Shown here piece by piece: positions 1-64,000 of a DNA stretch of 64,000 nucleotides; position 1 is the first letter of the stretch, and the number at the start of each line of letters is the position of its first letter. A program made the translations under genes and the position numbers. Under the pieces are notes generated by a model. That model saw only the letters and a program-made list of their open reading frames with translations. It was not told where the DNA came from and did not search any database. The DNA is from Gluconobacter oxydans (GTDB lineage Bacteria; Pseudomonadota; Alphaproteobacteria; Acetobacterales; Acetobacteraceae). The DNA lies in the NCBI RefSeq assembly GCF_006539685.1, contig NZ_BJNM01000002.1, positions 62,001 through 126,000 of the forward strand, read 5' to 3'.

Positions 1-224
1 TGCGTAGCGCCAACTGCCTCAAGAACGACAACATTGTCTATATTGGCGATCTGGTGCAGAAGTCCGAACAGGAAATGCTCCGTACGCCCAATTTCGGGCG
101 CAAGTCGCTCAACGAGATCAAGGAAGTTCTCACCGGTATGGGGCTGTCGCTCGGCATGAGCGTCCCGGCCTGGCCGCCCGAGAACATCGAGGATCTGGCC
201 AAGCGTCTCGACGAGACGTTCTGA
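1..224 (+). CDS. rpoA: RNA polymerase alpha subunit, C-terminal fragment
   Basis: Only the last 73 codons are present (reading frame from base 3); the gene runs off the left edge. The residues read as the alpha C-terminal domain, which contacts UP elements and activators: an [11 protein letters not shown] stretch, then [16 protein letters not shown], the helix-hairpin-helix typical of alpha-CTD, and the ending [16 protein letters not shown]. rplQ begins 27 bases downstream, the usual end of the alpha ribosomal-protein operon. Identification is firm; nothing can be said about the N-terminal assembly domain. Confidence 0.96.
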
Positions 225-251
225 GAACTTTCAAGGTAAGGAAAACTAGCA

Positions 252-674
252 ATGCGTCATGGTGTGAGCGGGCGTAAGCTCAACGTCACCTCTTCTCACC
301 GCGCTGCCATGTTCCGCAACATGGCCGTGGCTCTCATCAAGCACGAGCAGATCACGACGACGCTGCCGAAGGCGAAGGAACTTCGCCCGGTGGTCGAGAA
401 GCTGATCACGCTCGGCAAGCGTGGCGATCTGCACGCCCGTCGTCAGGCTTTCGCACAGCTGCGTGACGACGCCGTCGTGACGAAACTGTTCTCGGCTGTT
501 GCCGAGCGCTACAAGGGACGTGCCGGTGGCTACTCCCGCGTCCTGAAGGCTGGCGTCCGTTATGGCGACAATGCCGATATGGCCGTGATCGAACTGGTCG
601 ATCGTGATGTCGCTGCAAAGGGCCAGGACAGCGGACCGAAGCAGAACGTTGCAGAGGAGCAGGAAGCCGCCTGA
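252..674 (+). CDS. rplQ: 50S ribosomal protein L17
   Basis: Structural protein of the large ribosomal subunit, 140 residues. The N-terminus ([20 protein letters not shown]) is the signature of bL17, followed by the conserved R-N-M-A-V-A-L-I and [19 protein letters not shown] segments and a GGYSRVLK motif near residue 95. The last 20 or so residues are a polar, Glu/Ala-rich tail, common in alphaproteobacterial L17. It directly follows rpoA and is closed by a strong intrinsic terminator, so it is the last gene of the operon. The ATG is preceded by an AAGGTAAGGAAAA purine run. Confidence 0.97.
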
Positions 675-696
675 GGCTCCTTGTTTTCGAAGCTTT

Positions 697-732
697 AAAA
701 AAGGCCGGGGCAGGAATGCTCCGGCCTTTTTT
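697..732 (+). terminator. Rho-independent terminator of the rpoA-rplQ operon
   Basis: A 12-bp perfect stem (A-run plus GGCCGG, 697-708; CCGGCC plus T-run, 721-732) with a 12-base loop, starting 22 bases after the rplQ stop. The A and T tracts on both sides mean it could also stop antisense transcription. Confidence 0.9.
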
Positions 733-1013
733 GATTCGTGGTTTCTTTGCCACGATGTTGTGTGATATGCAGTCCCCACTCTTTGCAGACCCATTCCTGT
801 CCTGTGTCGGGACAGCGTGAGATTCCGTTTCCTCACGGGAGCGGTTCCCGCCCTTTTTGGAGAACGTTCCGCCGTTCTTCGCGGTGGGTCTGCACAATTC
901 TGAGAAACAGGTCCGAGCACTCTCGTAGGGCCTGCCACGACGCATCGAATATGTATCCTGGCAATGAGGCCCGGATGGGTTCGTGATGCGTCTAGCGTTT
1001 GGAGAGCGTTATA
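733..1013. other. Intergenic region between rplQ terminator and MFS gene
   Basis: About 280 bases with no convincing gene. A small hairpin (TCGTGG, 735-740, pairing with CCACGA around 749-754) is visible. The short frames here have no ribosome-binding site or recognisable sequence. The promoter and leader of the downstream permease must lie here, but I see no clear -35/-10 pair or riboswitch. Confidence 0.4.
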
Positions 1014-2324
1014 ATGTCCGAATCTTCCCCCCCCAAGCACGGGCTTGCGGAAGCCCTTGGGATACCCAGAGCCCTGTTCTGGGCATTTGTGGGACAGCTC
1101 CTGTTCATGGTCGGTGATGGCGTGGAGGCGGGGTATCTCGATACCTACATGCTTCATCACGGCCATACGCAGGGTTTCGTGAACGAAATGTTCACTTTCT
1201 ACGGAATCACCGTGATGATCGCCGCCTGGTTCTCCGGGCCGTTGTCGGATCTCATGGGGCCGAAGAAAGTCATGTGGCTTGGTCTCGTCCTGTGGGCCAT
1301 TCTTGAAGTGGGCTTCCTGTCCCTGGGTCTTGGACCCAACAGCGGACCGATGATCCTGCTTTTCTATACGCTTCGCGGCTTTGCCTATCCGCTTTTTGCG
1401 TATGGCTTCCTTGTCTGGATTGCCGCTGCCACGCCGACCGCCATGCTGGGTTCGGCTGCTGGCTGGTTCTGGTTTTCCTTTTCGGCCGGCCTGCCGACGC
1501 TTGGCTCGCAGTTCGCGCGTTTTGCCATTCCGCAGATCGGTGAGCTTCGGACCTTCTGGTGCTCCCTCGGACTGGTGATCATTGGTGGTCTTGTCGCTCT
1601 GCTGTTTACGCATGAGCCGACCGGCAAGAAGCGCCTTCTGCCGGACCATGTTCCGACCAAGGACATTTTCTTTGGTTCCATGAGCATCATGTGGCGTGAG
1701 CCCAAGACGCTGATCGCCGGTATCGTCCGTGTGATCGACACGTCTTCGGAATATGCATTCCTGGCGATCATGCCGGCGTTCTTCGTCGACCATCTCGGCT
1801 TTTCCCTCGGCCAGTGGCTGAACCTGCTGTCGCTCATCTTCCTGAGCAACATCCTGTTCAACCTTGTCTCGGGTATGGTTGCCGATAGCCTTGGGCACCG
1901 GTTCGTTGTCGCCGTGTTCGGTGGCATTGGCGGCTTCATCGCCATTCCGCTGTTCTATTATGTGCCGCTGTGGTTCCCCGGAAACTTCTGGGCCGTGGCC
2001 GCCGCAGGCATCTTCTACGGTGCGACCGTCGCAGCGTTCGTTCCGCTGTCCGGCCTGATGCCGCAGATCTGCCCGCGTGAGAAAGCGGCGGCTCTGTCCA
2101 TTCTGGGTCTGGGTGCAGGTGCATCCACTTGGGTTGGTCCGGCAGTTGTGGCCGGCTGTGAAGCGGTCTTCGGTCCGGGCATGCAGTATGTGATCTGGAC
2201 CTTTGCCGTGATCTATCTGGCCTCTGCCGGCATGACGACGGCTCTGACCATCTCGCCGGAAGCACGTCGCTACAGCGAAGAAGCTGCAGCACGGGGCGAG
2301 AGCGCTCCAGTGGTTGGGCACTGA
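1014..2324 (+). CDS. MFS transporter, polyol permease-like
   Basis: Inner-membrane secondary transporter of the major facilitator superfamily, 436 residues, about 12 hydrophobic segments. The N-terminus (GIPRALFWAFVGQLLFMVGDGVEAGYLD) resembles the ribitol/D-arabitol/sorbitol permease family (RbtT/DalT type). Loop 2-3 carries an MFS motif A variant, GPLSDLMGPKKVMWLG, near residues 75-90. Polyol uptake would suit an acetic acid bacterium, but the substrate is inferred from resemblance only. The ATG at 1014 is chosen over the TTG at 999 because GGAGAG lies 7 bases before it. It stands alone between two terminators. Confidence 0.82.
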   Translation: MSESSPPKHGLAEALGIPRALFWAFVGQLLFMVGDGVEAGYLDTYMLHHGHTQGFVNEMFTFYGITVMIAAWFSGPLSDLMGPKKVMWLGLVLWAILEVGFLSLGLGPNSGPMILLFYTLRGFAYPLFAYGFLVWIAAATPTAMLGSAAGWFWFSFSAGLPTLGSQFARFAIPQIGELRTFWCSLGLVIIGGLVALLFTHEPTGKKRLLPDHVPTKDIFFGSMSIMWREPKTLIAGIVRVIDTSSEYAFLAIMPAFFVDHLGFSLGQWLNLLSLIFLSNILFNLVSGMVADSLGHRFVVAVFGGIGGFIAIPLFYYVPLWFPGNFWAVAAAGIFYGATVAAFVPLSGLMPQICPREKAAALSILGLGAGASTWVGPAVVAGCEAVFGPGMQYVIWTFAVIYLASAGMTTALTISPEARRYSEEAAARGESAPVVGH

Positions 2325-2361
2325 GTTCAGGGCATTTCGTCATTGCTCTGACACTGTAAAA

Positions 2362-2395
2362 GAAGGGGGCAGTCCGGGATCGGGCTGCCCCCTTC
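2362..2395 (+). terminator. Hairpin terminator after the MFS gene
   Basis: A perfect 11-bp stem (GAAGGGGGCAG, 2362-2372, with CTGCCCCCTTC, 2385-2395) and a 12-base loop, 37 bases past the stop codon. There is no strong T-tract, so termination efficiency is uncertain. Confidence 0.65.
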
Positions 2396-2430
2396 CGCGT
2401 TGGGAGGCAGTCATGTCAAGGAGAAGAGCT

Positions 2431-2655
2431 ATGGACGCCGATCTGGAACAGTATCTGGAGGCAGGGGTAGGGCGGTTGCAGGACGATGCCAGCGCCTGTC
2501 CCTGGATGAACGGTCTTGAGAAAAAAGTTTCCAGTGCAGCAAGAGAAACTGAGGCACTTGTCAGCGATTTGATGGTGGATCAGCCACTGTTCTGGTTGCT
2601 GACCTCGTTTTTCATCGGGATTTTGTTGGGAAAAGGTCTTTTTCGGAAAAGTTAA
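2431..2655 (+). CDS. Small membrane-anchored protein, DUF883/ElaB-like tail
   Basis: 74 residues: a polar N-terminal half, then one hydrophobic segment near residues 50-68 followed by a basic end (LFRKS). The pattern D-Q-P-L-(hydrophobic)-G-x-G-x-R-K-S resembles the C-terminal anchor of ElaB/YqjD/DUF883 proteins and the tail of the CsbD-like protein at 12635. The ATG at 2431 has AAGGAGA 5-6 bases upstream; an in-frame ATG at 2413 is the alternative. DUF883 relatives bind ribosomes at the membrane in stationary phase, but that role is not shown here. Confidence 0.6.
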   Translation: MDADLEQYLEAGVGRLQDDASACPWMNGLEKKVSSAARETEALVSDLMVDQPLFWLLTSFFIGILLGKGLFRKS

Positions 2656-2716
2656 ACTTCCGCAGGCTCGTCACGTTACGACATGACCACGAACTCTTGG
2701 GCGAGGAGCCTGCGTC

Positions 2717-2887
2717 ATGCTGCACTATGCGATTGTTTTCTTTATCATTTCCATCATTGCCGGTGTTTTCGGCTTTTCCGGTATTTCGGCCGCAACGGCT
2801 GGGATCGCCAAGCTGTTCTTCATCGTCTTCCTGGTGCTGGCAGTGCTGGCCATTCTCGCAGGTGTCGCGGGGCTGCACGCTCTCTGA
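2717..2887 (+). CDS. DUF1328 small membrane protein (YtjA-like)
   Basis: A 56-residue protein, almost entirely hydrophobic: [20 protein letters not shown], then a short [11 protein letters not shown] linker and a second membrane helix ending in GVAGLHAL. This two-helix pattern, with GVFGFxGIS in the middle, is the DUF1328/YtjA family. Function is unknown; in enterobacteria it is often near stress genes. GAGGAG lies 9 bases before the ATG. A bidirectional terminator follows 23 bases after the stop. Confidence 0.85.
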
Positions 2888-2910
2888 TTCCGGCAGACGG
2901 GGCGGATATG

Positions 2911-2943
2911 AAAAGGGCGGGTGCCAATGGCCCCGCCCTTTTT
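2911..2943. terminator. Bidirectional terminator between DUF1328 gene and efflux operon
   Basis: An 11-bp stem (AAAAGGGCGGG, 2911-2921, with CCCGCCCTTTT, 2932-2942) and a 10-base loop, T-rich on both strands. It lies between convergent genes and can serve both. Confidence 0.88.
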
Positions 2944-2950
2944 CTGTGCT

Positions 2951-4495
2951 TCAGTTTCCGTTCTTGTCCCTCTGGATGAAGGACGGAAGCAGCGGATTGT
3001 CCGTCTGGAGCGAGTTTTTGCTCGGAAGCTGCTGCGTGGTCCAGCCGCCGCCAAGATCCGTTATCAGCTTTACTTCGGCAAGGAACTGCTGCTGCCGCAC
3101 GCTGAGCTGGGTTTCCTGATATTGCAGGGCATTCTGCTCGGCCGTGATGACCGTCGTATAGATCTGGGTTCCGGCAAGATATTCGTTCATCGAAACCTGA
3201 ACCGCGGCCTCGGCGGATTTTACGGCAGCATTCTGCAGGGCCAGCTGCTGATCGAGATAATGCAGACCTGACATCTGATCCTCGGTGTCCTGCAGCGCGG
3301 CCAGGACTGTCTGACGGTAGGTGGCGACAGCGTTGTCGTAATCGGCTTCTGCACTGCGAACTGCAGCGGAGCGCGAGCCGCCCTCGAAGATGGTCTCCGT
3401 TGCCGCGGCGCCAAGGCTCCAGGTCCGGGTAGCGGTCTGGATCAGCTGCTGGAGCGGATTGCCGCTGTAGCCGTAGGATGCGGAGAGTGTGACCTGTGGG
3501 AAGAAGGCCCCGATCTCGTATCCGATTTCGGCATTATAGGCTTCCATGTTCCGCTCGGCCTGCGCCACATCTGGACGGCGCTGAAGCAGCATGGACGGGA
3601 CCGCAGCAGGCGCCGGGGGGATCGTCTCGGGCAGAGGAGAGGGCGCCAGCGTGAGCTCTGCCGGAGCGCGGCCCGTCAGCATCGCGATGGCATGCTCATA
3701 CTGCGAGCGGGCAATATGCGCGTTGGAGAGGCTGGCCTGTGTCGATTGCAGGAGATACCGGGCCTGAAGCACGCTTGCGGGATCGGCGACACCGGCTTCG
3801 AGCTGGTTCTGAAGGATCTCCAGGTTGTGGCGATACAGATCCACGTTGCGGGCATAGAGCGCAATCAGGCTGTCCTGATAACGCAGATCAAAATAATCCT
3901 GAGCCAGCTGGAGCTGATAGGACAGGCGCATGTTGGCAACCAGCGCGGCATCGGCCTGGGTTGCTGCAACCTGCTCCTGCACCTGACGGCGGATCATGCC
4001 CCAGACGTCCACGGTCCAGCTTGCGGAAGGGCCGGTCGTCCATGTGTTGGACGTGTAGGACCGGCTGGACGTGTAGGGAATGCCGTTGCTGGCATTCGAG
4101 GTGCTGCCGCCCTCCGAGTTGCGGTTGAAGCTGAACTTGCCGCTCAGGGTCGGGAACAGCTGCGCGCGGATCGAGTCAATCGTGGCGGCAGCCTTGCGGT
4201 ACTGCGCCTCGTATTCCTTCAGGCTCTGATTGGATGTGGCAACCCGCTCTTCAAGATCGTTCAGGATGGGATCGTTGAAGATCGTCCACCAGTCTCCCTT
4301 GGGCATCTTTGCAAGATCCGGGGCGGCCATCTGCCAGCCGGGGGGCGGGGGGGCTTCCTTGAATTTGGCAGAGATGATGGCCTTCGGACGATGATAGTTC
4401 GGTCCGACCATGCCGCCGATGCAGCCGCTCAGGAAAGGCAGGGTCGCTGCCCCCAGCAGGGCAGTGCGCAGGGTAGACTTACGGAGGGCGGTCAT
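2951..4495 (-). CDS. opmB: RND efflux outer-membrane lipoprotein (OprM/NodT family)
   Basis: Outer-membrane channel of the tripartite pump encoded upstream, 514 residues. The first 25 residues are a lipoprotein signal ending in the lipobox FLSGC, so the mature protein should be acylated at Cys25. VGPNYHRP follows, the N-terminal mark of NodT/OprM proteins, then two TolC-like repeats; the C-terminal LITDLGGGW motif is typical. Its start overlaps the stop of the preceding pump gene (TGATG), so translation is coupled. The symbol follows the Pseudomonas muxABC-opmB order and is by analogy. Substrates are unknown. Confidence 0.88.
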   Translation of the reverse strand: MTALRKSTLRTALLGAATLPFLSGCIGGMVGPNYHRPKAIISAKFKEAPPPPGWQMAAPDLAKMPKGDWWTIFNDPILNDLEERVATSNQSLKEYEAQYRKAAATIDSIRAQLFPTLSGKFSFNRNSEGGSTSNASNGIPYTSSRSYTSNTWTTGPSASWTVDVWGMIRRQVQEQVAATQADAALVANMRLSYQLQLAQDYFDLRYQDSLIALYARNVDLYRHNLEILQNQLEAGVADPASVLQARYLLQSTQASLSNAHIARSQYEHAIAMLTGRAPAELTLAPSPLPETIPPAPAAVPSMLLQRRPDVAQAERNMEAYNAEIGYEIGAFFPQVTLSASYGYSGNPLQQLIQTATRTWSLGAAATETIFEGGSRSAAVRSAEADYDNAVATYRQTVLAALQDTEDQMSGLHYLDQQLALQNAAVKSAEAAVQVSMNEYLAGTQIYTTVITAEQNALQYQETQLSVRQQQFLAEVKLITDLGGGWTTQQLPSKNSLQTDNPLLPSFIQRDKNGN

Positions 4496-7400
4496 CAGGA
4501 CTGTGTTTCCCGGGAAGAAAGATGGAAGAAGGAGGCGATATGGGCCCGCAGACGGCCCATGGCGCGCCCGAACCGGTCGAGATACAGGAAAATGACGGGG
4601 GTGCTGTAGAGCGTCAGAAGCTGGCTGACCACGAGACCGCCAAGGATGGCGATGCCCAGCGGACGCCGCAGTTCACAGCCATATCCGTTGCCGATGATCA
4701 GGGGCACGGCGCCGAATGCGGCTGCCAGCGATGTCATGAGGATCGGGCGGAAGCGCAGATGGCTCGCCTGACGGATGGCATCCGTGGGGGACAGCCCTTC
4801 ACGCTGCGCCACCAGGGCGAAGTCGATCAGCATGATGGCGTTCTTCTTGACGATACCGATCAGCAGGATCACGCCGATCATCGCCATGAGGGAAAACTCC
4901 TCACCACACACCTGAAGGGCCAGGATGGCGCCCACACCCGCAGACGGCAGGGTCGAGAGGATCGTCAGGGGGTGGATCAGGCTCTCATACAGAATGCCGA
5001 GCACGATATAGACGGCCGCGAGTGCCGCGAGGATCAGCAGGGCCTCGTTGCCGACCGACTTCTGGAAGGCCGCCGCGTTGCCGGCAAATCCGCCATGAAT
5101 GTCCGCAGGGACATGCAGCTTGACCATGGCGGCCTGAACGGCATCGACAGCCGGACCAAGCGAGACGCCTGGGGCAAGGTTGAAGGAGATGGTCGTCGCG
5201 ACGGACTGTCCGTCATGGCTGACGGTCAGGGTCGTGTTGGTGTTGCGGTGGCGCGAGACCACGGAGAGCGGCACCATCGTGGATGCGCTCGTGGCCACCG
5301 CGGAGCCGCTCGAGGCTGACTTGCCGCCGGCCAGCGCATTGGCCACCGAGTTCTGATAGGAGATTTCGCTCTCGGACAGGGTGGTGGTCGTGCTTGTGGC
5401 CTTGACGCGGATGTTGTTGGACGCCGTTCCGCCTGCGGCTGTCCCGCCCGAGATGCTGACCCACATCTGATCCAGCATTGACGGATCCTGCCAGTAGCGG
5501 GGGGCCGCTTCCATGACGACGCGGTACTGGTTGAGATTGCCGTAGATGATGGATGCCGAGCGCTGGCCGAACGCATCATAGAGCGTATTGGAAATCAGCT
5601 GCGGCGTGACGGAGTAGCGGGCCTCCGTATCGCGGTTGATCGCGATGTTGATGCCCTGTCCACCCTGTTCCACGTCCGAAGTGACGTCCATGAGTTCCGG
5701 CAGCTTCGAGAGCGCGGCCACGATCTTGGGCGTCCATTCGAACAGGTCCTCGGCGGAGGGGCCTTCCAGCGAATATTGATAGGCGGCATCGCCGGCGCGC
5801 GCGCCCATCCGCACGCTGCCCGGCGCCATCAGGCGGAGCTGTGCGCCGGGGATGTGGGAGAAGCGGCGGGTCAGGCGCTGAATGGTCGTGGCGAGATCGT
5901 CCGTGCGCTCGGATTTGGGCTTGAGGGCGACGAACATGTTGGCGGAGTTGGCCGAACGTCCGCCAACACCGCCCATGACGCCCACGACGTCACGATCGGA
6001 TGCGACGGCTTTCATGGCCTTGACCACGATTTTCTGGAGCGCCTGGAACGAGATCGACTGGTCGGCAACGACGCGGCCCATGATCTGTCCCGTATCCTCG
6101 GACGGGAAAAAGCCCTTGGGCATCTTCACATACAGCACACCCGCAAGAACCAGCGTGGCGGGCAGGGACATCGCGATCAGGAACTGGTGCCCCAGCGCCC
6201 AGTCGAGGGAGCGTCCGTAACCTGCGGTAATGCCGTTGATCGAACGTTCGAGGAAGCGGCCGATCTTCTTCCACAGGCCCGGACCCTGATCGTCCGTATG
6301 GGTCAGGAGCTGGGCGCTGATCATGGGCGTCAGCGTCAGGGACAGGACCAGCGAGATGCAGAGCGTGATGACCATGGTCATCGCGAACTCGTGGAACAGG
6401 CGCCCGGCAATGCCGCCCATCAGCATGATCGGTGCGAAGACGACGATCAGCGAGACGGTGATCGAGACGACGGTGAAGGCCACTTCCGTCGTGCCCTTGA
6501 TGGCGGCTTCCTGCCGTTCGTAACCCATCTCCATGTAGCGGGCGATGTTTTCCAGAACGACGATCGCGTCATCGACCACGAAGCCGGTCGAGATCGTCAG
6601 GGCCATCAGCGACATGTTGTCGAGCTGGTATCCCATCAGCGACATCGCGCCGAAGGTGCCAATGATCGAGACCGGAACCACGATGGCCGGGACCATGATG
6701 GCCGACAGGCTGCGCAGGAACAGCAGGACCACGACCACCACGAGCACGACGGCGATGATGAGCGTCTGTTTCGTATCGTCCAGCGAGGCCCGGATCGTTT
6801 TGGAGCGATCGATCAGGATCGAGATATCGGTGTTGCCAGGCAGGGCGGACTGCAGGACAGGCAGGCGGCTGCGGATGCCGTCGATCGTCTTGATGACGTT
6901 GGCCCCGCCCTGGGTGAACACGGTGCAGATGATGGCGGCCTGACCATTCAGGTAGCCAGCCTGACGGAGATCCTCGACGCTGTCATTGACCTCCGCAACA
7001 TCCGTGAGACGGACGGGCTGGCTGTCACGGTAGGCGATGATCAGGTCGCGGTATTCTTCGGCCTTCGTGGCCTGATCGTTGGTGGAGAGCATCATGCGCT
7101 CGCCATTGGCGTCCAGAAAGCCCTTGGGCGTATGCGCGTTGGCGGATGCCAGGGCCGCGCGGAGATCCTCGAACCCGATCCCATAGCGGAACAAGCGCAA
7201 GGGGTTAATCTCGACGCGCACGGCCGGCAGGGAAGCGCCCCGGATGTTCACATCGCCCACGCCTTCGATCTGGCTGAGCTGCGGGATCAGGATATTGCTG
7301 GCGAAGTCGTAGAGTTCCTGCGGCGTCCGGGTGCTGGAGGTCAGCGTCAGCGCAAGGACGGGCGGCCCATTCGAGTTCGCCTTCCTATAGGTCGGGTTGC

Positions 7401-7773
7401 TGCGCAGGGTCGTGGGCAGATCCTGCCGCGCACCCTGCAACGCCGCCTCCACGTCACGCGCCGCGCCGTTGATATCCCGCGACAGGTCGAACTGCAGCGT
7501 GATGCGCGTCTGGTTGACCGTGGATTCCGACGTCATTTCGGTCACGCCGGAAATCGCGCCCAGATGCCGTTCCAGAGGGCCGGCAATCGTGCTCGCGATT
7601 TCGGACGGGGAGCCGCCGGGCTGGTTCGCGGTCACCATGATGACCGGGAAATCCACGTCCGGCAGATCGGCGACCGGCAGGGTAAAATACCCCATGATGC
7701 CGCCCATCACGAGAGCGACGGCCAGCAGCGTCGTGCCGACGGGCCTCAGGACAAAGAGGCGGACCAGATTCAC
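4495..7773 (-). CDS. muxC: RND efflux inner-membrane transporter, MuxC/MdtC type
   Basis: Proton-driven inner-membrane pump subunit, 1092 residues, the usual RND size: 12 membrane helices and two large periplasmic loops. N-terminal helix MNLVRLFVLRPVGTTLL; the fourth helix carries the GFVVDDAIVVLENI motif with the paired Asp of the proton relay; a second copy-type segment (GVILLIGIVKKNAIMLIDFA) is near residue 960. The GTG start overlaps the stop of the previous RND gene by four bases (GTGA). Two different RND proteins side by side point to a MdtBC/MuxBC heteromultimer. It differs from most homologues by a Ser/Thr/Ala-rich stretch around residues 800-835. Confidence 0.9.
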   Translation of the reverse strand: MNLVRLFVLRPVGTTLLAVALVMGGIMGYFTLPVADLPDVDFPVIMVTANQPGGSPSEIASTIAGPLERHLGAISGVTEMTSESTVNQTRITLQFDLSRDINGAARDVEAALQGARQDLPTTLRSNPTYRKANSNGPPVLALTLTSSTRTPQELYDFASNILIPQLSQIEGVGDVNIRGASLPAVRVEINPLRLFRYGIGFEDLRAALASANAHTPKGFLDANGERMMLSTNDQATKAEEYRDLIIAYRDSQPVRLTDVAEVNDSVEDLRQAGYLNGQAAIICTVFTQGGANVIKTIDGIRSRLPVLQSALPGNTDISILIDRSKTIRASLDDTKQTLIIAVVLVVVVVLLFLRSLSAIMVPAIVVPVSIIGTFGAMSLMGYQLDNMSLMALTISTGFVVDDAIVVLENIARYMEMGYERQEAAIKGTTEVAFTVVSITVSLIVVFAPIMLMGGIAGRLFHEFAMTMVITLCISLVLSLTLTPMISAQLLTHTDDQGPGLWKKIGRFLERSINGITAGYGRSLDWALGHQFLIAMSLPATLVLAGVLYVKMPKGFFPSEDTGQIMGRVVADQSISFQALQKIVVKAMKAVASDRDVVGVMGGVGGRSANSANMFVALKPKSERTDDLATTIQRLTRRFSHIPGAQLRLMAPGSVRMGARAGDAAYQYSLEGPSAEDLFEWTPKIVAALSKLPELMDVTSDVEQGGQGINIAINRDTEARYSVTPQLISNTLYDAFGQRSASIIYGNLNQYRVVMEAAPRYWQDPSMLDQMWVSISGGTAAGGTASNNIRVKATSTTTTLSESEISYQNSVANALAGGKSASSGSAVATSASTMVPLSVVSRHRNTNTTLTVSHDGQSVATTISFNLAPGVSLGPAVDAVQAAMVKLHVPADIHGGFAGNAAAFQKSVGNEALLILAALAAVYIVLGILYESLIHPLTILSTLPSAGVGAILALQVCGEEFSLMAMIGVILLIGIVKKNAIMLIDFALVAQREGLSPTDAIRQASHLRFRPILMTSLAAAFGAVPLIIGNGYGCELRRPLGIAILGGLVVSQLLTLYSTPVIFLYLDRFGRAMGRLRAHIASFFHLSSRETQS

Positions 7774-10700
7774 GGAGCGCCTGTCTGCGGGTTGGAGGTC
7801 TGGGGCTTCGAAGGTGGGCTGCTGCGACGGTGACGCTTGATGAAAGCGCGGGTTTTCGTGCCGAGTTCATCCATGAACAGATAGATGACGGGCGTGGTGA
7901 ACAGGGTCAGGAGCTGCGACATCATCAGGCCGAAGACAATGGCCACACCCAGCGGACGACGCAGTTCGGAACCGACACCCGTGCCAAGCAGCAGGGGCAG
8001 GGCGCCGAACAGGGCGGCCAGCGTGGTCATCAGGATCGGACGGAAACGGAGCATGGCCGCGCGCTTGATGGACTCAAGGGGCGTATGGCCTTCCAGACGT
8101 TCGGCTTCGAGCGCGAAGTCGATCATCATGATGGCGTTCTTCTTCACGATGCCGATCAGCAGCACGATGCCGATGATGCCCATGATGTCGAGATCCATCC
8201 CGAACAGATAGAGCCCGATCAGTGCACCGATGGCGGCCGAAGGCAGGGTGGAGAGGATCGTGATCGGGTGGACATAGCTCTCATAGAGAATGCCCAGCAC
8301 GATATAGACCGCGATCACGGCCGCCATGACCAGCCAGACTTCGTTGGACAGCGACGAGCGGAACGCCGCGGCCGTGCCCTGGAAGGCGGTCTGGAACTCC
8401 GGCGGCAGGCCGATCTGCTTTTCCACGCGTTCGATGGCGTCGGTCGCGGTGCCCAGCGAATAGCCATTGGCCACGTTGAACGAGACGGTCGTGGCGGGGA
8501 ACTGCCCGTAATGGCTGATCAGCAGCGGCGAGAGCGCATGGGTGATCGTCGTCACCTGCGACAGCGGCACGAGACCGGATGTCGGCTGGCGGGTCGGGCC
8601 GGACGTGCTGGCGCCGGCTTCGGACGAGATGCCCGGCAGGTAAAGCTGGCTCAGGGATGTCAGATCGGTCTGGAGCTTCGGATCGGCTTCCAGAATGACG
8701 CGGTACTGGTTGGACTGCGTGTAGATCGTGGTGATCTGGCGCTGGCCGTAGCTGTCATACAGAAGGTTGTCGATCGTCTGCGGCGTGATGGAGTAACGCG
8801 CGCCGGTCGGACGGTCGAGCGAGAGCTGGGCGACCAGCCCCTCGGCCTGAAGGTCGGACGTCACATCCGTCAGGGATGGCTCTTTGCGCAGCGCATCCAC
8901 GAATTTCGGCACCCAGGTCTTGAAGGTGTCGTAATCCGGGTTTTCCAGCATGAACTGGTACTGCGTGGCGGAGATCGAGGAATCCAGCGACAGATCCTGG
9001 ATCGGCTGGACATAGAGTTCGGCGCCGGTCACCTGCTGGCCGACGGAAAAGAGGTGGCGCAGGATCGTCTGAAGGTCGCTCGTCCGCTGTTCACGCGGCT
9101 TGAGGTTGATGAGGAAGCGGCCGACATTCAGCGTCATGTTCTGGCCGTCGATCCCGACGAAGGACGAGATGCTGGCGACGTCCGGATCCTTGAGGATCAC
9201 GTCTCCAAGGGCGGCCTGACGCTCCTTCATGCCTTCGAAGGAAATGGCCTGCGACATCACGGAGATGCCCTGAATGACGCCCGTGTCCTGCGTCGGGAAG
9301 AAGCCTTTGGGAATGGTCCAGGCCAGAACGCCCGTCAGGATGATCGTGCCGACCGTGACCAGAAGGGTCGTGACACGGAAGCGCAGCACCACGTCGAGCC
9401 AGCGGCCATAGCCTGCGATCAGCGCATTGATGCCGCGTTCGGTGCTGTTGGACAGACGGCTCCAGAGCGTGTTCTTCGTGGACGGCGCGTGTGTATCGGA
9501 GAGCAGGCGCGCGCACATCATCGGCACCAGCGTCAGGGCGACGACGGCGGAAATGATGATCGTGATGGAAAGCGTCATCGCGAATTCATGGAAGAGACGC
9601 CCGACGACATCCTTCATGAATAGTAGCGGAATCAGCACGGCGATCAGCGAGACCGTCAGCGAGATGATGGTGAAGCCGATTTCGCCCGCGCCCTTGAGCG
9701 CAGCGGTATAGCGGTCTTCGCCAGCTTCGACATAACGCGCGATGTTCTCGATCACCACGATGGCGTCATCGACGACAAAGCCGGTCGCAATGGTCAGGGA
9801 CATCAGCGAGAGATTGTCGAGCGAGAAGCCCAGCAGATACATCGCCGCCAGCGTACCGATCAGCGAGAGCGGAACGGACAGGCTCGGAATGATCGTCGCC
9901 GGAACGTTTCGCAGGAATACGAAGATCACGCCCACGACCAGCAGCATGGCCAGTGCGAGTTCGTATTCCACGTCATTGACCGAGGCGCGGATGGTGGTGG
10001 TCCGGTCGGTCAGGGGCGTGACGTCAATGCCGGGCGGCAGGTCGAGTTTGAGCTGCGGCAGGACGCGCAGCACGTTGTCCACGACGCCAATGACATTCGC
10101 GCCGGGCTGGCGCTGCACGTTCAGGATCAGCGCAGGCGTGCGGTTGGCCCAGGCGGCGAGCTGTGCGTTTTCCGCACCTTCGACGACGGTTGCGATGTCC
10201 CGCACGCGGATCGGACCGTTGTTCTGATACGCGATCACCTGATTCATGAGCTGTTCGACGGACTGGATCTGACCGTCGATGCGCAGGGAGGTGGAGCGCT
10301 TGGGACCGTCGAACGTACCGGTCGGGGAGTTGACGTTCACCGTGCTGATAATGGTGCGCAGCGTATCAATCGCGATGCCGTAGGATGTCAGCTTCGGGAT
10401 GTTGACCTGGATCCGGTACGCCTTGCGGTTGCCGCCCGACAGGGTGACGAGACCGACGCCGGAAATCTGGCTGATCTTCTGCTCAAGACGTGTGTTGACG
10501 TAATCCTCGACTTCCGGAAGCGGCAGCGTCTTGGACGTGATGCCGAGCGTCAGGACGGGAGTGTCAGCCGGATTGACCTTTGCATAGATCGGGGGGGCGG
10601 GCAGATCGCTGGGGAGCAGGGAGGTGGCGTTGTTGATTGCGGCCTGAACTTCCTGTTCGGCCACGTCCATCGACATGTCGAGCCCGAAGCGCAGGGTCAC

Positions 10701-10970
10701 GACCGAGGCTCCGCCCGAGGACTGGGACGTCATCTGGTCCAGCCCCGCCATCTGGCCAAGCTGGGTTTCCAGAGGGGCGGTGACGGACGTGCTCATCACG
10801 TCTGGCCCGGCGCCCGGATAGAAGGTCGAGACCGTGATCGTCGGATATTCGACCTGCGGCAGGGCTGACACGGCCAGGAAGTGATAGCCGAGCAGACCGC
10901 TCAGCAGGATGGCGAACATCAGGAGGCTGGTGGCAACCGGGCGCTCGATGAACAGGCGGGACGGATTCAC
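7770..10970 (-). CDS. muxB: RND efflux inner-membrane transporter, MuxB/MdtB type
   Basis: Second RND pump subunit, 1066 residues. Starts NPSRLFIERPVATSLLMFAI with a GTG codon; a proton-relay motif GFVVDDAIVVIENI lies near residue 405, and GIVLLIGIVKKNAIMMIDFA near 955. It belongs to the HAE1-type multidrug subgroup and should form a mixed trimer with the muxC product. It ends in a soluble basic/proline-rich tail (KRHRRSSPPSKPQTSNPQ). It lies 39 bases after the adaptor gene. MdtABC-type pumps export bile salts, novobiocin and similar amphiphiles; the real substrate range is unknown. Confidence 0.9.
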   Translation of the reverse strand: MNPSRLFIERPVATSLLMFAILLSGLLGYHFLAVSALPQVEYPTITVSTFYPGAGPDVMSTSVTAPLETQLGQMAGLDQMTSQSSGGASVVTLRFGLDMSMDVAEQEVQAAINNATSLLPSDLPAPPIYAKVNPADTPVLTLGITSKTLPLPEVEDYVNTRLEQKISQISGVGLVTLSGGNRKAYRIQVNIPKLTSYGIAIDTLRTIISTVNVNSPTGTFDGPKRSTSLRIDGQIQSVEQLMNQVIAYQNNGPIRVRDIATVVEGAENAQLAAWANRTPALILNVQRQPGANVIGVVDNVLRVLPQLKLDLPPGIDVTPLTDRTTTIRASVNDVEYELALAMLLVVGVIFVFLRNVPATIIPSLSVPLSLIGTLAAMYLLGFSLDNLSLMSLTIATGFVVDDAIVVIENIARYVEAGEDRYTAALKGAGEIGFTIISLTVSLIAVLIPLLFMKDVVGRLFHEFAMTLSITIIISAVVALTLVPMMCARLLSDTHAPSTKNTLWSRLSNSTERGINALIAGYGRWLDVVLRFRVTTLLVTVGTIILTGVLAWTIPKGFFPTQDTGVIQGISVMSQAISFEGMKERQAALGDVILKDPDVASISSFVGIDGQNMTLNVGRFLINLKPREQRTSDLQTILRHLFSVGQQVTGAELYVQPIQDLSLDSSISATQYQFMLENPDYDTFKTWVPKFVDALRKEPSLTDVTSDLQAEGLVAQLSLDRPTGARYSITPQTIDNLLYDSYGQRQITTIYTQSNQYRVILEADPKLQTDLTSLSQLYLPGISSEAGASTSGPTRQPTSGLVPLSQVTTITHALSPLLISHYGQFPATTVSFNVANGYSLGTATDAIERVEKQIGLPPEFQTAFQGTAAAFRSSLSNEVWLVMAAVIAVYIVLGILYESYVHPITILSTLPSAAIGALIGLYLFGMDLDIMGIIGIVLLIGIVKKNAIMMIDFALEAERLEGHTPLESIKRAAMLRFRPILMTTLAALFGALPLLLGTGVGSELRRPLGVAIVFGLMMSQLLTLFTTPVIYLFMDELGTKTRAFIKRHRRSSPPSKPQTSNPQTGAP

Positions 10971-11009
10971 GGTCTTGCTGTTCCCTAATCTTGCTGTTCT
11001 GGGCGGCGA

Positions 11010-12353
11010 TCAGTGGTTGCCGGTATCGGCGGGCGAGGACGGATCGTTGGTTTTCTGCGGTGCGTCGGAGCTCTGCTGTCCGTTGTGGTGACGGCGGTGC
11101 TGACCGGCGGTCTGCTGCTCGGCTTCCGAGGTCTGCTTTGCTGCTGAAGACGTGTCGGGGATCGAAACTTTCTGGCCGGGGCGCAGATGGCTGACGCCGT
11201 CCGTCACAACACGGTCACCGTCGTTCAGGCCTTTCTGGATCACGGCGTTCGTGCTGTCGGTGGCACCCACGGTGACGGGAACGGTTTCCACGGTCATGTC
11301 GGATTTCACGCGGTAGACGAAGCGTCCGTCCGGACCGGTCTGCAGGGCATTGCCGGGGACGAGCAGGACATTATGCAGCGTCGTGACCAGCAGATGCGGA
11401 TTGACGAACTGGTTCGGGAAGAGGCGTTCATCCTCGTTCGGGAAAATGCCACGCATCCGGACCGTTCCGGTCGAGGTGTCGATCTGGCTGTCGAGGGCCT
11501 TCACCGTGCCGGTGGCGAGTTTCTGGGTGTTGTCGCTGTTCCAGGCTTCGACCGTCAGTTCGCCGGATTCACGCAGATGGGTCGCGACTTCGCCAAGCTG
11601 GTTCTGCGGGACCGTGAAAATCACGGAGATCGGCTGCATCTGTGTCAGGATCGTCAGGCCGCCGGACTGACCCGCGGTGACATAGTTGCCCACGTCGAGC
11701 ACGCGGATACCGACGCGACCTTCGACCGGCGCCACGATATGGCAGTACATCACGTTCAGCTCGGCATTGCGGACATTGGCGCGATCGTATTCGACCTGTC
11801 CTTCAAGCTGCTGCACCGTGAATTCCTGATCTCGGGCAGTCATGGCCGAGGTCGAGTTCTGCTTGATCAGGCGCTGGTAACGGGCATTGTCTACGCGGGC
11901 CTTTTCAAGCTGCGCAATATCGGCCGCAAGCGTGCCGCGATACTGCTCGAGCGTGGCCTCATAAGGACGCGGATCGATCAGTTCGAGCTCGTCACCCTTA
12001 TGGACGTGCTGGCCTTCCTGATAATAGACGGCGGCGATATGGCCGTTGACGCGCGGTGTGATCGTCACGTTGGTGACCGGGACGACCGTGCCGATTTCCT
12101 GAAAAATGACGGGCATGTCGCCGATATGGGCGGTTGCGACAGCGACGGGCTGCACGCTTCCGTCAGCTGCTGCCCCGCGGGCGTGCTTGTGCGTTGCTCC
12201 ATGGGGGCGGAAAACTGCGAACAGGATCAGAAGAGCGACCAGAAGGACAATTCCCCACAGGATCCAGCGCCGACGGGAGCGTGCGGGTGGGGAGGAGGAC
12301 TGGGCTGTGCTGTTCGTAAGGCGGTCGTTTGAGCCGGCCGTCTGCTGATCCAT
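11010..12353 (-). CDS. muxA: RND efflux periplasmic adaptor (membrane fusion protein), MuxA/MdtA type
   Basis: Periplasmic adaptor linking the RND pump to the outer-membrane channel, 447 residues. Polar N-terminus, one membrane anchor at about residues 30-48, then the split lipoyl/biotinyl-like domain (RVNGHIAAVYYQEGQHVHKG ... HIVAPVEGRVGIRVLDVGNY), alpha-hairpin, beta-barrel and membrane-proximal domains. The last 50 residues are a Gln/His/Ser/Pro-rich, probably disordered tail absent from MdtA of enterics. It is the first gene of a four-gene operon muxA-muxB-muxC-opmB. The 281-base divergent region upstream should hold its promoter; no regulator gene is adjacent. Confidence 0.9.
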   Translation of the reverse strand: MDQQTAGSNDRLTNSTAQSSSPPARSRRRWILWGIVLLVALLILFAVFRPHGATHKHARGAAADGSVQPVAVATAHIGDMPVIFQEIGTVVPVTNVTITPRVNGHIAAVYYQEGQHVHKGDELELIDPRPYEATLEQYRGTLAADIAQLEKARVDNARYQRLIKQNSTSAMTARDQEFTVQQLEGQVEYDRANVRNAELNVMYCHIVAPVEGRVGIRVLDVGNYVTAGQSGGLTILTQMQPISVIFTVPQNQLGEVATHLRESGELTVEAWNSDNTQKLATGTVKALDSQIDTSTGTVRMRGIFPNEDERLFPNQFVNPHLLVTTLHNVLLVPGNALQTGPDGRFVYRVKSDMTVETVPVTVGATDSTNAVIQKGLNDGDRVVTDGVSHLRPGQKVSIPDTSSAAKQTSEAEQQTAGQHRRHHNGQQSSDAPQKTNDPSSPADTGNH

Positions 12354-12634
12354 GGTGGTTCTGTCTTTCCCGTATACCAGAGCACAGGGCTCTCAGGCGG
12401 CGATGCTGTGTGTTTTCATACCTATAAGGCAGGAGGCCAGCGCCTGCCATGACGCGACCTTAAATCCTGTTCAGTTTTGACAATGAAAATCAAAAAGAGC
12501 GCAAATGATACGCTTCGTTACCTTTTCCCGGGGCTTGTCTCTTCTGCGCTCAGGGATCATATCGGACAGGAACCGGATGCTCCCGTCGCGCGTTTGAATG
12601 CAGACACAGGTCTATCCGGACAGAGGAGAACAAG

Positions 12635-12925
12635 ATGGCTGATACAACTGAGACGAAGGCCGAGGGCCTCCTGGACGAAGCCAAGGGCAAGGTCAAGGAC
12701 GGTTTCGGCGGTCTGACGGGCGATGCGAAGCTCCAGGCCGAAGGCAAGTTCGACCAGCTTTCCGGCATGGCGCAGCAGGACTTCGCTGACCTGTACGACG
12801 AGGGTGAAACCAAGCTCGAAGCCGCGACGGCATTCGTTCAGGATCGTCCCCTGATCTCGCTGGTAATCGCGACGGTCGTGGGAATGATCGTGGGCGGACT
12901 GATGTTCGGTCGCAAAAGCTCCTGA
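12635..12925 (+). CDS. CsbD-like stress protein with C-terminal membrane anchor
   Basis: 96 residues. The first half has the Lys/Glu-rich amphipathic pattern of CsbD proteins (EGLLDEAKGKVKDGFGGLTG, then DAKLQAEGKFDQLSG). The C-terminus is a membrane helix of DUF883 type (DRPLISLVIATVVGMIVGGL, then FGRKSS). It is therefore a hybrid of two small stress-protein folds, probably peripheral to the inner membrane. GAGGAG lies 9 bases before the ATG, and TTGACA at 12477-12482 is a possible -35 element with no clear -10. CsbD proteins are often induced by general stress or acid; no direct evidence here. Confidence 0.78.
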   Translation: MADTTETKAEGLLDEAKGKVKDGFGGLTGDAKLQAEGKFDQLSGMAQQDFADLYDEGETKLEAATAFVQDRPLISLVIATVVGMIVGGLMFGRKSS

Positions 12926-12968
12926 GGGAGCAAGAGGCGCTTCGACCACAGCGGCGTCTTTGTGCTAG

Positions 12969-12999
12969 AAGCCTCCCGGAGTAATCCGGGAGGCTTTTT
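12969..12999 (+). terminator. Terminator-like hairpin carrying the next gene's Shine-Dalgarno
   Basis: A perfect 10-bp stem (GCCTCCCGGA, 12971-12980; TCCGGGAGGC, 12985-12994), extendable by two A-T pairs, a GTAA tetraloop and five T residues. It fits the terminator of the CsbD-like gene, but the ATG of the next gene follows only two bases after the T-run, and its GGGAGG (12988-12993) lies inside the 3' arm. Confidence 0.8.
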
Positions 13000-13001
13000 G
13001 C

Positions 13002-13637
13002 ATGGAATGGTTTTACGAGAATAACGGGCAGCAGGCCGGTCCCGTCTCCCGTGAAGAAATTCTGCGTCTGATCATGCAGCAGCGCATCAGACCTGAGACG
13101 CTTGTCTGGACGTCGGAATTCGGAGACGTCTGGAAGCCGGCCAGCGCGGCGGGGCTGGTGTCTCCGCTGACGGGGCTGCTGCGCATGTCGGCCGGGATCT
13201 CGGAGCACTGGGCCTGGGTCCTGCTGGTCGGGCCATGGCTAATCCAGCGTCTGGCGCTTCTTGTTCTGGACTGGCGGCAGATCCCTGACAGCGAACGGAT
13301 GGGGACTTTCTCCATCGTCGGAATGATGTCGCTGGCCCTGTTCTTTACGGCTTTCATGCTGGACCGGAACTCCATCCGTGAAAGCGGACAGACGCCGCCG
13401 GGCTTCTGGTGGTGGCTGTTTCTGCCCGGATATTTCTGGCGGCGCCGGCAGATTGTCGGGCGCGGACTGTCGCTCCTGATCGTCAGTCTTGTGCTGCTGG
13501 CGGCCAATGTGACGGAAAAAATCTATCAGCTGCCCCAGATCGAAACCGAGCTTCAGACCCGGCAGGGACAGCTGAATCAGCCTGCTCCCTCAACCCCGCC
13601 AGCCTCTGGTGAGGACAACGAGCAGGAAGAACTCTGA
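13002..13637 (+). CDS. GYF_2 domain (DUF4339) membrane protein
   Basis: 211 residues. Residues 1-50 form a GYF_2 domain: MEWFYENNGQQAGPVSREEI, then a W-T-S-E-F-G-D-V-W-K-P segment; this fold binds proline-rich peptides and is often joined to membrane domains. Three or four hydrophobic segments follow (about 65-85, 100-120, 135-150, 155-170) with an Arg-rich loop, and a polar Gln/Pro-rich C-terminus. The partner is unknown. The start is fixed by the domain, which begins at residue 2. Its ribosome-binding site is buried in the hairpin just upstream, so expression may depend on read-through and hairpin opening. Confidence 0.72.
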   Translation: MEWFYENNGQQAGPVSREEILRLIMQQRIRPETLVWTSEFGDVWKPASAAGLVSPLTGLLRMSAGISEHWAWVLLVGPWLIQRLALLVLDWRQIPDSERMGTFSIVGMMSLALFFTAFMLDRNSIRESGQTPPGFWWWLFLPGYFWRRRQIVGRGLSLLIVSLVLLAANVTEKIYQLPQIETELQTRQGQLNQPAPSTPPASGEDNEQEEL

Positions 13638-13639
13638 CG

Positions 13640-13666
13640 GTGGTGGGAAAGAGTCTTTCCCACCAC
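13640..13666 (+). terminator. Hairpin terminator after the GYF_2 gene
   Basis: A perfect 12-bp stem (GTGGTGGGAAAG, 13640-13651; CTTTCCCACCAC, 13655-13666) with a 3-base loop, two bases after the stop codon. No long T-tract follows. Confidence 0.7.
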
Positions 13667-13740
13667 ACTTGACAGATTAAACTTAGAAAACATGCATTTT
13701 TGGGCTTCCCTTTCGAGTCGCCATGATTCAAAACCGATTC
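13651..13740. promoter_or_regulatory. Cluster of four GANTC sites upstream of rnhB-ccrM
   Basis: GAGTC at 13651-13655 and 13715-13719, and GATTC at 13725-13729 and 13736-13740, all within the 146-base gap before rnhB. GANTC is the target of CcrM methylases, and ccrM is the second gene of this operon. By chance about one such site per 256 bp is expected. TTGACA at 13669-13674 is a possible -35 element, without a good -10. Confidence 0.55.
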
Positions 13741-13783
13741 GGTCACCTGGTTTCGGGGTGTCTGTCGGGGAGAATGCTCAGAA

Positions 13784-14407
13784 ATGCCGGATTACGCCCT
13801 GGAAGCTGCCCATGGGGGGCTGGTCGTCGGGATCGACGAAGTCGGGCGTGGTCCTCTGGCAGGGCCGGTAGTGGCTTCTGCCGTAGCATTCACGGCTCCC
13901 CCCTCAGAAACCCTGTCTTCCCTCCTCGATGATTCCAAGAAACTGACGGCCCGTCGCCGGATGCTGGCCTATGAGGCCCTGATGGCCGATGAGCAGGCGC
14001 TGATCGGTATCGGCGCCGCATCCGTCGCGGAAATCGAGCGGATCAACATCGCCCAGGCCTGTTATCTGGCCATGCGGCGCGCTTTGTCCCGTCTGGGATG
14101 CACTCCCGATCTGGCGCTTGTGGATGGCAAACATGCCCCGAAGCTGCCATGCCCCATCAAAATGGTGATCGGCGGGGACGGGATCAGCCTGTCCATCGCC
14201 GCAGCCTCCATCATTGCAAAAGTGACGCGGGACCGCCTGATGGTGCGTCTGGCCGTGCGCCATGATGCTTATGGATGGGAGCGCAACGCCGGTTACGGCA
14301 CGGCCGCGCACATGCAGGGTCTGAAGCTCCGGGGGGTGACACCCCATCACAGGCGCGGGTTCGCGCCGATACGAAACATGATTGAAGCAGAGGCACACGC
14401 AGCATGA
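13784..14407 (+). CDS. rnhB: Ribonuclease HII
   Basis: Removes ribonucleotides and RNA primers from RNA-DNA hybrids in the cytoplasm. 207 residues. Type 2 RNase H signatures are clear: [15 protein letters not shown] near residues 15-30 with the first catalytic Asp-Glu pair, [11 protein letters not shown] near 50, [10 protein letters not shown] with another catalytic Asp near 110, and [14 protein letters not shown] near 145. The ATG at 13784 has GGGGAGA about 10 bases upstream. The last four bases overlap ccrM (ATGA), so the two genes are co-translated; this rnhB-ccrM pairing recurs in alphaproteobacteria. Confidence 0.95.
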
Positions 14408-15489
14408 GCGGTGAATTTCCCGTCGACCAGATCCTGCGTGGAGAATGCATCGAGACGATGAAGACGCTGCCCGATGGGAGCGTGGACTGCATTTTCGCCG
14501 ACCCACCGTACAACCTTCAGCTGCGCGGTGAGCTGCGTCGTCCGGACGAAACCGTCGTGGATGGCGTGGATGATGACTGGGACAAGTTCGCGGATTACGC
14601 GACCTACGACAATTTTACGCGCGAATGGCTGAGTGAAGCGCGTCGTATCCTGCACAAGGACGGCACGATCTGGGTTATCGGGTCGTATCACAACGTCTTC
14701 CGGCTGGGTGCGATCATGCAGGATCTGGGGTTCTGGATCCTGAACGACATCGTCTGGCGCAAGTCCAACCCGATGCCGAATTTCCGCGGACGTCGTTTCA
14801 CCAACGCGCATGAAACGCTGATCTGGGCCGCGCGCGGGCCGCAGAGCAAGTATCGCTTCAACTATCAGGCCATGAAGGCGCTGAACGACGATCTTCAGAT
14901 GCGTTCGGACTGGTACCTGCCGCTGTGCACGGGCAATGAGCGTCTGAAAAATGAACATGGCCTGAAACTGCATCCGACGCAGAAGCCGGAAAGCCTGCTG
15001 CATCGCGTGCTGGTGGCCTCGACCAATGCCAATGACGTGGTGCTCGATCCGTTCTGCGGAAGTGGCACCACCCCTGCGATGGCGAAGCGCCTTGGTCGCC
15101 ATTACATCGCTATTGAACGCCACCCGGACTACGTCAAAGCTGCCCGGGAACGCGTGGCGCGTGAAGAGCGCCTGACTTCCGAGCAGCTTGCGACGACGCC
15201 TGCCAAGCGCGAAATGCCGCGCATTCCGTTCGGCAGTTTCGTGGAAACCGGTGTCCTTCCGGCCGGGACGCTGCTTTACGACCGGCAGAAGCGGCTGAAA
15301 GCAACCGTCACGCCCGATGGCACGCTCGTGTCGGGCAATCAGCGCGGCTCGATTCACAAGCTGGGTGCGATGCTGACCAATGCACCGTCCTGCAATGGCT
15401 GGACGTTCTGGTATTTCGAGCGCGACGGCCAGTACGTCCAGATCGATGTGCTGCGTCAGGAAAGCCAGGCGCTCCGCAACGTCGGCTGA
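14404..15489 (+). CDS. ccrM: Cell-cycle-type adenine DNA methyltransferase (GANTC specific)
   Basis: Solitary N6-adenine methyltransferase of the beta class, 361 residues, the CcrM size. Catalytic motif [12 protein letters not shown] is near residue 37, then the target-recognition part, with S-adenosylmethionine motif [10 protein letters not shown] near residue 215 (the beta-class order). The C-terminal 90 residues form the extra CcrM DNA-binding domain ([20 protein letters not shown]). No restriction endonuclease gene is adjacent, consistent with a regulatory methylase. It is expected to modify GANTC and to tie gene expression to replication; the specificity is inferred from the family. Confidence 0.94.
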
Positions 15490-15508
15490 CGCCCGGGGCA
15501 ATGCTCAT

Positions 15509-15542
15509 AAAAAAAGCCGGAGATCAGTCTCCGGCTTTTTTT
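15509..15542. terminator. Bidirectional terminator after ccrM
   Basis: A 15-bp stem: seven A plus GCCGGAGA (15509-15523) pairing with TCTCCGGC plus seven T (15528-15542), with a 4-base loop. It lies between convergent genes and can terminate both. Confidence 0.92.
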
Positions 15543-15562
15543 ATGTGTCTGGTGCAGAAATA

Positions 15563-16180
15563 TCAGTGGCCTGCAAAACCAAGGAAGCCGACTGACGGGT
15601 CCGGTTTTCCACCGCTCGTATCGAAATGCGGCGACGCTGCGACGAGAGAGCGTTCCGGGGTGACGGATTTGCCACCGATCGTGAGATGGCCGCTGCCGTT
15701 CTTCATCTCGACGCCCTCGTCAGAGACGCTGTTCTCGATCTTGCCATCCGGGTTGTAGGTCCGCATCGACAGGAGCAGGAACATGATGTCCTTGCGGTTC
15801 AGGTCGATGGCCATGTCCAGCGGCGTCTGGTCCAGAACGTTGTGACCGCCCATGTCGGCACCGCGGTTGAGGGCTTCTTTCGCAGCATTGAGCGAGCCGC
15901 GGTTGATGGCATCGAACAGGGCGGTGGTCGGGTTCACGTCCGAACGGGCATGACCGGCATCGTCGTCGGATGCTTCTGCTCCGGGGAGGGCGGAAGGCGG
16001 TGCGGCGCGCTGGGCGGCCTTGCGGGCCTCGGCCTTCTTCTGGGCGGCTTCGGCTTCCTGTTCAGCCTCGGCGTCGTCGGCATCCTGAGCCTGGGCGTGA
16101 TGCCAGGGTACGAGAATCGTCGGCGTCATTGCCAGAGCGGCAATGAGCAGCAGGCGGGGCAGGGTGGGGAGCAGTCGCAT
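15563..16180 (-). CDS. Exported ankyrin-repeat protein
   Basis: 205 residues. Residues 1-32 look like a signal peptide or anchor (MRLLPTLPRLLLIAALAMTP, then a HAQAQD cleavage-like site), followed by an Ala/Glu/Lys-rich, probably coiled stretch to about residue 70. Two ankyrin-like repeats follow (TALFDAINRGSLNAAKEALN and QTPLDMAIDLNRKDIMFLLL), then a polar C-terminus. It probably acts by protein binding in the periplasm; the partner is unknown. The ATG at 16180 is chosen over an upstream start (16276) because the signal peptide begins there. The ribosome-binding site is weak. Confidence 0.68.
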   Translation of the reverse strand: MRLLPTLPRLLLIAALAMTPTILVPWHHAQAQDADDAEAEQEAEAAQKKAEARKAAQRAAPPSALPGAEASDDDAGHARSDVNPTTALFDAINRGSLNAAKEALNRGADMGGHNVLDQTPLDMAIDLNRKDIMFLLLSMRTYNPDGKIENSVSDEGVEMKNGSGHLTIGGKSVTPERSLVAASPHFDTSGGKPDPSVGFLGFAGH

Positions 16181-16257
16181 GATGCCAATATACTGTGATC
16201 GATCGTCCTGTGCGAGTCTGCAGATGCCTCTCAGGCGTGCCGGAATGTGACATTTTT

Positions 16258-18297
16258 TCAATGACCTTCCCGCCACCAGCCGATTGCGAGGAAAATCAGC
16301 GCCGCAAGCAGGGGCGCCCAGGCGGGAACGAGGTCTTTCGTGCGTGTCTCACCCGCGACGGCGGCGGTCGTGACGGGCAGGCCCATCCAGTCCGAACCAC
16401 TCATGGCCGAACCGGTGGGAACCTGTCGCAGATGCGGCGTGTGATCCGCGATCCAGGAGACCGACCCGCCGGAGGCTTTGGCACTGGCGCCCATGACGGT
16501 CGCGGTGGCGCGCAGGTCCTGCCGCTCGATCGGATCATGAGAGACCGGGCTGGCAAAGGCGACGAGACCATCCTGCCGGACGCTCCAGATTCCGGGCATC
16601 GTGGCGGGGGCCGTGGCGTGCCAGACGCCATTCGTCCGGGTCAGCGTCAGGGGCTGGCGCTTTCCGTCCGGGGCGGTCACGAAAGCTTCCGGCGAAACGG
16701 GCTGGCCGGCGGCATGACGTTCGATTTCAAGCTGTCCGTTTTCAATCCGGGCCGTGAGGCGGTTTTCCTCCAGGTCCGGTTCCTTCATCAGCCAGTGCGA
16801 CAGGCGACGCAGAAGTTCGGCCTGCGGTCCGCCGCCACCTTCCCCCCGCGACCAGAGCCAGAGCTGGTCCGACAGCAGCATGGCCACGCGCCCCTGATCC
16901 ACCCGGTCCAGCAGAAGAAGCGGCGCGCCATCGGGACCATGCATCAGGTCTTCGCCGTGTGACTGGTCCGGATGAAGGGCGCGATACCAGGGGCCCCAGT
17001 CTTCCGTCAGGCCCGCAGTCACAGGATGGGTCTTGCCGAGATCGGTCAGGGAAGGGCGGAAGGCGCGGGTGACGATTCCGTCCGTGCTGACATGCGCGGG
17101 GAGAACCTGCGCGAGGCTGGTGTCCTGAAGCGTACCGTCCTGTGTGAATTCCGGCCCTGCCGTTACCAGCAGGCCGCCGCCATTGCGCACGTAATCGGCG
17201 ATATTGGTCAGGTACTCGTCAGGCAGAATGTTGCTGTTGCGAAAGCCGTCCAGAATGATGAGGTCGAAGCTGCGGATCTTTTCCTGAAACAGTTCGCGGA
17301 TCGGGAACGGGATCAGCGCCAGATCCGACAGCGGTGTGCCGTCATCAGTGTTGGGGGAGCGCAGAATGGTGAAGTGCACGAGATCGACAGAGGGATCGGC
17401 CTTTAGCAGCCGGCGCCAGACGCGCTCGCCCTGATTGGGCACGCCGGAAACCAGAAGTACGCGCAGCCGGTCCCGGACACCACGGATACGCACGACTTCA
17501 CTGTTGTTCTCGGTGGATGCTTCCCCGGCCAGAGGGGAAACGGACAGCCCAACCAGCGTTTCGCCGGGATGCTGGACCGGGAGCGTGATGTCCTGCGGCG
17601 TACCGGTCTGGATGGGGCGTGTCTGCGGCGGGGCGTCGCCGGAGCGGATCGTGAGAATGGCGTCCGAAGCGCTCGGGGCGCCCAGATCGTCCACCTGAAC
17701 GCGGATCGTGGCGTTCTGCCCGACGATCGCATAGGGCGGCGTGCGCAGGATGCGCAGGCGCCGGTCCTGTTCCTCGCCATGTGCCGTCAGCAGAAGATGT
17801 AGCGGAAGCGTCTGGCCGTTTGCGCCATGAAAGCGGGGCGCCAGATGGGGTGGAACGTCATGATCCATGCCATCGGTCACGACGATGGCACCCGCGAAAC
17901 GGCCCTGCGGCAGATCGGCGTGGTCGAGAGCCTCGAACAGGCGCGTTCCGTGACCGGTGCCGCCCGGCACATCGACGCGATGCAGCGTCAGGCCCGGAAG
18001 ATGAGCCACGTCCTGCATGATCTGTTCGGCAGCATGGTCAGCGATGGCAGAGCGGTGGCCGACTTGCATGGAGGCAGAGCGGTCCACGACCAGAAGCGCA
18101 TCCTGCGGCACGGGACGCAGCACCGGATGAAGCGAACGCGGTCCGGACAGCCAGCCCAGCAGGGCCAGCACAGCCAGCGCCCGCCAGAGCATGCCGCGCG
18201 CACCACGCAGTGCACCGTAAATTGCGCCCGCAACAGTCAGGACTGCCAGTGTTGCCAGAAGCCAGACCGGCAGCATGGGAGACAGGTCGAACATCAT
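16258..18297 (-). CDS. VWA/glutamine amidotransferase-like membrane protein
   Basis: 679 residues. Two membrane helices at the N-terminus (residues 9-28 and 35-50), then a von Willebrand A domain with an intact metal site, VVDRSASMQV (DxSxS) near residue 70, an Ig-like middle region, and a glutamine amidotransferase-like fold from about 330 (LIILDGFRNSNILPDEYL, NGGGLLVTAGPEF). A last membrane helix (PLLAALIFLAIGWWREGH) ends the protein. It is the last gene of the moxR operon and overlaps the preceding gene by four bases. The family has no firm role; MoxR/VWA systems are thought to act in envelope maturation or stress. Confidence 0.75.
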   Translation of the reverse strand: MMFDLSPMLPVWLLATLAVLTVAGAIYGALRGARGMLWRALAVLALLGWLSGPRSLHPVLRPVPQDALLVVDRSASMQVGHRSAIADHAAEQIMQDVAHLPGLTLHRVDVPGGTGHGTRLFEALDHADLPQGRFAGAIVVTDGMDHDVPPHLAPRFHGANGQTLPLHLLLTAHGEEQDRRLRILRTPPYAIVGQNATIRVQVDDLGAPSASDAILTIRSGDAPPQTRPIQTGTPQDITLPVQHPGETLVGLSVSPLAGEASTENNSEVVRIRGVRDRLRVLLVSGVPNQGERVWRRLLKADPSVDLVHFTILRSPNTDDGTPLSDLALIPFPIRELFQEKIRSFDLIILDGFRNSNILPDEYLTNIADYVRNGGGLLVTAGPEFTQDGTLQDTSLAQVLPAHVSTDGIVTRAFRPSLTDLGKTHPVTAGLTEDWGPWYRALHPDQSHGEDLMHGPDGAPLLLLDRVDQGRVAMLLSDQLWLWSRGEGGGGPQAELLRRLSHWLMKEPDLEENRLTARIENGQLEIERHAAGQPVSPEAFVTAPDGKRQPLTLTRTNGVWHATAPATMPGIWSVRQDGLVAFASPVSHDPIERQDLRATATVMGASAKASGGSVSWIADHTPHLRQVPTGSAMSGSDWMGLPVTTAAVAGETRTKDLVPAWAPLLAALIFLAIGWWREGH

Positions 18298-21029
18298 GGT
18301 GCGTCCTCCTCGTCAACGCTGTCGGGGCTGGTTGCGGCGGCTCCATTGTCGGGCGTGCCGAGGCGGCGAAGCATTTCCGGATACTGCGCCTGATCGTTCT
18401 TGTAGTTTCCGGTCAGGGCATACAGCACCATGTTCATGCCAAAACGATAGGCCTGCGTGCGCTGGTCCTCGCCACCGGGAATGACGGCGAAGGGATGGTT
18501 GCCCGAACCATCCACGGCCCAGGCATGCGCCCAGTCACCATTGCCGATGATGACCGGGCTGACGTCATCATTCGCCTCATCGCCATTACGCGCGACATAA
18601 ACCGGCTGTCCGGCAACGCGGCCAGGAAAGCCGCTGTGCAGCAGATAGAAGGTGTGGGCCAGAACGTGCTTTTCCGTCAGCTTGGCGAGTGGCGGCACGA
18701 CGAGACCATCCGTGACGCGCTGAAGCGCAGCCCGGGCCGCGGAACTGGTTCCAGAATCCGTATCGGTGCCCGCGCCCTGTTCGTCGATCAGCAGGATCCC
18801 ACCATGATCCATAAACGCATTGAGGGCTTTCGTGCGCTCGGGGTCGGGCTGGGCATCGGGCGTGACCGGCCAGTACAGGAGCGGATAGAACGCCAGATCA
18901 TCCTTGCCCGGAACGACGCCATCCGGATGGCCAAGCGTTGCGGAACTGCGTGCAGTCGTAAAATCGGAGAGGCCCTGAAGCCCCTCGCGGGAGACGGTAT
19001 CGATATCGTCATGGCCCGTGATGACATAAGCCAGCCGTGTATCGAGCGCAGCCTGTGGCACAGTTGTCGGCAGGGGGGGCATCTGCGTCGGGGTCTGGGC
19101 ATGGGCCACGGGCAAGATCAGCAGACAGGCCACGCCCAGAGCCCCCAGCAGCCCGCGACGCCGCAGGGACAGGATCAGGTCCAGCAGCAGAAGCAGCAGA
19201 CCGGCCGTCATCAGCGCCGGGCCAAGCGGACGGTCCGTATGGGCGCCATCCGGTGAAATCCTGGTTCCGAGCAGGGCTTCTTCCTTCATTGTGGGGGCAG
19301 AGTCGGAAAGGTTCAGCGCATGCGTTCCATGGGCCGGGCCATAAAGTCCGGCGGGATGGGTGACGGAGACAGGCGTATGCGCCAGATCCGAGACGCGGAT
19401 GGAGCGTGTGGCCTGTGGGGGCATGATGAGCCCACCGTCACTTCCGACAATACGCCAGGGTGCAAGTTCCGAAGGCCCACCGCCCGCAACGCCGGCCGAA
19501 CGCTCGATCAGGCGCTCCAGCATGTCGGGGAACAGGCCGGACAGCGGCACATTGGACCAGTCGGGGGAGGCCGTGACATGGAACAGGACGATCTCGCCAT
19601 TCCCTTCCGCCCGGGCGGTCACGAGAGGGGTGCCATCGCTCAGGGCCGCCCAGACATGATCCGTCAGGCCCGTTTCGGGCTTGGCCAGAACCTGCCGGGA
19701 GACGGTGACATCGGGCGGAATCGTCAAGTCGGAAAACGGCGAGGTCTCGGGGAAGGGCGCCAGTGTCTGCGGCTTGCCCCAGGACATGGGGCCGCCGAGC
19801 TGCCGCATCCCGCTCATGAGATGGACGGGCAGAAGCGCGTCTGACGTGGCGTCGGAAGCGGCACCCTGATCGGCGGCGAGTCCGGGACCGGCAAAGCGGA
19901 CGAGCATGCCGCCATGACGGACCCAGTTCAGGACACGGCTGCGCGTCTGATCGCCGGAAAGCGCGCCATCAGTCGCGATCAGGACAGACAGGGGCGCACC
20001 TAGCAGGGCCGTTGCATCCCCGCTATGCAGGTCTGAAATCGGCTGCAAGGCGCGGTTCAGGAAGAACGCCGAGCCGACAAGCGGTGTGGCATCGCCGGGC
20101 GTCTGAAGAATGCCGACGGGGCGGCGATGATCGGCCTGTCCCATCAGATGCACGGCAGCGGGGCCGGTCGCGCCTTCCAGCGTCAGATGATCAAGCTGGT
20201 TCCGCAGGAGAGGCGGGAGCGAAATGGTCTGGTCCTGCCCGGTCCTGACGGGGTAGGCGGCGAGCGTTCCACCATTGGCATTGGCGGCATGGAGCGTCAG
20301 GGTCCGCGTGGGACAGGAGAGCGTGTCCACTCTGGCATGCAGGGCGCCGTCCTGACCGGTGGACGCGGCAAGACGCAGAATATCGCAGCCATTCCAGCGC
20401 ATGTCCTGCACGGAACGGGCCTTTGCGAGCGCGTCATGCAGGGCATTGTCTCCGTCCGTCGCCAAGCCGTCCGACAGGATCATCACGCGCTGGCCAGACA
20501 GGTCCCGGTGCTGGAGCAGGGACGCCAGAGCCTGACGGTCCGTGGGCCAGGGCTGAGGCCGCAGGCGGGACAGATGTTCGGACAGGGCGTGCGCATCATG
20601 CGTCGTGAAGGCTTCGGGCATCGCGCCATCAGGCGCCCGTGCGGCGTGCAGGAGCGTTACGTCCTGACCATTGCGGATGGCGGTTTCACCAAGCGCCAGA
20701 GCCGCGGAAATACGCTCGTTCCAGTGCGGAATGGCTGCCCAGCCGTCATCGAGAACGAGTGTCAGTGGGCCGTTGCCGGTTTCGGCCTGATGCGGGGTCA
20801 GGACAGGCCGGGCCAGTCCGAAAATGACGAGGGCCACGGCGGCCATGCGCAGAAGCAGAAGCCAGAGCGGCGAACGGGCCGCATCCTCACGCCGGGCCGT
20901 CAGCCGGTTCAGGATGAGCAGGGACGGAAAGCGTTGATCCTGCGGGGCAGGCGGCGTGGCGCGGACCAGCCACCACAAGGCGGGCAGCGTAAGAAGACCA
21001 AGCAGCAGGAACGGGGCGAGAAGGATCAT
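18294..21029 (-). CDS. BatA-type N-terminal / DUF4159 membrane protein
   Basis: 911 residues. The N-terminus (LLLGLLTLPALWWLVRATPP) is the BatA/aerotolerance-type membrane region, with a second helix near residue 60. The following VWA-like part reads LVLDDGWAAI where a DxSxS metal site would be, so the metal site looks lost. A membrane helix near residue 640 precedes a C-terminal DUF4159 domain (TRLAYVITGHDDIDTVSREG, YPLLYWPV, HGGILLIDEQG). The protein probably forms an inner-membrane complex with its neighbours. It overlaps both adjacent genes by four bases (ATGA each time), indicating tight stoichiometric expression. Confidence 0.76.
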   Translation of the reverse strand: MILLAPFLLLGLLTLPALWWLVRATPPAPQDQRFPSLLILNRLTARREDAARSPLWLLLLRMAAVALVIFGLARPVLTPHQAETGNGPLTLVLDDGWAAIPHWNERISAALALGETAIRNGQDVTLLHAARAPDGAMPEAFTTHDAHALSEHLSRLRPQPWPTDRQALASLLQHRDLSGQRVMILSDGLATDGDNALHDALAKARSVQDMRWNGCDILRLAASTGQDGALHARVDTLSCPTRTLTLHAANANGGTLAAYPVRTGQDQTISLPPLLRNQLDHLTLEGATGPAAVHLMGQADHRRPVGILQTPGDATPLVGSAFFLNRALQPISDLHSGDATALLGAPLSVLIATDGALSGDQTRSRVLNWVRHGGMLVRFAGPGLAADQGAASDATSDALLPVHLMSGMRQLGGPMSWGKPQTLAPFPETSPFSDLTIPPDVTVSRQVLAKPETGLTDHVWAALSDGTPLVTARAEGNGEIVLFHVTASPDWSNVPLSGLFPDMLERLIERSAGVAGGGPSELAPWRIVGSDGGLIMPPQATRSIRVSDLAHTPVSVTHPAGLYGPAHGTHALNLSDSAPTMKEEALLGTRISPDGAHTDRPLGPALMTAGLLLLLLDLILSLRRRGLLGALGVACLLILPVAHAQTPTQMPPLPTTVPQAALDTRLAYVITGHDDIDTVSREGLQGLSDFTTARSSATLGHPDGVVPGKDDLAFYPLLYWPVTPDAQPDPERTKALNAFMDHGGILLIDEQGAGTDTDSGTSSAARAALQRVTDGLVVPPLAKLTEKHVLAHTFYLLHSGFPGRVAGQPVYVARNGDEANDDVSPVIIGNGDWAHAWAVDGSGNHPFAVIPGGEDQRTQAYRFGMNMVLYALTGNYKNDQAQYPEMLRRLGTPDNGAAATSPDSVDEEDAP

Positions 21030-21952
21030 CGGCCGCCTCCCAATGCCATGTGAAGTGCCAGCAGGGCCGGAAGCGGGTTCTGCGACGTATCATGCATGAT
21101 GCAGTCGGCATGGAGCGAGGCCGCACTCTGCTTCAGCGCTGCCAGATGGGCATTCATGGCCTGTTCATAGGCCGAGCCAAGGCTTTCCATCGCCGGAAGC
21201 GTCAGAACGCCGCCTTCCAGCCCTTCAAACCGGATTCGACCAGAGCGTTTCAGTTCCCGTTCCGCAGGATCGAGAATGCAGAGAAGATGGGTTCGCACGG
21301 GGCGGCTGGCGCAGGTCTTGAGAAATGCGTCGATCCGGTCTTCGTCCCACAGAAAATCGCTGATCACGACCAGATCGGAGCGGGCGGGAACGAGTGCCAT
21401 GCGCGGAAATTCGGGTTCGTCCGCATCCGGATGCAGAAGGGAAGCGGCCAGCCGAGGCAGGACCTGTCGGCCAGCTAGCGCACGTCCTGCCTCGATCCCG
21501 GTCAGCAGCCCTGCCTGTTCGCCACCCCGCAGGGACGCGGACGCCAGCGCCAGCGTGCAAAGCTGCGCCCGCTCCGCCTTGGTGGACAGGGCATCGGATG
21601 AGCGCCACTGCATGGAGGGCGACGGGTCGCACCACAGCATCAGCGACTGGGCATTTTCCCGCTCGCGCTCACGGACCCAGAACGTGTCTTCGACCGGAGA
21701 GCGGGCAGACTGCCGCCAGTCGATGGACGTTGCAGGCTCGCCGGCGTGATAGGGGCGGAACTGCCAGAAATCCTCACCCGCGCCTGAACGCCTGCGGCCG
21801 TGAACACCGCTTTGCAGGCTCGCAGCAATCTTTTCGGCTTCAAGAACGAGCGCTGGCAGGGCGAGGCTTTCCGCCTGCACAACCGGAGCGCTGAAAGCGG
21901 CGCTCCGGTTGCGGCGGAAGAGACGGCGCAGAGTATCGGACGGACTTTTCAC
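21026..21952 (-). CDS. DUF58 domain protein
   Basis: 308 residues, no membrane helix, soluble. The DUF58 signature is clear: GEDFWQFRPYHAGEPATSID, then WRQSARS, near residues 60-90, with a VWA-like core after it (LMLWCDPSPSMQW). DUF58 proteins occur with MoxR ATPases and membrane VWA proteins, probably as substrates or adaptors. The start is GTG at 21952, five bases after the moxR stop; the stop overlaps the next gene (ATGA). The function of the complex is not known in this organism. Confidence 0.82.
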   Translation of the reverse strand: MKSPSDTLRRLFRRNRSAAFSAPVVQAESLALPALVLEAEKIAASLQSGVHGRRRSGAGEDFWQFRPYHAGEPATSIDWRQSARSPVEDTFWVRERERENAQSLMLWCDPSPSMQWRSSDALSTKAERAQLCTLALASASLRGGEQAGLLTGIEAGRALAGRQVLPRLAASLLHPDADEPEFPRMALVPARSDLVVISDFLWDEDRIDAFLKTCASRPVRTHLLCILDPAERELKRSGRIRFEGLEGGVLTLPAMESLGSAYEQAMNAHLAALKQSAASLHADCIMHDTSQNPLPALLALHMALGGGR

Positions 21953-21957
21953 GGCGA

Positions 21958-22986
21958 TCAGAGGAGGGCCTGTGCCTGCTTGCGGATCAGGGCTTCGCGA
22001 TCTGTCCCCGATGCGCGCGCGCCAAAGCCCAGCCCGATACGATGGGACAGGACCGGGCTTGCGAGGGCCACGACGTCATCGAGGCTCGGCGCCAGACGGC
22101 CGTCGAGCAGTGCGCGGGCGCGGGTTGCGATCATCAGGGCCTGTGCCGCACGGGGGCCGGGACCGTAGGAGACGGCATCACGCACTTCCGGTGAGGCGGA
22201 TGGATCTTCCGGACGCAGCGAGCGCGTCAGTGTCAGGATCGCATCCACGATCTGGTCACCAACCGGCAGACGGCGGACGAGATTCTGGGCCGCAAGAAGG
22301 CTTTCGGCATTCATCAGGGCAGAAGCCGTCGGCGTCGTGGCGCCCGTGGTCTGAAGCAGCATCTGACGTTCTGCATCCCGCCCCGGAAATCCGAGGCTGA
22401 TCTGGAGCATGAAACGGTCGAGCTGGGCTTCGGGAAGCGGATAGGTGCCTTCCTGCTCGATCGGGTTCTGGGTTGCGAGAACGTGGAAAGGACGCGGAAG
22501 GGCATAGTCCTTGCCGCCCTGCGTCACGCGACGTTCCGCCATGGCCTGAAGGAGGGCGGACTGGGTACGCGGGCTGGCACGGTTGATTTCGTCGGCCAGA
22601 ACGAGCTGACCGAAAATCGGGCCGGGCAGGAAGCGGAAGGCGCGGCGTCCGTCCGCATCCTGATCAAGAATTTCCGCACCCGTGATGTCCGACGGCATCA
22701 GGTCGGGCGTGAACTGGATGCGCGTGGCGTCCAGACCCAGCACGCGCGACGCTGTATTGACCAGAAGCGTCTTGCCCAGACCGGGTGCGCCCATCAGAAG
22801 CGCGTGACCACCGGACAGGATCGTGACAAGCACCTGTTCAATGACGCTGTCCTGGCCCAGAACAATCCCGCCAATGGCCTGACGGACATGACGGAGAACC
22901 GGGGCCAGACGGTCGGCTTCAGCCACGTCCGCCTCGCCCTGCAGGGTGCCGGCGGAAACGCCGGAAGAATATTGCTGCTCGCTCAT
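21958..22986 (-). CDS. MoxR-family AAA+ ATPase
   Basis: 342 residues. Chaperone-like AAA+ ATPase of the MoxR family. Walker A is LLMGAPGLGKTLLVN near residue 65; Walker B is VLADEINRA near 130; the sensor region ATQNPIEQEGTYPLPEAQLD is typical of MoxR (residues 170-190). It leads the operon moxR-DUF58-BatA/DUF4159-VWA. MoxR proteins remodel or insert metal cofactors into VWA-partnered proteins in known cases; the client is unknown here. Divergent from the DUF1285 gene with a 74-base shared upstream region. Confidence 0.9.
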   Translation of the reverse strand: MSEQQYSSGVSAGTLQGEADVAEADRLAPVLRHVRQAIGGIVLGQDSVIEQVLVTILSGGHALLMGAPGLGKTLLVNTASRVLGLDATRIQFTPDLMPSDITGAEILDQDADGRRAFRFLPGPIFGQLVLADEINRASPRTQSALLQAMAERRVTQGGKDYALPRPFHVLATQNPIEQEGTYPLPEAQLDRFMLQISLGFPGRDAERQMLLQTTGATTPTASALMNAESLLAAQNLVRRLPVGDQIVDAILTLTRSLRPEDPSASPEVRDAVSYGPGPRAAQALMIATRARALLDGRLAPSLDDVVALASPVLSHRIGLGFGARASGTDREALIRKQAQALL

Positions 22987-23060
22987 GACGCCAGTCTGAC
23001 AGGTGTGGGGGTTTCATCAAGGCTCGATTGCACCCAAGTTGGTGTGAGAAGAGAGTTTTT

Positions 23061-23678
23061 ATGCAGTTGGAGGGAAAATTGAGCGATCATCAGTTCCGGC
23101 AGGCGGCCCGACCTGACGCCGCCCTGTCTCCAGATCCCCTGATGCCTCCGTCTTCCTTTCCCGGAACGCCTGGTACAGGTCCCCGGCTGCTGCCTTTTCT
23201 CATTCAGCGCGACGGCACCTGGCTCTACCGGGGCTCTGCGATCAAACGCAAAGCCATGCTGTGCATGTTCTCTTCGATGCTCACCCGCGATCCTGAGGGA
23301 ACCTACTGGCTGAAAACGCCGATGGAACAGGGGATCATCCAGGTCGAGGATGTGCCATTCGTGGCGGTCGAGCTGGACTTCCGTGGCACCTGTGGCCGGC
23401 AGCAGAATCTCTGTTTCCGCACCAACATGGATGAGTTGATCTGTATCGGCCCTGAACATCCGCTCTCCTGTGACTGGGACCGCCCGTCGGACGAGTGCGC
23501 CAGCGTACCCTATGTCCATGTCCGTGACGGCGAGGGGGCTTTCCCCATCCTCGCGCGGGTGACCCGTGCGGTGCATTACGAACTCGCGGCCCTTGCGGTT
23601 CCCGGACATGTGAAGGGTGAGCCCTGTCTCGGTGTCTGGAGCCAGGACTGTTTCTTCCCGCTTTCGCGCCCTGCATGA
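23061..23678 (+). CDS. DUF1285 domain protein
   Basis: 205 residues, soluble. It has the DUF1285 pattern: an N-terminal part ending in IQRDGTWLYRGSAIKRKAML, a YWLKTPMEQGIIQVEDVPFV segment in the middle, and a C-terminal beta-rich part (HYELAALA). The family is structurally known but has no assigned role. The ATG at 23061 (AAGAGAG 5 bases upstream) is preferred to a TTG at 23028. It overlaps cca by four bases, so the two are translationally coupled, a pairing common in alphaproteobacteria. Confidence 0.8.
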   Translation: MQLEGKLSDHQFRQAARPDAALSPDPLMPPSSFPGTPGTGPRLLPFLIQRDGTWLYRGSAIKRKAMLCMFSSMLTRDPEGTYWLKTPMEQGIIQVEDVPFVAVELDFRGTCGRQQNLCFRTNMDELICIGPEHPLSCDWDRPSDECASVPYVHVRDGEGAFPILARVTRAVHYELAALAVPGHVKGEPCLGVWSQDCFFPLSRPA

Positions 23679-24865
23679 CGCAGAACTCCGGCCTGCTGGA
23701 GCGGCTGCCAGATCGTACGGGACTGGATCGCATCTGGTCGGTCCTGCCTGAGGCTCGCCTCGTCGGCGGATCGGTGCGCGATCTGCTCGCCGGTGTTGCT
23801 GTCCATGATCTGGATCTCGCGACTCCGGAACCGCCAGACGATGTGCAGCGCCGGCTGGAACAGGCCGGCATTCGCGTGATTCCCACCGGACTGGCGCATG
23901 GGACCGTCACGGCCTTGCTGGACAGTGTGCCCTACGAAATCACGACCCTGCGTCGGGACGAGGAAACGGACGGGCGCCACGCGATCGTGGCCTGGACGCA
24001 GGACTGGGCGGAAGACGCGGCCCGGCGGGACTTTACGATCAATGCCATGTCGCTGGACCGTCATGACCGGCTCCATGATTATTTCGGCGGCCGTGAGGAT
24101 ATTCAGAACCATCGGGTGCGGTTCGTTGGAGACGCCTCGCGCCGGATCGCGGAAGACGCGCTGAGAGCCCTTCGTTTCTTCCGGTTCGATGCGCGATACG
24201 GGCATGGCGTTCCTGACCGGAAGGCATGTCAGGCCGTCTCGGAGCAGCTTGGACTGATTGGCACGCTCTCGGCTGAACGGGTCGCCTCGGAGCTGCTGAG
24301 AATTCTGTCCGGCCCCCGCCTGAACGAAACGATCGGGGCAATGGCATCGGTCGGCCTGCTTCAGGTACTTCTGCCAGAGCCGGACCAGCATTTCCTGAAC
24401 CGTCTGCTGGCCTGTGAGGCCCCGGTGTCTTCCCTGCTCAGGCTGTTTGCGCTGTGTCACCGGAACAGCCCCGAGCTGGCTGGGCGCCTGAAATTGTCCA
24501 ACGCGGATGGCGCGAAGATCGAAGCCTGGGCGTCAGCTCAGCCGGCCTTGCATCCGGAACTGTCCGATGACGATCTGCGTCGTCTGCGGGTGCTACAGGA
24601 TCTGGACCTGCTTGTAGAGCGGAGCTGGTTGCAGCAGGCCCGTCTTGTGGGCGCGCCTGACAGCGTGTGGGACCGGTTCCGTTCACGGTTGCAGGCCATG
24701 CCGCAGCCCGAATTCCCGCTATCGGGCAAGGATGCCATTGCACAGGGTGTCCGGCCAGGGCCGGGTATGGGGCAATGGCTGAAAACGGGGCGGGACTGGT
24801 GGATGGCACAGGGATGTCTGCCGGACCGGAGTGCGTGTCTGGCCTATCTTGCCACGCAGAAATGA
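23675..24865 (+). CDS. cca: CCA tRNA nucleotidyltransferase
   Basis: Adds or repairs the 3' CCA end of tRNA; 396 residues, class II nucleotidyltransferase. The catalytic head has VGGSVRDLLAG and HDLDLATPEPP with the metal-binding Asp pair near residues 50-52, followed by RRDFTINAMSLD near 120 and the RFVGDASRRIAEDALRALRF neck element. The C-terminal half is helical. A poly(A) polymerase role cannot be ruled out from sequence alone, but the alphaproteobacterial position after DUF1285 favours CCA addition. Confidence 0.9.
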   Translation: MTQNSGLLERLPDRTGLDRIWSVLPEARLVGGSVRDLLAGVAVHDLDLATPEPPDDVQRRLEQAGIRVIPTGLAHGTVTALLDSVPYEITTLRRDEETDGRHAIVAWTQDWAEDAARRDFTINAMSLDRHDRLHDYFGGREDIQNHRVRFVGDASRRIAEDALRALRFFRFDARYGHGVPDRKACQAVSEQLGLIGTLSAERVASELLRILSGPRLNETIGAMASVGLLQVLLPEPDQHFLNRLLACEAPVSSLLRLFALCHRNSPELAGRLKLSNADGAKIEAWASAQPALHPELSDDDLRRLRVLQDLDLLVERSWLQQARLVGAPDSVWDRFRSRLQAMPQPEFPLSGKDAIAQGVRPGPGMGQWLKTGRDWWMAQGCLPDRSACLAYLATQK

Positions 24866-24910
24866 AGCGGCGGTTTCGCCCTTTTCGCAAGGCCTGCTAA
24901 ACCCCCCGAT

Positions 24911-26665
24911 ATGACGAAAACGACAGCTCTTGATACGGACAGCCGCGTCCTGATGAAACGCATCTGGCGTGAGGAAATGCGCCAGCATGTGGGACGGATC
25001 ATTTCCGTCATTGTTCTGACGGTCCTGATGGCAGGGCTGACCGCGCTTTATCCCGCGGTCATCAAGCGGGCCGTGGACATGTTCGCGGCGCATGATTCCC
25101 GAATCCTCTATCAGGTGCCGGCTCTGGTCGTGATCGTGACTGGACTGAAAGCCGCGTCCCAGTACGGGCAGACGATCGCCGTGCAGGGACTGGTTCTGGC
25201 TGTAATCCGCGGGTTGCAGTCGCGCATGTTCGCCCATGCACTTCAGGCGGACGTCTCGACCATCGAAAAGGATGCCCCCGCCAAATGGGCCGCCCGTTTC
25301 ACCACGGATGCCATTTCGATCCGCGAGGCCATGATCCGTGTGGTCAATGCGCTCGGTGATGCGGTGACGGTGGTGGGGCTCGTCATTTCCATGATCGTCA
25401 CGGACTGGGAACTGAGCCTGATTGCGCTCGTGCTCTACCCGGTCGCGGCCGTACCCATCCAGAAGCTGGGCAAGAAAGTGCGCCGGGCCTCGGGCGGCAT
25501 GCAGGAGCAGATCGGCGAGACCTCGGCCCTGCTCAACGAAAGTTTTGCCCTGGCCCGGCAGGTCCGCATCTACCGGATGGAAGAGCGGGAAAGCACGCGC
25601 GTCGATCACTCGCTGGATCTGCTGCACTCGGCCTTCCTGCGGATTGCCAAAGGGCGCGCGCGTGTCGATCCGGTTCTGGAGGTTCTGGGTGGTGCCGCTG
25701 TGGCTGCCGTGCTGGGCTTTGCGGGCTGGCGCGCGGCCCAGGGTGGTGCGACACTGGGGGACTTCACCGCCTTTATTGCCGCTCTCCTGACTGCCGCCCG
25801 GCCGATCCGGGCGCTGGGTTCACTCAATACGGCTCTTCAGGAAGGGCTGGCTGGTCTGTCGCGGGTTTTTGCCGTGATCGATGAACCCCCGGCTGTTGTG
25901 GAACGTCCGAACGCGAAATCCCTGCCGTCCGGAAAAGGACATCTGGCGTTTCAGCAGGCCAGCTATCGTTACGAGGATGGGAGGGTCGGTCTGCAGAACC
26001 TCACCTTCGAGGTTCAGCCTGGGAAAACCGTTGCGCTCGTAGGGCCGAGCGGTGCCGGAAAATCCACAGCACTTTCCCTGATCCCGCGTCTGCACGATGT
26101 CAGCGCGGGCAGCATCCGTCTTGAAGGCGTGGATCTGCGGGATCTGACCCTGTCCTCCCTTCGGGACGCCATTGCGTATGTCAGTCAGGATACGACCCTG
26201 TTTGACATGTCCGTGCTTGAAAATATCTGGATTGGGCGGCCTTCCGCATCCCGTAGCGAGGTCGAAAAGGCCTGTGCCATGGCGGCGGTCGATTTCCTCG
26301 ATAATCTGCCGGCCGGTCTGGAAACCCGGGTCGGGCCGGGAGGACGCCGACTGTCCGGTGGCCAGCGTCAGCGCGTGGCTCTGGCCCGCGCCCTGCTTCG
26401 TAACCCGCGTATCCTGCTGCTGGATGAAGCGACGAGTGCGCTTGATTCCGAAAGCGAGGCGCGGGTGCAGAATGCTCTGGCAAACCTGCGTTCAGGCCGC
26501 ACGACAGTGATCGTCGCGCACCGGCTTTCCACCGTGCAGGCTGCCGATCTGATCGTTGTGATGGATCAGGGGGCCGTTGCCGAAGCTGGCACCCATGCCG
26601 AACTTCTCCGCAAGGACGGCCTTTATGCGCGGCTGGTGCGGACCCAGTCCCTGGCAGCAGCCTGA
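24911..26665 (+). CDS. ABC exporter, fused permease and ATPase (MsbA/MDR-like)
   Basis: 584 residues. Six membrane helices in residues 20-320, then one nucleotide-binding domain: Walker A LVGPSGAGKST near 380, Q-loop, signature LSGGQRQRVALARALL near 480, Walker B ILLLDEATSALD near 503, and H-loop VAHRLSTVQ. This half-transporter type works as a homodimer and exports lipids, lipid A or drugs. The substrate is not clear; MsbA-like lipid export is plausible but unproven. The final 43 bases overlap the 3' end of rppH on the other strand. No strong ribosome-binding site precedes the ATG. Confidence 0.87.
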   Translation: MTKTTALDTDSRVLMKRIWREEMRQHVGRIISVIVLTVLMAGLTALYPAVIKRAVDMFAAHDSRILYQVPALVVIVTGLKAASQYGQTIAVQGLVLAVIRGLQSRMFAHALQADVSTIEKDAPAKWAARFTTDAISIREAMIRVVNALGDAVTVVGLVISMIVTDWELSLIALVLYPVAAVPIQKLGKKVRRASGGMQEQIGETSALLNESFALARQVRIYRMEERESTRVDHSLDLLHSAFLRIAKGRARVDPVLEVLGGAAVAAVLGFAGWRAAQGGATLGDFTAFIAALLTAARPIRALGSLNTALQEGLAGLSRVFAVIDEPPAVVERPNAKSLPSGKGHLAFQQASYRYEDGRVGLQNLTFEVQPGKTVALVGPSGAGKSTALSLIPRLHDVSAGSIRLEGVDLRDLTLSSLRDAIAYVSQDTTLFDMSVLENIWIGRPSASRSEVEKACAMAAVDFLDNLPAGLETRVGPGGRRLSGGQRQRVALARALLRNPRILLLDEATSALDSESEARVQNALANLRSGRTTVIVAHRLSTVQAADLIVVMDQGAVAEAGTHAELLRKDGLYARLVRTQSLAAA

Positions 26666-27135
26666 AAAAGGGCTGCCAGTTCAGGAATCAGCTCGGCATA
26701 GAGGGCTTTCTTGAAGCCCAGATTGCGGTTCAGAACCGCCTGCGGGTCGACCCACTCCCAGGCGTCGAATTCGGGCGGGTCCTGAAGGTCCAGACGGATA
26801 TCGGAATCCTGTCCTTCGTAACCCATCACGAACCATTTCTGGGTCTGCCCCCGGAAACGTCCCCCCAGGGCCTTTCCGATCAGGTCGGACGGCAGATCAT
26901 AGGAAAGCCAGCCACTCCGTTCGGCCAGAATGCGCGCGTTCTGGGTTCCGATTTCTTCTCCCATTTCCCGCAGGGCAGCGACCTGTGGTGTCTCACCTTC
27001 ATCAATACCGCCCTGTGGGCACTGCCAGACGTCCCCCGGAAGGTCTGTGCGCCGGGCGATGAACAGCTTGCCGTCACGGTTGAAGAGCGCAATTCCCACA
27101 TTCGGGCGGTAGGGAAGGGTCATGGGATCGGTCAT
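26623..27135 (-). CDS. rppH: RNA pyrophosphohydrolase
   Basis: Nudix hydrolase that removes pyrophosphate from the 5' end of triphosphorylated mRNA and starts RNase E-dependent decay. 170 residues, usual size. The Nudix box GGIDEGETPQVAALREMGEE is at about residues 41-60, preceded by the WQCPQ element typical of RppH. It overlaps the preceding gene by four bases (ATGA) and its last 43 bases overlap the end of the convergent ABC exporter gene. It is the last gene of the gpmI-envC-ctpA run. Confidence 0.92.
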   Translation of the reverse strand: MTDPMTLPYRPNVGIALFNRDGKLFIARRTDLPGDVWQCPQGGIDEGETPQVAALREMGEEIGTQNARILAERSGWLSYDLPSDLIGKALGGRFRGQTQKWFVMGYEGQDSDIRLDLQDPPEFDAWEWVDPQAVLNRNLGFKKALYAELIPELAALFQAAARDWVRTSRA

Positions 27136-28313
27136 AGGGGCGCTACCGGATTGGAAGGTGAAAGATTGGCGGCCTGATCGTTGCTGATGCCGCTATCCGC
27201 GAAAGCCGATGGCGGTACAACGACGAAGTTCTGCGCGGCCGGGCCTTTAAGCCAGTTTGCGAGACGGTCGATCATGACAGGCGTGATCGGCCCGACCATC
27301 AGCAGGATCTTTGCCGGCTTTCCATCCTGAGGCAGCAGGGCAGCGAGACGGCTGTCCAGAGTGGCGGCGTCGGTATCCCCGTCGATCCAGGCAGTGGCCG
27401 TCATCCCGCGCGTGCGACGGCCATCCTGCGCGGAGCCTGCCAGATAGAGCAGGCCCTTGCTGCTGATGGCACTGGCAATCGGGGAGAAATCGGGCGAAGT
27501 CGCGTAGCCGCCGCCCGGCTGGTCGTCCCCGTTTTCAGACGCATCCGTCAGTCCTTCCGCGCCAGCGGCACGGGAGAGGCACCATTCCAGTTCGCGCTGA
27601 TCGTCAGCAGCGGAGTTTCCATATCCCAGCGCATGTGGGCCTTCATCGACCCGTTCGGGATGGGCGCTCTGCATGGGAAGGGTGACATAGACTTCCCTGT
27701 GGCTGGCATGGGCCCGCGCAATGATGTCGCTGATATTGCTGACATAAGGCGAAATCCCAACTGCCACAGGCGCGGGAATACGCGAAAGAACGTCGTAGGT
27801 CAGGGCATCGGAATAGCCAAATCCCTGCAGCACGATTGCGATGGCGGTTTTGTCGGTCGGGAGGGGCGCTGATGCTTGTGGAGAAGGGGAAGCGGCAGAG
27901 GACACGACCGGTGGCAGGGCCTGTTGTGTCACAGCGGTCGAAGATCCCGCTGGTGAAGGCGGGACAGCCTTGGCGGGAATGGGGGTCGCCACTGTCGGTA
28001 ACGCCATGTCAGCCGGCTTTGCCACAACCGGAGCGGCGGTGGCCTGCGCTCCAGCGGCTGCCACCGTTGTCTCTTTTGGTGCCGGAGTGGAAACAATGGA
28101 GGAATTGGCCGGGGAGGTGGGCTGCGCAGGCAGAGGCGGTTTCGACTGCGGAGTAACCTTGGCGAGAACAGCAGGTTTCTGCTGGTGCCACAGAAACGCC
28201 GCTGCGCCGGCTCCACCGGCCAGAAGAACGGCCCAGAACGCGATCAGAAGGCGTCCAATAACGGGAAGTCGTTGCCAGAGCCCTGGTCGGCTGGAGGCGG
28301 GACGGTTCTGCAC
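27132..28313 (-). CDS. Divergent polysaccharide deacetylase family protein
   Basis: 393 residues. One N-terminal membrane helix (about 20-42), a Pro/Ala/Thr-rich spacer to about residue 150, then the divergent polysaccharide deacetylase (DUF610/YibQ) domain. Where YibQ-type proteins read VIDD, this one reads IAIVLQGFGYSDA, and the NNHMG-type metal site is replaced by an Asp/Glu/Gly-rich stretch, so catalysis looks doubtful. Position between ctpA and rppH is conserved in alphaproteobacteria and suggests an envelope role alongside EnvC. The GTG start follows ctpA by 17 bases. Confidence 0.75.
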   Translation of the reverse strand: MQNRPASSRPGLWQRLPVIGRLLIAFWAVLLAGGAGAAAFLWHQQKPAVLAKVTPQSKPPLPAQPTSPANSSIVSTPAPKETTVAAAGAQATAAPVVAKPADMALPTVATPIPAKAVPPSPAGSSTAVTQQALPPVVSSAASPSPQASAPLPTDKTAIAIVLQGFGYSDALTYDVLSRIPAPVAVGISPYVSNISDIIARAHASHREVYVTLPMQSAHPERVDEGPHALGYGNSAADDQRELEWCLSRAAGAEGLTDASENGDDQPGGGYATSPDFSPIASAISSKGLLYLAGSAQDGRRTRGMTATAWIDGDTDAATLDSRLAALLPQDGKPAKILLMVGPITPVMIDRLANWLKGPAAQNFVVVPPSAFADSGISNDQAANLSPSNPVAPL

Positions 28314-28330
28314 GATCCGGGATGTCCTTG

Positions 28331-29788
28331 TCAGTGGTGGGCTTCAGGCGGTTTGGGGGCGGTCGGCGCGGCAGCCTTGACCTCTGTTGCCGGCGCGGTG
28401 GCCGGCGCAGGGTTTGAGAGGCCCGCCATGGCGTTGATCACCTTGATCGCCTGCTGAAGCTGGAAATCGGTTGCAGGCTTCGTGGCATCGAACGCGGGCC
28501 AGCTGGCATCCGGCATCTTCGGAATGGATTTTGCGATCGGCGGAATATCGGTGCGCGGCGTTTCGTTCGTCCGGTTGCCGCCGATATTCGTCAGGATATG
28601 GGACAGATCGGCCTCACGATAACCATACGCATCATCATCCTTGGTCTCGGCCACAGGGATATCGGGCGTGATGCCAAGTCCCTGAATGGAGCGGCCGGAC
28701 GGCGTGTAATAACGCGCTGTCGTCAGACGTACGGCACCCTGGTCGCCAATGGGAATGAGGGTCTGGACCGAACCTTTGCCGAAGGTCTTTTCGCCAAGAA
28801 TGATGGCACGGTGATGATCCTTCAAAGCGCCGGCCACGATTTCACTGGCCGAGGCCGAACCGCCATTCGTCAGGACGACGATCGGCAGGCCATTGGTGAT
28901 GTCCGTGCCCTTGGCATCCCAGCGCTGGTTATTCTCGGCATGACGGCCACGGATCGAGACGATTTCACCGTCCTTGATGAAGTCGTCCGAAACGGCAATG
29001 GCCTGATCGAGCTTGCCCCCCGGATTGGAGCGCAGGTCAAGGATGATACCGGTCAGCTTGCCGCCCGACGCCTTGGTAGCCTGTGCCTTGAGCTTGTCGA
29101 ACGCGGCATGCATGGCGCTTTCGAGATCATCATCGAACTCGGTCAGGCGGATATAACCCGTGCTGCCATACAGCGCGGACTTCACGATCTGGACGTGCAC
29201 GATCTCACGCGTCATGTCGAAAGTGAGCGTCTTACCCGTCTTGGGGCGCACGATCGTCAGGCTGATTTTCGTGCCCGGATCACCACGCATCTTGCGGACG
29301 GCCTGATCAAGCGTCAGGTCATCAATGCTCTTGTGGTCCACCATCGTGATAAAGTCGCCGGGCTGGATGCCAGCGCGTGCGGCCGGGGTTCCGTCGATCG
29401 GGGAGACCACGCGGACATGTCCGGATTCACCCTGAACCTGAAGGCCCAGACCGCCGAACTTGCCCGAGATCTCGGTCTGCATGTCGTGGAACTGGGCCGC
29501 CGTCATGTAGGACGAATGGGGATCGAGATTGCCCACCATCCCGTCAAGCGCGTTATTGATCAGGTCCTTGTCGGAGACGGGGTGGACATATTCCGCCTTC
29601 ACCACGTCCATGACCGTTCCCAGCAGCGTCAGCAGACGGACGGTTTCCGCGCTGTTGTCATGGGAGATTTCACGGGCGAGGGCTGCACCCGGAAAGTCGC
29701 CGGAGCCAGCAAGACGCAGGGCTCCCGGTCCGACGGCCAGTCCGGCCAGAAAGGCGGTGCCCAGCAACAGGCCACTGCGAAACTTCAT
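28331..29788 (-). CDS. ctpA: S41 family carboxy-terminal processing protease
   Basis: Periplasmic serine protease, 485 residues. Signal peptide or anchor at residues 1-28, PDZ domain about 100-180 (FGGLGLQVQGESGHVRVVSP), then the S41 domain: nucleophile in GGSASASEIVAGAL and the general-base Lys in GEKTFGKGSVQT. The C-terminal 60 residues are Pro/Ala/Thr-rich and probably disordered. Likely substrates are cell-wall hydrolases or envelope proteins. It lies downstream of the amidase activator gene envC, which makes control of peptidoglycan turnover plausible. GGAGAT sits 6 bases before the ATG. Confidence 0.9.
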   Translation of the reverse strand: MKFRSGLLLGTAFLAGLAVGPGALRLAGSGDFPGAALAREISHDNSAETVRLLTLLGTVMDVVKAEYVHPVSDKDLINNALDGMVGNLDPHSSYMTAAQFHDMQTEISGKFGGLGLQVQGESGHVRVVSPIDGTPAARAGIQPGDFITMVDHKSIDDLTLDQAVRKMRGDPGTKISLTIVRPKTGKTLTFDMTREIVHVQIVKSALYGSTGYIRLTEFDDDLESAMHAAFDKLKAQATKASGGKLTGIILDLRSNPGGKLDQAIAVSDDFIKDGEIVSIRGRHAENNQRWDAKGTDITNGLPIVVLTNGGSASASEIVAGALKDHHRAIILGEKTFGKGSVQTLIPIGDQGAVRLTTARYYTPSGRSIQGLGITPDIPVAETKDDDAYGYREADLSHILTNIGGNRTNETPRTDIPPIAKSIPKMPDASWPAFDATKPATDFQLQQAIKVINAMAGLSNPAPATAPATEVKAAAPTAPKPPEAHH

Positions 29789-29916
29789 GTGATCTCCATC
29801 CTCGGGAACGAAGGAACGTACTGACCGTCGTCGCCTCGGAGGCAGACTAGGCCGGTTCGGGTTGCCAAATTATTAAGAAACGATCCTACAAGGTCAGACG
29901 CGCTCGGCAAACCGGA

Positions 29917-31218
29917 TCAGAGGAAAGGAGCGGGACTGACAACCTGCGTACCATGCCGGAGCTGGACAAAAAGCATTCCGTCGGAAGCAGGCATCTGGCC
30001 CAGTGTGGCAGCTTTCCTGATGCTTTGGCCACCCGAAACATTCAGCTGTCCCAGTCCGGAAAGCACGAAGCGGTAATTCCGCCCGCAGTCCAGGATCAGC
30101 ATCTGTCCGAAGGAGCGAAAGGGGCCGGCAAATTCGACTCGGCCCGTGCAGGGGGCCTGTACGGGTGCGGAAGAGAGGGCGGCGTAGGTGATGCCGGTTG
30201 CGGGGCCGGCTTCGGTCGTCTGGCCCCAGCGGACGGCAACACGGCCTGAGACGGGGGCGTGACCACTGCCGCTGGAAACGCCCTGTCCGGCCGAAGAGAG
30301 CGCTTGGGCCTGCGACCGTGCATGGCGGGCGCGTTCGAGCTGGTGCTGACGTGTCAGGGCGGCGGCTTCCTTTTCCAGCTCGGCGCGGGCCTCGGCTTCC
30401 TGCCGGACAAGCGCGTCGATTTCAGCGGACAGATCCGCTGCGGCCTGCATGGCGTCGGCCACGGCCTTGCGGGCCTTCTGGGCGCCCTGATCCGCGACGG
30501 CTTCCTGCCGTGCCGCAATTCGGGTCCGGGCTGCGGCCGCATTGCGCTCGCGGGTCTGCTGCGCGAGGAGATCTGCTAGTTCTTTTTGCCGGTTGTCCAG
30601 ATCAATGCCGATTGCATGCAGTTCGTCTTCGCGCGACTGAAGCGCCTGGGCACGTTGCTGCGTCAGGCGGGAGAAGCCACCGAGGACGGAGAGCGCGGTG
30701 ACGCTTTCCGACGCTGTTTCCGGAGAGGCCAGCAGTGCGGCATCCGGTGCGATGGACAGGCGTGCTGCGACGGGAAGCAGCGGTTGCAGGGCGGCATTCT
30801 GCTGGCGGATATCCGCTTCGACAGCCGTCCGCTTGTCCATCAGTTCCGCAATACTGGCCTTGAGTGCAAGAATGCGGCTCTGGGTCGTATCTACGGCGGA
30901 CTGGGCCGTGTGGGTCTGGGCCGTGAAGGCGAGGGTGCGTGCACTGTCCTGCCGCGCCTTTGCTTCGGCTTGTGCCGAGGCAATCTGTTTTGCCTTCAGG
31001 GCTGCTGCTTCATCCGCCTGCCGTTTTTCCAGAGCGCGTCGCGCGGCCTGGGCGCGGGCGAGGGCTTTCTGGCCCTCGCTGGGCGCGGTGGCCGCCGGTT
31101 TTCCCGTATGTTGGAGGTGATGATGAGACGCATGCCGTGCTGTCGCCCAGGCAGGCGACAGGAGCAGGGCGAGCGGCAGGAGATATCGCGGATCAGGCGC
31201 TTTCAAGCAGAGAGACAC
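29917..31218 (-). CDS. envC: EnvC-type murein hydrolase activator, degenerate LytM domain
   Basis: 433 residues. Signal peptide at 1-26 (LLPLALLLSPAWATA), long coiled-coil region (about 50-310) rich in Ala/Gln/Glu/Arg, then a C-terminal LytM/M23 domain (about 320-433). The zinc ligands of active M23 peptidases are missing: the usual H-x(3)-D region reads VRWGQTTE and the HxH region reads FVLSGLGQ. This fits EnvC, which activates amidases and does not cut peptidoglycan itself. It acts in daughter-cell separation in enterics. The GTG start overlaps gpmI by 26 bases; a TTG 12 bases later is a possible alternative. Confidence 0.82.
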   Translation of the reverse strand: MSLCLKAPDPRYLLPLALLLSPAWATARHASHHHLQHTGKPAATAPSEGQKALARAQAARRALEKRQADEAAALKAKQIASAQAEAKARQDSARTLAFTAQTHTAQSAVDTTQSRILALKASIAELMDKRTAVEADIRQQNAALQPLLPVAARLSIAPDAALLASPETASESVTALSVLGGFSRLTQQRAQALQSREDELHAIGIDLDNRQKELADLLAQQTRERNAAAARTRIAARQEAVADQGAQKARKAVADAMQAAADLSAEIDALVRQEAEARAELEKEAAALTRQHQLERARHARSQAQALSSAGQGVSSGSGHAPVSGRVAVRWGQTTEAGPATGITYAALSSAPVQAPCTGRVEFAGPFRSFGQMLILDCGRNYRFVLSGLGQLNVSGGQSIRKAATLGQMPASDGMLFVQLRHGTQVVSPAPFL

Positions 31219-32725
31219 CCGTCATAGCATCAGGCTGTTTCACGCCCATCAGCGCCAGCATGGTCGGTGCCAGATCGGCCAGACGGCCGTCATGGATGGT
31301 CTCCCCCCTGGCATGCGCCAGGATGACGGGCACCACGTTGAGCGTGTGGGACGTGTGTGCGCCCCCCGTCACGGGGTCTCGCATGGTTTCGCAGTTGCCG
31401 TGATCGGCGGTGACGAGCAGAACGCCGCCTGCTTTGACGATGGCATCATTGATGCGGCCCAGCCCCTGATCGACGGTCTCGCAGGCCTTGATGGCGGCGG
31501 ACAGGGAGCCGGTGTGACCGACCATGTCCGGATTGGCGAAGTTCAGGACGATCATGTCGAATTTGCCGCTTTCGATGGCAGCGACGGCCTTGTCCGTCAG
31601 TTCGGGGGCGGACATTTCGGGCTGAAGATCGTAGGTCGCAACCTTGGGGGAGGGGACCAGAATGCGCTCTTCACCGTCGAACTGGACTTCGCGGCCACCG
31701 TTCAGGAAGTAGGTGACGTGCGGATATTTCTCCGTTTCGGCCATGCGGAGCTGGGTCCGGCCGGCCTTGGCGACCACGTCTCCAAGCAGGTCATCGAGCG
31801 GCACCTTGGGGAACAGGATGCTCATGTAAGGTGCCAGATGGTCGGAATAGCGCGACATGCCGCAGACGGCTGCGAATTTCACCTTCCGGCCACTGTCATA
31901 CTCCGTGAAATCCGGCAGGACGAGGACGTCGAGCAGCTGGCGGATGCGGTCTGCGCGGAAATTACAGGCCAGAATACCGTCTCCGTCCTTCATGCCGGCG
32001 TAATCGCCCAGAACGGTGGGAAGAACGAATTCGTCTCCCTTGTCGCTGGCGTAGCTGGCCTGAAGGGCCGAGAGCGCATCCTTCGCGTGGGGACCTTTCG
32101 CGTCCCGGATGGCCTCGACGGCGAGGGCGACGCGCTCCCAGCGGCGATCGCGATCCATGGCGTAATAGCGGCCGCTCAGCGTTGCGATCTGCACGCTGTC
32201 AGGCAGCTCCTTCAGGAATTTCCCGATGAAGTCCTCACCCGAGCGCGGCGCCGTATCGCGACCATCGCTGAAGATGTGAACGGCCACGGGCACACCCGCT
32301 GCGCTGACGATTTTTGTCAGGGCGACCACATGATCCTGATGGGCATGCACACCACCGGGCGAGATCAGGCCCATGAGGTGGCAGGTTCCGCCAGACGCCT
32401 TCAGAGCAGCGATGAACTCCAGAAGTGCGGGGTTCTGTGCCAGGGAGCCGTCCCGGGCGCTGCGGGAGATGCGGGGGAGTTCCTGCATTACGACACGGCC
32501 GGCGCCGATATTCAGATGTCCGACTTCGGAATTGCCCATCTGCCCGTCCGGCAGGCCGACATCCTCGCCCGAGGTTTTCAGGAAGGCGTGGGGGCTTGTG
32601 GCCCAGAGGGTGTCGAAGGTCGGAGTGTTTGCGAGACGGACCGCATTGTCGGACTCATCCTCGCGCCAGCCGAAGCCGTCGAGAATGACGAGCATGACGG
32701 GGCGGGGTGTCGAAGATGCGGACAT
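31193..32725 (-). CDS. gpmI: 2,3-bisphosphoglycerate-independent phosphoglycerate mutase
   Basis: Interconverts 3- and 2-phosphoglycerate in glycolysis. 510 residues, usual size. The phosphatase-like half starts VMLVILDGFGWRED, with the metal-binding Asp; the catalytic Ser is in GNSEVGHLNIGAG near residue 66. Other hallmarks are HIFSDGRDTAPRS and the C-terminal LVTADHGNCETM. It begins the minus-strand run leading to envC, ctpA and rppH; AGGAGA is a good ribosome-binding site. Acetic acid bacteria use little glycolysis because phosphofructokinase is lacking, but this enzyme is needed for gluconeogenic and lower-pathway flux. Confidence 0.96.
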   Translation of the reverse strand: MSASSTPRPVMLVILDGFGWREDESDNAVRLANTPTFDTLWATSPHAFLKTSGEDVGLPDGQMGNSEVGHLNIGAGRVVMQELPRISRSARDGSLAQNPALLEFIAALKASGGTCHLMGLISPGGVHAHQDHVVALTKIVSAAGVPVAVHIFSDGRDTAPRSGEDFIGKFLKELPDSVQIATLSGRYYAMDRDRRWERVALAVEAIRDAKGPHAKDALSALQASYASDKGDEFVLPTVLGDYAGMKDGDGILACNFRADRIRQLLDVLVLPDFTEYDSGRKVKFAAVCGMSRYSDHLAPYMSILFPKVPLDDLLGDVVAKAGRTQLRMAETEKYPHVTYFLNGGREVQFDGEERILVPSPKVATYDLQPEMSAPELTDKAVAAIESGKFDMIVLNFANPDMVGHTGSLSAAIKACETVDQGLGRINDAIVKAGGVLLVTADHGNCETMRDPVTGGAHTSHTLNVVPVILAHARGETIHDGRLADLAPTMLALMGVKQPDAMTGVSLLESA

Positions 32726-32793
32726 GGGATGTCTCCTGCAGGAAAGGAGGAATGGGACTGTTGTCCATCATGCCATCATTCCCCACAAATGCG

Positions 32794-32818
32794 AACGCCC
32801 GCCATGACGGCGGGCGTT
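32794..32818 (-). terminator. Hairpin terminator downstream of csbD
   Basis: A perfect 10-bp stem (AACGCCCGCC, 32794-32803, with GGCGGGCGTT, 32809-32818) and a 5-base loop. It lies between csbD and gpmI, both on the minus strand, so it probably closes the csbD transcript. The T-tract is short. Confidence 0.7.
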
Positions 32819-32842
32819 GCATTGTGATCGGGGGGACAGGCT

Positions 32843-33034
32843 TCAGAGCTTGTCGATGCCGCTCTTGACCGCATTCTTGGCGTCGCCCGTGGTCTTCTGG
32901 ACCTTGCCCTTGAGGTTCTGGGCCACGCCTTCGCCTTCAAGTTCCTTGTCGTTCGTCATGTGACCGACTTCTTCCTTGACCTTGCCGGTCACCTGATTGG
33001 CAACGCCCTTGATCTTGTCTTCGATGGAACTCAT
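32843..33034 (-). CDS. CsbD family stress protein
   Basis: 63 residues, soluble and highly charged. It carries the repeated CsbD pattern: IEDKIKGVANQVTGKVKEEV and GEGVAQNLKGKVQKTTGD. CsbD proteins are abundant general-stress proteins in many bacteria, with no known activity. The ATG at 33034 is chosen because AAGGAT lies just upstream and the domain starts there; an upstream ATG at 33100 adds 22 unrelated residues. It is the second CsbD-type gene in the window, without the membrane anchor of the one at 12635. Confidence 0.85.
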   Translation of the reverse strand: MSSIEDKIKGVANQVTGKVKEEVGHMTNDKELEGEGVAQNLKGKVQKTTGDAKNAVKSGIDKL

Positions 33035-33183
33035 GACCGGATCCTTCCGTCTTGATGTTGTGCAATCCCTAACGGGCGTCTTCGTGTCGGGTTGCGTCAT
33101 GACAGCTTAAGATGCGTGACAAAATACGGCCGCGCTTTCATACATCGTCAGAAGACGCCTTTCAGATTTTCCGGAGAACCAGC

Positions 33184-33600
33184 ATGACCCAGAGTTGCGG
33201 CCCGAACGGGCAGACCGGTGGCGGTTGCGGTGTTGGCCTGACACCGGAACAGCGGCGTATCCTTCACGAACACGGAACGGAACGACCCGGCTCCAGTCCC
33301 CTCAATGATGAGAAGCGCGCGGGGATTTATGCCTGTGCGGCCTGCGGGCGCCCGCTTTTTGCTTCGGAAACGAAATATGATAGCGGCAGTGGCTGGCCCT
33401 CGTTCTTCCAGGCTCTGCCGGATGGCGTCGAAACCACGCAGGACAGCCGCTATGGCATGGTCCGCACCGAAGTCCACTGCGCGAACTGCAAGGGCCATCT
33501 GGGGCACGTCTTTCCCGATGGTCCGCCGCCTACGGGACTTCGTTACTGCATGAACGGTCTGGCGCTCGATTTCCGCCCGGCCGAAGGAGAAAAAGCATGA
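33184..33600 (+). CDS. msrB: Peptide-methionine (R)-S-oxide reductase
   Basis: Repairs oxidised methionine (R form) in proteins. 138 residues. Two CxxC zinc pairs (CAACG and [15 protein letters not shown]), the GSGWPSFF motif, and the catalytic Cys in [10 protein letters not shown] are all present. The ATG at 33184 has GGAGA upstream; an earlier ATG at 33112 adds 24 residues with no homology. The N-terminus is Gly/Cys-rich ([16 protein letters not shown]), with two extra Cys of unknown role. It overlaps upp by four bases (ATGA). Confidence 0.93.
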
Positions 33601-34235
33601 GTCAGGCGCTGCCGCCTATCGTCCTCGACCACCCGCTGGTGCGCCACAAGCTGACCCGTCTGCGTGACCATAATACGTCCACAGCCGGTTTCCGCCGCCT
33701 GACGCGCGAACTGAGCCTGCTGCTGGCCTACGAAGCCACGCGCAATCTGTCGCTGGCGCCGCGGCATATCGAGGCGCCGAGCGGCCCGATGGAAGGCGAG
33801 GAACTGGACGGCAAGAAGCTGTGTTTCGTTTCCATCCTGCGCGCCGGTAATGGTCTGCTGGATGGCATGCTGGATCTGGTGCCGTCCGCGCGTGTCGGCC
33901 ATATCGGTCTGCGCCGCGATCACGAGACGCTGGAAGTCAGCGAATACTATTTCAACATGCCCAGCGATGTTCCGGGACGGACCTGCATCGTGCTCGATCC
34001 GATGCTGGCAACAGGGCACTCCGCCGCTGCTGCGCTGACGCGCGTGAAGGCTGCCGGTGCGACGAACCCGATCTTCGCCTGCCTGCTGGCAGTTCCCGAG
34101 GGCATTGCCCACATGGCGGAACTGCATCCGGATGTGCAGATCGTGACCTGTTCGATCGACAGTCATCTGGACGAGCACGGCTATATCGTTCCGGGCCTCG
34201 GCGATGCGGGTGACCGTCTGTTCGGTACGCGCTGA
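33597..34235 (+). CDS. upp: Uracil phosphoribosyltransferase
   Basis: Salvages uracil to UMP with PRPP. 212 residues. PRPP-binding motif [18 protein letters not shown] near residue 130, the [11 protein letters not shown] loop near 80, and an EYYFNMP stretch are typical. The C-terminal [10 protein letters not shown] motif is the uracil-binding end. Coupled to msrB by a four-base overlap, probably for historical rather than functional reasons. Confidence 0.96.
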
Positions 34236-34316
34236 GGCTTTGGCACACGCTCTTGTGTGCTGAAACTTCCGCGGTTTTGTGGCGGGTATGGAGGCTCATC
34301 CAGAAGGGAGCGTTCC

Positions 34317-34604
34317 ATGCCTGCCTATGCTGTATTCATTCGTGAAAAGCTGACCGACCCGGCCGAATTCCAGAAATATTCGGAAGTGGTGGGTGAGACC
34401 TTCAAGGGTTTTCCAGCCAAGATCCTCGCTGCTTACGGCAAGCAGGAGAAACTTGAAGGCACCGAGCCTGATGGTGTCGTGATCATCGAGTTTCCGGACG
34501 CGGCCTCGGCCCGGGCCTGGTATGTAAGCCCGGCCTATCAGCAGGCCGCCGCGCATCGCTGGAAGGCCGGGCCCTATAACGTCGTTATCGTGGACGGTCT
34601 CTGA
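34317..34604 (+). CDS. DUF1330 family protein
   Basis: 95 residues, a small dimeric alpha-beta barrel protein by family. Begins MPAYAVFIREKLTDPAEFQK, with EGTEPDGVVIIEFPDAASAR and AWYVSPAYQ, as in DUF1330. No enzymatic activity is established. AGAAGGGAG lies about 6 bases before the ATG. Its stop is only 4 bases from the ilvA stop on the opposite strand, leaving no room for a terminator. Confidence 0.85.
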   Translation: MPAYAVFIREKLTDPAEFQKYSEVVGETFKGFPAKILAAYGKQEKLEGTEPDGVVIIEFPDAASARAWYVSPAYQQAAAHRWKAGPYNVVIVDGL

Positions 34605-34608
34605 AAAT

Positions 34609-35835
34609 TCAGTCGCGCCGGACGATGTAATGCCGTGCCAGATCGGTCTCGATCTGGTGGGCATGTTCGGTGTCGCGGGCTTCCACCATCACCAGCAGTT
34701 CGGCCGTCTGAACGGACGGGGAGGCGAACAGGCGGTGATGGGAGACTTCGATGATGTTTCCGCCATAATTGCCGATGCGGGCCGAAATATCCGCCAGCAT
34801 GCCTGGACGGTCGGGGATCTGGAAGATCAGCCGCAGGATCCGTCCGTCCCGGAGAAGGGAGCGCAGGATTGTGTTGGCAAGGATACGGGCGTTGATGTTG
34901 CCGCCAGACAGGGGCAGGGCAACGCGGCGTCCCTTGAACAGCTCCGGATAGGCCAGAACTGCAGCAAGGCCCGTGGCGCCCGCACCTTCACAGACCTGCT
35001 TGGCCTTTTCAGCCAGCGTCGTGATGGAGCTTTCGACCTGAAGCTCGCTGACAACGAGGATCTTCGAGATCTTGTTGCGAAAGGCGTTCAGGCAGTGATC
35101 GCCGAGCCTTGTGACGGCGATACCTTCCGCGATGGTTGAGCCGCCCTGAGTCGGGCCGTCTTCCTGCGGGTAGTTTGACAGCGAGGCATAGGCCTCGACC
35201 TGTACCCCAATGACCTCGACATCCGGACGCAGCGCCGCCATGACGGTCGCAAACCCACCGATCAGGCCACCGCCGCCCACGGGCACGACGACCGTATCGA
35301 TGTCCGGAGCATCTTCCAGAAGCTCCAGCGCCGCAGTGCCCTGACCGGCGATGACGGCCGGATCATTGAACGGGTGGACGAGAACGCGGCCGTCCTGCTT
35401 CTGGAGCTCGGCAGCGGTCTCGCTGGCCTGTGCGAAATCGTCCCCTGCGAGCACGACATTCGCGCCCCAGGCCTGCGTTGCCGCGACCTTGGTGGCCGGC
35501 GTGAAGCGCGGCATGACGATGGTCGCATCAATACCAAGAAGACTGGCCTGACGGGCCACACCCTGTGCGTGGTTGCCTGCCGAGACGGTAATGACGCCGC
35601 GCGCCCGCTCTTCCGGCGTCAGGAGGGCCATCTTGTTGGCCGCTCCGCGCTCCTTGAAGGAGCCGATCGCCTGAAGGTTTTCGAGCTTGAGCGTAATCTC
35701 CGCGCCTGTCAGCCGGGAAAGGGCCGGGCAGGCGATGGTCGGCGTGCGGACCACCGTGGACGCGATGCGCTCATGGGCGCTCTCGATGTCCGCGATGGTC
35801 ACGACAGGGGTGGTGGACGTCAGGACGTCAGACAT
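34609..35835 (-). CDS. ilvA: Threonine ammonia-lyase with ACT domain
   Basis: PLP enzyme converting threonine to 2-oxobutanoate and ammonia, the first step of isoleucine synthesis. 408 residues. The PLP-binding Lys is in AIGSFKERGAANKM near residue 61; the glycine loop is VVPVGGGGLIGG near 190; a C-terminal ACT-like domain starts near 330 (RLIFQIPDRPGMLADISARI). The medium-length form has a single ACT domain, unlike the 510-residue enteric IlvA. Start overlaps the greA stop by one base (TGATG). Confidence 0.9.
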   Translation of the reverse strand: MSDVLTSTTPVVTIADIESAHERIASTVVRTPTIACPALSRLTGAEITLKLENLQAIGSFKERGAANKMALLTPEERARGVITVSAGNHAQGVARQASLLGIDATIVMPRFTPATKVAATQAWGANVVLAGDDFAQASETAAELQKQDGRVLVHPFNDPAVIAGQGTAALELLEDAPDIDTVVVPVGGGGLIGGFATVMAALRPDVEVIGVQVEAYASLSNYPQEDGPTQGGSTIAEGIAVTRLGDHCLNAFRNKISKILVVSELQVESSITTLAEKAKQVCEGAGATGLAAVLAYPELFKGRRVALPLSGGNINARILANTILRSLLRDGRILRLIFQIPDRPGMLADISARIGNYGGNIIEVSHHRLFASPSVQTAELLVMVEARDTEHAHQIETDLARHYIVRRD

Positions 35836-36308
35836 CAGCGATATGTGACCTTGAGGATTTCATAGGTCCGGTCTCCGCCAGGGGCGGGAACGGAAACGGA
35901 GTCACCGACATCCTTGCCGATCAGGGCCTTGGCCAGAGGCGAGGAAATCGAGATCAGGCCCTGCTTGATGTCGGCCTCATGAACGCCAACGATCTGGTAC
36001 AGGGCTTCCTTGTCGGTCTCTTCGTCGACGAGTTCGATATGCGCGCCAAAACGGACGCGCGTTCCGGTCAGCGTCGAAGGGTCAATCACCTCGGCATTGG
36101 AGATGATGCCTTCCAGCTCCAGAACGCGGCCTTCGATGAAGGACTGGCGGTCACGGGCGGCGTGGTACTCGGCGTTTTCGGACAGGTCACCATGTTCGCG
36201 GGCTTCTGCAATGGCACGGATGACGGCCGGGCGGTCAACGCTCTTGAGGGTCCGCAGCTCGTCTTCGAGACGCTGCTGTCCCTTCGCGGTCATGGGGATC
36301 TTCTGCAC
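35835..36308 (-). CDS. greA: Transcription elongation factor GreA
   Basis: Rescues backtracked RNA polymerase by stimulating transcript cleavage. 157 residues. The N-terminal coiled coil holds GDLSENAEYHAARDRQSFIE near residues 41-60, with the conserved acidic tip, and the C-terminal FKBP-like domain follows (ISISSPLAKALIGKDVGD). The GTG start gives MQKIPMT, the common alphaproteobacterial N-terminus; GAGGAT is upstream. Translationally coupled to ilvA. Confidence 0.95.
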   Translation of the reverse strand: MQKIPMTAKGQQRLEDELRTLKSVDRPAVIRAIAEAREHGDLSENAEYHAARDRQSFIEGRVLELEGIISNAEVIDPSTLTGTRVRFGAHIELVDEETDKEALYQIVGVHEADIKQGLISISSPLAKALIGKDVGDSVSVPAPGGDRTYEILKVTYR

Positions 36309-36501
36309 TCTGAAATCCTCGAAAAAGCGTGACTGAAATTATGATGAAGCCAGACAACCTAGGGTTTGCCGGGGTTTTTTGCAAGGTGGGGCGGTATGAT
36401 GCCTGTGTATGTCAGGCCTGATGCTGTTCCCATAGGCCGGGGTGGCTCATGGGCTGAACTGCGTGAAAGTGCAGGCCCGGCGCGAGGCAGTCTGTGTAAG
36501 A

Positions 36502-37005
36502 TCAGGCTTTCTTCTGGCGTTCGCTCAGGACCAGCCAGCCAAAGCAGGCGGCGAGCCCGGCTGCAAAGAAAATGGCCATTTTCACGCTGATGAGAAACCG
36601 CTGTCCCATCCCGATATGCACGGACGTCTCATTGGTATCCCACAGGTCGGGAACGTCATGGGCATGGGGATTGTTGCTGTGGATGACGCCATGGGACAGG
36701 TAGTGTCGCATCAGTTCATGCGACGAAATCACGCCCTGATGAAAATGATCGAGGATCAGGACGATGACCAGAAACGACAGTCCGGCGGGACCGGCGATGA
36801 AATGGTCGCCTGCAAGGCAGCGCTTCAGCAGTCTGAACTGGATGAAGAGGACGCCGATAAAGAAGATCCAGAGCATCGGTGTGGGCAGTGTCAGCCACAG
36901 TCCGATCTCGATGGCCGCCAGGGCCGCAACCGCTAGATAGACCATAAGATCGGTCCGAAGCGGAAAACCGCTGATGGCGAGCCTGAGCATCATGATGTCC
37001 TGCAT
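36502..37005 (-). CDS. Uncharacterised membrane protein
   Basis: 167 residues, not recognised. Three or four hydrophobic segments (about 18-55, which may be two helices, 68-88, and 140-160). Between them is a soluble His-rich region (HFHQGVISSHELMRHYLSHG, then SNNPHAHDVPD) that could bind metal. It ends with a basic tail. It sits between carB and greA, which are direct neighbours in many relatives. The ATG at 37005 lacks a good ribosome-binding site; one at 36993 has AGGA upstream and may be the true start. Confidence 0.6.
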   Translation of the reverse strand: MQDIMMLRLAISGFPLRTDLMVYLAVAALAAIEIGLWLTLPTPMLWIFFIGVLFIQFRLLKRCLAGDHFIAGPAGLSFLVIVLILDHFHQGVISSHELMRHYLSHGVIHSNNPHAHDVPDLWDTNETSVHIGMGQRFLISVKMAIFFAAGLAACFGWLVLSERQKKA

Positions 37006-37069
37006 GGAGAGTGGAGTTCCGGGACGTCCAGACTATCCGCTCCCTCCTTTGCGCGACAAGCCCGATGAC

Positions 37070-37119
37070 CCCTTCCGGAAAGGCTGTGATCCCCTTGTGG
37101 GACAGCCGGGCCGGAAGGG
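37070..37119 (-). terminator. Two-part hairpin after carB
   Basis: Outer stem CCCTTCCGG (37070-37078) with CCGGAAGGG (37111-37119), inner stem GGCTGT (37082-37087) with ACAGCC (37102-37107), 11 bases beyond the carB stop. No T-tract follows, so it may be a processing or stabilising structure rather than an intrinsic terminator. Confidence 0.55.
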
Positions 37120-37130
37120 TGTCGATAGGG

Positions 37131-40385
<3,255 letters not shown>

Positions 40386-40388
40386 GGC

Positions 40389-41777
40389 TCAGGCTCCTGC
40401 GTTCGTGCTGTTGGCGGCGCGACGGTCCATGACCGCGACGAAACGCTCGAAAAGATAGAAACTGTCGGACGGGCCGGGGCTCGCCTCGGGGTGGTACTGG
40501 ACGGAGAAGGCGTCTTTCGTGGTCGACGCGATGCCTTCGTTGGAGCCGTCGAACAGGCTCACATGCGTCACCTTCACATCGGCAGGCAGCGACTTCTCGT
40601 CCACGGCGAAACCGTGGTTCTGGCTGGTGATTTCCACGCGGCCGGTCTCGACGTCCTTGACCGGCTGGTTGGCGCCGCGATGGCCGCGCTCCAGCTTGTA
40701 GGTCTTGCCGCCCAGTGCCTGTGCGAGAAGCTGGTGGCCGAGGCAGATGCCGAAGACGGGAACGTTTGCGTCCAGAACCTTGCGGATGGCGGGGACGGCA
40801 TAGGTGCCGGTCGCGGCCGGATCGCCGGGGCCGTTGGAGAGGAACACGCCTTCGGGCCTGAGTTCCAGAATTTCTTCGGCCGTGGCCGTGGCGGGCAGGA
40901 CGGTGACGTCACAGCCGGCGGTCACGAGGCAGCGCAGGATGTTGTCCTTGGCACCGTAATCCATGGCGACGACGCGGCGGCGGTTTTCGCGCACAGGCTT
41001 TGTGGAGTGCCACACGCCTTCGGTCCAGACCCGCTTGGGCCGGGTTACTTCCTTTGCGAGGTCCATACCTTCGAGGCCGGGCCACTGGCGGGCGCGGTTC
41101 AGCAGGCTGTCCGTGTCGATACGGCCGTTTTCTGGGAAAGCGAGGATGGCGGTCTGCGGGCCGTTGTCGCGCAGGGTGCGAGTGATGGCGCGGGTATCGA
41201 TGCCGCTGATGCCCGCACGGCCATGATCGCGGAGCCATGCGGCGAAGGGCTCGTGGGAGCGCCAGCTTGCCGGGGCGGTGATGTCTTCCTTCACGACGGC
41301 ACCGAGGGCGGCCATCTTCGGGGCCTCGTTGTCATCGGCGTTGGTGCCGACATTGCCGATATGCGGGAAGGTGAAGGTCACGATCTGTCCGGCGAAGGAC
41401 GGATCGGTCAGGGTTTCCTGATAGCCGGTCATGCCGGTGGAGAAGCAGAGTTCTCCGACGGCGCCTTCGGTATGGGCACCGAAGCCACGGCCCCACAGGA
41501 CCGTCCCATCGGCAAGGACAAGGGCGGCGTTGGCGCCGGGAGGGCAGGGATTGGACACGTCCGTCTCTCTTTCTTGTTCTTGCTGGGTTTCAGTCGTGGT
41601 GAGGTCTGCTGTCAGATCCTGCAGGGCGATTCCCGGCACGCGCAGCAGGGCCGGCCAGTGCTTGGTCGGGACCATGCGGGACTGGCGCCACTTGCGGACG
41701 GCTTCCAGTCCGACGCCGGCAAGAGCGGCGATTTCGTCCGCGCCTCCGGCTTTTTCGATGATTCTGTCGATGTCCAT
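40389..41777 (-). CDS. carA: Carbamoyl-phosphate synthase small subunit with N-terminal HTH extension
   Basis: Glutaminase subunit feeding ammonia to CarB. From the ATG at 41777 it has 462 residues; the ordinary CarA part begins near residue 74 at a GTG (41558) and is 389 residues, the family length. The class I amidotransferase site is PVFGICLGHQLLAQAL (nucleophile Cys), with the catalytic His and Glu in YHPEASPGP. The first 73 residues are a helix-turn-helix-like segment (GGADEIAALAGVGLEAVRKW) that CarA does not normally have. No stop separates them, so either one fusion protein or two initiation sites are possible. Both starts have weak ribosome-binding sites. Confidence 0.85.
   Translation of the reverse strand: MDIDRIIEKAGGADEIAALAGVGLEAVRKWRQSRMVPTKHWPALLRVPGIALQDLTADLTTTETQQEQERETDVSNPCPPGANAALVLADGTVLWGRGFGAHTEGAVGELCFSTGMTGYQETLTDPSFAGQIVTFTFPHIGNVGTNADDNEAPKMAALGAVVKEDITAPASWRSHEPFAAWLRDHGRAGISGIDTRAITRTLRDNGPQTAILAFPENGRIDTDSLLNRARQWPGLEGMDLAKEVTRPKRVWTEGVWHSTKPVRENRRRVVAMDYGAKDNILRCLVTAGCDVTVLPATATAEEILELRPEGVFLSNGPGDPAATGTYAVPAIRKVLDANVPVFGICLGHQLLAQALGGKTYKLERGHRGANQPVKDVETGRVEITSQNHGFAVDEKSLPADVKVTHVSLFDGSNEGIASTTKDAFSVQYHPEASPGPSDSFYLFERFVAVMDRRAANSTNAGA
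41559..41777 (-). other. HTH module in frame ahead of CarA
   Basis: 73 codons of ATG-initiated open frame without a stop before carA. The segment MDIDRIIEKAGGADEIAALA, then GVGLEAVRKWRQSRMVPTKH, has the length and spacing of a Cro/YdaS-type helix-turn-helix. A linker rich in Thr, Gln and Glu leads into CarA. I recall a small alphaproteobacterial domain called carph-isopro of similar appearance, named for its link to carbamoyl phosphate synthase; that is memory, not a search result. Role unproven. Confidence 0.6.
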
Positions 41778-41831
41778 GGTCGCCCCGTTGCTGGCTGCCG
41801 GATGTACTTCTGGGGGCTCTGAATAAGGGAT

Positions 41832-41918
41832 CGGAAACGGAATGGGAAGTTTTTTCCCACTGCCTGTTTTGCGTTTCGGAACGGGGTGGGAAGTTTTTTC
41901 CGAATGGCTTGTTTTGCG
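41832..41918. repeat. Two 42-bp imperfect direct repeats upstream of the HTH-carA frame
   Basis: Copies at 41832-41873 and 41877-41918 share TGGGAAGTTTTTTCC and TGTTTTGCG. In copy 1 the core TGGGAAGTTTTTTCCCA (41843-41859) is a palindrome with 6-bp arms; copy 2 (41887-41903) has one arm altered (TTCCGA). Cores are 44 bp apart, about four helical turns. They lie 55-141 bases before the carA start and 122-208 bases before yqeY. Confidence 0.72.
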
Positions 41919-42039
41919 GCCACAGGGGCTGCCGGATTGTTGCAAACCGGCTTTTGTGCGATTTTGCCGCCATTCAAGGAATGAGGGACGGCTCGCCGAG
42001 GGAGTTTCCTGCGGGCTGTCCGATGTAAGGAGAACGGCG

Positions 42040-42495
42040 ATGTCGCTTCGCAAGCAGATCATGGATGACCTCAAGACAGCCATGAAGGCCGGTCAGTCCG
42101 AGACGGTGGCCCAGATCCGCGGGATCACGGCCAAGATCAAGGATCTGGACGTTGCCGCCCGCGCCAAGAGTGCTGAGGTGACGGATACGGACATCATTTC
42201 CGCCCTGCGCTCCATGATCAAGTCCCGCACGGAATCCGCCACGATGTATCGTGAAGGTGGCCGTCCGGAGCTGGCGGAAAAGGAAGAGGGCGAGATCGCG
42301 ACGATCAAGTCCTACCTGCCGCCGGAGCTGGACGAAGCCACGCTGAAGGCCGGAATTGAAGACGCCGTGAAGAAGACGGAAGCGGCCGGCATGAAGGACA
42401 TGGGCAAGGTCATGGCCGCGCTGAAGGAGCGTTTTGGCGCGGATCTGGACCCGGCGAAGGCCAGTGCGCTGGTGAAGGCGCATCTTTCGGCCTGA
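42040..42495 (+). CDS. yqeY: GatB/YqeY domain protein
   Basis: 151 residues. It resembles the C-terminal tRNA-binding domain of GatB: MSLRKQIMDDLKTAMKAGQS, then the SYLPPELDEATLKAGIEDAV and MGKVMAALKERF motifs. In related bacteria it lies next to dnaG and rpoD; here it is separated by 10.7 kb. A role in tRNA quality or aminoacylation is suspected. AAGGAGA lies 7 bases before the ATG. Divergent from carA across a 262-base region. Confidence 0.9.
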   Translation: MSLRKQIMDDLKTAMKAGQSETVAQIRGITAKIKDLDVAARAKSAEVTDTDIISALRSMIKSRTESATMYREGGRPELAEKEEGEIATIKSYLPPELDEATLKAGIEDAVKKTEAAGMKDMGKVMAALKERFGADLDPAKASALVKAHLSA

Positions 42496-42523
42496 TCCGT
42501 TGATCAGTCGTATCGTGTGACGA

Positions 42524-42551
42524 AAAAGCCGTTCCTTCGGGGGCGGCTTTT
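42524..42551. terminator. Bidirectional terminator after yqeY
   Basis: An 8-bp stem (AAAAGCCG, 42524-42531, with CGGCTTTT, 42544-42551) with further inner pairing CC/GG. A and T tracts on both sides fit termination of yqeY and of the convergent AraC-type gene. Confidence 0.8.
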
Positions 42552-42557
42552 CTGTTT

Positions 42558-43337
42558 TCAGGGTGTCCGGCAGAGCCTGGCGTAATCGCTGGGCCGGTAG
42601 CCCGTGTTTTTGTGGAAGGCCGTGGCGAAGGCGCCGAGGCTTTCATAGCCGACGTCCAGTGCCACGCTGGCCACGCTCTCACCGCGGGCCAGTTTTTCCT
42701 GAGCGTTCAGGATGCGCAGGCGCTGTCGCCAGACCGAGAATGGCAGTCCCGTCTCAAGCGTGAAATGACGGACGAAAGAGCGGAGCGACATGGCGGCGAG
42801 TTCGGCCCAGTCTTTCTGGTCCCGATTGTCTGCGGGGTTGTCGCTCAGGGTGTTGGCGACGCGGCAGAACTGTTCGCTTTTCGGGAAAGGCAGGGACACG
42901 GAGGCGCGTGGGGCGGCCAGAAACTCGTGCCAGAAACATTCCGCAAGGCAGCTGATCTGGGCGTCCCATCGTGTTTCGTCGGCGTCGTGGGAGAGACGGT
43001 CCGCCAGAGCGGTGAGGAGGCGTGTTCCGCCAGCGAGAAAGGGTTCGTCCGGCAGGTTGGAGCATCGCGCTGCGCTGACATACAGGCTCCAGCCCGCGAC
43101 GGCGCCGTGGGAGCGGGCTTCGTGCGGAATGTGAGGCGGAAGCCAGAGGCACTGGCCGGGGCCGATCAGCCAGTAGGCATGCTCGGTACGGATGGCCATG
43201 ACGCCGCTTTCAATACCGAAGATCTGGCCGCGTGCATGGGCGTGGCGTTCGGCGATCCGGCGCGTTTCCTGCTTCATGTGTCCACCAAGGAGCCACGGCG
43301 TTCCGGCGTCTGGGCAGTCTGCGGCGGCAGGGGTCAT
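42558..43337 (-). CDS. AraC family transcriptional regulator with cupin sensor
   Basis: 259 residues from the ATG at 43337. The N-terminal half is a cupin-like sensor (HAHARGQIFGIESGVMAIRT, then PGQCLWLPPHIPHEARSHG), the C-terminal about 100 residues an AraC DNA-binding domain with two helix-turn-helices (AELAAMSLRSFVRHFTLETG, SVASVALDVGYESLGAFATA). Its target may be the divergent dehydrogenase gene. Starts at 43355 or 43277 are also possible; the start used keeps a WLLGGH segment seen before the cupin in relatives. No good ribosome-binding site is visible. Confidence 0.82.
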   Translation of the reverse strand: MTPAAADCPDAGTPWLLGGHMKQETRRIAERHAHARGQIFGIESGVMAIRTEHAYWLIGPGQCLWLPPHIPHEARSHGAVAGWSLYVSAARCSNLPDEPFLAGGTRLLTALADRLSHDADETRWDAQISCLAECFWHEFLAAPRASVSLPFPKSEQFCRVANTLSDNPADNRDQKDWAELAAMSLRSFVRHFTLETGLPFSVWRQRLRILNAQEKLARGESVASVALDVGYESLGAFATAFHKNTGYRPSDYARLCRTP

Positions 43338-43466
43338 GAAGGAATTGGCGCACATGAGTCGAACTATGGCCTGAGAGCGTGAGAACGCCAAAATGACTTT
43401 CGCTAGAACTGTGGTCTCCGGGCGGGTTTGAAACCTGAACGGAGTGTTCAGCGGGAGATCAGGATC

Positions 43467-44348
43467 ATGAAAGTCGGCTTTGTGGGCCTCGGGGCCATGG
43501 GGCATGCGATGGCGGAGCGTCTTCTCAAGGGAGGGCATGAGCTTGTCGTGACCAACAGGACGCGTGCGAAGGCGGATGATCTGGTGGCACAGGGTGCTGT
43601 TTTTGCCGAAACGCCTGCGGATGTGGCGCGGCAGGTGGAGGCCGTGTTCTCCATGCTGTTTGATGATGCGAGCACGGAAGAGGCTGTTTTCGGGGAGCAC
43701 GGAATTGCCACGGCTCTGGCGCCGGGCGGTATTCATGCGTGCAGCAGTACGCTGTCCCTGGAGCAGGCGCGCCGTCTGCGGGACGGGCATGCGGAACATG
43801 GGCAGGTTTATGTCAGTGCGAATGTGCTGGGGCGCCCGCCAGCCGCAAAGGCGGGTGAGCTGTTCGTCGTGACGGCGTGTGCGGATGAGGCGCTGAAGCG
43901 TCTGCGGCCTTTGCTGGAGTGTTTCGGGTCGAAGATTTTTGAAGTGGGGCAGGATCCGGTTCAGGCCAATCTGGCCAAGCTGTCTCTGAACTTCATGATC
44001 TATTCGACGATCGAGCAGATGGCGGAAGTCTTTGCGCTGAATGAAAAGGCCGGGACGGATCCGCATAAGATTTTCGAGATCATGACGGGCAGTTTCTACA
44101 ATGCGCCGGTCCACAAGAATTACGGAAAGCTGATGGTCGATCATGAGTATGACCATCCGGGCGCGCCGGTGACGCTGGGGCTCAAGGACATGGAGATGTT
44201 CCTCAAGGCTGGAGGTGAGCATGCTGTGCCACTGCCTTATGCCTCGGTGGTACGGGACCGGTTGCTGAGTGCGATCAGTGCCGGGGATGCCGGGCGGGAT
44301 TTCGTCGTGCTGCTGGAGCGTGCGCGGCAGGACAGCGGGCTGAAATAG
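43467..44348 (+). CDS. Beta-hydroxyacid dehydrogenase (3-hydroxyisobutyrate dehydrogenase family)
   Basis: 293 residues. Rossmann N-terminal domain starts MKVGFVGLGAMGHAMAERLL, with an NRT after strand two (NRTRAKADDL), which suggests NADP preference. The catalytic Lys is in NLAKLSLNFMI near residue 170. Family members act on 3-hydroxyisobutyrate, tartronate semialdehyde, succinic semialdehyde or glyoxylate; which one is not clear. It is divergent from the AraC regulator gene. Start chosen at 43467 after GGGAG and AGGATC. Confidence 0.82.
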   Translation: MKVGFVGLGAMGHAMAERLLKGGHELVVTNRTRAKADDLVAQGAVFAETPADVARQVEAVFSMLFDDASTEEAVFGEHGIATALAPGGIHACSSTLSLEQARRLRDGHAEHGQVYVSANVLGRPPAAKAGELFVVTACADEALKRLRPLLECFGSKIFEVGQDPVQANLAKLSLNFMIYSTIEQMAEVFALNEKAGTDPHKIFEIMTGSFYNAPVHKNYGKLMVDHEYDHPGAPVTLGLKDMEMFLKAGGEHAVPLPYASVVRDRLLSAISAGDAGRDFVVLLERARQDSGLK

Positions 44349-44357
44349 GGGGCGGGC

Positions 44358-44771
44358 ATGTCAGGACATATTGGGGTGGTCGATCATGCGCCGGAAAAGA
44401 TCATCCGGGACATGTTCACCATGTTTGCGGATTTCGGGTCCGATCTGGATGCGCTGACGGCGTTCATGACGCCCGATTATCGGCAGCTTGTGGATGGGCG
44501 GGAAATGACGCTGGCGAATTTTCGCGCTCATGCGTTGGCTCTGCGGGAGGGACTTTCGTCTCTGGAAATCGATATCCTGCATCTGGTCTGTGAGGCGGAT
44601 CGGGCGGCGACGGTTCATCTGGCTTCGGCGACCCGGCCGTCGGGGGCGCGGAGCGTGATCCGGGTGGTGGCGTTCTATCAGTTCCGTGGCGGGCGGCTCT
44701 GTCTTGTGGATGAACTGACGCGTGTCCAGCAGGGCCATGACGGCGATGATGCGTTGGGAAGCCTGCAATAG
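44358..44771 (+). CDS. NTF2-like (SnoaL-type) protein
   Basis: 137 residues, a single alpha-beta cone fold. Segments MFTMFADFGSDLDALTAFMT, then IRVVAFYQFRGGRLCLVDEL, fit the SnoaL/NTF2-like superfamily. No catalytic residues can be assigned. It follows the dehydrogenase gene by 9 bases and is probably in the same transcript, so it may act on a related compound. The ending is polar. Confidence 0.68.
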   Translation: MSGHIGVVDHAPEKIIRDMFTMFADFGSDLDALTAFMTPDYRQLVDGREMTLANFRAHALALREGLSSLEIDILHLVCEADRAATVHLASATRPSGARSVIRVVAFYQFRGGRLCLVDELTRVQQGHDGDDALGSLQ

Positions 44772-44841
44772 GGTGGGCAGGGTTTGACAGCGCGGCGGCG
44801 AGGTCCTCACTCTGAAATCCTGTTTTGCGGATGAGGCCAGA

Positions 44842-45804
44842 ATGTCGGCAGGTGGTTCAACGAAGGTCGTTTTCATTGCGCTGGGGGTCAATCTTGCGAT
44901 TGCCTGCGTGAAGGGTGTGGCGGCTCTACTGACCGGGTCGGCCGCGATGCTGGCGGAGACGGTTCATTCCTTTGTCGACTGCGGCAACCAGCTTCTGCTG
45001 CTGGTGGGCATGAAGCGTGCGGCGGCTCCGGCGACGAAGGAGCATCCGCTGGGGCATCACCGGGAGCTTTATTTCTGGACGCTGGTGGTGGCGGGTGCGC
45101 TGTTCATTGGCGGCGGGGTCGCCTCCCTGCATGAGGGCTGGGAGAAGGTCTGGCATCCTGCTGCGATGGATCAGGTCCGGGTGCTGGGGCATGTCTTTCC
45201 CGGCTGGTGGCTGAATGTCGCCATTCTCGGGATTTCGGGCAGCATGGAAGGCTACGGGTTTCTGGCGGCCATGAAATCCCTGCCGTCCGGGAAAGGCTCC
45301 CTGTGGACCATGATTCGCCGCAGTACCGATCCGGGGCTGTTTGTCGTGCTGTTCGAAGATGGGGCGGCGCTGGTCAGTCTGACGATCGCGCTGGTCTTCA
45401 CCGTGCTGTCCGTCGTGACGGGGTGGCATGTGCTCGATGGGGTGGCGTCGCTGCTCATCGGGGTGGTTCTGGTGATTGTTGCGGTGCTGCTGACGAACGA
45501 GACGCGCTCCCTGCTGGTCGGGGAGAGCAGTCCGGAAATCGATGCGTTCGTGCGGGCGCAGGCGGCGAAGCTGCCGGGCGTGGTCGGGGTCAACGAGGTC
45601 GTGACCGAGGCGCGGGGGCCGGGGAGCATCATTGTCCTGCTGTCGCTGGACTGGGACGATACGCTGACGGCCGGGCAGGTGGAGCAGGGAGTTTCGGCGC
45701 TGGAGCGGGTGACGCGGGCGCGGTATCCGTCGGTGCTGCGGATGTATGTCGAGGCGCAGGACAAGCGCGACAGTGCTCCGGATATTGCCGTGCAGCACCC
45801 CTGA
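44842..45804 (+). CDS. Cation diffusion facilitator family transporter
   Basis: 320 residues. Six membrane helices then a cytoplasmic domain with ferredoxin-like fold (ARGPGSIIVLLSLDWDD). The metal site of helix 2 is TVHSFVDCGNQ (His-x3-Asp); the second site on helix 5 is present in altered form (FVVLFEDGAALVSL). HPLGHHRELYFW follows helix 2, as in CDF proteins. Zinc, iron or cobalt export in exchange for protons is likely; the metal is not predictable. Confidence 0.86.
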   Translation: MSAGGSTKVVFIALGVNLAIACVKGVAALLTGSAAMLAETVHSFVDCGNQLLLLVGMKRAAAPATKEHPLGHHRELYFWTLVVAGALFIGGGVASLHEGWEKVWHPAAMDQVRVLGHVFPGWWLNVAILGISGSMEGYGFLAAMKSLPSGKGSLWTMIRRSTDPGLFVVLFEDGAALVSLTIALVFTVLSVVTGWHVLDGVASLLIGVVLVIVAVLLTNETRSLLVGESSPEIDAFVRAQAAKLPGVVGVNEVVTEARGPGSIIVLLSLDWDDTLTAGQVEQGVSALERVTRARYPSVLRMYVEAQDKRDSAPDIAVQHP

Positions 45805-45811
45805 ACGCAGA

Positions 45812-45835
45812 TCGGGCCCCCTTTCGGGAGCCCGA
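45812..45835. terminator. Hairpin between convergent genes
   Basis: Stem TCGGGC (45812-45817) with GCCCGA (45830-45835), plus three inner pairs (CCC/GGG). It lies 7 bases after the CDF stop. No long T-tract. Confidence 0.55.
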
Positions 45836-45865
45836 CACCGTCAGCCGTAATGGACTGGCAGGATC

Positions 45866-46255
45866 TTACTGCTGCGGCTGCGTGGCCGGAGCCGCGGGAG
45901 CTCCCGGAGCCGGAGCGGCAGCGCCCGGCTGGGTCGTGCTGTTCATCTGGCCGGGGGAGGTCGAGTGCTCGACATCGTAGGCGGTGGCCTTCTCGATGTA
46001 GGTGCCCTTCGCGCCCGGATGTTCCTTGTCGTACAGGGCAGCCTTTGCGCGGGCTTCCTTGCGGTAACGATGACGCACATACATGCCGGTTGCACAGCCG
46101 CCCATGGCGCCCAGGACGCCATGATGGTTGGCGACATGTCCACCAACGGCGCCGGCAGCGCCGTATTTGAGGCAGCCACCCGGTTCTGCTTCGGCCGTCG
46201 TGATCGACGTTGCCAGCAGACCGGCTGCGGCGGCAAGCATCAGGTACTTTTTCAT
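45866..46255 (-). CDS. Small exported glycine-zipper protein
   Basis: 129 residues, not assigned to a known family. Signal peptide at 1-22 (MKKYLMLAAAAGLLATSITT, then AEAEP). A glycine-rich segment follows (YGAAGAVGGHVANHHGVLGA) that could insert in or pack against a membrane, then a charged middle and a Pro/Ala/Gln-rich tail. AGGAAG is 5-6 bases before the ATG at 46255. Two Cys (in GGCLKY and GGCATG) could form a disulphide. Function unknown. Confidence 0.62.
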   Translation of the reverse strand: MKKYLMLAAAAGLLATSITTAEAEPGGCLKYGAAGAVGGHVANHHGVLGAMGGCATGMYVRHRYRKEARAKAALYDKEHPGAKGTYIEKATAYDVEHSTSPGQMNSTTQPGAAAPAPGAPAAPATQPQQ

Positions 46256-46333
46256 GAGTGCTTCCTGTTTTTCCAAAGCTGTCGGGTCACCCGGCAGCAC
46301 AGAGACGGCTGCCAGCATGCCCCAACCCGGCGT

Positions 46334-47713
46334 TCAGAACAACCGGGAGGGGCAGCGCACCACGTTTTCGGCCGGCGCGCTGAAAGTCCAGACGGTGCCG
46401 TCCGGTTCATGGGCGCAGGAACTGCTGGCGCCGGGGATCGAGCGGGGATTGTGTTCGATGACGATCGATCCGAAGCCGCGCCGTTCGGGTCTGGCGACGG
46501 TGGGGCCGCCGGTCTCTTTCCAGCACATCCGGAAGACGGGTTTGTCTTCTTCGTCGTGCAGACCCCAGCTGACGGTTACGGTTCCGGTGTCGTTCGACAG
46601 GGCGCCGTATTTGATGGCGTTGGTGGTCAGCTCGTAGATGGCCAGGCCGATGCGGTCGGCGGTGTCGGGGACGAACTGAAGTTCCGGATCGCCTTCGATC
46701 CGCAGGCGCGTGGCAGGGAAATCGCCGGCCACGGCGGTCTGGGATGTGACGACATCGTGGACCGTGGCGCCCGTCCATTCGCCGTGGATCAGAAGGTCCT
46801 GACTGCGGGCGATGGAGGTGATGCGCTCTTCCAGAACCTTGACGAAGGGGACCGTGGGGTCGGGGACGGTGCGCCGGATCAGGGCCTGGAAGATGGCGAG
46901 CATGTTCTTGGAGCGATGGTTCAGCTCGTTGAGCAGCAGGGCGATCCGTTGTTCGTGTTCGCGCTGGATCGTCACGTCGCGCGAGACGCAGAGAATGGCT
47001 TCGACGCTCTGATCGGGGTTCAGGAGCGGGGTCAGCATGTTGTCCCAGTGCCGGACGGGCTGACCGGGGAGCTGGCTGACGCCCATGAAGCCGGCGTTCT
47101 GTCCTTCGGCGGCGTCCTTCAGGGCCTCGCCGCCGGGAACATGCGCTTCCGGCGGGAGCAGGCCGAGCCAGCGCATGCCGAAGCCTGAGGTGCTGTCCAC
47201 GCCGAGGGCCTCGCAGCCCGCGGTGTTCATGTGAACCAGCGTGCCGTCTTTCGCGATTTCCTTGATGCAGTCCACGCTGACATTGAGCATCCGGTCGCGG
47301 ATGTCGGCCTTCTGAAGCAGGGCTTCCTCGTGACGTTTCTGCTCGTGAATGTCGGTCAAAATGAGGAGGCGGACTGTGTGTTCGTCGCTGGTGGCCGGGC
47401 GCTGGACGAGGCGCAGGAGGAACCAGCGGGTGTGGCCGTCAGGATTCAGGATGCGGAAGCTTGTGCTCCGGAGCTGGTCTGAGGGTGTGGTGTCGCGGAG
47501 GATGCGGGTGATCTCGACCAGATCGGCGGGAGCAATGAGCGGGAGCCACTCTGAAAAAGCGAGCGGTACGCCAAGGGATGCGGCCTGCTGCTTCCAGGCC
47601 GTGTTGAAGTGCATGGCGCCTGTATTGCTGACAGGCTCCATGCAGATCAGATCAGGCAGCAGGTCGAAGGCGGGACAGGAAATGTCGGGTGGGGCGGTCT
47701 GTGTCTGTCCCAT
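46334..47713 (-). CDS. HWE-family sensor histidine kinase with PAS domains
   Basis: 459 residues, soluble. Two PAS domains (about 10-130 and 140-260) precede the kinase. The H-box is LLLNELNHRSKNMLAIFQAL near residue 285; the N-box is IYELTTNAIKYGALS near 380; the WKETGGP motif near 410 marks the HWE class; the G-box is RRGFGSIVIE. No response regulator gene is adjacent, so the partner is unknown. HWE kinases in alphaproteobacteria sense light, redox or stress; many act in the general stress response. The PAS ligand cannot be seen. Confidence 0.88.
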   Translation of the reverse strand: MGQTQTAPPDISCPAFDLLPDLICMEPVSNTGAMHFNTAWKQQAASLGVPLAFSEWLPLIAPADLVEITRILRDTTPSDQLRSTSFRILNPDGHTRWFLLRLVQRPATSDEHTVRLLILTDIHEQKRHEEALLQKADIRDRMLNVSVDCIKEIAKDGTLVHMNTAGCEALGVDSTSGFGMRWLGLLPPEAHVPGGEALKDAAEGQNAGFMGVSQLPGQPVRHWDNMLTPLLNPDQSVEAILCVSRDVTIQREHEQRIALLLNELNHRSKNMLAIFQALIRRTVPDPTVPFVKVLEERITSIARSQDLLIHGEWTGATVHDVVTSQTAVAGDFPATRLRIEGDPELQFVPDTADRIGLAIYELTTNAIKYGALSNDTGTVTVSWGLHDEEDKPVFRMCWKETGGPTVARPERRGFGSIVIEHNPRSIPGASSSCAHEPDGTVWTFSAPAENVVRCPSRLF

Positions 47714-47837
47714 ATCTCTTTCTGACGGTAGCGCGCAGTATTGCGATGGTTTCAGGATCCATGCGCGATACTTTTGGTCGCGCTTTGAGACGTTTATCCC
47801 GAAAATTCATCTTTCCGGAACCTGCTTTTGGCGCGGA

Positions 47838-48821
47838 TCACGGCAGCAATACGGCGGCACCGTCGAAACGGCCGTGCCGGAGGTCATCGAGGGCCTGATT
47901 GGCGTCTTTCAGGGCATAGGGCGTGTTGGTCACCTTGATGCCGACTTCCGGGGCGATTTTCAGGAACTCCAGACCATCCTGACGGGTCAGGTTGGCGACG
48001 GAGACGATTTCGCGCTCTTCCCACAATGTGTCGTAGGAAAAGGCCGGGATTTCGCTCATGTGGATGCCGCCGCACACGACTTTTCCGCCCTTGCGGATGG
48101 CTTTGAGACCCGCGGGGAGCAGGGCGCCGACGGGGGCGAACAGAATGACGGCGTCCAGTGGTTCAGGCGGGAGTTCGTCCGAGCCACCGGCCCAGACGGC
48201 GCCGAGGGAGCGGGCGAAATCCTGTTTCTGCGTATCGCCGGGCGATGTGAAAGCGTAGACCTCGCGGCCCTGCCAGCGCAGGACCTGCGTGATGATATGG
48301 GCGGCCGCCCCGAAGCCGTAGAGACCGATCTTTTTGCCGTCCCCTGCCTTTTTCAGGCAGCGCCAGCCGATCAGCCCGGCGCAGAGCAGGGGCGCGAGAT
48401 CCTTGTCCTCGCCCTTGTCGCCCATCGGGAAGGCGTAACGGGCATCGGCGACCGTCATGGTCGCGTAGCCGCCATTGCGGGTGAAGCCTGTGAAGAGGGG
48501 ATGGTCACAGAGATTTTCCATCCCATGCGTGCAGTAATAGCAGTGCCTGCAGGTATGTCCGAGCCAGGGCACGCCGACCCTCTCGCCCACCGACAGACCC
48601 GTGACATTGCTGCCGAGCTTGTCGATCCGGCCGACGATTTCGTGGCCGGGGATGATGGGGAGAGTGGCGTGGGGGAGTTCGCCATCCACGACATGCAGGT
48701 CTGTCCGGCACACGCCGCAGGCACCGATCCGGATGCGGATTTCATCGGGGCCGGGTTCGGGATCGGGGAGTTCGACCCATTCCAGAGGGGTGTGATGGGC
48801 TTTGAGCTGCATGGCGAACAT
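47838..48821 (-). CDS. Zinc-dependent alcohol dehydrogenase (second copy)
   Basis: 327 residues, medium-chain dehydrogenase. Catalytic zinc site: GVCRTDLHV and PGHE. Structural zinc: four Cys in the CRHCYYCTHGMENLC element. Rossmann motif GLYGFGAAAH near residue 170. It is the last of a five-gene run pntA1-pntA2-pntB-adh-adh, 25 bases after the first alcohol dehydrogenase. Probably a cytosolic NAD(P)-linked alcohol or aldehyde reductase. The two differ enough to have separate substrates. Confidence 0.87.
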   Translation of the reverse strand: MFAMQLKAHHTPLEWVELPDPEPGPDEIRIRIGACGVCRTDLHVVDGELPHATLPIIPGHEIVGRIDKLGSNVTGLSVGERVGVPWLGHTCRHCYYCTHGMENLCDHPLFTGFTRNGGYATMTVADARYAFPMGDKGEDKDLAPLLCAGLIGWRCLKKAGDGKKIGLYGFGAAAHIITQVLRWQGREVYAFTSPGDTQKQDFARSLGAVWAGGSDELPPEPLDAVILFAPVGALLPAGLKAIRKGGKVVCGGIHMSEIPAFSYDTLWEEREIVSVANLTRQDGLEFLKIAPEVGIKVTNTPYALKDANQALDDLRHGRFDGAAVLLP

Positions 48822-48846
48822 GGCGTGTTCTCCTGTGGCTTATAGT

Positions 48847-49878
48847 TCAGGACCGGAAGTCGAGCACTGTCCGGCCTTCGAGGCGACCATTCTGCAGATC
48901 GTCGAAGATCGTATTGATGTTTTCAAGTTTTCCGGGGGTGACGACGGATTTGACCTTGCCGCGGGCGAAGAAATCCATGGCCTCGATCATGTCCAGCCGT
49001 GTTCCGACGATGGAGCCACGGATGGTGGTGCCGTTCATGACCATGTCGAAGATCGAGACCGGGAAATCGCCGGGCGGCAGTCCGTTCAGGACGATGGTGC
49101 CGCCGCGGCGGGCATAGCCCATGGCCTGCGAAAACGCCGTCCGTCCGACAGCGGTGACGAGAGCGCCATGTGCGCCGCCGATCTGCTGCTGGATGAACCT
49201 GGCCGGGTCCGTGTCCTTGGCGTTGACGGTCAGGGATGCGCCGAGCTTTTTGGCTGTGGCGAGTTTTTCGTCATCGATGTCCACCGCGACGACATTCATG
49301 CCCATGGCGACGGCGTACTGCACGGCCATCTGGCCGAGACCGCCGACGCCCGAGACTGCGACCCACTGGCCGGGGCGGGCCTCCGTCATTTTCAGGCCCT
49401 TATAGACCGTCAGCCCCGCGCACAGGACCGGCGAGGCCTGAAGCGGGTCGATGGTCGAGGGCAGGTGTGCGACGTAGTTCGGGTCTGCCACGACATATTC
49501 GGCGAAGCAGCCATTGACGGTGTAGCCGGTGTCGTCCTGCTTTTCGCAGAGTGTTTCCCAGCCGCCCAGACAGTGTTCGCAGTGACCGCAGGCGGAGTAG
49601 AGCCAGGGCACGCCCACGACATCGCCGGTCTTGACGAAATCGCCGACCTGACTGCCGACGGCGACGATGTGTCCGACGCCTTCATGCCCGGGAATGAACG
49701 GCGGGTTGGGCTTGGACGGCCAGTCCCCGCGCGCGGCGTGCAGGTCAGTGTGGCAGACGCCACAGGTATCGACCTTCACGAGGATCTGGTGGGGCTTGAT
49801 GTCCGGGATGGGTAGCCGCTCGATGGAGAGCGGCTTGCCGAATTCACGGACGACGGCGGCGAGCATTGTATCAGCCAT
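48847..49878 (-). CDS. adhP: Zinc-dependent alcohol dehydrogenase (AdhP-like)
   Basis: 343 residues. Catalytic zinc ligands in GVCHTDLHA and PGHEGVGHI; structural zinc in CGHCEHCLGGWETLC near residue 97; Rossmann motif SGVGGLGQMA near 175; Asp in VDIDDEKLA after strand two, typical of NAD preference. Resembles propanol-preferring AdhP of enterics. 24 bases downstream of pntB and probably co-transcribed, so the operon may link NADH/NADPH exchange with alcohol oxidation or reduction. Confidence 0.88.
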   Translation of the reverse strand: MADTMLAAVVREFGKPLSIERLPIPDIKPHQILVKVDTCGVCHTDLHAARGDWPSKPNPPFIPGHEGVGHIVAVGSQVGDFVKTGDVVGVPWLYSACGHCEHCLGGWETLCEKQDDTGYTVNGCFAEYVVADPNYVAHLPSTIDPLQASPVLCAGLTVYKGLKMTEARPGQWVAVSGVGGLGQMAVQYAVAMGMNVVAVDIDDEKLATAKKLGASLTVNAKDTDPARFIQQQIGGAHGALVTAVGRTAFSQAMGYARRGGTIVLNGLPPGDFPVSIFDMVMNGTTIRGSIVGTRLDMIEAMDFFARGKVKSVVTPGKLENINTIFDDLQNGRLEGRTVLDFRS

Positions 49879-49902
49879 GGAAAAGACTCCTTCTGGCGGG
49901 TG

Positions 49903-51324
49903 TTACGAGGCGGAGAGGCCCTTGACGGCCTCCACCATCTTGGAAAGCACGGCCTGCGCATCGCCAAAGACCATGGCGCAGTTGTCCTGGAAGAACAGCG
50001 GGTTCTGGACTGCCGAATAGCCCATGCCCATGCCGCGCTTGATGACGAAGACCTGACGGGCCTTGTCGGCATTCAGGATCGGCATGCCGTAGATCGGGGA
50101 GGACTTGTCCGTCCGGGCGGAGGGGTTCACCACGTCGTTCGCGCCGATGACGAGGGCGACGTCGGTATCGGCGAAGCTGTCGTTGATGTCGTCCATGTCG
50201 TAGATCATGTCGTACGGCACGCCGGCTTCGGCGAGCAGCACGTTCATGTGGCCCGGCATGCGTCCGGCGACCGGGTGGATCGCGAATTTCACGTCCACGC
50301 CTGCGGCCTGAAGCAGTTTGACGAACTCGTAGAGCTTGCCCTGGGCCTGTGCGACGGCGAGGCCGTAGCCCGGCACGATGATGACCGTGGAGGCATAGCG
50401 CATTGTGGTTGCGGCATCGCTGGCGCTGACGGATTTGGCTTCCTTCTGCGGGCCGCTGGCGGTAGCAGCGGTGGCTTCACCGAAATTGCTGAACAGGACG
50501 TTGGTGATGGAGCGGTTCATGCCCTTGGCCATCATGACCGTCAGCAGCGTACCGGCCGAACCCACGACCATGCCGGCGATCATCAGGGCCGGATCGGCCA
50601 TGACATAGCCTTCAAGACCCACGGCAAGACCCGTGAAGGCGTTGTACAGCGAGATCACGACCGGCATGTCCGCACCGCCGATGGGAACGGTCATGCAGAT
50701 GCCGCAGAGCAGCGCGCCGATGAAGAACAGCAGGGCGAACAGGCCACCGCCGGGCTGGTGGTACTGGGCGACGGCCATGACGCCGAGCAGGATCGTCAGC
50801 ATGAAGACGGCGGCGTTGACGATGCGCTGGCCGCCGAAGCGGATCGGCTTGTTCATGCGGCCATCAAGCTTGGCCCAGGCGATCAGGGAGCCGGAGAGCG
50901 ACATGCTGCCGATCAGGCCACCGGCGACGGTGACGAGAAGCTGGCCAACGCCCGTGTCTTTCGGGCCGGTGAGGGCGATGACGGACACGGCTGCGGCCGC
51001 ACCGCCGCCCATCCCGTTGAAGAGGGCGACCATCTGCGGCATCGCCGTCATGGCGACGCTACGGCCTTTCCAGCCGGCCCAGCCGCCACCGATGACCAGG
51101 GCGAGCACGGCCAGGATGACGTTCACGACGATATGGGGTTGGGCTGCGTCAGAAACGCTGAAGATCTGCAGGAAGCTGGCTGCGACGACGAACAGCATAC
51201 CCCAGCCTGCGGTCACAATGCCGGAGACGGCCGTGACGGGGGAGGACATGCGCTTGAGGCCATAAACCAGCAGGCCGGAAGCGATCAGGCCGCTGAGGGC
51301 CACGATATAGGCGAGCAGGATCAT
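49903..51324 (-). CDS. pntB: NAD(P) transhydrogenase subunit beta
   Basis: 473 residues. Membrane part with about 8-9 helices (residues 1-270), then the NADP-binding domain III: IIVPGYGLAVAQAQGKLYEF near residue 310 and GADVNF-type elements replaced by IGANDVVNPSA. Couples proton flow to hydride transfer from NADH to NADP. It overlaps pntA2 by four bases (ATGA). It completes the three-subunit enzyme. Confidence 0.95.
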   Translation of the reverse strand: MILLAYIVALSGLIASGLLVYGLKRMSSPVTAVSGIVTAGWGMLFVVAASFLQIFSVSDAAQPHIVVNVILAVLALVIGGGWAGWKGRSVAMTAMPQMVALFNGMGGGAAAAVSVIALTGPKDTGVGQLLVTVAGGLIGSMSLSGSLIAWAKLDGRMNKPIRFGGQRIVNAAVFMLTILLGVMAVAQYHQPGGGLFALLFFIGALLCGICMTVPIGGADMPVVISLYNAFTGLAVGLEGYVMADPALMIAGMVVGSAGTLLTVMMAKGMNRSITNVLFSNFGEATAATASGPQKEAKSVSASDAATTMRYASTVIIVPGYGLAVAQAQGKLYEFVKLLQAAGVDVKFAIHPVAGRMPGHMNVLLAEAGVPYDMIYDMDDINDSFADTDVALVIGANDVVNPSARTDKSSPIYGMPILNADKARQVFVIKRGMGMGYSAVQNPLFFQDNCAMVFGDAQAVLSKMVEAVKGLSAS

Positions 51325-51650
51325 GACTTGGCTCCTGATGCCGGAGCCGATGCTGCGGGTTTCGTGCTGGGTTTGAACATGGCCAGCATCCGGTCGGTCA
51401 CGACATAGCCGCCGACTACGTTACCGGCGCCGAGCATGACGCCCAGAAAGCCGACGACCTGCTCCAGAACGGAAGAGGCGTTGAACAGTGCGCCGAGAGC
51501 GCCGACGACCACGATGCCGTGCACGAAGTTCGAGCCGGACATGAGCGGTGTGTGCAGGATGGAGGGGACGCGGCTGATGACCTCATAGCCCGTGAAAGCC
51601 GCGAGCATGAAGATGTACAGGGCGATGACGAACGTCATTGCGGTACTCAT
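51321..51650 (-). CDS. pntA2: NAD(P) transhydrogenase subunit alpha, membrane part
   Basis: 109 residues with about three or four membrane helices (ALYIFMLAAFTGYEVISRVP, HTPLMSGSNFVHGIVVVGAL). The HTPLMS(G)SN segment is the conserved mark of the PntA C-terminal membrane domain. In enterics this is fused to PntA; the split form with separate pntA1 and pntA2 is found in Rhodospirillum and other alphaproteobacteria. Overlaps both neighbours by four bases. Confidence 0.93.
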   Translation of the reverse strand: MSTAMTFVIALYIFMLAAFTGYEVISRVPSILHTPLMSGSNFVHGIVVVGALGALFNASSVLEQVVGFLGVMLGAGNVVGGYVVTDRMLAMFKPSTKPAASAPASGAKS

Positions 51651-52873
51651 TTTGCGGTCTCCTTGCCCGCGTCGTTTGCGGCGGGAGTTGTGGGCGCGGG
51701 AGTGGCGGTGGGAGCAGGGGCTGGCGCGGGCGGGGCTGGCGAATTCGGATCCACGGCGGTGCTGATGCCGTCATTCGTGATGTAGCCGTCATGCGTGAGC
51801 GCGGTGCCGGAGATGACTTCGTCCGTGAAGTCCGGCGCCAGACCCTTGTCCTTGGTGATGATCTGCTGGAGCAGATGCATGATGTTCTTGGAGTAGAGTT
51901 CGCTGGCCTGTTCGGCGAGCATGGACGGGACGTTGACGGGGCCGACGATGGTCGTGGGGCCGACCTGAACGGTCTGTCCGGCCTGTGTGCCTTCGCAGTT
52001 GCCGCCGCCTTCGGCGCCAAGGTCGATGATGACGGCGCCGGGCTTCATGGCCTTGATCTGCTCGGCGTCGATCAGGCGGGGTGCGCGCTTGCCGGGGACG
52101 GCGGCCGTTGTGACGATCAGATCGGAGCGGGCAATATGGTCGCTCAGCGCCTTGCGGACCTTCTGTTTTTCGTCATCCGTCAGTTCGCGGGCATAGCCGC
52201 CCTGACCGGTGGCATCGACGCCGGTATCGACGAATTTCGCACCCAGCGATTGCGCCTCTTCCTTGGTCTCGGGGCGGACGTCATAGCCTTCGGTGATGGC
52301 ACCGAGGCGCTTGGCGGTGGCCAGGGACTGAAGACCGGCCACGCCGAGGCCCATGACCAGAACCTGTGCGGCGCGCAGGGAGCCGACGGCGGTGGTCATC
52401 ATGGGCAGGATCTTGGGCATGTGCACCGCGCCCATCAGGACGGCGTAATATCCTGCCAGCGTGGCCTGACTGGACAGGGCGTCCATGGCCTGTGCACGGG
52501 AAATGCGGGGCACCAGTTCCATGGCGAAACAGGTGATCTTCCCGTCCCGCAGGGCCTTCACCAGATCCGGATTGTTGCGGCCGTAGATGAAGGCAATGAG
52601 GATGGCACCGGGCTTCATGGCCTTCACCGTTTCCAGCGTCGGCGGCTGGACGGCGAGGACGATGTCGGCATCGGCGACAAGGGCGTTGCGGTCCGGCGAG
52701 AAGGTGACGTCCTTGTAGGCGCTGTCGGGGTAGGACGATGCAACGCCTGCGCCCGTTTCCATGGCGAAGGTGATCCCCAGCGGGGTCAGTTTCTCGGCGA
52801 CCTGAGGAATGAGGGCGACGCGGCGTTCCCCGCCTTCGTCGCGTTCTTTCAGGACTGAAATCTTGACAGTCAT
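51647..52873 (-). CDS. pntA1: NAD(P) transhydrogenase subunit alpha, NAD-binding part
   Basis: 408 residues, cytosolic domain I. N-terminus ISVLKERDEGGERRVALIP and the GLGVAGLQSLATAKRLGA NAD-binding motif near residue 175 fit the alanine dehydrogenase/PntA family. The C-terminus is a Pro/Ala-rich linker to the membrane. The ATG at 52873 has AGGAT upstream; an earlier ATG at 52933 adds 20 residues with no homology. First gene of the pnt-adh operon; a palindrome pair lies 165-216 bases upstream. Confidence 0.94.
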   Translation of the reverse strand: MTVKISVLKERDEGGERRVALIPQVAEKLTPLGITFAMETGAGVASSYPDSAYKDVTFSPDRNALVADADIVLAVQPPTLETVKAMKPGAILIAFIYGRNNPDLVKALRDGKITCFAMELVPRISRAQAMDALSSQATLAGYYAVLMGAVHMPKILPMMTTAVGSLRAAQVLVMGLGVAGLQSLATAKRLGAITEGYDVRPETKEEAQSLGAKFVDTGVDATGQGGYARELTDDEKQKVRKALSDHIARSDLIVTTAAVPGKRAPRLIDAEQIKAMKPGAVIIDLGAEGGGNCEGTQAGQTVQVGPTTIVGPVNVPSMLAEQASELYSKNIMHLLQQIITKDKGLAPDFTDEVISGTALTHDGYITNDGISTAVDPNSPAPPAPAPAPTATPAPTTPAANDAGKETAK

Positions 52874-53011
52874 TGGCTGCGATCCTGTGTCTGTCGTCGG
52901 GCGCGGGCTGTCGCCGAAGCGCAGGCTGAGCAAAGAGAACCCGCGCCCCGTTCAGCGCCACCATGACGCTTCTTCGGGGTGGAAACCATTGATGGATATC
53001 AAAAGGGAGAA

Positions 53012-53039
53012 ATTATATCTGCATGGAAATTATTCGAAA
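53012..53039 (-). promoter_or_regulatory. Possible promoter of the pnt operon
   Basis: On the minus strand TATAAT (53017-53012) is a perfect -10 hexamer; TTTCGA (53039-53034) lies 16 bases before it as a poor -35. The first palindrome (53038-53055) overlaps or touches the -35. The 343-base region 52874-53216 between pntA1 and dnaG holds no gene. Confidence 0.45.
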
Positions 53040-53089
53040 TGACCGATCGGTCATTATGATTCTGTGACAGCACTGACCGATCGGTCAGT
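53038..53089. promoter_or_regulatory. Pair of 18-bp palindromes, TetR-type operator candidates
   Basis: AATGACCGATCGGTCATT (53038-53055) and ACTGACCGATCGGTCAGT (53072-53089) are perfect palindromes sharing the 14-bp core TGACCGATCGGTCA, 34 bp centre to centre. Size and symmetry are typical of TetR-family operators. No TetR gene is in the window. Confidence 0.7.
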
Positions 53090-53216
53090 TTTCTGCGCTC
53101 TGTCGGGAAGGGGCGCATGGTGGATTTCGGGAAAAAGTTTCCTTTAAACAGAAGGGCTGGCGCTGTATGCGCTCGTGGACCTTCTTTCCAACCCGCATGA
53201 AAGGCTCTTCCTGCCC

Positions 53217-55064
53217 ATGGCAATTGATGCTGCTTTTCTCGACGAACTGCGGAACCGGACGCCGCTGCCGTCGCTGATCGGGCGGCGTAACAAGCTGGTG
53301 AGGTCCGGTCGGAACTGGAAAACCTGCTGTCCGTTCCATGGCGAGAAAACGCCGTCCTTCTACATTTACGACGACCATTTCCATTGCTTCGGCTGCGGCG
53401 TGCATGGCGATGCCATCAGCTATGTGATGCAGAGCGAGGGGCGCAGCTTCCCTGAAGCCGTCGAACAGCTTGCGTCTGAGGCGGGACTCGAGGTTCCGAA
53501 AGCCGACCCGCGGACGCAAGCCCGTGCCCGGGAAGCACAGTCGCTCGGTGACGTGCTTAATCTCGTGCAGGAGAGCTATCGCCGCCGGTTGTACCGCCCG
53601 GAGGGACGCGAGGGGCTGGCCTATCTGCGGGGACGGGGGCTGACGGAAGAGACGATCGAGCGGTTCGGTCTGGGTTGGTCCGGCGACGGGCGGCAACTGC
53701 TGGACGAATTGCGGCCGCATGGAGTGACGGTCGAGATGCTGATCCGGGCCGGCGTCATGCGCGTGGATGAGCAGGGCGCTCCGAAAGGGGAGCTGTTCTT
53801 CAATCGCGTGACGTTCCCTATCCGGGACCGGCGGGGGCGCATGATGTCCTTCGGTGCCCGGACGCTCGGGGACGGGCAGCCCAAATATCTCAATGGCCCG
53901 GAGACGGCCCTGTTCTCCAAGCGGCGGACGCTCTTCAATCTCGACCTGGCGCGGGAGGCCGTGCATCGCGGGGCGGATCTCGTGGTGGTCGAGGGGTATA
54001 TGGACGTCATCGCCATGGATCAGGCGGGGTTCGGCGGGGCCGTGGCGCCTCTGGGCACGGCGATGGGCGAGGAGCAGCTTGAACTGCTGTGGCGCATGTC
54101 GCCGTCACCGATCCTGTGTCTCGATGGTGATGCGGCGGGTGCGCGGGCGGCGCTGCGGGTGTGTGAGGTTTCGCTGCCGCTTCTGTCGCCCGAGAGGACG
54201 ATCCGGTTCTGCCGGCTGGACCCGAAAGATGATCCGGACAGCCTGATCCGCAGCCGGGGACCGCGGGCCATGCAGGAGGCACTCTCCGGCGCGACGTCGA
54301 TGGCGGAGGAACTGTTCGGGCTGCTGACGGCGGGGCTGGTGGATCCGGGGCCGGACCAGCGGGCGGCTTTGCGCGAAAAGCTGGTGGCGCTGTCGCGGCT
54401 TATTCCGGACAAGGCTCTGGCATCGGAATATCGCAGCACGCTGCTGGATATGTTCTTTGCGCGCTTCCGGCGGAAGAAAACCTTCCAGCGCAAGGGGGGC
54501 GAGAGTCTGCCGCTCTCCACGCAGGCGCCCGGGGCAATGCGCGATGTGGAGTCGGGAAATCTGGAGCGGCTGAACATCATGACGGCGATGCTGCTTCACC
54601 ATCCCGATATCCTTCCGGAGGTGGAACAGGCGTATAGTGGTCTGCATCTGCCGTCTGAACTGGATCGTCTGCGCTCGGCGCTGCTGGACTGGTCCTGTCA
54701 GGAAGAGGAGCGGGATGGCCTGACGGAAGAGAGCTGCATGTCCTGGCTTGAGGAGCATGGGCTGGCGGATCTGGCGGGAAGGGTGAAAGGTGGCCCGTTG
54801 CCGCGCAGTGTGGGCGACGGGAAGGTCAAGGATGAGATCCTGAAAGTGGATGTCATTGAAAGCTGGTGGCATTTTTATGCCCTGGTCAATTTCCAGACCT
54901 TCGAGCGCACCTTGGAAGAGGACGTGACCCGGGCCGTGATTGAAGGGGATATGGAGCCTTTCGTGGATGAGAACGGGCAGAGCGGGCTTCGCTTTCCCAA
55001 TGCACTCATGACCCGGCTGCGGGTTCGCGATGCCCTGAAAAGCGGAGAGAGGGTCGGCGAGTAA
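53217..55064 (+). CDS. dnaG: DNA primase
   Basis: Makes RNA primers for replication. 615 residues. CHC2 zinc finger near residues 36-62 (CPFHGEKTPSF, then FHCFGCGVHGDAIS); the TOPRIM core has VVVEGYMDVIAMDQAGF near 260 and LDGDAAGARAALR near 300. The C-terminal 150 residues are the helicase-binding part. The ATG at 53217 is the usual start (MAIDAAFLDELRNRTPLPSL); a GTG 42 bases earlier is less likely. No rpsU gene precedes it. rpoD follows after 165 bases. Confidence 0.95.
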   Translation: MAIDAAFLDELRNRTPLPSLIGRRNKLVRSGRNWKTCCPFHGEKTPSFYIYDDHFHCFGCGVHGDAISYVMQSEGRSFPEAVEQLASEAGLEVPKADPRTQARAREAQSLGDVLNLVQESYRRRLYRPEGREGLAYLRGRGLTEETIERFGLGWSGDGRQLLDELRPHGVTVEMLIRAGVMRVDEQGAPKGELFFNRVTFPIRDRRGRMMSFGARTLGDGQPKYLNGPETALFSKRRTLFNLDLAREAVHRGADLVVVEGYMDVIAMDQAGFGGAVAPLGTAMGEEQLELLWRMSPSPILCLDGDAAGARAALRVCEVSLPLLSPERTIRFCRLDPKDDPDSLIRSRGPRAMQEALSGATSMAEELFGLLTAGLVDPGPDQRAALREKLVALSRLIPDKALASEYRSTLLDMFFARFRRKKTFQRKGGESLPLSTQAPGAMRDVESGNLERLNIMTAMLLHHPDILPEVEQAYSGLHLPSELDRLRSALLDWSCQEEERDGLTEESCMSWLEEHGLADLAGRVKGGPLPRSVGDGKVKDEILKVDVIESWWHFYALVNFQTFERTLEEDVTRAVIEGDMEPFVDENGQSGLRFPNALMTRLRVRDALKSGERVGE

Positions 55065-55069
55065 GGGGC

Positions 55070-55108
55070 GGCGGAGATTGCTCCGCCACAGCGGAAGAAA
55101 TGCTTCCG
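55070..55108. other. Two adjacent hairpins between dnaG and rpoD
   Basis: GGCGGAG (55070-55076) pairs with CTCCGCC (55081-55087), and CGGAAG (55092-55097) with CTTCCG (55103-55108). They start 6 bases after the dnaG stop. Neither has a T-run. They may be partial terminators or processing sites that set the ratio of dnaG to rpoD mRNA. Confidence 0.45.
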
Positions 55109-55229
55109 GAACGAATTTTATTCCCGAAAGGTTGCATTCTTTGGGGTGCCAATCTTGACTTCGGGCGCAGGATCGACCACCTGCACGCTGCCGGATTGCT
55201 AACTCGCGGCGGAGTTGACGGAGAGACGA

Positions 55230-57188
55230 ATGGCGACGAAAACAGCCTCTGGAACGGATCGGAACGCGCAGGAACAGGAGGGGGATACCACTCTCCTCGA
55301 TACGCAGTCCGCTGCCGTCAAGCGGCTGATCGCCAAAGGGCGTGAACGCGGACACATCACCTTTGACGAGCTGAACGCTGTCCTGCCGCAGGACCAGATG
55401 TCTTCGGAGCAGATCGAGGACGTCATGGCGGCGCTGTCCGAAATGGGCATCCAGGTCATCGAGAACGAAGACCAGGACGAAGCCGAGGCTCCGGCGGAAA
55501 AGGAAGCCGAGGGCGACGGCGAGGAAGCTGAGGGCCCGCAGGGCGGTAACGTCGATGCCGAGGCCGCCAGCCGTACGGATGATCCGGTCCGCATGTATCT
55601 TCGCGAGATGGGCTCGGTCGAGCTGCTGTCGCGTGAGGGCGAGATTGCGATCGCCAAGCGGATCGAGGCCGGCCGCGACGAGATGATCGGCGGCCTGTGC
55701 GAGAGCCCGCTGACGATTCGCGCCATCATCTCCTGGCATGAGCGCCTCAAGGACGGCGAGATGCTCCTGCGTGACATCGTGGATCTCGAGGCCAGCCAGG
55801 GCGGTGGCCCCGATCCCGAGGCAGTCGAGGGTGAGGAAGGCGACGAGGCGTCCGAAGAGGACGATACGGCCGAAGACGAGAACGAAGAGGGCGAAGGCGA
55901 CCAGCAGGAAGGCAGTGGCCTGTCCCTGTCCGCTCTGGAAGAGAAGCTGAAGCCGGAAATCCTGGCGCGCTTCGAAGCCATCGAGCCGCTGTATCACAAG
56001 CTGCGCAAGCTCCAGATCAAGCGCATCGAGGCCCTGACGGGTGGTGAGGACCATTCGGACAAGTCCGAACAGACCTACGAGAAGCTGCGCCATGAACTGG
56101 TCAGCCTCGTCGAGCAGGTGCATCTGCACAACAACCGGATCGAAGAGCTGGTTGCGCAGATCAAGATGCAGGTTCAGAAGCTGAACAATGTCGAAGGCCG
56201 GATGATGCGTCTGGCTGAGAGCTGCAAGATCTCGCGTGATGACTTCCTCATCAAGTATCGCAGCCGCGAACTTGACCCGACCTGGCTGGACAGCATTTCC
56301 GCGCTGCCGGGCAAGGGCTGGAAGAACCTGACGACCAAGCACATGGACCAGCTGCGCAACCTGCGTGGCGAGATTGCGGCCCTGTCGCATGAGACGGGTC
56401 TGCCGGTCGGTGAATTCCGCCGGGTCTATGCCACCATTTCCCGCGGCGAGCGTGATTCCACGCGCGCCAAGAAGGAAATGATCGAGGCGAACCTGCGCCT
56501 GGTGATTTCGATCGCCAAGAAGTACACGAACCGTGGTCTGCAGTTCCTGGATTTGATTCAGGAAGGCAATATCGGTCTGATGAAGGCCGTGGACAAGTTC
56601 GAGTACCGTCGCGGTTACAAGTTCTCGACCTATGCGACCTGGTGGATCCGTCAGGCGATCACACGTTCCATCGCGGATCAGGCCAAGACGATCCGTATTC
56701 CGGTCCACATGATCGAGACGATCAACAAGCTCGTCCGGACGTCGCGCCAGATGCTGCATGAGATCGGGCGTGAGCCGGCTCCGGAAGAGCTGGCTGAGAA
56801 GCTCGGCATGCCGCTGGAGAAGGTCCGCAAGGTCCTGAAGATCGCCAAGGAGCCGATCTCTCTCGAAACGCCGATCGGTGACGAGGAAGACAGCCATCTC
56901 GGTGACTTCATCGAGGACAAGACGGCCGTCATTCCGCTGGATGCCGCGATCCAGACGAACCTGCGTGAAGCCACGACGCGCGTTCTGGCGTCTCTGACGC
57001 CGCGTGAAGAGCGCGTGCTGCGGATGCGCTTTGGCATCGGCATGAACACGGACCACACCCTTGAGGAAGTGGGCCAGCAGTTCAACGTCACGCGTGAGCG
57101 TATCCGTCAGATCGAGGCGAAGGCGCTGCGCAAGCTCAAGCACCCGAGCCGCTCGCGCAAGCTGCGCTCCTTCCTCGACGACAACTGA
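55230..57188 (+). CDS. rpoD: RNA polymerase primary sigma factor
   Basis: Housekeeping sigma-70, 652 residues. Region 1.1 at the N-terminus ([20 protein letters not shown]), region 1.2 ([20 protein letters not shown]) near 120, a non-conserved insert with an acidic run around 195-240, region 2 ([40 protein letters not shown]), region 3, and region 4 ([20 protein letters not shown]) at the end. GGAGAG lies just before the ATG. It follows dnaG, as in the macromolecular synthesis operon. Confidence 0.97.
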
Positions 57189-57211
57189 TCGTCGGGCGCG
57201 GGACCGGGGCG

Positions 57212-57787
57212 ATGCTGCCGGACTGGCTTAAGCCGAAAGGGGCATCCACCCGTCTTGCGGTGGATGTCATCTTTCTGGAGACACGCTCTCCCCGTCCGTT
57301 TCCTGTTCTGCCGGAAGGATATTCCCTGTCCCGTGTGACGGGGGACGAGGCCGTGCCGCTTTATCGCGTCCTGTATGCGGGGGTGGGGCAGGACTACTGC
57401 TGGTGGATGCGCCGGTCGATGCCGGATGCGGAACTGGCGGGGATTCTTCATGATCCTGCCGTTCATTTCATGGTCCTGCGTGATGGCTCCGGTGAGCCGC
57501 TCGGGTTCTACGAACTGGATCTGAGGCAGGGCGGGGATGCCAATCTGGCCTATTTCGGCCTTCTGTCGCGGGGGATGGGGCGCGGTCTGGGGCGTGCGCT
57601 TCTGGATCATGCGGTGGCCCGGGCCTTCGGGGCCGGAAGCTGGCGTCTGCGGGTCAATACCTGCACGCTGGATCATCCCCATGCGCTGCCGAATTACCGG
57701 CGGGCAGGCTTTGAACTCCGGTACGTCGTGCCGGAAAGCTGGGATGTTCCCGACGAATATGTGCCGCAAAGGCTGAAGCGACTCTGA
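57212..57787 (+). CDS. GNAT family N-acetyltransferase
   Basis: 191 residues. C-terminal half has the GNAT core: GFYELDLRQGGDANLAYFGL, then RGMGRGLGRALLDHAVARAF near 125, the R/Q-x-x-G-x-G/A acetyl-CoA loop in variant form. CTLDHPHALPNYRRAGFEL is the last beta-alpha unit. The N-terminus is specific to this subfamily. Substrate unknown. It starts 23 bases after rpoD and may be expressed with it. Confidence 0.82.
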   Translation: MLPDWLKPKGASTRLAVDVIFLETRSPRPFPVLPEGYSLSRVTGDEAVPLYRVLYAGVGQDYCWWMRRSMPDAELAGILHDPAVHFMVLRDGSGEPLGFYELDLRQGGDANLAYFGLLSRGMGRGLGRALLDHAVARAFGAGSWRLRVNTCTLDHPHALPNYRRAGFELRYVVPESWDVPDEYVPQRLKRL

Positions 57788-57946
57788 GGCAGGACTTGCC
57801 TTGAGGCGCATGGTGTGATTAATGCCGCCTTTCCCTGCCGGGCGATGTGGCATCGCACCGGCTATACCCGTGCCCTGAAACATGGGCCCTGTTTCCGGCA
57901 TGGGCCGGAGCCAGTCGCGGGTTGACCTCATCCGAAGGGAGTATTC

Positions 57947-58429
57947 ATGCCATTGTATGAAAGCGTGCTCATTGCACGTAATGATGTGTCGCAGGCTCAG
58001 GTGGAAACCCTGGTCGAGACCATCGAAACCCTGCTCAAGGACAACGGCGGTTCCATCCAGAAGCGCGAGTTCTGGGGCCTGCGTTCGCTCGCATACCGCA
58101 TCAAGAAGAACCGCAAGGGCCATTACGTCCTGCTGGGCCTTGACTGCACCCCCGACACGCTGCGCGAGCTGGAGCGTCAGCTGGGCCTGAACGAAGACGT
58201 GCTGCGCGTTCTGACGCTGCGCGTTGACGAGATCGACGAGAACCCGTCTTCGGTTCTGGCTCGCAAGAGCGACGACCGTGGCGATCGCGGCAACTTCCGT
58301 GGCGGCTCCAAGCCGGCCGGTCGTTTCGAGAGCGGCCGTGGCGGTCCCCGTCGCAGCAGCGAAGACCGTGAGGAATATCGTGCACGTGGCGAGCAGGACG
58401 ATGCTCGTGAGACGGCCGGAGCGGAGTAA
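57947..58429 (+). CDS. rpsF: 30S ribosomal protein S6, Arg/Gly-rich tail
   Basis: 160 residues. The first 95 are normal bS6 ([39 protein letters not shown]). The last 55-60 residues form a basic and acidic tail rich in Arg, Gly, Asp and Ser ([20 protein letters not shown]), longer than in most bacteria and probably disordered. AAGGGAG is 6-9 bases before the ATG. First gene of rpsF-rpsR-rplI. A hairpin at 57894-57909 lies in its leader. Confidence 0.96.
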
Positions 58430-58434
58430 GAAAC

Positions 58435-58725
58435 ATGTCCGAGACCATCACTCCCGACGTCCACGAAGTGAACCCGGCTGCCCGTCGCACGGCAGTTGGC
58501 GCACGTCGTCCGTTCTACCGTCGTCGCAAGTCCTGCCCGTTCTCCGGCCCCAACGCGCCGAAGATCGACTACAAGGACGTGCGTCTGCTGAGCCGCTTCC
58601 TTTCGGAGCGCGGCAAGATCGTGCCGAGCCGCATCACGGCCGTTTCGGCCAAGAAGCAGCGTGAGCTGGCACAGGCGATCAAGCGCGCCCGTTTCCTCGC
58701 CCTGCTCCCCTACGTCGTGAACTGA
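58435..58725 (+). CDS. rpsR: 30S ribosomal protein S18
   Basis: 96 residues. bS18 core: [20 protein letters not shown], then [20 protein letters not shown] and [12 protein letters not shown]. The Cys-containing N-terminal zinc-type element keeps only one Cys. An extra 20-residue N-terminal extension is polar. Five bases after rpsF, translationally coupled; S6 and S18 bind together on the platform of the small subunit. Confidence 0.97.
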
Positions 58726-58735
58726 GGAGAGCATC

Positions 58736-59326
58736 ATGTCCCAGACCGCACTGATCCTGCTGCAGCGGGTCGAGCATCTCGGCCAGATGGGCGACCTGGT
58801 GCACGTGAAGCCGGGTTATGCCCGTAACTTCCTGCTGCCCCAGGCCAAGGCCATGCGCGCCACGGCTGCCAACAAGAAGCGTTTCGAGACCGAGCGCGCA
58901 CAGCTTGAGGCCCAGAACCTCAAGAAGCGTGAAGAGGCCGAGCGTCTTGCCGAGCGCATGCACGAGCTGTCCGTCGTCATCATCCGTCAGGCTGGTGACA
59001 GCGGAAGCCTGTACGGCTCCGTCAGCACCCGCGACATCGCGGCTGCCGCTACGGAAGCCGGTCTGACGATTTCGCGTCAGCAGGTTATCCTGGCACACCC
59101 GATCAAGCAGCTTGGCCTGACGGAAGCACGCATCGTGCTGCATCCGGAAGTGTCCATCCCGCTGACGGTCAACGTTGCCCGTTCCGCTGAAGAAGCAGAG
59201 CGTCAGGCTCGTGGCGAAGCCATCGGCGTGCAGGACGAGGATGAGAACATCCTTGGCGAACTGCAGGCTGAGAATGCCGCCGAAGAGGCTGCTGCCGAAG
59301 CTGCCGAGGCATCGGAAGAAGCCTGA
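58736..59326 (+). CDS. rplI: 50S ribosomal protein L9
   Basis: 196 residues. N-terminal domain [20 protein letters not shown], then [13 protein letters not shown], the long connecting helix, and the C-terminal domain ([15 protein letters not shown]). The last 45 residues add a Glu/Ala-rich acidic tail beyond the common L9 end. 10 bases after rpsR; GAGGAGAGC precedes the ATG. Closed by a strong terminator. Confidence 0.97.
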
Positions 59327-59351
59327 GGCTTTTACCGAGGACCTTGTCCTG

Positions 59352-59387
59352 AAAAACCCGGCCGGGATTATCCCCGGCCGGGTTTTT
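59352..59387 (+). terminator. Rho-independent terminator of the rpsF-rpsR-rplI operon
   Basis: A 15-bp stem: five A plus CCCGGCCGGG (59352-59366) pairing with CCCGGCCGGG plus five T (59373-59387), 6-base loop and a seven-T tail. Confidence 0.93.
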
Positions 59388-59464
59388 TTGTGTCTGTTCT
59401 TCCGGAGGAGTACAACTCCAGACCTGTTCGGGCTTTTTCCCGGTATTGGAAACAGGAGATCGGA

Positions 59465-60685
59465 ATGAAACGGATTCTGGATTTTGTCTTGAGGAAGTTC
59501 ATCCAGACAGGAAGCCTGAGGGTCACGTTCAGTGATGGGACTGTCCGCACCTATCGGGGCCGCAAGCCGGGACTGGAAGCCGGACTTCAACTGCTCAACA
59601 AACAGGCGGAGCGGGCCCTGATCATCAATTCCGGTCTGGCGTTCGGCGAGGAATACATGGCGGGCAGCATCGTGCCCGACGGCTGTACGCTCGAGACGCT
59701 GCTGACGGTTCTGATGGAGAACATCAACGGGCATGGGCATGTCTTCGAAGAGATCGAGGATCGTCTGCGCTATGTGACGCGGGCGTGGAAGACACTCAAT
59801 TCCCTCAAGAAATCCCGCAGCAATGTCGCCCATCACTATGATCTGAACGGCACGCTGTACGATCTGTTCCTGGACAAGGACCGGCAGTATTCCTGCGCTT
59901 ATTTCGCGCGCGAGGACATGACGCTGGAAGAGGCGCAGATCGCCAAGAAGCGGCATATTGCGTCCAAGCTCAATCTGGATCGTCCGGGGTTTGAGGTACT
60001 CGATATTGGCTGTGGATGGGGTGGCATGGCCCTGACGCTGGCGAAGGATTATGGCGCGAAGGTCCTTGGTATCACGCTGTCACGCGAGCAGCTCGAAGTG
60101 GCGCGGAAGCGGGCGAAGGAGGAGGGGCTTGAAGGCCAGGTGCGCTTCGAACTGATCGACTACCGCAACCTCCATCAGCAGTTCGACCGGATCGTCTCGG
60201 TGGGCATGTTCGAGCATGTGGGCCCGCCACAGTTCGAGGCATTTTTCAAGCAGCTGAAAGCCTGCCTCAAGCCTGATGGCGTGGCGCTGATTCATTCCAT
60301 CGGACGGATGGACGGGCCGGGGACGACCAATCCCTGGATCCAGAAATATATTTTCCCGGGTGGATACTCGCCTGCGCTGAGCGAGACGCTGGCAGCAATT
60401 GAGCGGTCTGGGCTGTGGATGACGGACTGCGAAGTGCTGCGCCTTCATTATGCACGCACGCTGGCGGAATGGCGCAAGCGTTTCGATGCCAATCGCGACA
60501 AGATCCGGGCGCTTTATGACGAGCGGTTTGTCCGGATGTTCGAGTTCTATCTTGTGGGGGCCGAGCTGGCGTTCCGCGTGCAGGGGCACATGAACTTCCA
60601 GCTTCAGCTGACCCGGTCGATTGATGCTGTGCCGTTCACGCGGGACTACATGTTCGAGCGTGAACGGGAAAGCGCGACGTCGTAA
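59465..60685 (+). CDS. cfa: Cyclopropane-fatty-acyl-phospholipid synthase
   Basis: 406 residues. Uses S-adenosylmethionine to turn cis-unsaturated membrane acyl chains into cyclopropane chains, an acid and ethanol tolerance trait. SAM motif I VLDIGCGWGGMALTLA is near residue 180; ITLSREQLEVARKRA and SVGMFEHVG follow; the C-terminal FMN-like region and RTLAEWRKRFDAN are typical. AGGAG lies 8 bases before the ATG at 59465. Convergent with rsmA, 6 bases apart. Confidence 0.93.
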   Translation: MKRILDFVLRKFIQTGSLRVTFSDGTVRTYRGRKPGLEAGLQLLNKQAERALIINSGLAFGEEYMAGSIVPDGCTLETLLTVLMENINGHGHVFEEIEDRLRYVTRAWKTLNSLKKSRSNVAHHYDLNGTLYDLFLDKDRQYSCAYFAREDMTLEEAQIAKKRHIASKLNLDRPGFEVLDIGCGWGGMALTLAKDYGAKVLGITLSREQLEVARKRAKEEGLEGQVRFELIDYRNLHQQFDRIVSVGMFEHVGPPQFEAFFKQLKACLKPDGVALIHSIGRMDGPGTTNPWIQKYIFPGGYSPALSETLAAIERSGLWMTDCEVLRLHYARTLAEWRKRFDANRDKIRALYDERFVRMFEFYLVGAELAFRVQGHMNFQLQLTRSIDAVPFTRDYMFERERESATS

Positions 60686-60691
60686 GAGGTC

Positions 60692-61510
60692 TCAGCGGCT
60701 GGCGAGATTCAGTTCCGCCAGCCGCGCGAATTCGGCGACTGACAGCGTTTCAGCCCGGCGGGTTGGTTCGATTTCGGCCTGTTCCAGCAGACGCTCGCCG
60801 CCGATGGATTTCAGCGAGGAGCGCAGCATCTTGCGGCGTTGGCCGAAGGCGGCCGCCGTGACCTGCTCCATGGCGCGGAACAGCTGCGGAGAAGGCTGTT
60901 CGGCATGGGGGATGATGACGGCCACTGCGGAATGGACCTTGGGTGGCGGTGAGAACGCGGCCGGCGGGATGCGCAGGGCAACCGAGCACGAGGCGCACCA
61001 TTGCGAGAGCACCGCAAGGCGTCCGTAAGCCGAGCTTCCCGGTGCCGCGCAGATGCGTTCCGCGACTTCAAGCTGGAACATCAGCGACAGCCGTTCCCAC
61101 TGCGATGCCTGACGCAGCCAGCCCACGAGCAGGGGGGTGGCGACGTTATAGGGCAGGTTCGCAATGATCTGGCGTGGGGCAGGAGCCAGAGTGGCCGCGT
61201 CCAGTTTCAGGGCGTCCTGACGGACGACGTGCAGGCGGTCCGGGTAGTAAGTGGCTAGTTCGTCCAGCAGGGGCCAGGCACGTTCGTCGATTTCCACGAC
61301 ATCGACGCGGCTGGCAGGGGTGTCCAGCAGGGCGCGCGTCAGGCCGCCAGGGCCGGGACCGATTTCGACGACGCTGCGTCCTGTCAGATCGCCGCCAAGG
61401 GCTGCGATCCGGGCGCAGATGCCCGGATCGAGAAGGAAGTGCTGGCCGAGAGATTTCTTCGCATCCAGACCATGGGCCTGGATGGTGTCACGCAGTGAGG
61501 GAAGGGACAC
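60692..61510 (-). CDS. rsmA: 16S rRNA (adenine(1518)-N6/adenine(1519)-N6)-dimethyltransferase
   Basis: 272 residues from the GTG at 61510, the family size. Methylates the two adjacent adenines of the 3' hairpin in 16S rRNA. KKSLGQHFLLDPGICARI near residue 18 and SAM motif VVEIGPGPGGLTRALL near 45, the catalytic NLPYNVATPLL near 118. An ATG at 61603 inside surA would add 31 residues with no homology. Starts one base after surA. Confidence 0.94.
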   Translation of the reverse strand: MSLPSLRDTIQAHGLDAKKSLGQHFLLDPGICARIAALGGDLTGRSVVEIGPGPGGLTRALLDTPASRVDVVEIDERAWPLLDELATYYPDRLHVVRQDALKLDAATLAPAPRQIIANLPYNVATPLLVGWLRQASQWERLSLMFQLEVAERICAAPGSSAYGRLAVLSQWCASCSVALRIPPAAFSPPPKVHSAVAVIIPHAEQPSPQLFRAMEQVTAAAFGQRRKMLRSSLKSIGGERLLEQAEIEPTRRAETLSVAEFARLAELNLASR

Positions 61511-61511
61511 G

Positions 61512-62885
61512 TCAGTTGAAGGCCGTCTTGGCGGCGGGACGCATTTCGATGATCGCGCGGCGCTGAAGGTCGCGCTGAAGCTGGCGGGAGGCCTGCTCGA
61601 CACGCTCGTTCATAAGCTGATCGGCGATTTCGCTCGGGCTCTGCTGGGCCAGGTTTTTCTGCTGGCGGTTGCAGACCATGAGCAGGGCAATACCGTCCAT
61701 CGAGACCAGCGGACGGCTGACCTTGTTGGGGGGTAGTGCTTCGAGAACTGCCTTCATCTGGGGCATCAGGCGCTCGAGGATCTGCGAGCCCGGATTGCTG
61801 GGACGCTTTTCCCCAAGGGATTTGTTGAGCGCTTCCATGGCGTCACAGCTATGGACCGTCTGCACGGCCGTCGTTGCCTTCTGCAGGGCGGCACGCTGCT
61901 GTTCGGTCGGGTTCTGCGGGTTCAGGGGCGCATCGAACGGGAAGAAGGCCTGTCGCAGGTCAAGCAGAGTGCCCATCTGCTTGCCGACCACGCGCTTTGA
62001 CTGAACGGTGGCGATCACGAAGCCGCCTGCAACCTGGATCGGGTTGGAAATGGCGCCGATCGGCATCTGGCGGACGATGTTGACGACCTGCGGATCGAGG
62101 TTGTCTTCCTGCACCCAGCCCATGGAACCGCCATCGAGGGCCGACTGGGCCTGCGAGAACTGGGCGGCCACGATCGGGAAGGGCGCGCCTTCGCGGAGCT
62201 GGGAAATGATCGTCTTGGTGAAGGCAAGTTCGTTTTCGTCATGACGCGGGTCGGCCACGGGGACGAAGATCTCGCTCATGAAATACTGGGGGCGACCCTG
62301 CTCGGCCTGAAGGGCCTGCTCGCGCTGGCTGATCTGGGTGGCGGTGACCCGGCCTTCTTCACCCAGCTTCTCACGCAGGACCTGCATCCAGCCGATCTGC
62401 ACGCGGATCTGGTCGATCAGCGTCGTCAGTGACACGCCATCCGAGGCCAGACGGTCCCGCAGGGCGTTCTTGGGCATGCCGTTGCGCTGTTCGATATTCG
62501 AGATGGCGCCGGCGATCTGGTCCGGCTCCACGTTGATGTGGAGCTTCAGGATTTCCTGCGTTTTCAGGCGCTCGTCGATCAGCTGGTGGATGATCTGGCC
62601 GCGCATGCGGTTCATGATTTCCGGGCTGATGGGCAGGCCGGTCGAGAGCACGAAGAGCTTTGCGCGGTTGTCCACGTCACGCTGCGTGAGGACCTGTCCG
62701 TTGATGACAGCCAGGATCTGGTCCTCGGGCGGCTTGGCCGGAGGAGCGTCCTGCTTGGTCGCCGCAGTTTTCGAAGCCGCTTTCGGGTCCGCCTTGTGAT
62801 GCGGGGCGGCCGTGGCGGGGAGGGCTGCCGAGAAGGCGAGAAGGGCAGCCAGGGCCGTAGAGGCGATGCAGTGGGTCTTGGACAT
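61512..62885 (-). CDS. surA: Periplasmic chaperone/prolyl isomerase
   Basis: 457 residues from the ATG at 62885; a TTG six bases earlier is possible. Signal peptide 1-27 (MSKTHCIASTALAALLAFSA), an Ala/Lys/Pro-rich spacer, the SurA N-terminal domain (ILAVINGQVLTQRDVDNRAK) and parvulin-like part (YFMSEIFVPVADPRHDENEL, GGSMGWVQEDNLDPQ), with a C-terminal helix. Helps fold outer-membrane proteins such as LptD, which is encoded next to it. Confidence 0.93.
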   Translation of the reverse strand: MSKTHCIASTALAALLAFSAALPATAAPHHKADPKAASKTAATKQDAPPAKPPEDQILAVINGQVLTQRDVDNRAKLFVLSTGLPISPEIMNRMRGQIIHQLIDERLKTQEILKLHINVEPDQIAGAISNIEQRNGMPKNALRDRLASDGVSLTTLIDQIRVQIGWMQVLREKLGEEGRVTATQISQREQALQAEQGRPQYFMSEIFVPVADPRHDENELAFTKTIISQLREGAPFPIVAAQFSQAQSALDGGSMGWVQEDNLDPQVVNIVRQMPIGAISNPIQVAGGFVIATVQSKRVVGKQMGTLLDLRQAFFPFDAPLNPQNPTEQQRAALQKATTAVQTVHSCDAMEALNKSLGEKRPSNPGSQILERLMPQMKAVLEALPPNKVSRPLVSMDGIALLMVCNRQQKNLAQQSPSEIADQLMNERVEQASRQLQRDLQRRAIIEMRPAAKTAFN

Positions 62886-62887
62886 GC

Positions 62888-64000
62888 TCAACCGTTGATT
62901 CCGAAGGTGCCGATCGTCTTGAACGTGAAGTTGAACAGGACGGTCTCGTTACGCTGTTCGCCGCCGATACGGGTGTATTGCTTGATATACATGATATCCA
63001 GCCCGAAACAGTCATTGGAATAGCCGATCGTGCCACCGTTTGCGACGAACTGTTTCCTGGACAGGCTGCGACGGAAGAAGCCGGACGCATGGTAATTGCG
63101 CCAGTGGGCTGAAAATCCGCCTGTCACTTCGCTGGTCTTGACCAGATACGGCGCGTTGGGGCCGGATTCGCGGAAGTTCGTCGCATAGTAATAATACGGT
63201 GTCACGGGCGCGTAGATGTAGCCACCGGTCAGGCGGAACATGGGGACGCCGGTGCTGATGAGGCCTTCGCCGTAATCGAACTGATGGGTCCACGGGTTGA
63301 AGCGGCCGCGCGCCGTGACATCCACATACTGGTTCGGGCTGACGCGCAGACGGCCCACCGGGTCCGACAGGTGATGGTCGAGGCCGGAATAGGGCAGGCG
63401 GTTGTGGTCGATATGTTCCTGGAAGCTTTCGCCGACGAGCATGTCGATGGCGTGGCCGTTCCAGGACCAGTTCTGATGGATGCCTACATTCGCACGAAGG
63501 CCGCCATCGAGACGGTCCGTGCCGAGATAGCGGTTGAGGGAAAACAGCGTGGTGTCAGTGAACTCGTAGGACAGGCTGTCTTCGTTGGGGATGTTGCGGT
63601 TCTGCGAGTTACCGGTGTTGGGAGCAGCAATGATCTGGGCGATCGGCTCCAGGATCTGCGAGCCATGTCCTTTGGCGAAGCTGCGCAGGAACGGCCAGTT
63701 CATCTTCAGGGCGATGGTGGGCTGGACCTGCCCGACGAGATGGTTGCCGCCGGCGTTCGTGTAGTAGGTCGGCTGCTGGTAGGCCTGGGTGGCGTGATAG
63801 ACCATGGAATCAAGCCGGGCCGTCAGCAGGAACTGCTGGCCAAGCTTGTTGTGGAACGGGCGGTCCCACTGGATGGCCGCTTCGCCGCGCTGATCGTTGA
63901 TGCCGTTCTTGCGGTACAGGTTGAAGTCCGTTGTCTGGACGCTGAGACGGCCGCCGAACATGTCGGGCTGTCCCTGGAAGGCATAGGTCAGCCGCGGAAG
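62888..64000 (-). CDS. lptD: LPS-assembly protein LptD, C-terminal part
   Basis: The open frame continues to the right edge, so the N-terminus is missing; 370 residues are present. It is the beta-barrel end of LptD, which inserts lipopolysaccharide in the outer leaflet: many aromatic and Gly-rich strands (YIYAPVTPYYYYATNF, QFDYGEGLISTGVPMFRLTG) and a NDCFGLDIMYIKQYTRIGGE segment near the end, matching the CxL-type C-terminal pattern. Three bases upstream of surA. Confidence 0.92.
   Translation of the reverse strand, partial: LPRLTYAFQGQPDMFGGRLSVQTTDFNLYRKNGINDQRGEAAIQWDRPFHNKLGQQFLLTARLDSMVYHATQAYQQPTYYTNAGGNHLVGQVQPTIALKMNWPFLRSFAKGHGSQILEPIAQIIAAPNTGNSQNRNIPNEDSLSYEFTDTTLFSLNRYLGTDRLDGGLRANVGIHQNWSWNGHAIDMLVGESFQEHIDHNRLPYSGLDHHLSDPVGRLRVSPNQYVDVTARGRFNPWTHQFDYGEGLISTGVPMFRLTGGYIYAPVTPYYYYATNFRESGPNAPYLVKTSEVTGGFSAHWRNYHASGFFRRSLSRKQFVANGGTIGYSNDCFGLDIMYIKQYTRIGGEQRNETVLFNFTFKTIGTFGING

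Follow-up and report, generated by a model that had tools for sequence, protein, structure and literature searches.

A Cro-like head on the carbamoyl-phosphate synthase small subunit of Acetobacteraceae, with paired palindromes at its promoter: a candidate autorepressor

The stretch of DNA analyzed here, referred to as the window, comprises 64,000 nucleotides of Gluconobacter oxydans (contig NZ_BJNM01000002.1, positions 62,001 to 126,000), and its minus strand carries a gene for the small subunit of carbamoyl-phosphate synthase, carA, with an N-terminal extension. Translation of 41777-40389 gives 462 residues and a single stop at the end. The ATG at 41777 lies 219 nt 5′ of the usual CarA start, which in the window is a GTG (41558-41556), and residues 1-73 come before that GTG; a preliminary description of this DNA had drawn the open frame from the same ATG, and its coordinates were right. 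The mechanical open reading frame extends further upstream, as far as 42083, and since that stretch contains the candidate operators described below, ATG 41777 is the sensible start. Directly 3′ of carA lies carB (37131..40385, minus strand), recognized by its reading frame, its Pfam CPSase large-chain domains and an MGS-like domain; the two genes presumably form a single operon. The divergent neighbor on the plus strand (42040..42495) is yqeY, encoding a GatB/YqeY-like protein (Pfam YqeY). A 721-residue open frame at 39657-41822 on the plus strand, antisense to carA and the end of carB, showed no sign of being a gene and probably arises from the way codons are used in a GC-rich gene.

The protein encoded at 40389..41777, which we call HTH-CarA, has three parts: a helix-turn-helix head, a linker with predicted disorder, and CarA. 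The head (residues 1-56; 41610..41777, minus strand) is matched over residues 3-56 by the NCBIfam model NF046037 (carphisopro) with 62.2 bits when residues 1-73 are the query and 56.7 bits with the whole protein, against a curated cut-off of 38, and the match covers the model from position 1 to 54 of 54. The name carph-isopro, which the preliminary description had given, was thus borne out by the HMM search, and its observation that a predicted helix-turn-helix module precedes CarA in frame is confirmed. As to its wording "Cro/YdaS-type", the nearest solved fold is a Cro protein, and membership in Pfam YdaS_toxin was rejected at 26.6 bits, below the gathering cut-off of 30. The linker (residues 57-83; 41529..41609, minus strand) has pLDDT values below 50 over residues 57-75. 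From residue 84 to 451 the protein matches the CarA model TIGR01368 with 441.5 bits (cut-off 307.35), and C345, H429 and E431, which by analogy with E. coli CarA we take to be the catalytic Cys, His and Glu of the glutaminase, are invariant in 45 sequences; the fused protein presumably remains an active enzyme.

In a prediction of the whole protein the head was modeled with confidence (means of 82-94 for ten-residue blocks of pLDDT over residues 1-50) and the CarA part resembles the E. coli subunit 1cs0; residues 1-60 predicted alone gave a mean pLDDT of 91.9. The closest solved fold for the head is phage Cro 3bd1 (Z 8.4, rmsd 2.2, 59 residues), P22 and N15 Cro being among those that follow, and the best Foldseek E-value was 0.015. 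The solved folds nearest to the head are thus phage Cro proteins (of Xfaso 1, P22 and N15), but in HTH-CarA the domain is fused to a metabolic enzyme and the Pfam P22_Cro profile scores it at 13.5 bits, below the cut-off of 30.2. At Z 5-7.5 the structures also include the unrelated phosphonate enzymes MPnS, HEPD and HppE, whose HTH-like domain is not known to bind DNA, so that the fold match alone is no proof of DNA binding. A sequence search of solved structures with the head as query returned no match below E 0.13. Among phages, four from Caulobacter align with half of the head at E 4e-3 and 48.6% identity, and of their genes one is annotated as a transcriptional repressor and the others are unnamed; among plasmids the head found no match at E 0.01.

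The fusion is family-wide. A carphisopro match is present in 283 of 299 family genomes (278 above the cut-off) and in 100 of 102 genera, these being domain matches of which some lie on proteins other than CarA; the window's genome has one such domain. We read the gene context in 151 distinct genomes of the family from at least 63 genera, taken from the pattern hits and from the matches with the highest scores among those listed, a choice by which weaker heads are under-sampled, and because these genomes are related, the counts that follow are not independent events. CarA follows the head and linker in frame in 150 of the 151; at the exception, L175 (G088), the head frame does not run on into CarA past the linker, through either a frameshift or an assembly error. 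Stops or frameshifts in close relatives, named beforehand as the observation that would speak against the module, were absent from the window's genus: the 12 genomes read, one of them the window's own, all share the start, and in each the frame stays open through the linker, from MDID to CarA. The head is under purifying selection as judged by dN/dS, which is at most 0.09 in 10 of 11 within-genus pairs with the window, dS being saturated in the eleventh. At 8 of the first 31 loci an in-frame stop lies 21-30 nt before the domain match, and the frame at those loci can therefore begin only at the head.

Sixteen family genomes lack a domain match. Eleven of them gave no carA at E 1e-30 and are therefore uninformative on loss of the head, and in three (G026, G178 and G146) the carA pieces start at contig ends. 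The carA genes of the remaining two, G210 and G029, are headless, as is that of G116, where the domain is matched only by a separate protein of 82 residues encoded at another place. G029 and G116 belong to one genus and G210, whose genus mates carry the head, to another, which makes three headless carA genes in two genera.

Upstream of the fused genes we found two palindromes of 17 bp each, with the consensus TGGGAA-N5-TTCCCA. In the window the proximal candidate operator, TGGGAAGTTTTTTCCCA on the plus strand, lies at 41843..41859 (G000:C2:103843-103859) and the distal one, TGGGAAGTTTTTTCCGA on the plus strand, at 41887..41903, 44 bp from it. At least one exact core, GGAAN5TTCC, occurs in 146 of the 151 genomes and two occur in 91, compared with 2 exact cores in 143,669 nt of downstream control sequence; in the window's genus, 4 of the 10 loci read directly have only one site with an exact core. 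Defining a pair as two sites 30-60 bp apart, each with at least 7 of the 8 core bases, we found one upstream of carA in 143 of the 151 genomes, with a spacing of 38-40 bp in 102 of the 143; the controls gave 3 pairs in 3,020 base-shuffled upstream regions and none in 151 real downstream stretches. Each of the eight genomes without a pair retains one 8-of-8 core. Assignment of the operator to yqeY was rejected: the pair is kept in 20 of 23 genomes where the yqeY neighbor was not seen, which indicates that the paired sites go with carA and not with the divergent gene. A search of 41500-42100 for an RNA leader or riboswitch gave no Rfam match up to E 0.5.

Searched for genome-wide, and independently of the head, the exact double site occurred in 25 of 120 genomes, at one place in each (0 in the reversed control), and all 25 places precede HTH-CarA; judged by the 25 genomes that have this exact form, carA appears to be its only target. 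Exact single palindromes number 0-6 per genome in 99 of 100 genomes (reversed control 0-4). The hundredth, G072, has 13, including L294, L299 and L303, mostly identical TGGGAAACACCTTCCCA copies scattered over the genome, which look like a repeat family rather than operators. The window's genome has four other exact single sites, three of them inside genes with a Pfam family (CBS/CorC, PMT_2 and a nucleoside hydrolase) and the fourth inside a 200-residue frame without one. With all four inside frames, a wider regulon of exact sites in this genome was rejected; this applies to exact sites only, and there may be a regulon of weaker, mismatched sites. The carA operator itself also falls within mechanical open frames, so location inside a frame does not mark a site as non-regulatory; single sites inside frames prove little, and it is the pairing that singles out carA.

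The proximal palindrome holds a fixed place relative to the gene start and to promoter-like elements. In 101 of 142 genomes the ATG follows it by 11-15 nt, and of these 101, which we term leaderless-type promoters, 94 have TTG exactly 6 nt ahead of the palindrome (17 of 1,717 at 17 offsets further upstream) and 93 have A at the second position past it; over all 143 genomes with a pair, the box after the palindrome is TAT-like. The TTG before and the A or TAT-like box after imply that the palindrome fills the 17-bp spacer between -35 and -10, and the mRNA of these genomes would start at about the ATG. Shine-Dalgarno words before the head's start are scarce in this group (2 of 100), consistent with a leaderless mRNA, as against 21 of 34 in the leader-type genomes, a group that includes the window and close relatives. 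In the leader-type genomes the right half-site reads TTCCCA in 32 of 34, and 31 of 34 have TA exactly 17 nt downstream of it (no other offset exceeds 11 of 34), the spacing to be expected should the half-site itself serve as the -35 box. A -10 hexamer with at least 4 of 6 matches to TATAAT at 16-18 nt occurs in 12 of the 34 (8.0% in shuffles); the window's own -10-like hexamer, TATTCA (41820..41825, minus strand), is weak, with 3 of 6, and the TTCCCA half-site at 41848-41843, which would take the part of the -35 box, precedes it by 17 nt. One locus, L207 (G066), has an unusually long linker, and its palindromes precede the domain by about 130 and 75 nt, a layout unlike the two common promoter types.

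Promoter motifs measured in G. oxydans are lax (ttGnnn and nAtnnn, with Tatnnn in the most abundant transcripts), and the same work gives aGGAg at 3-14 nt before starts and 61 leaderless mRNAs (PMC5756330); neither carA nor carbamoyl appears in the main text of that paper or of PMC6191907. Taken over the sampled genomes, the proximal site is locked onto the core promoter across the family. Since the palindrome overlaps the promoter in both types, a protein bound there would block the polymerase, and repression is the likely sign of regulation.

Head and paired sites are, on this reading of the loci, jointly absent in two genera: the headless genomes G029 and G116 have no site with at least 7 of 8 core bases in 640 nt, and the headless G210 has two isolated 7-of-8 matches 271 bp apart, which are not a pair. 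In the class, carA was found in 59 of 76 genomes; 30 loci were fetched, of which 28 lie outside the family and 24 of these 28 were readable. Among the 24 there was no pair, one exact core (L261) and one 7-of-8 match in each of two others, and 19 CarA N-termini inspected by eye had no head. Within the predicted recognition helix (residues 24-33, LEAVRKWRQS; 41679..41708, minus strand), E25, A26, R28, K29, W30 and R31 are invariant in sets of 45 and 44 sequences. In genomes with CGGAA rather than GGGAA as the half-site, residues 34, 23, 32 and 21 tend to differ, and the top-ranked columns cluster at the recognition helix; this residue-operator covariation is only a trend, and cannot reach significance because there are only five supported independent changes. 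A second head-like protein was rejected as the regulator: the 16 loci with extra domain matches score at most 26.3 bits with a custom profile and have no exact core within 250 nt upstream, and by eye they resemble Cro/YdaS-type or transposase HTHs.

Besides a fusion, the preliminary description had raised the possibility of two nested products from one frame. An in-frame ATG is present in 113 of 150 linkers and is accompanied by a Shine-Dalgarno word (AGGA, GGAG or GAGG ending 3-10 nt before it) in 83 of the 113, compared with 30 of 323 ATGs in the body of CarA and 555 of 5,650 linkers after codon shuffling; one ATG with the word was enough for a positive score, which gives linkers with two ATGs a slight advantage over the control. 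The headless carA of G210 has MPDIQQPDGATAALVL at the place equivalent to the internal start, and the linker ATG aligns with the G210 CarA start. These linker ATGs, with their Shine-Dalgarno words and their match to the G210 start, indicate that headless CarA is probably also made in many species. We consider it rather probable that the two products exist by design, a long HTH-CarA, often from a leaderless mRNA, acting as regulator and a short CarA from the internal Shine-Dalgarno ATG supplying the bulk of the enzyme, and both the aGGAg spacing and the 61 leaderless mRNAs of G. oxydans (PMC5756330) fit such an arrangement. Several observations weigh against it: 20 of 150 linkers have no possible start codon, so that the fusion alone suffices in those species; among the 37 linkers that lack an ATG, only 5 offer a GTG or TTG preceded by a Shine-Dalgarno word; and the internal start may be no more than what remains of the place where ancestral CarA began. 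In the window itself the possible second start is the GTG at 41556..41558 (minus strand), which lacks a strict Shine-Dalgarno word, although a start codon, GTG (8) or ATG (4), is kept at this place in 12 of 12 members of the genus. The nested-product proposal accordingly gains from the 83 of 150 linkers with a supported ATG and loses from the start-free linkers and from the window's own GTG; it adds to autorepression and does not replace it, and the two possibilities raised at the outset are compatible.

We think it likely, from the comparative evidence above, that HTH-CarA joins a working enzyme to a repressor dedicated to the enzyme's own gene. The Cro-like head on the small subunit would bind the two palindromes over the carAB promoter, the proximal one filling the -35/-10 spacer in most genomes read and placing its right half at the -35 position in the window's group, and the bound head would keep RNA polymerase out; the enzyme would in this way gauge its own amount and lower its own transcription, and in the many species with an internal start only part of the CarA pool would bear the regulator. 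The two heads needed for a palindrome may be brought together through the CarAB complex. Sites 38-39 bp apart are out of helical phase, which makes simple cooperation on one face of the DNA not obvious. The earlier suggestion of a moonlighting fusion, perhaps acting on its own promoter, thereby finds sequence-level support in the family-wide paired palindromes, in the exact double form at carA alone, and in the absence of the pair where the head is missing.

An alternative is that the palindromes serve some other regulator and that the head of CarA has a different role; palindromic operators are indeed mostly targets of free-standing regulators. We regard a separate factor as improbable: wherever the exact double site occurs, in 25 genomes, it lies at carA, and genomes of two genera lack both the head and the paired sites. 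For a regulator that acts on carA alone and is absent in just those genomes without the head, the simplest candidate is the head itself. Still less probable is a purely structural head, serving for example CarAB assembly or allostery without binding DNA. Enzymes such as the phosphonate enzymes above do contain HTH-like domains, but here the invariant positions of the head are concentrated in the helix presumed to read the DNA, the linker varies and is predicted to lack order, and the paired promoter sites would be left without an explanation. That the head is an annotation artefact, with translation from the GTG only, has a barely appreciable probability: high-GC frames often run open, yet the low dN/dS of the head in the ten pairs computed, its conservation across the family and the stops just before the domain at eight loci all speak against this, and a frame open by chance was rejected on the conservation together with the dN/dS.

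If HTH-CarA is an autorepressor, the signal to which it responds may lie in the holoenzyme. For E. coli CPSase, the form described with UMP is a heterodimer and that with ornithine a tetramer of heterodimers, and oligomerization as such is described as without effect on the regulation of its activity (PMC6245113); this would leave the property free for another use, and lends no support to a sensing role. Tentatively, and with a probability well below even, CarAB could act as the sensor: if it oligomerizes as in E. coli, the tetramer would present four heads for four half-sites, ornithine, UMP and enzyme amount would set the occupancy of the promoter, and headless CarA would dilute the heads and tune the response. 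The window's CarB has the oligomerization and MGS-like domains that such a role would need.

As a family, NF046037 carph-isopro is known by name, and a literature search for that name found no paper, nor was there a title on HTH-CarA among the matches listed in our literature searches, both covering mostly journals outside subscription. Outside the Acetobacteraceae the domain occurs on other proteins, the two tested with Pfam being mitofilin (Mic60)-like; in 23 of 28 fetched outside-family loci read with a custom profile no CarA start motif followed the domain, by a motif that had missed 4 of 25 true cases, and the 60 printed residues likewise gave none. Such carph-isopro domains on non-CarA proteins are seen at L074:1441-2808 (plus strand), L082:145-1866 (minus strand) and similar loci among L065-L092, and a Cro-like head on a Mic60-like protein is odd.

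Enzymes that also regulate transcription of their own pathway are well established: PutA, BirA and NadR are autoregulatory or trigger enzymes that combine both functions in one protein, and to our knowledge none of them is a carbamoyl-phosphate synthase. HTH-CarA resembles them in combining an enzyme with a predicted regulator, and like PutA it has a domain of DNA-binding type fused to a catalytic one and conserved operator-like sites at its own promoter; it differs in that its target appears, from the distribution of the sites, to be its own gene alone. Solved E. coli CarA chains have 375-380 residues, and so have no such head. In E. coli, carAB is a control point for arginine and pyrimidines at which the trigger enzymes PepA and PyrH take part, and its tandem promoters are served by the separate regulators ArgR, PurR, RutR, IHF, PepA and PyrH (PMC6245113); the HTH-CarA system would be alike in the role of a trigger enzyme and unlike in its use of a fused rather than a separate regulator. 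The principle of an enzyme as regulator is thus known; this enzyme, the exact operator and the internal start set the present case apart as a variant of it.

For the carph-isopro domain, known so far by name alone, these observations provide a likely function and an exact DNA site to test. If the proposal is true, HTH-CarA would be a clear case of a core enzyme turned repressor of its own gene by means of a Cro-like head, possibly with a direct link from oligomeric state to promoter occupancy. It would also explain how the entry step to arginine and pyrimidines is controlled in a whole bacterial family, one that includes the makers of vinegar and cellulose.
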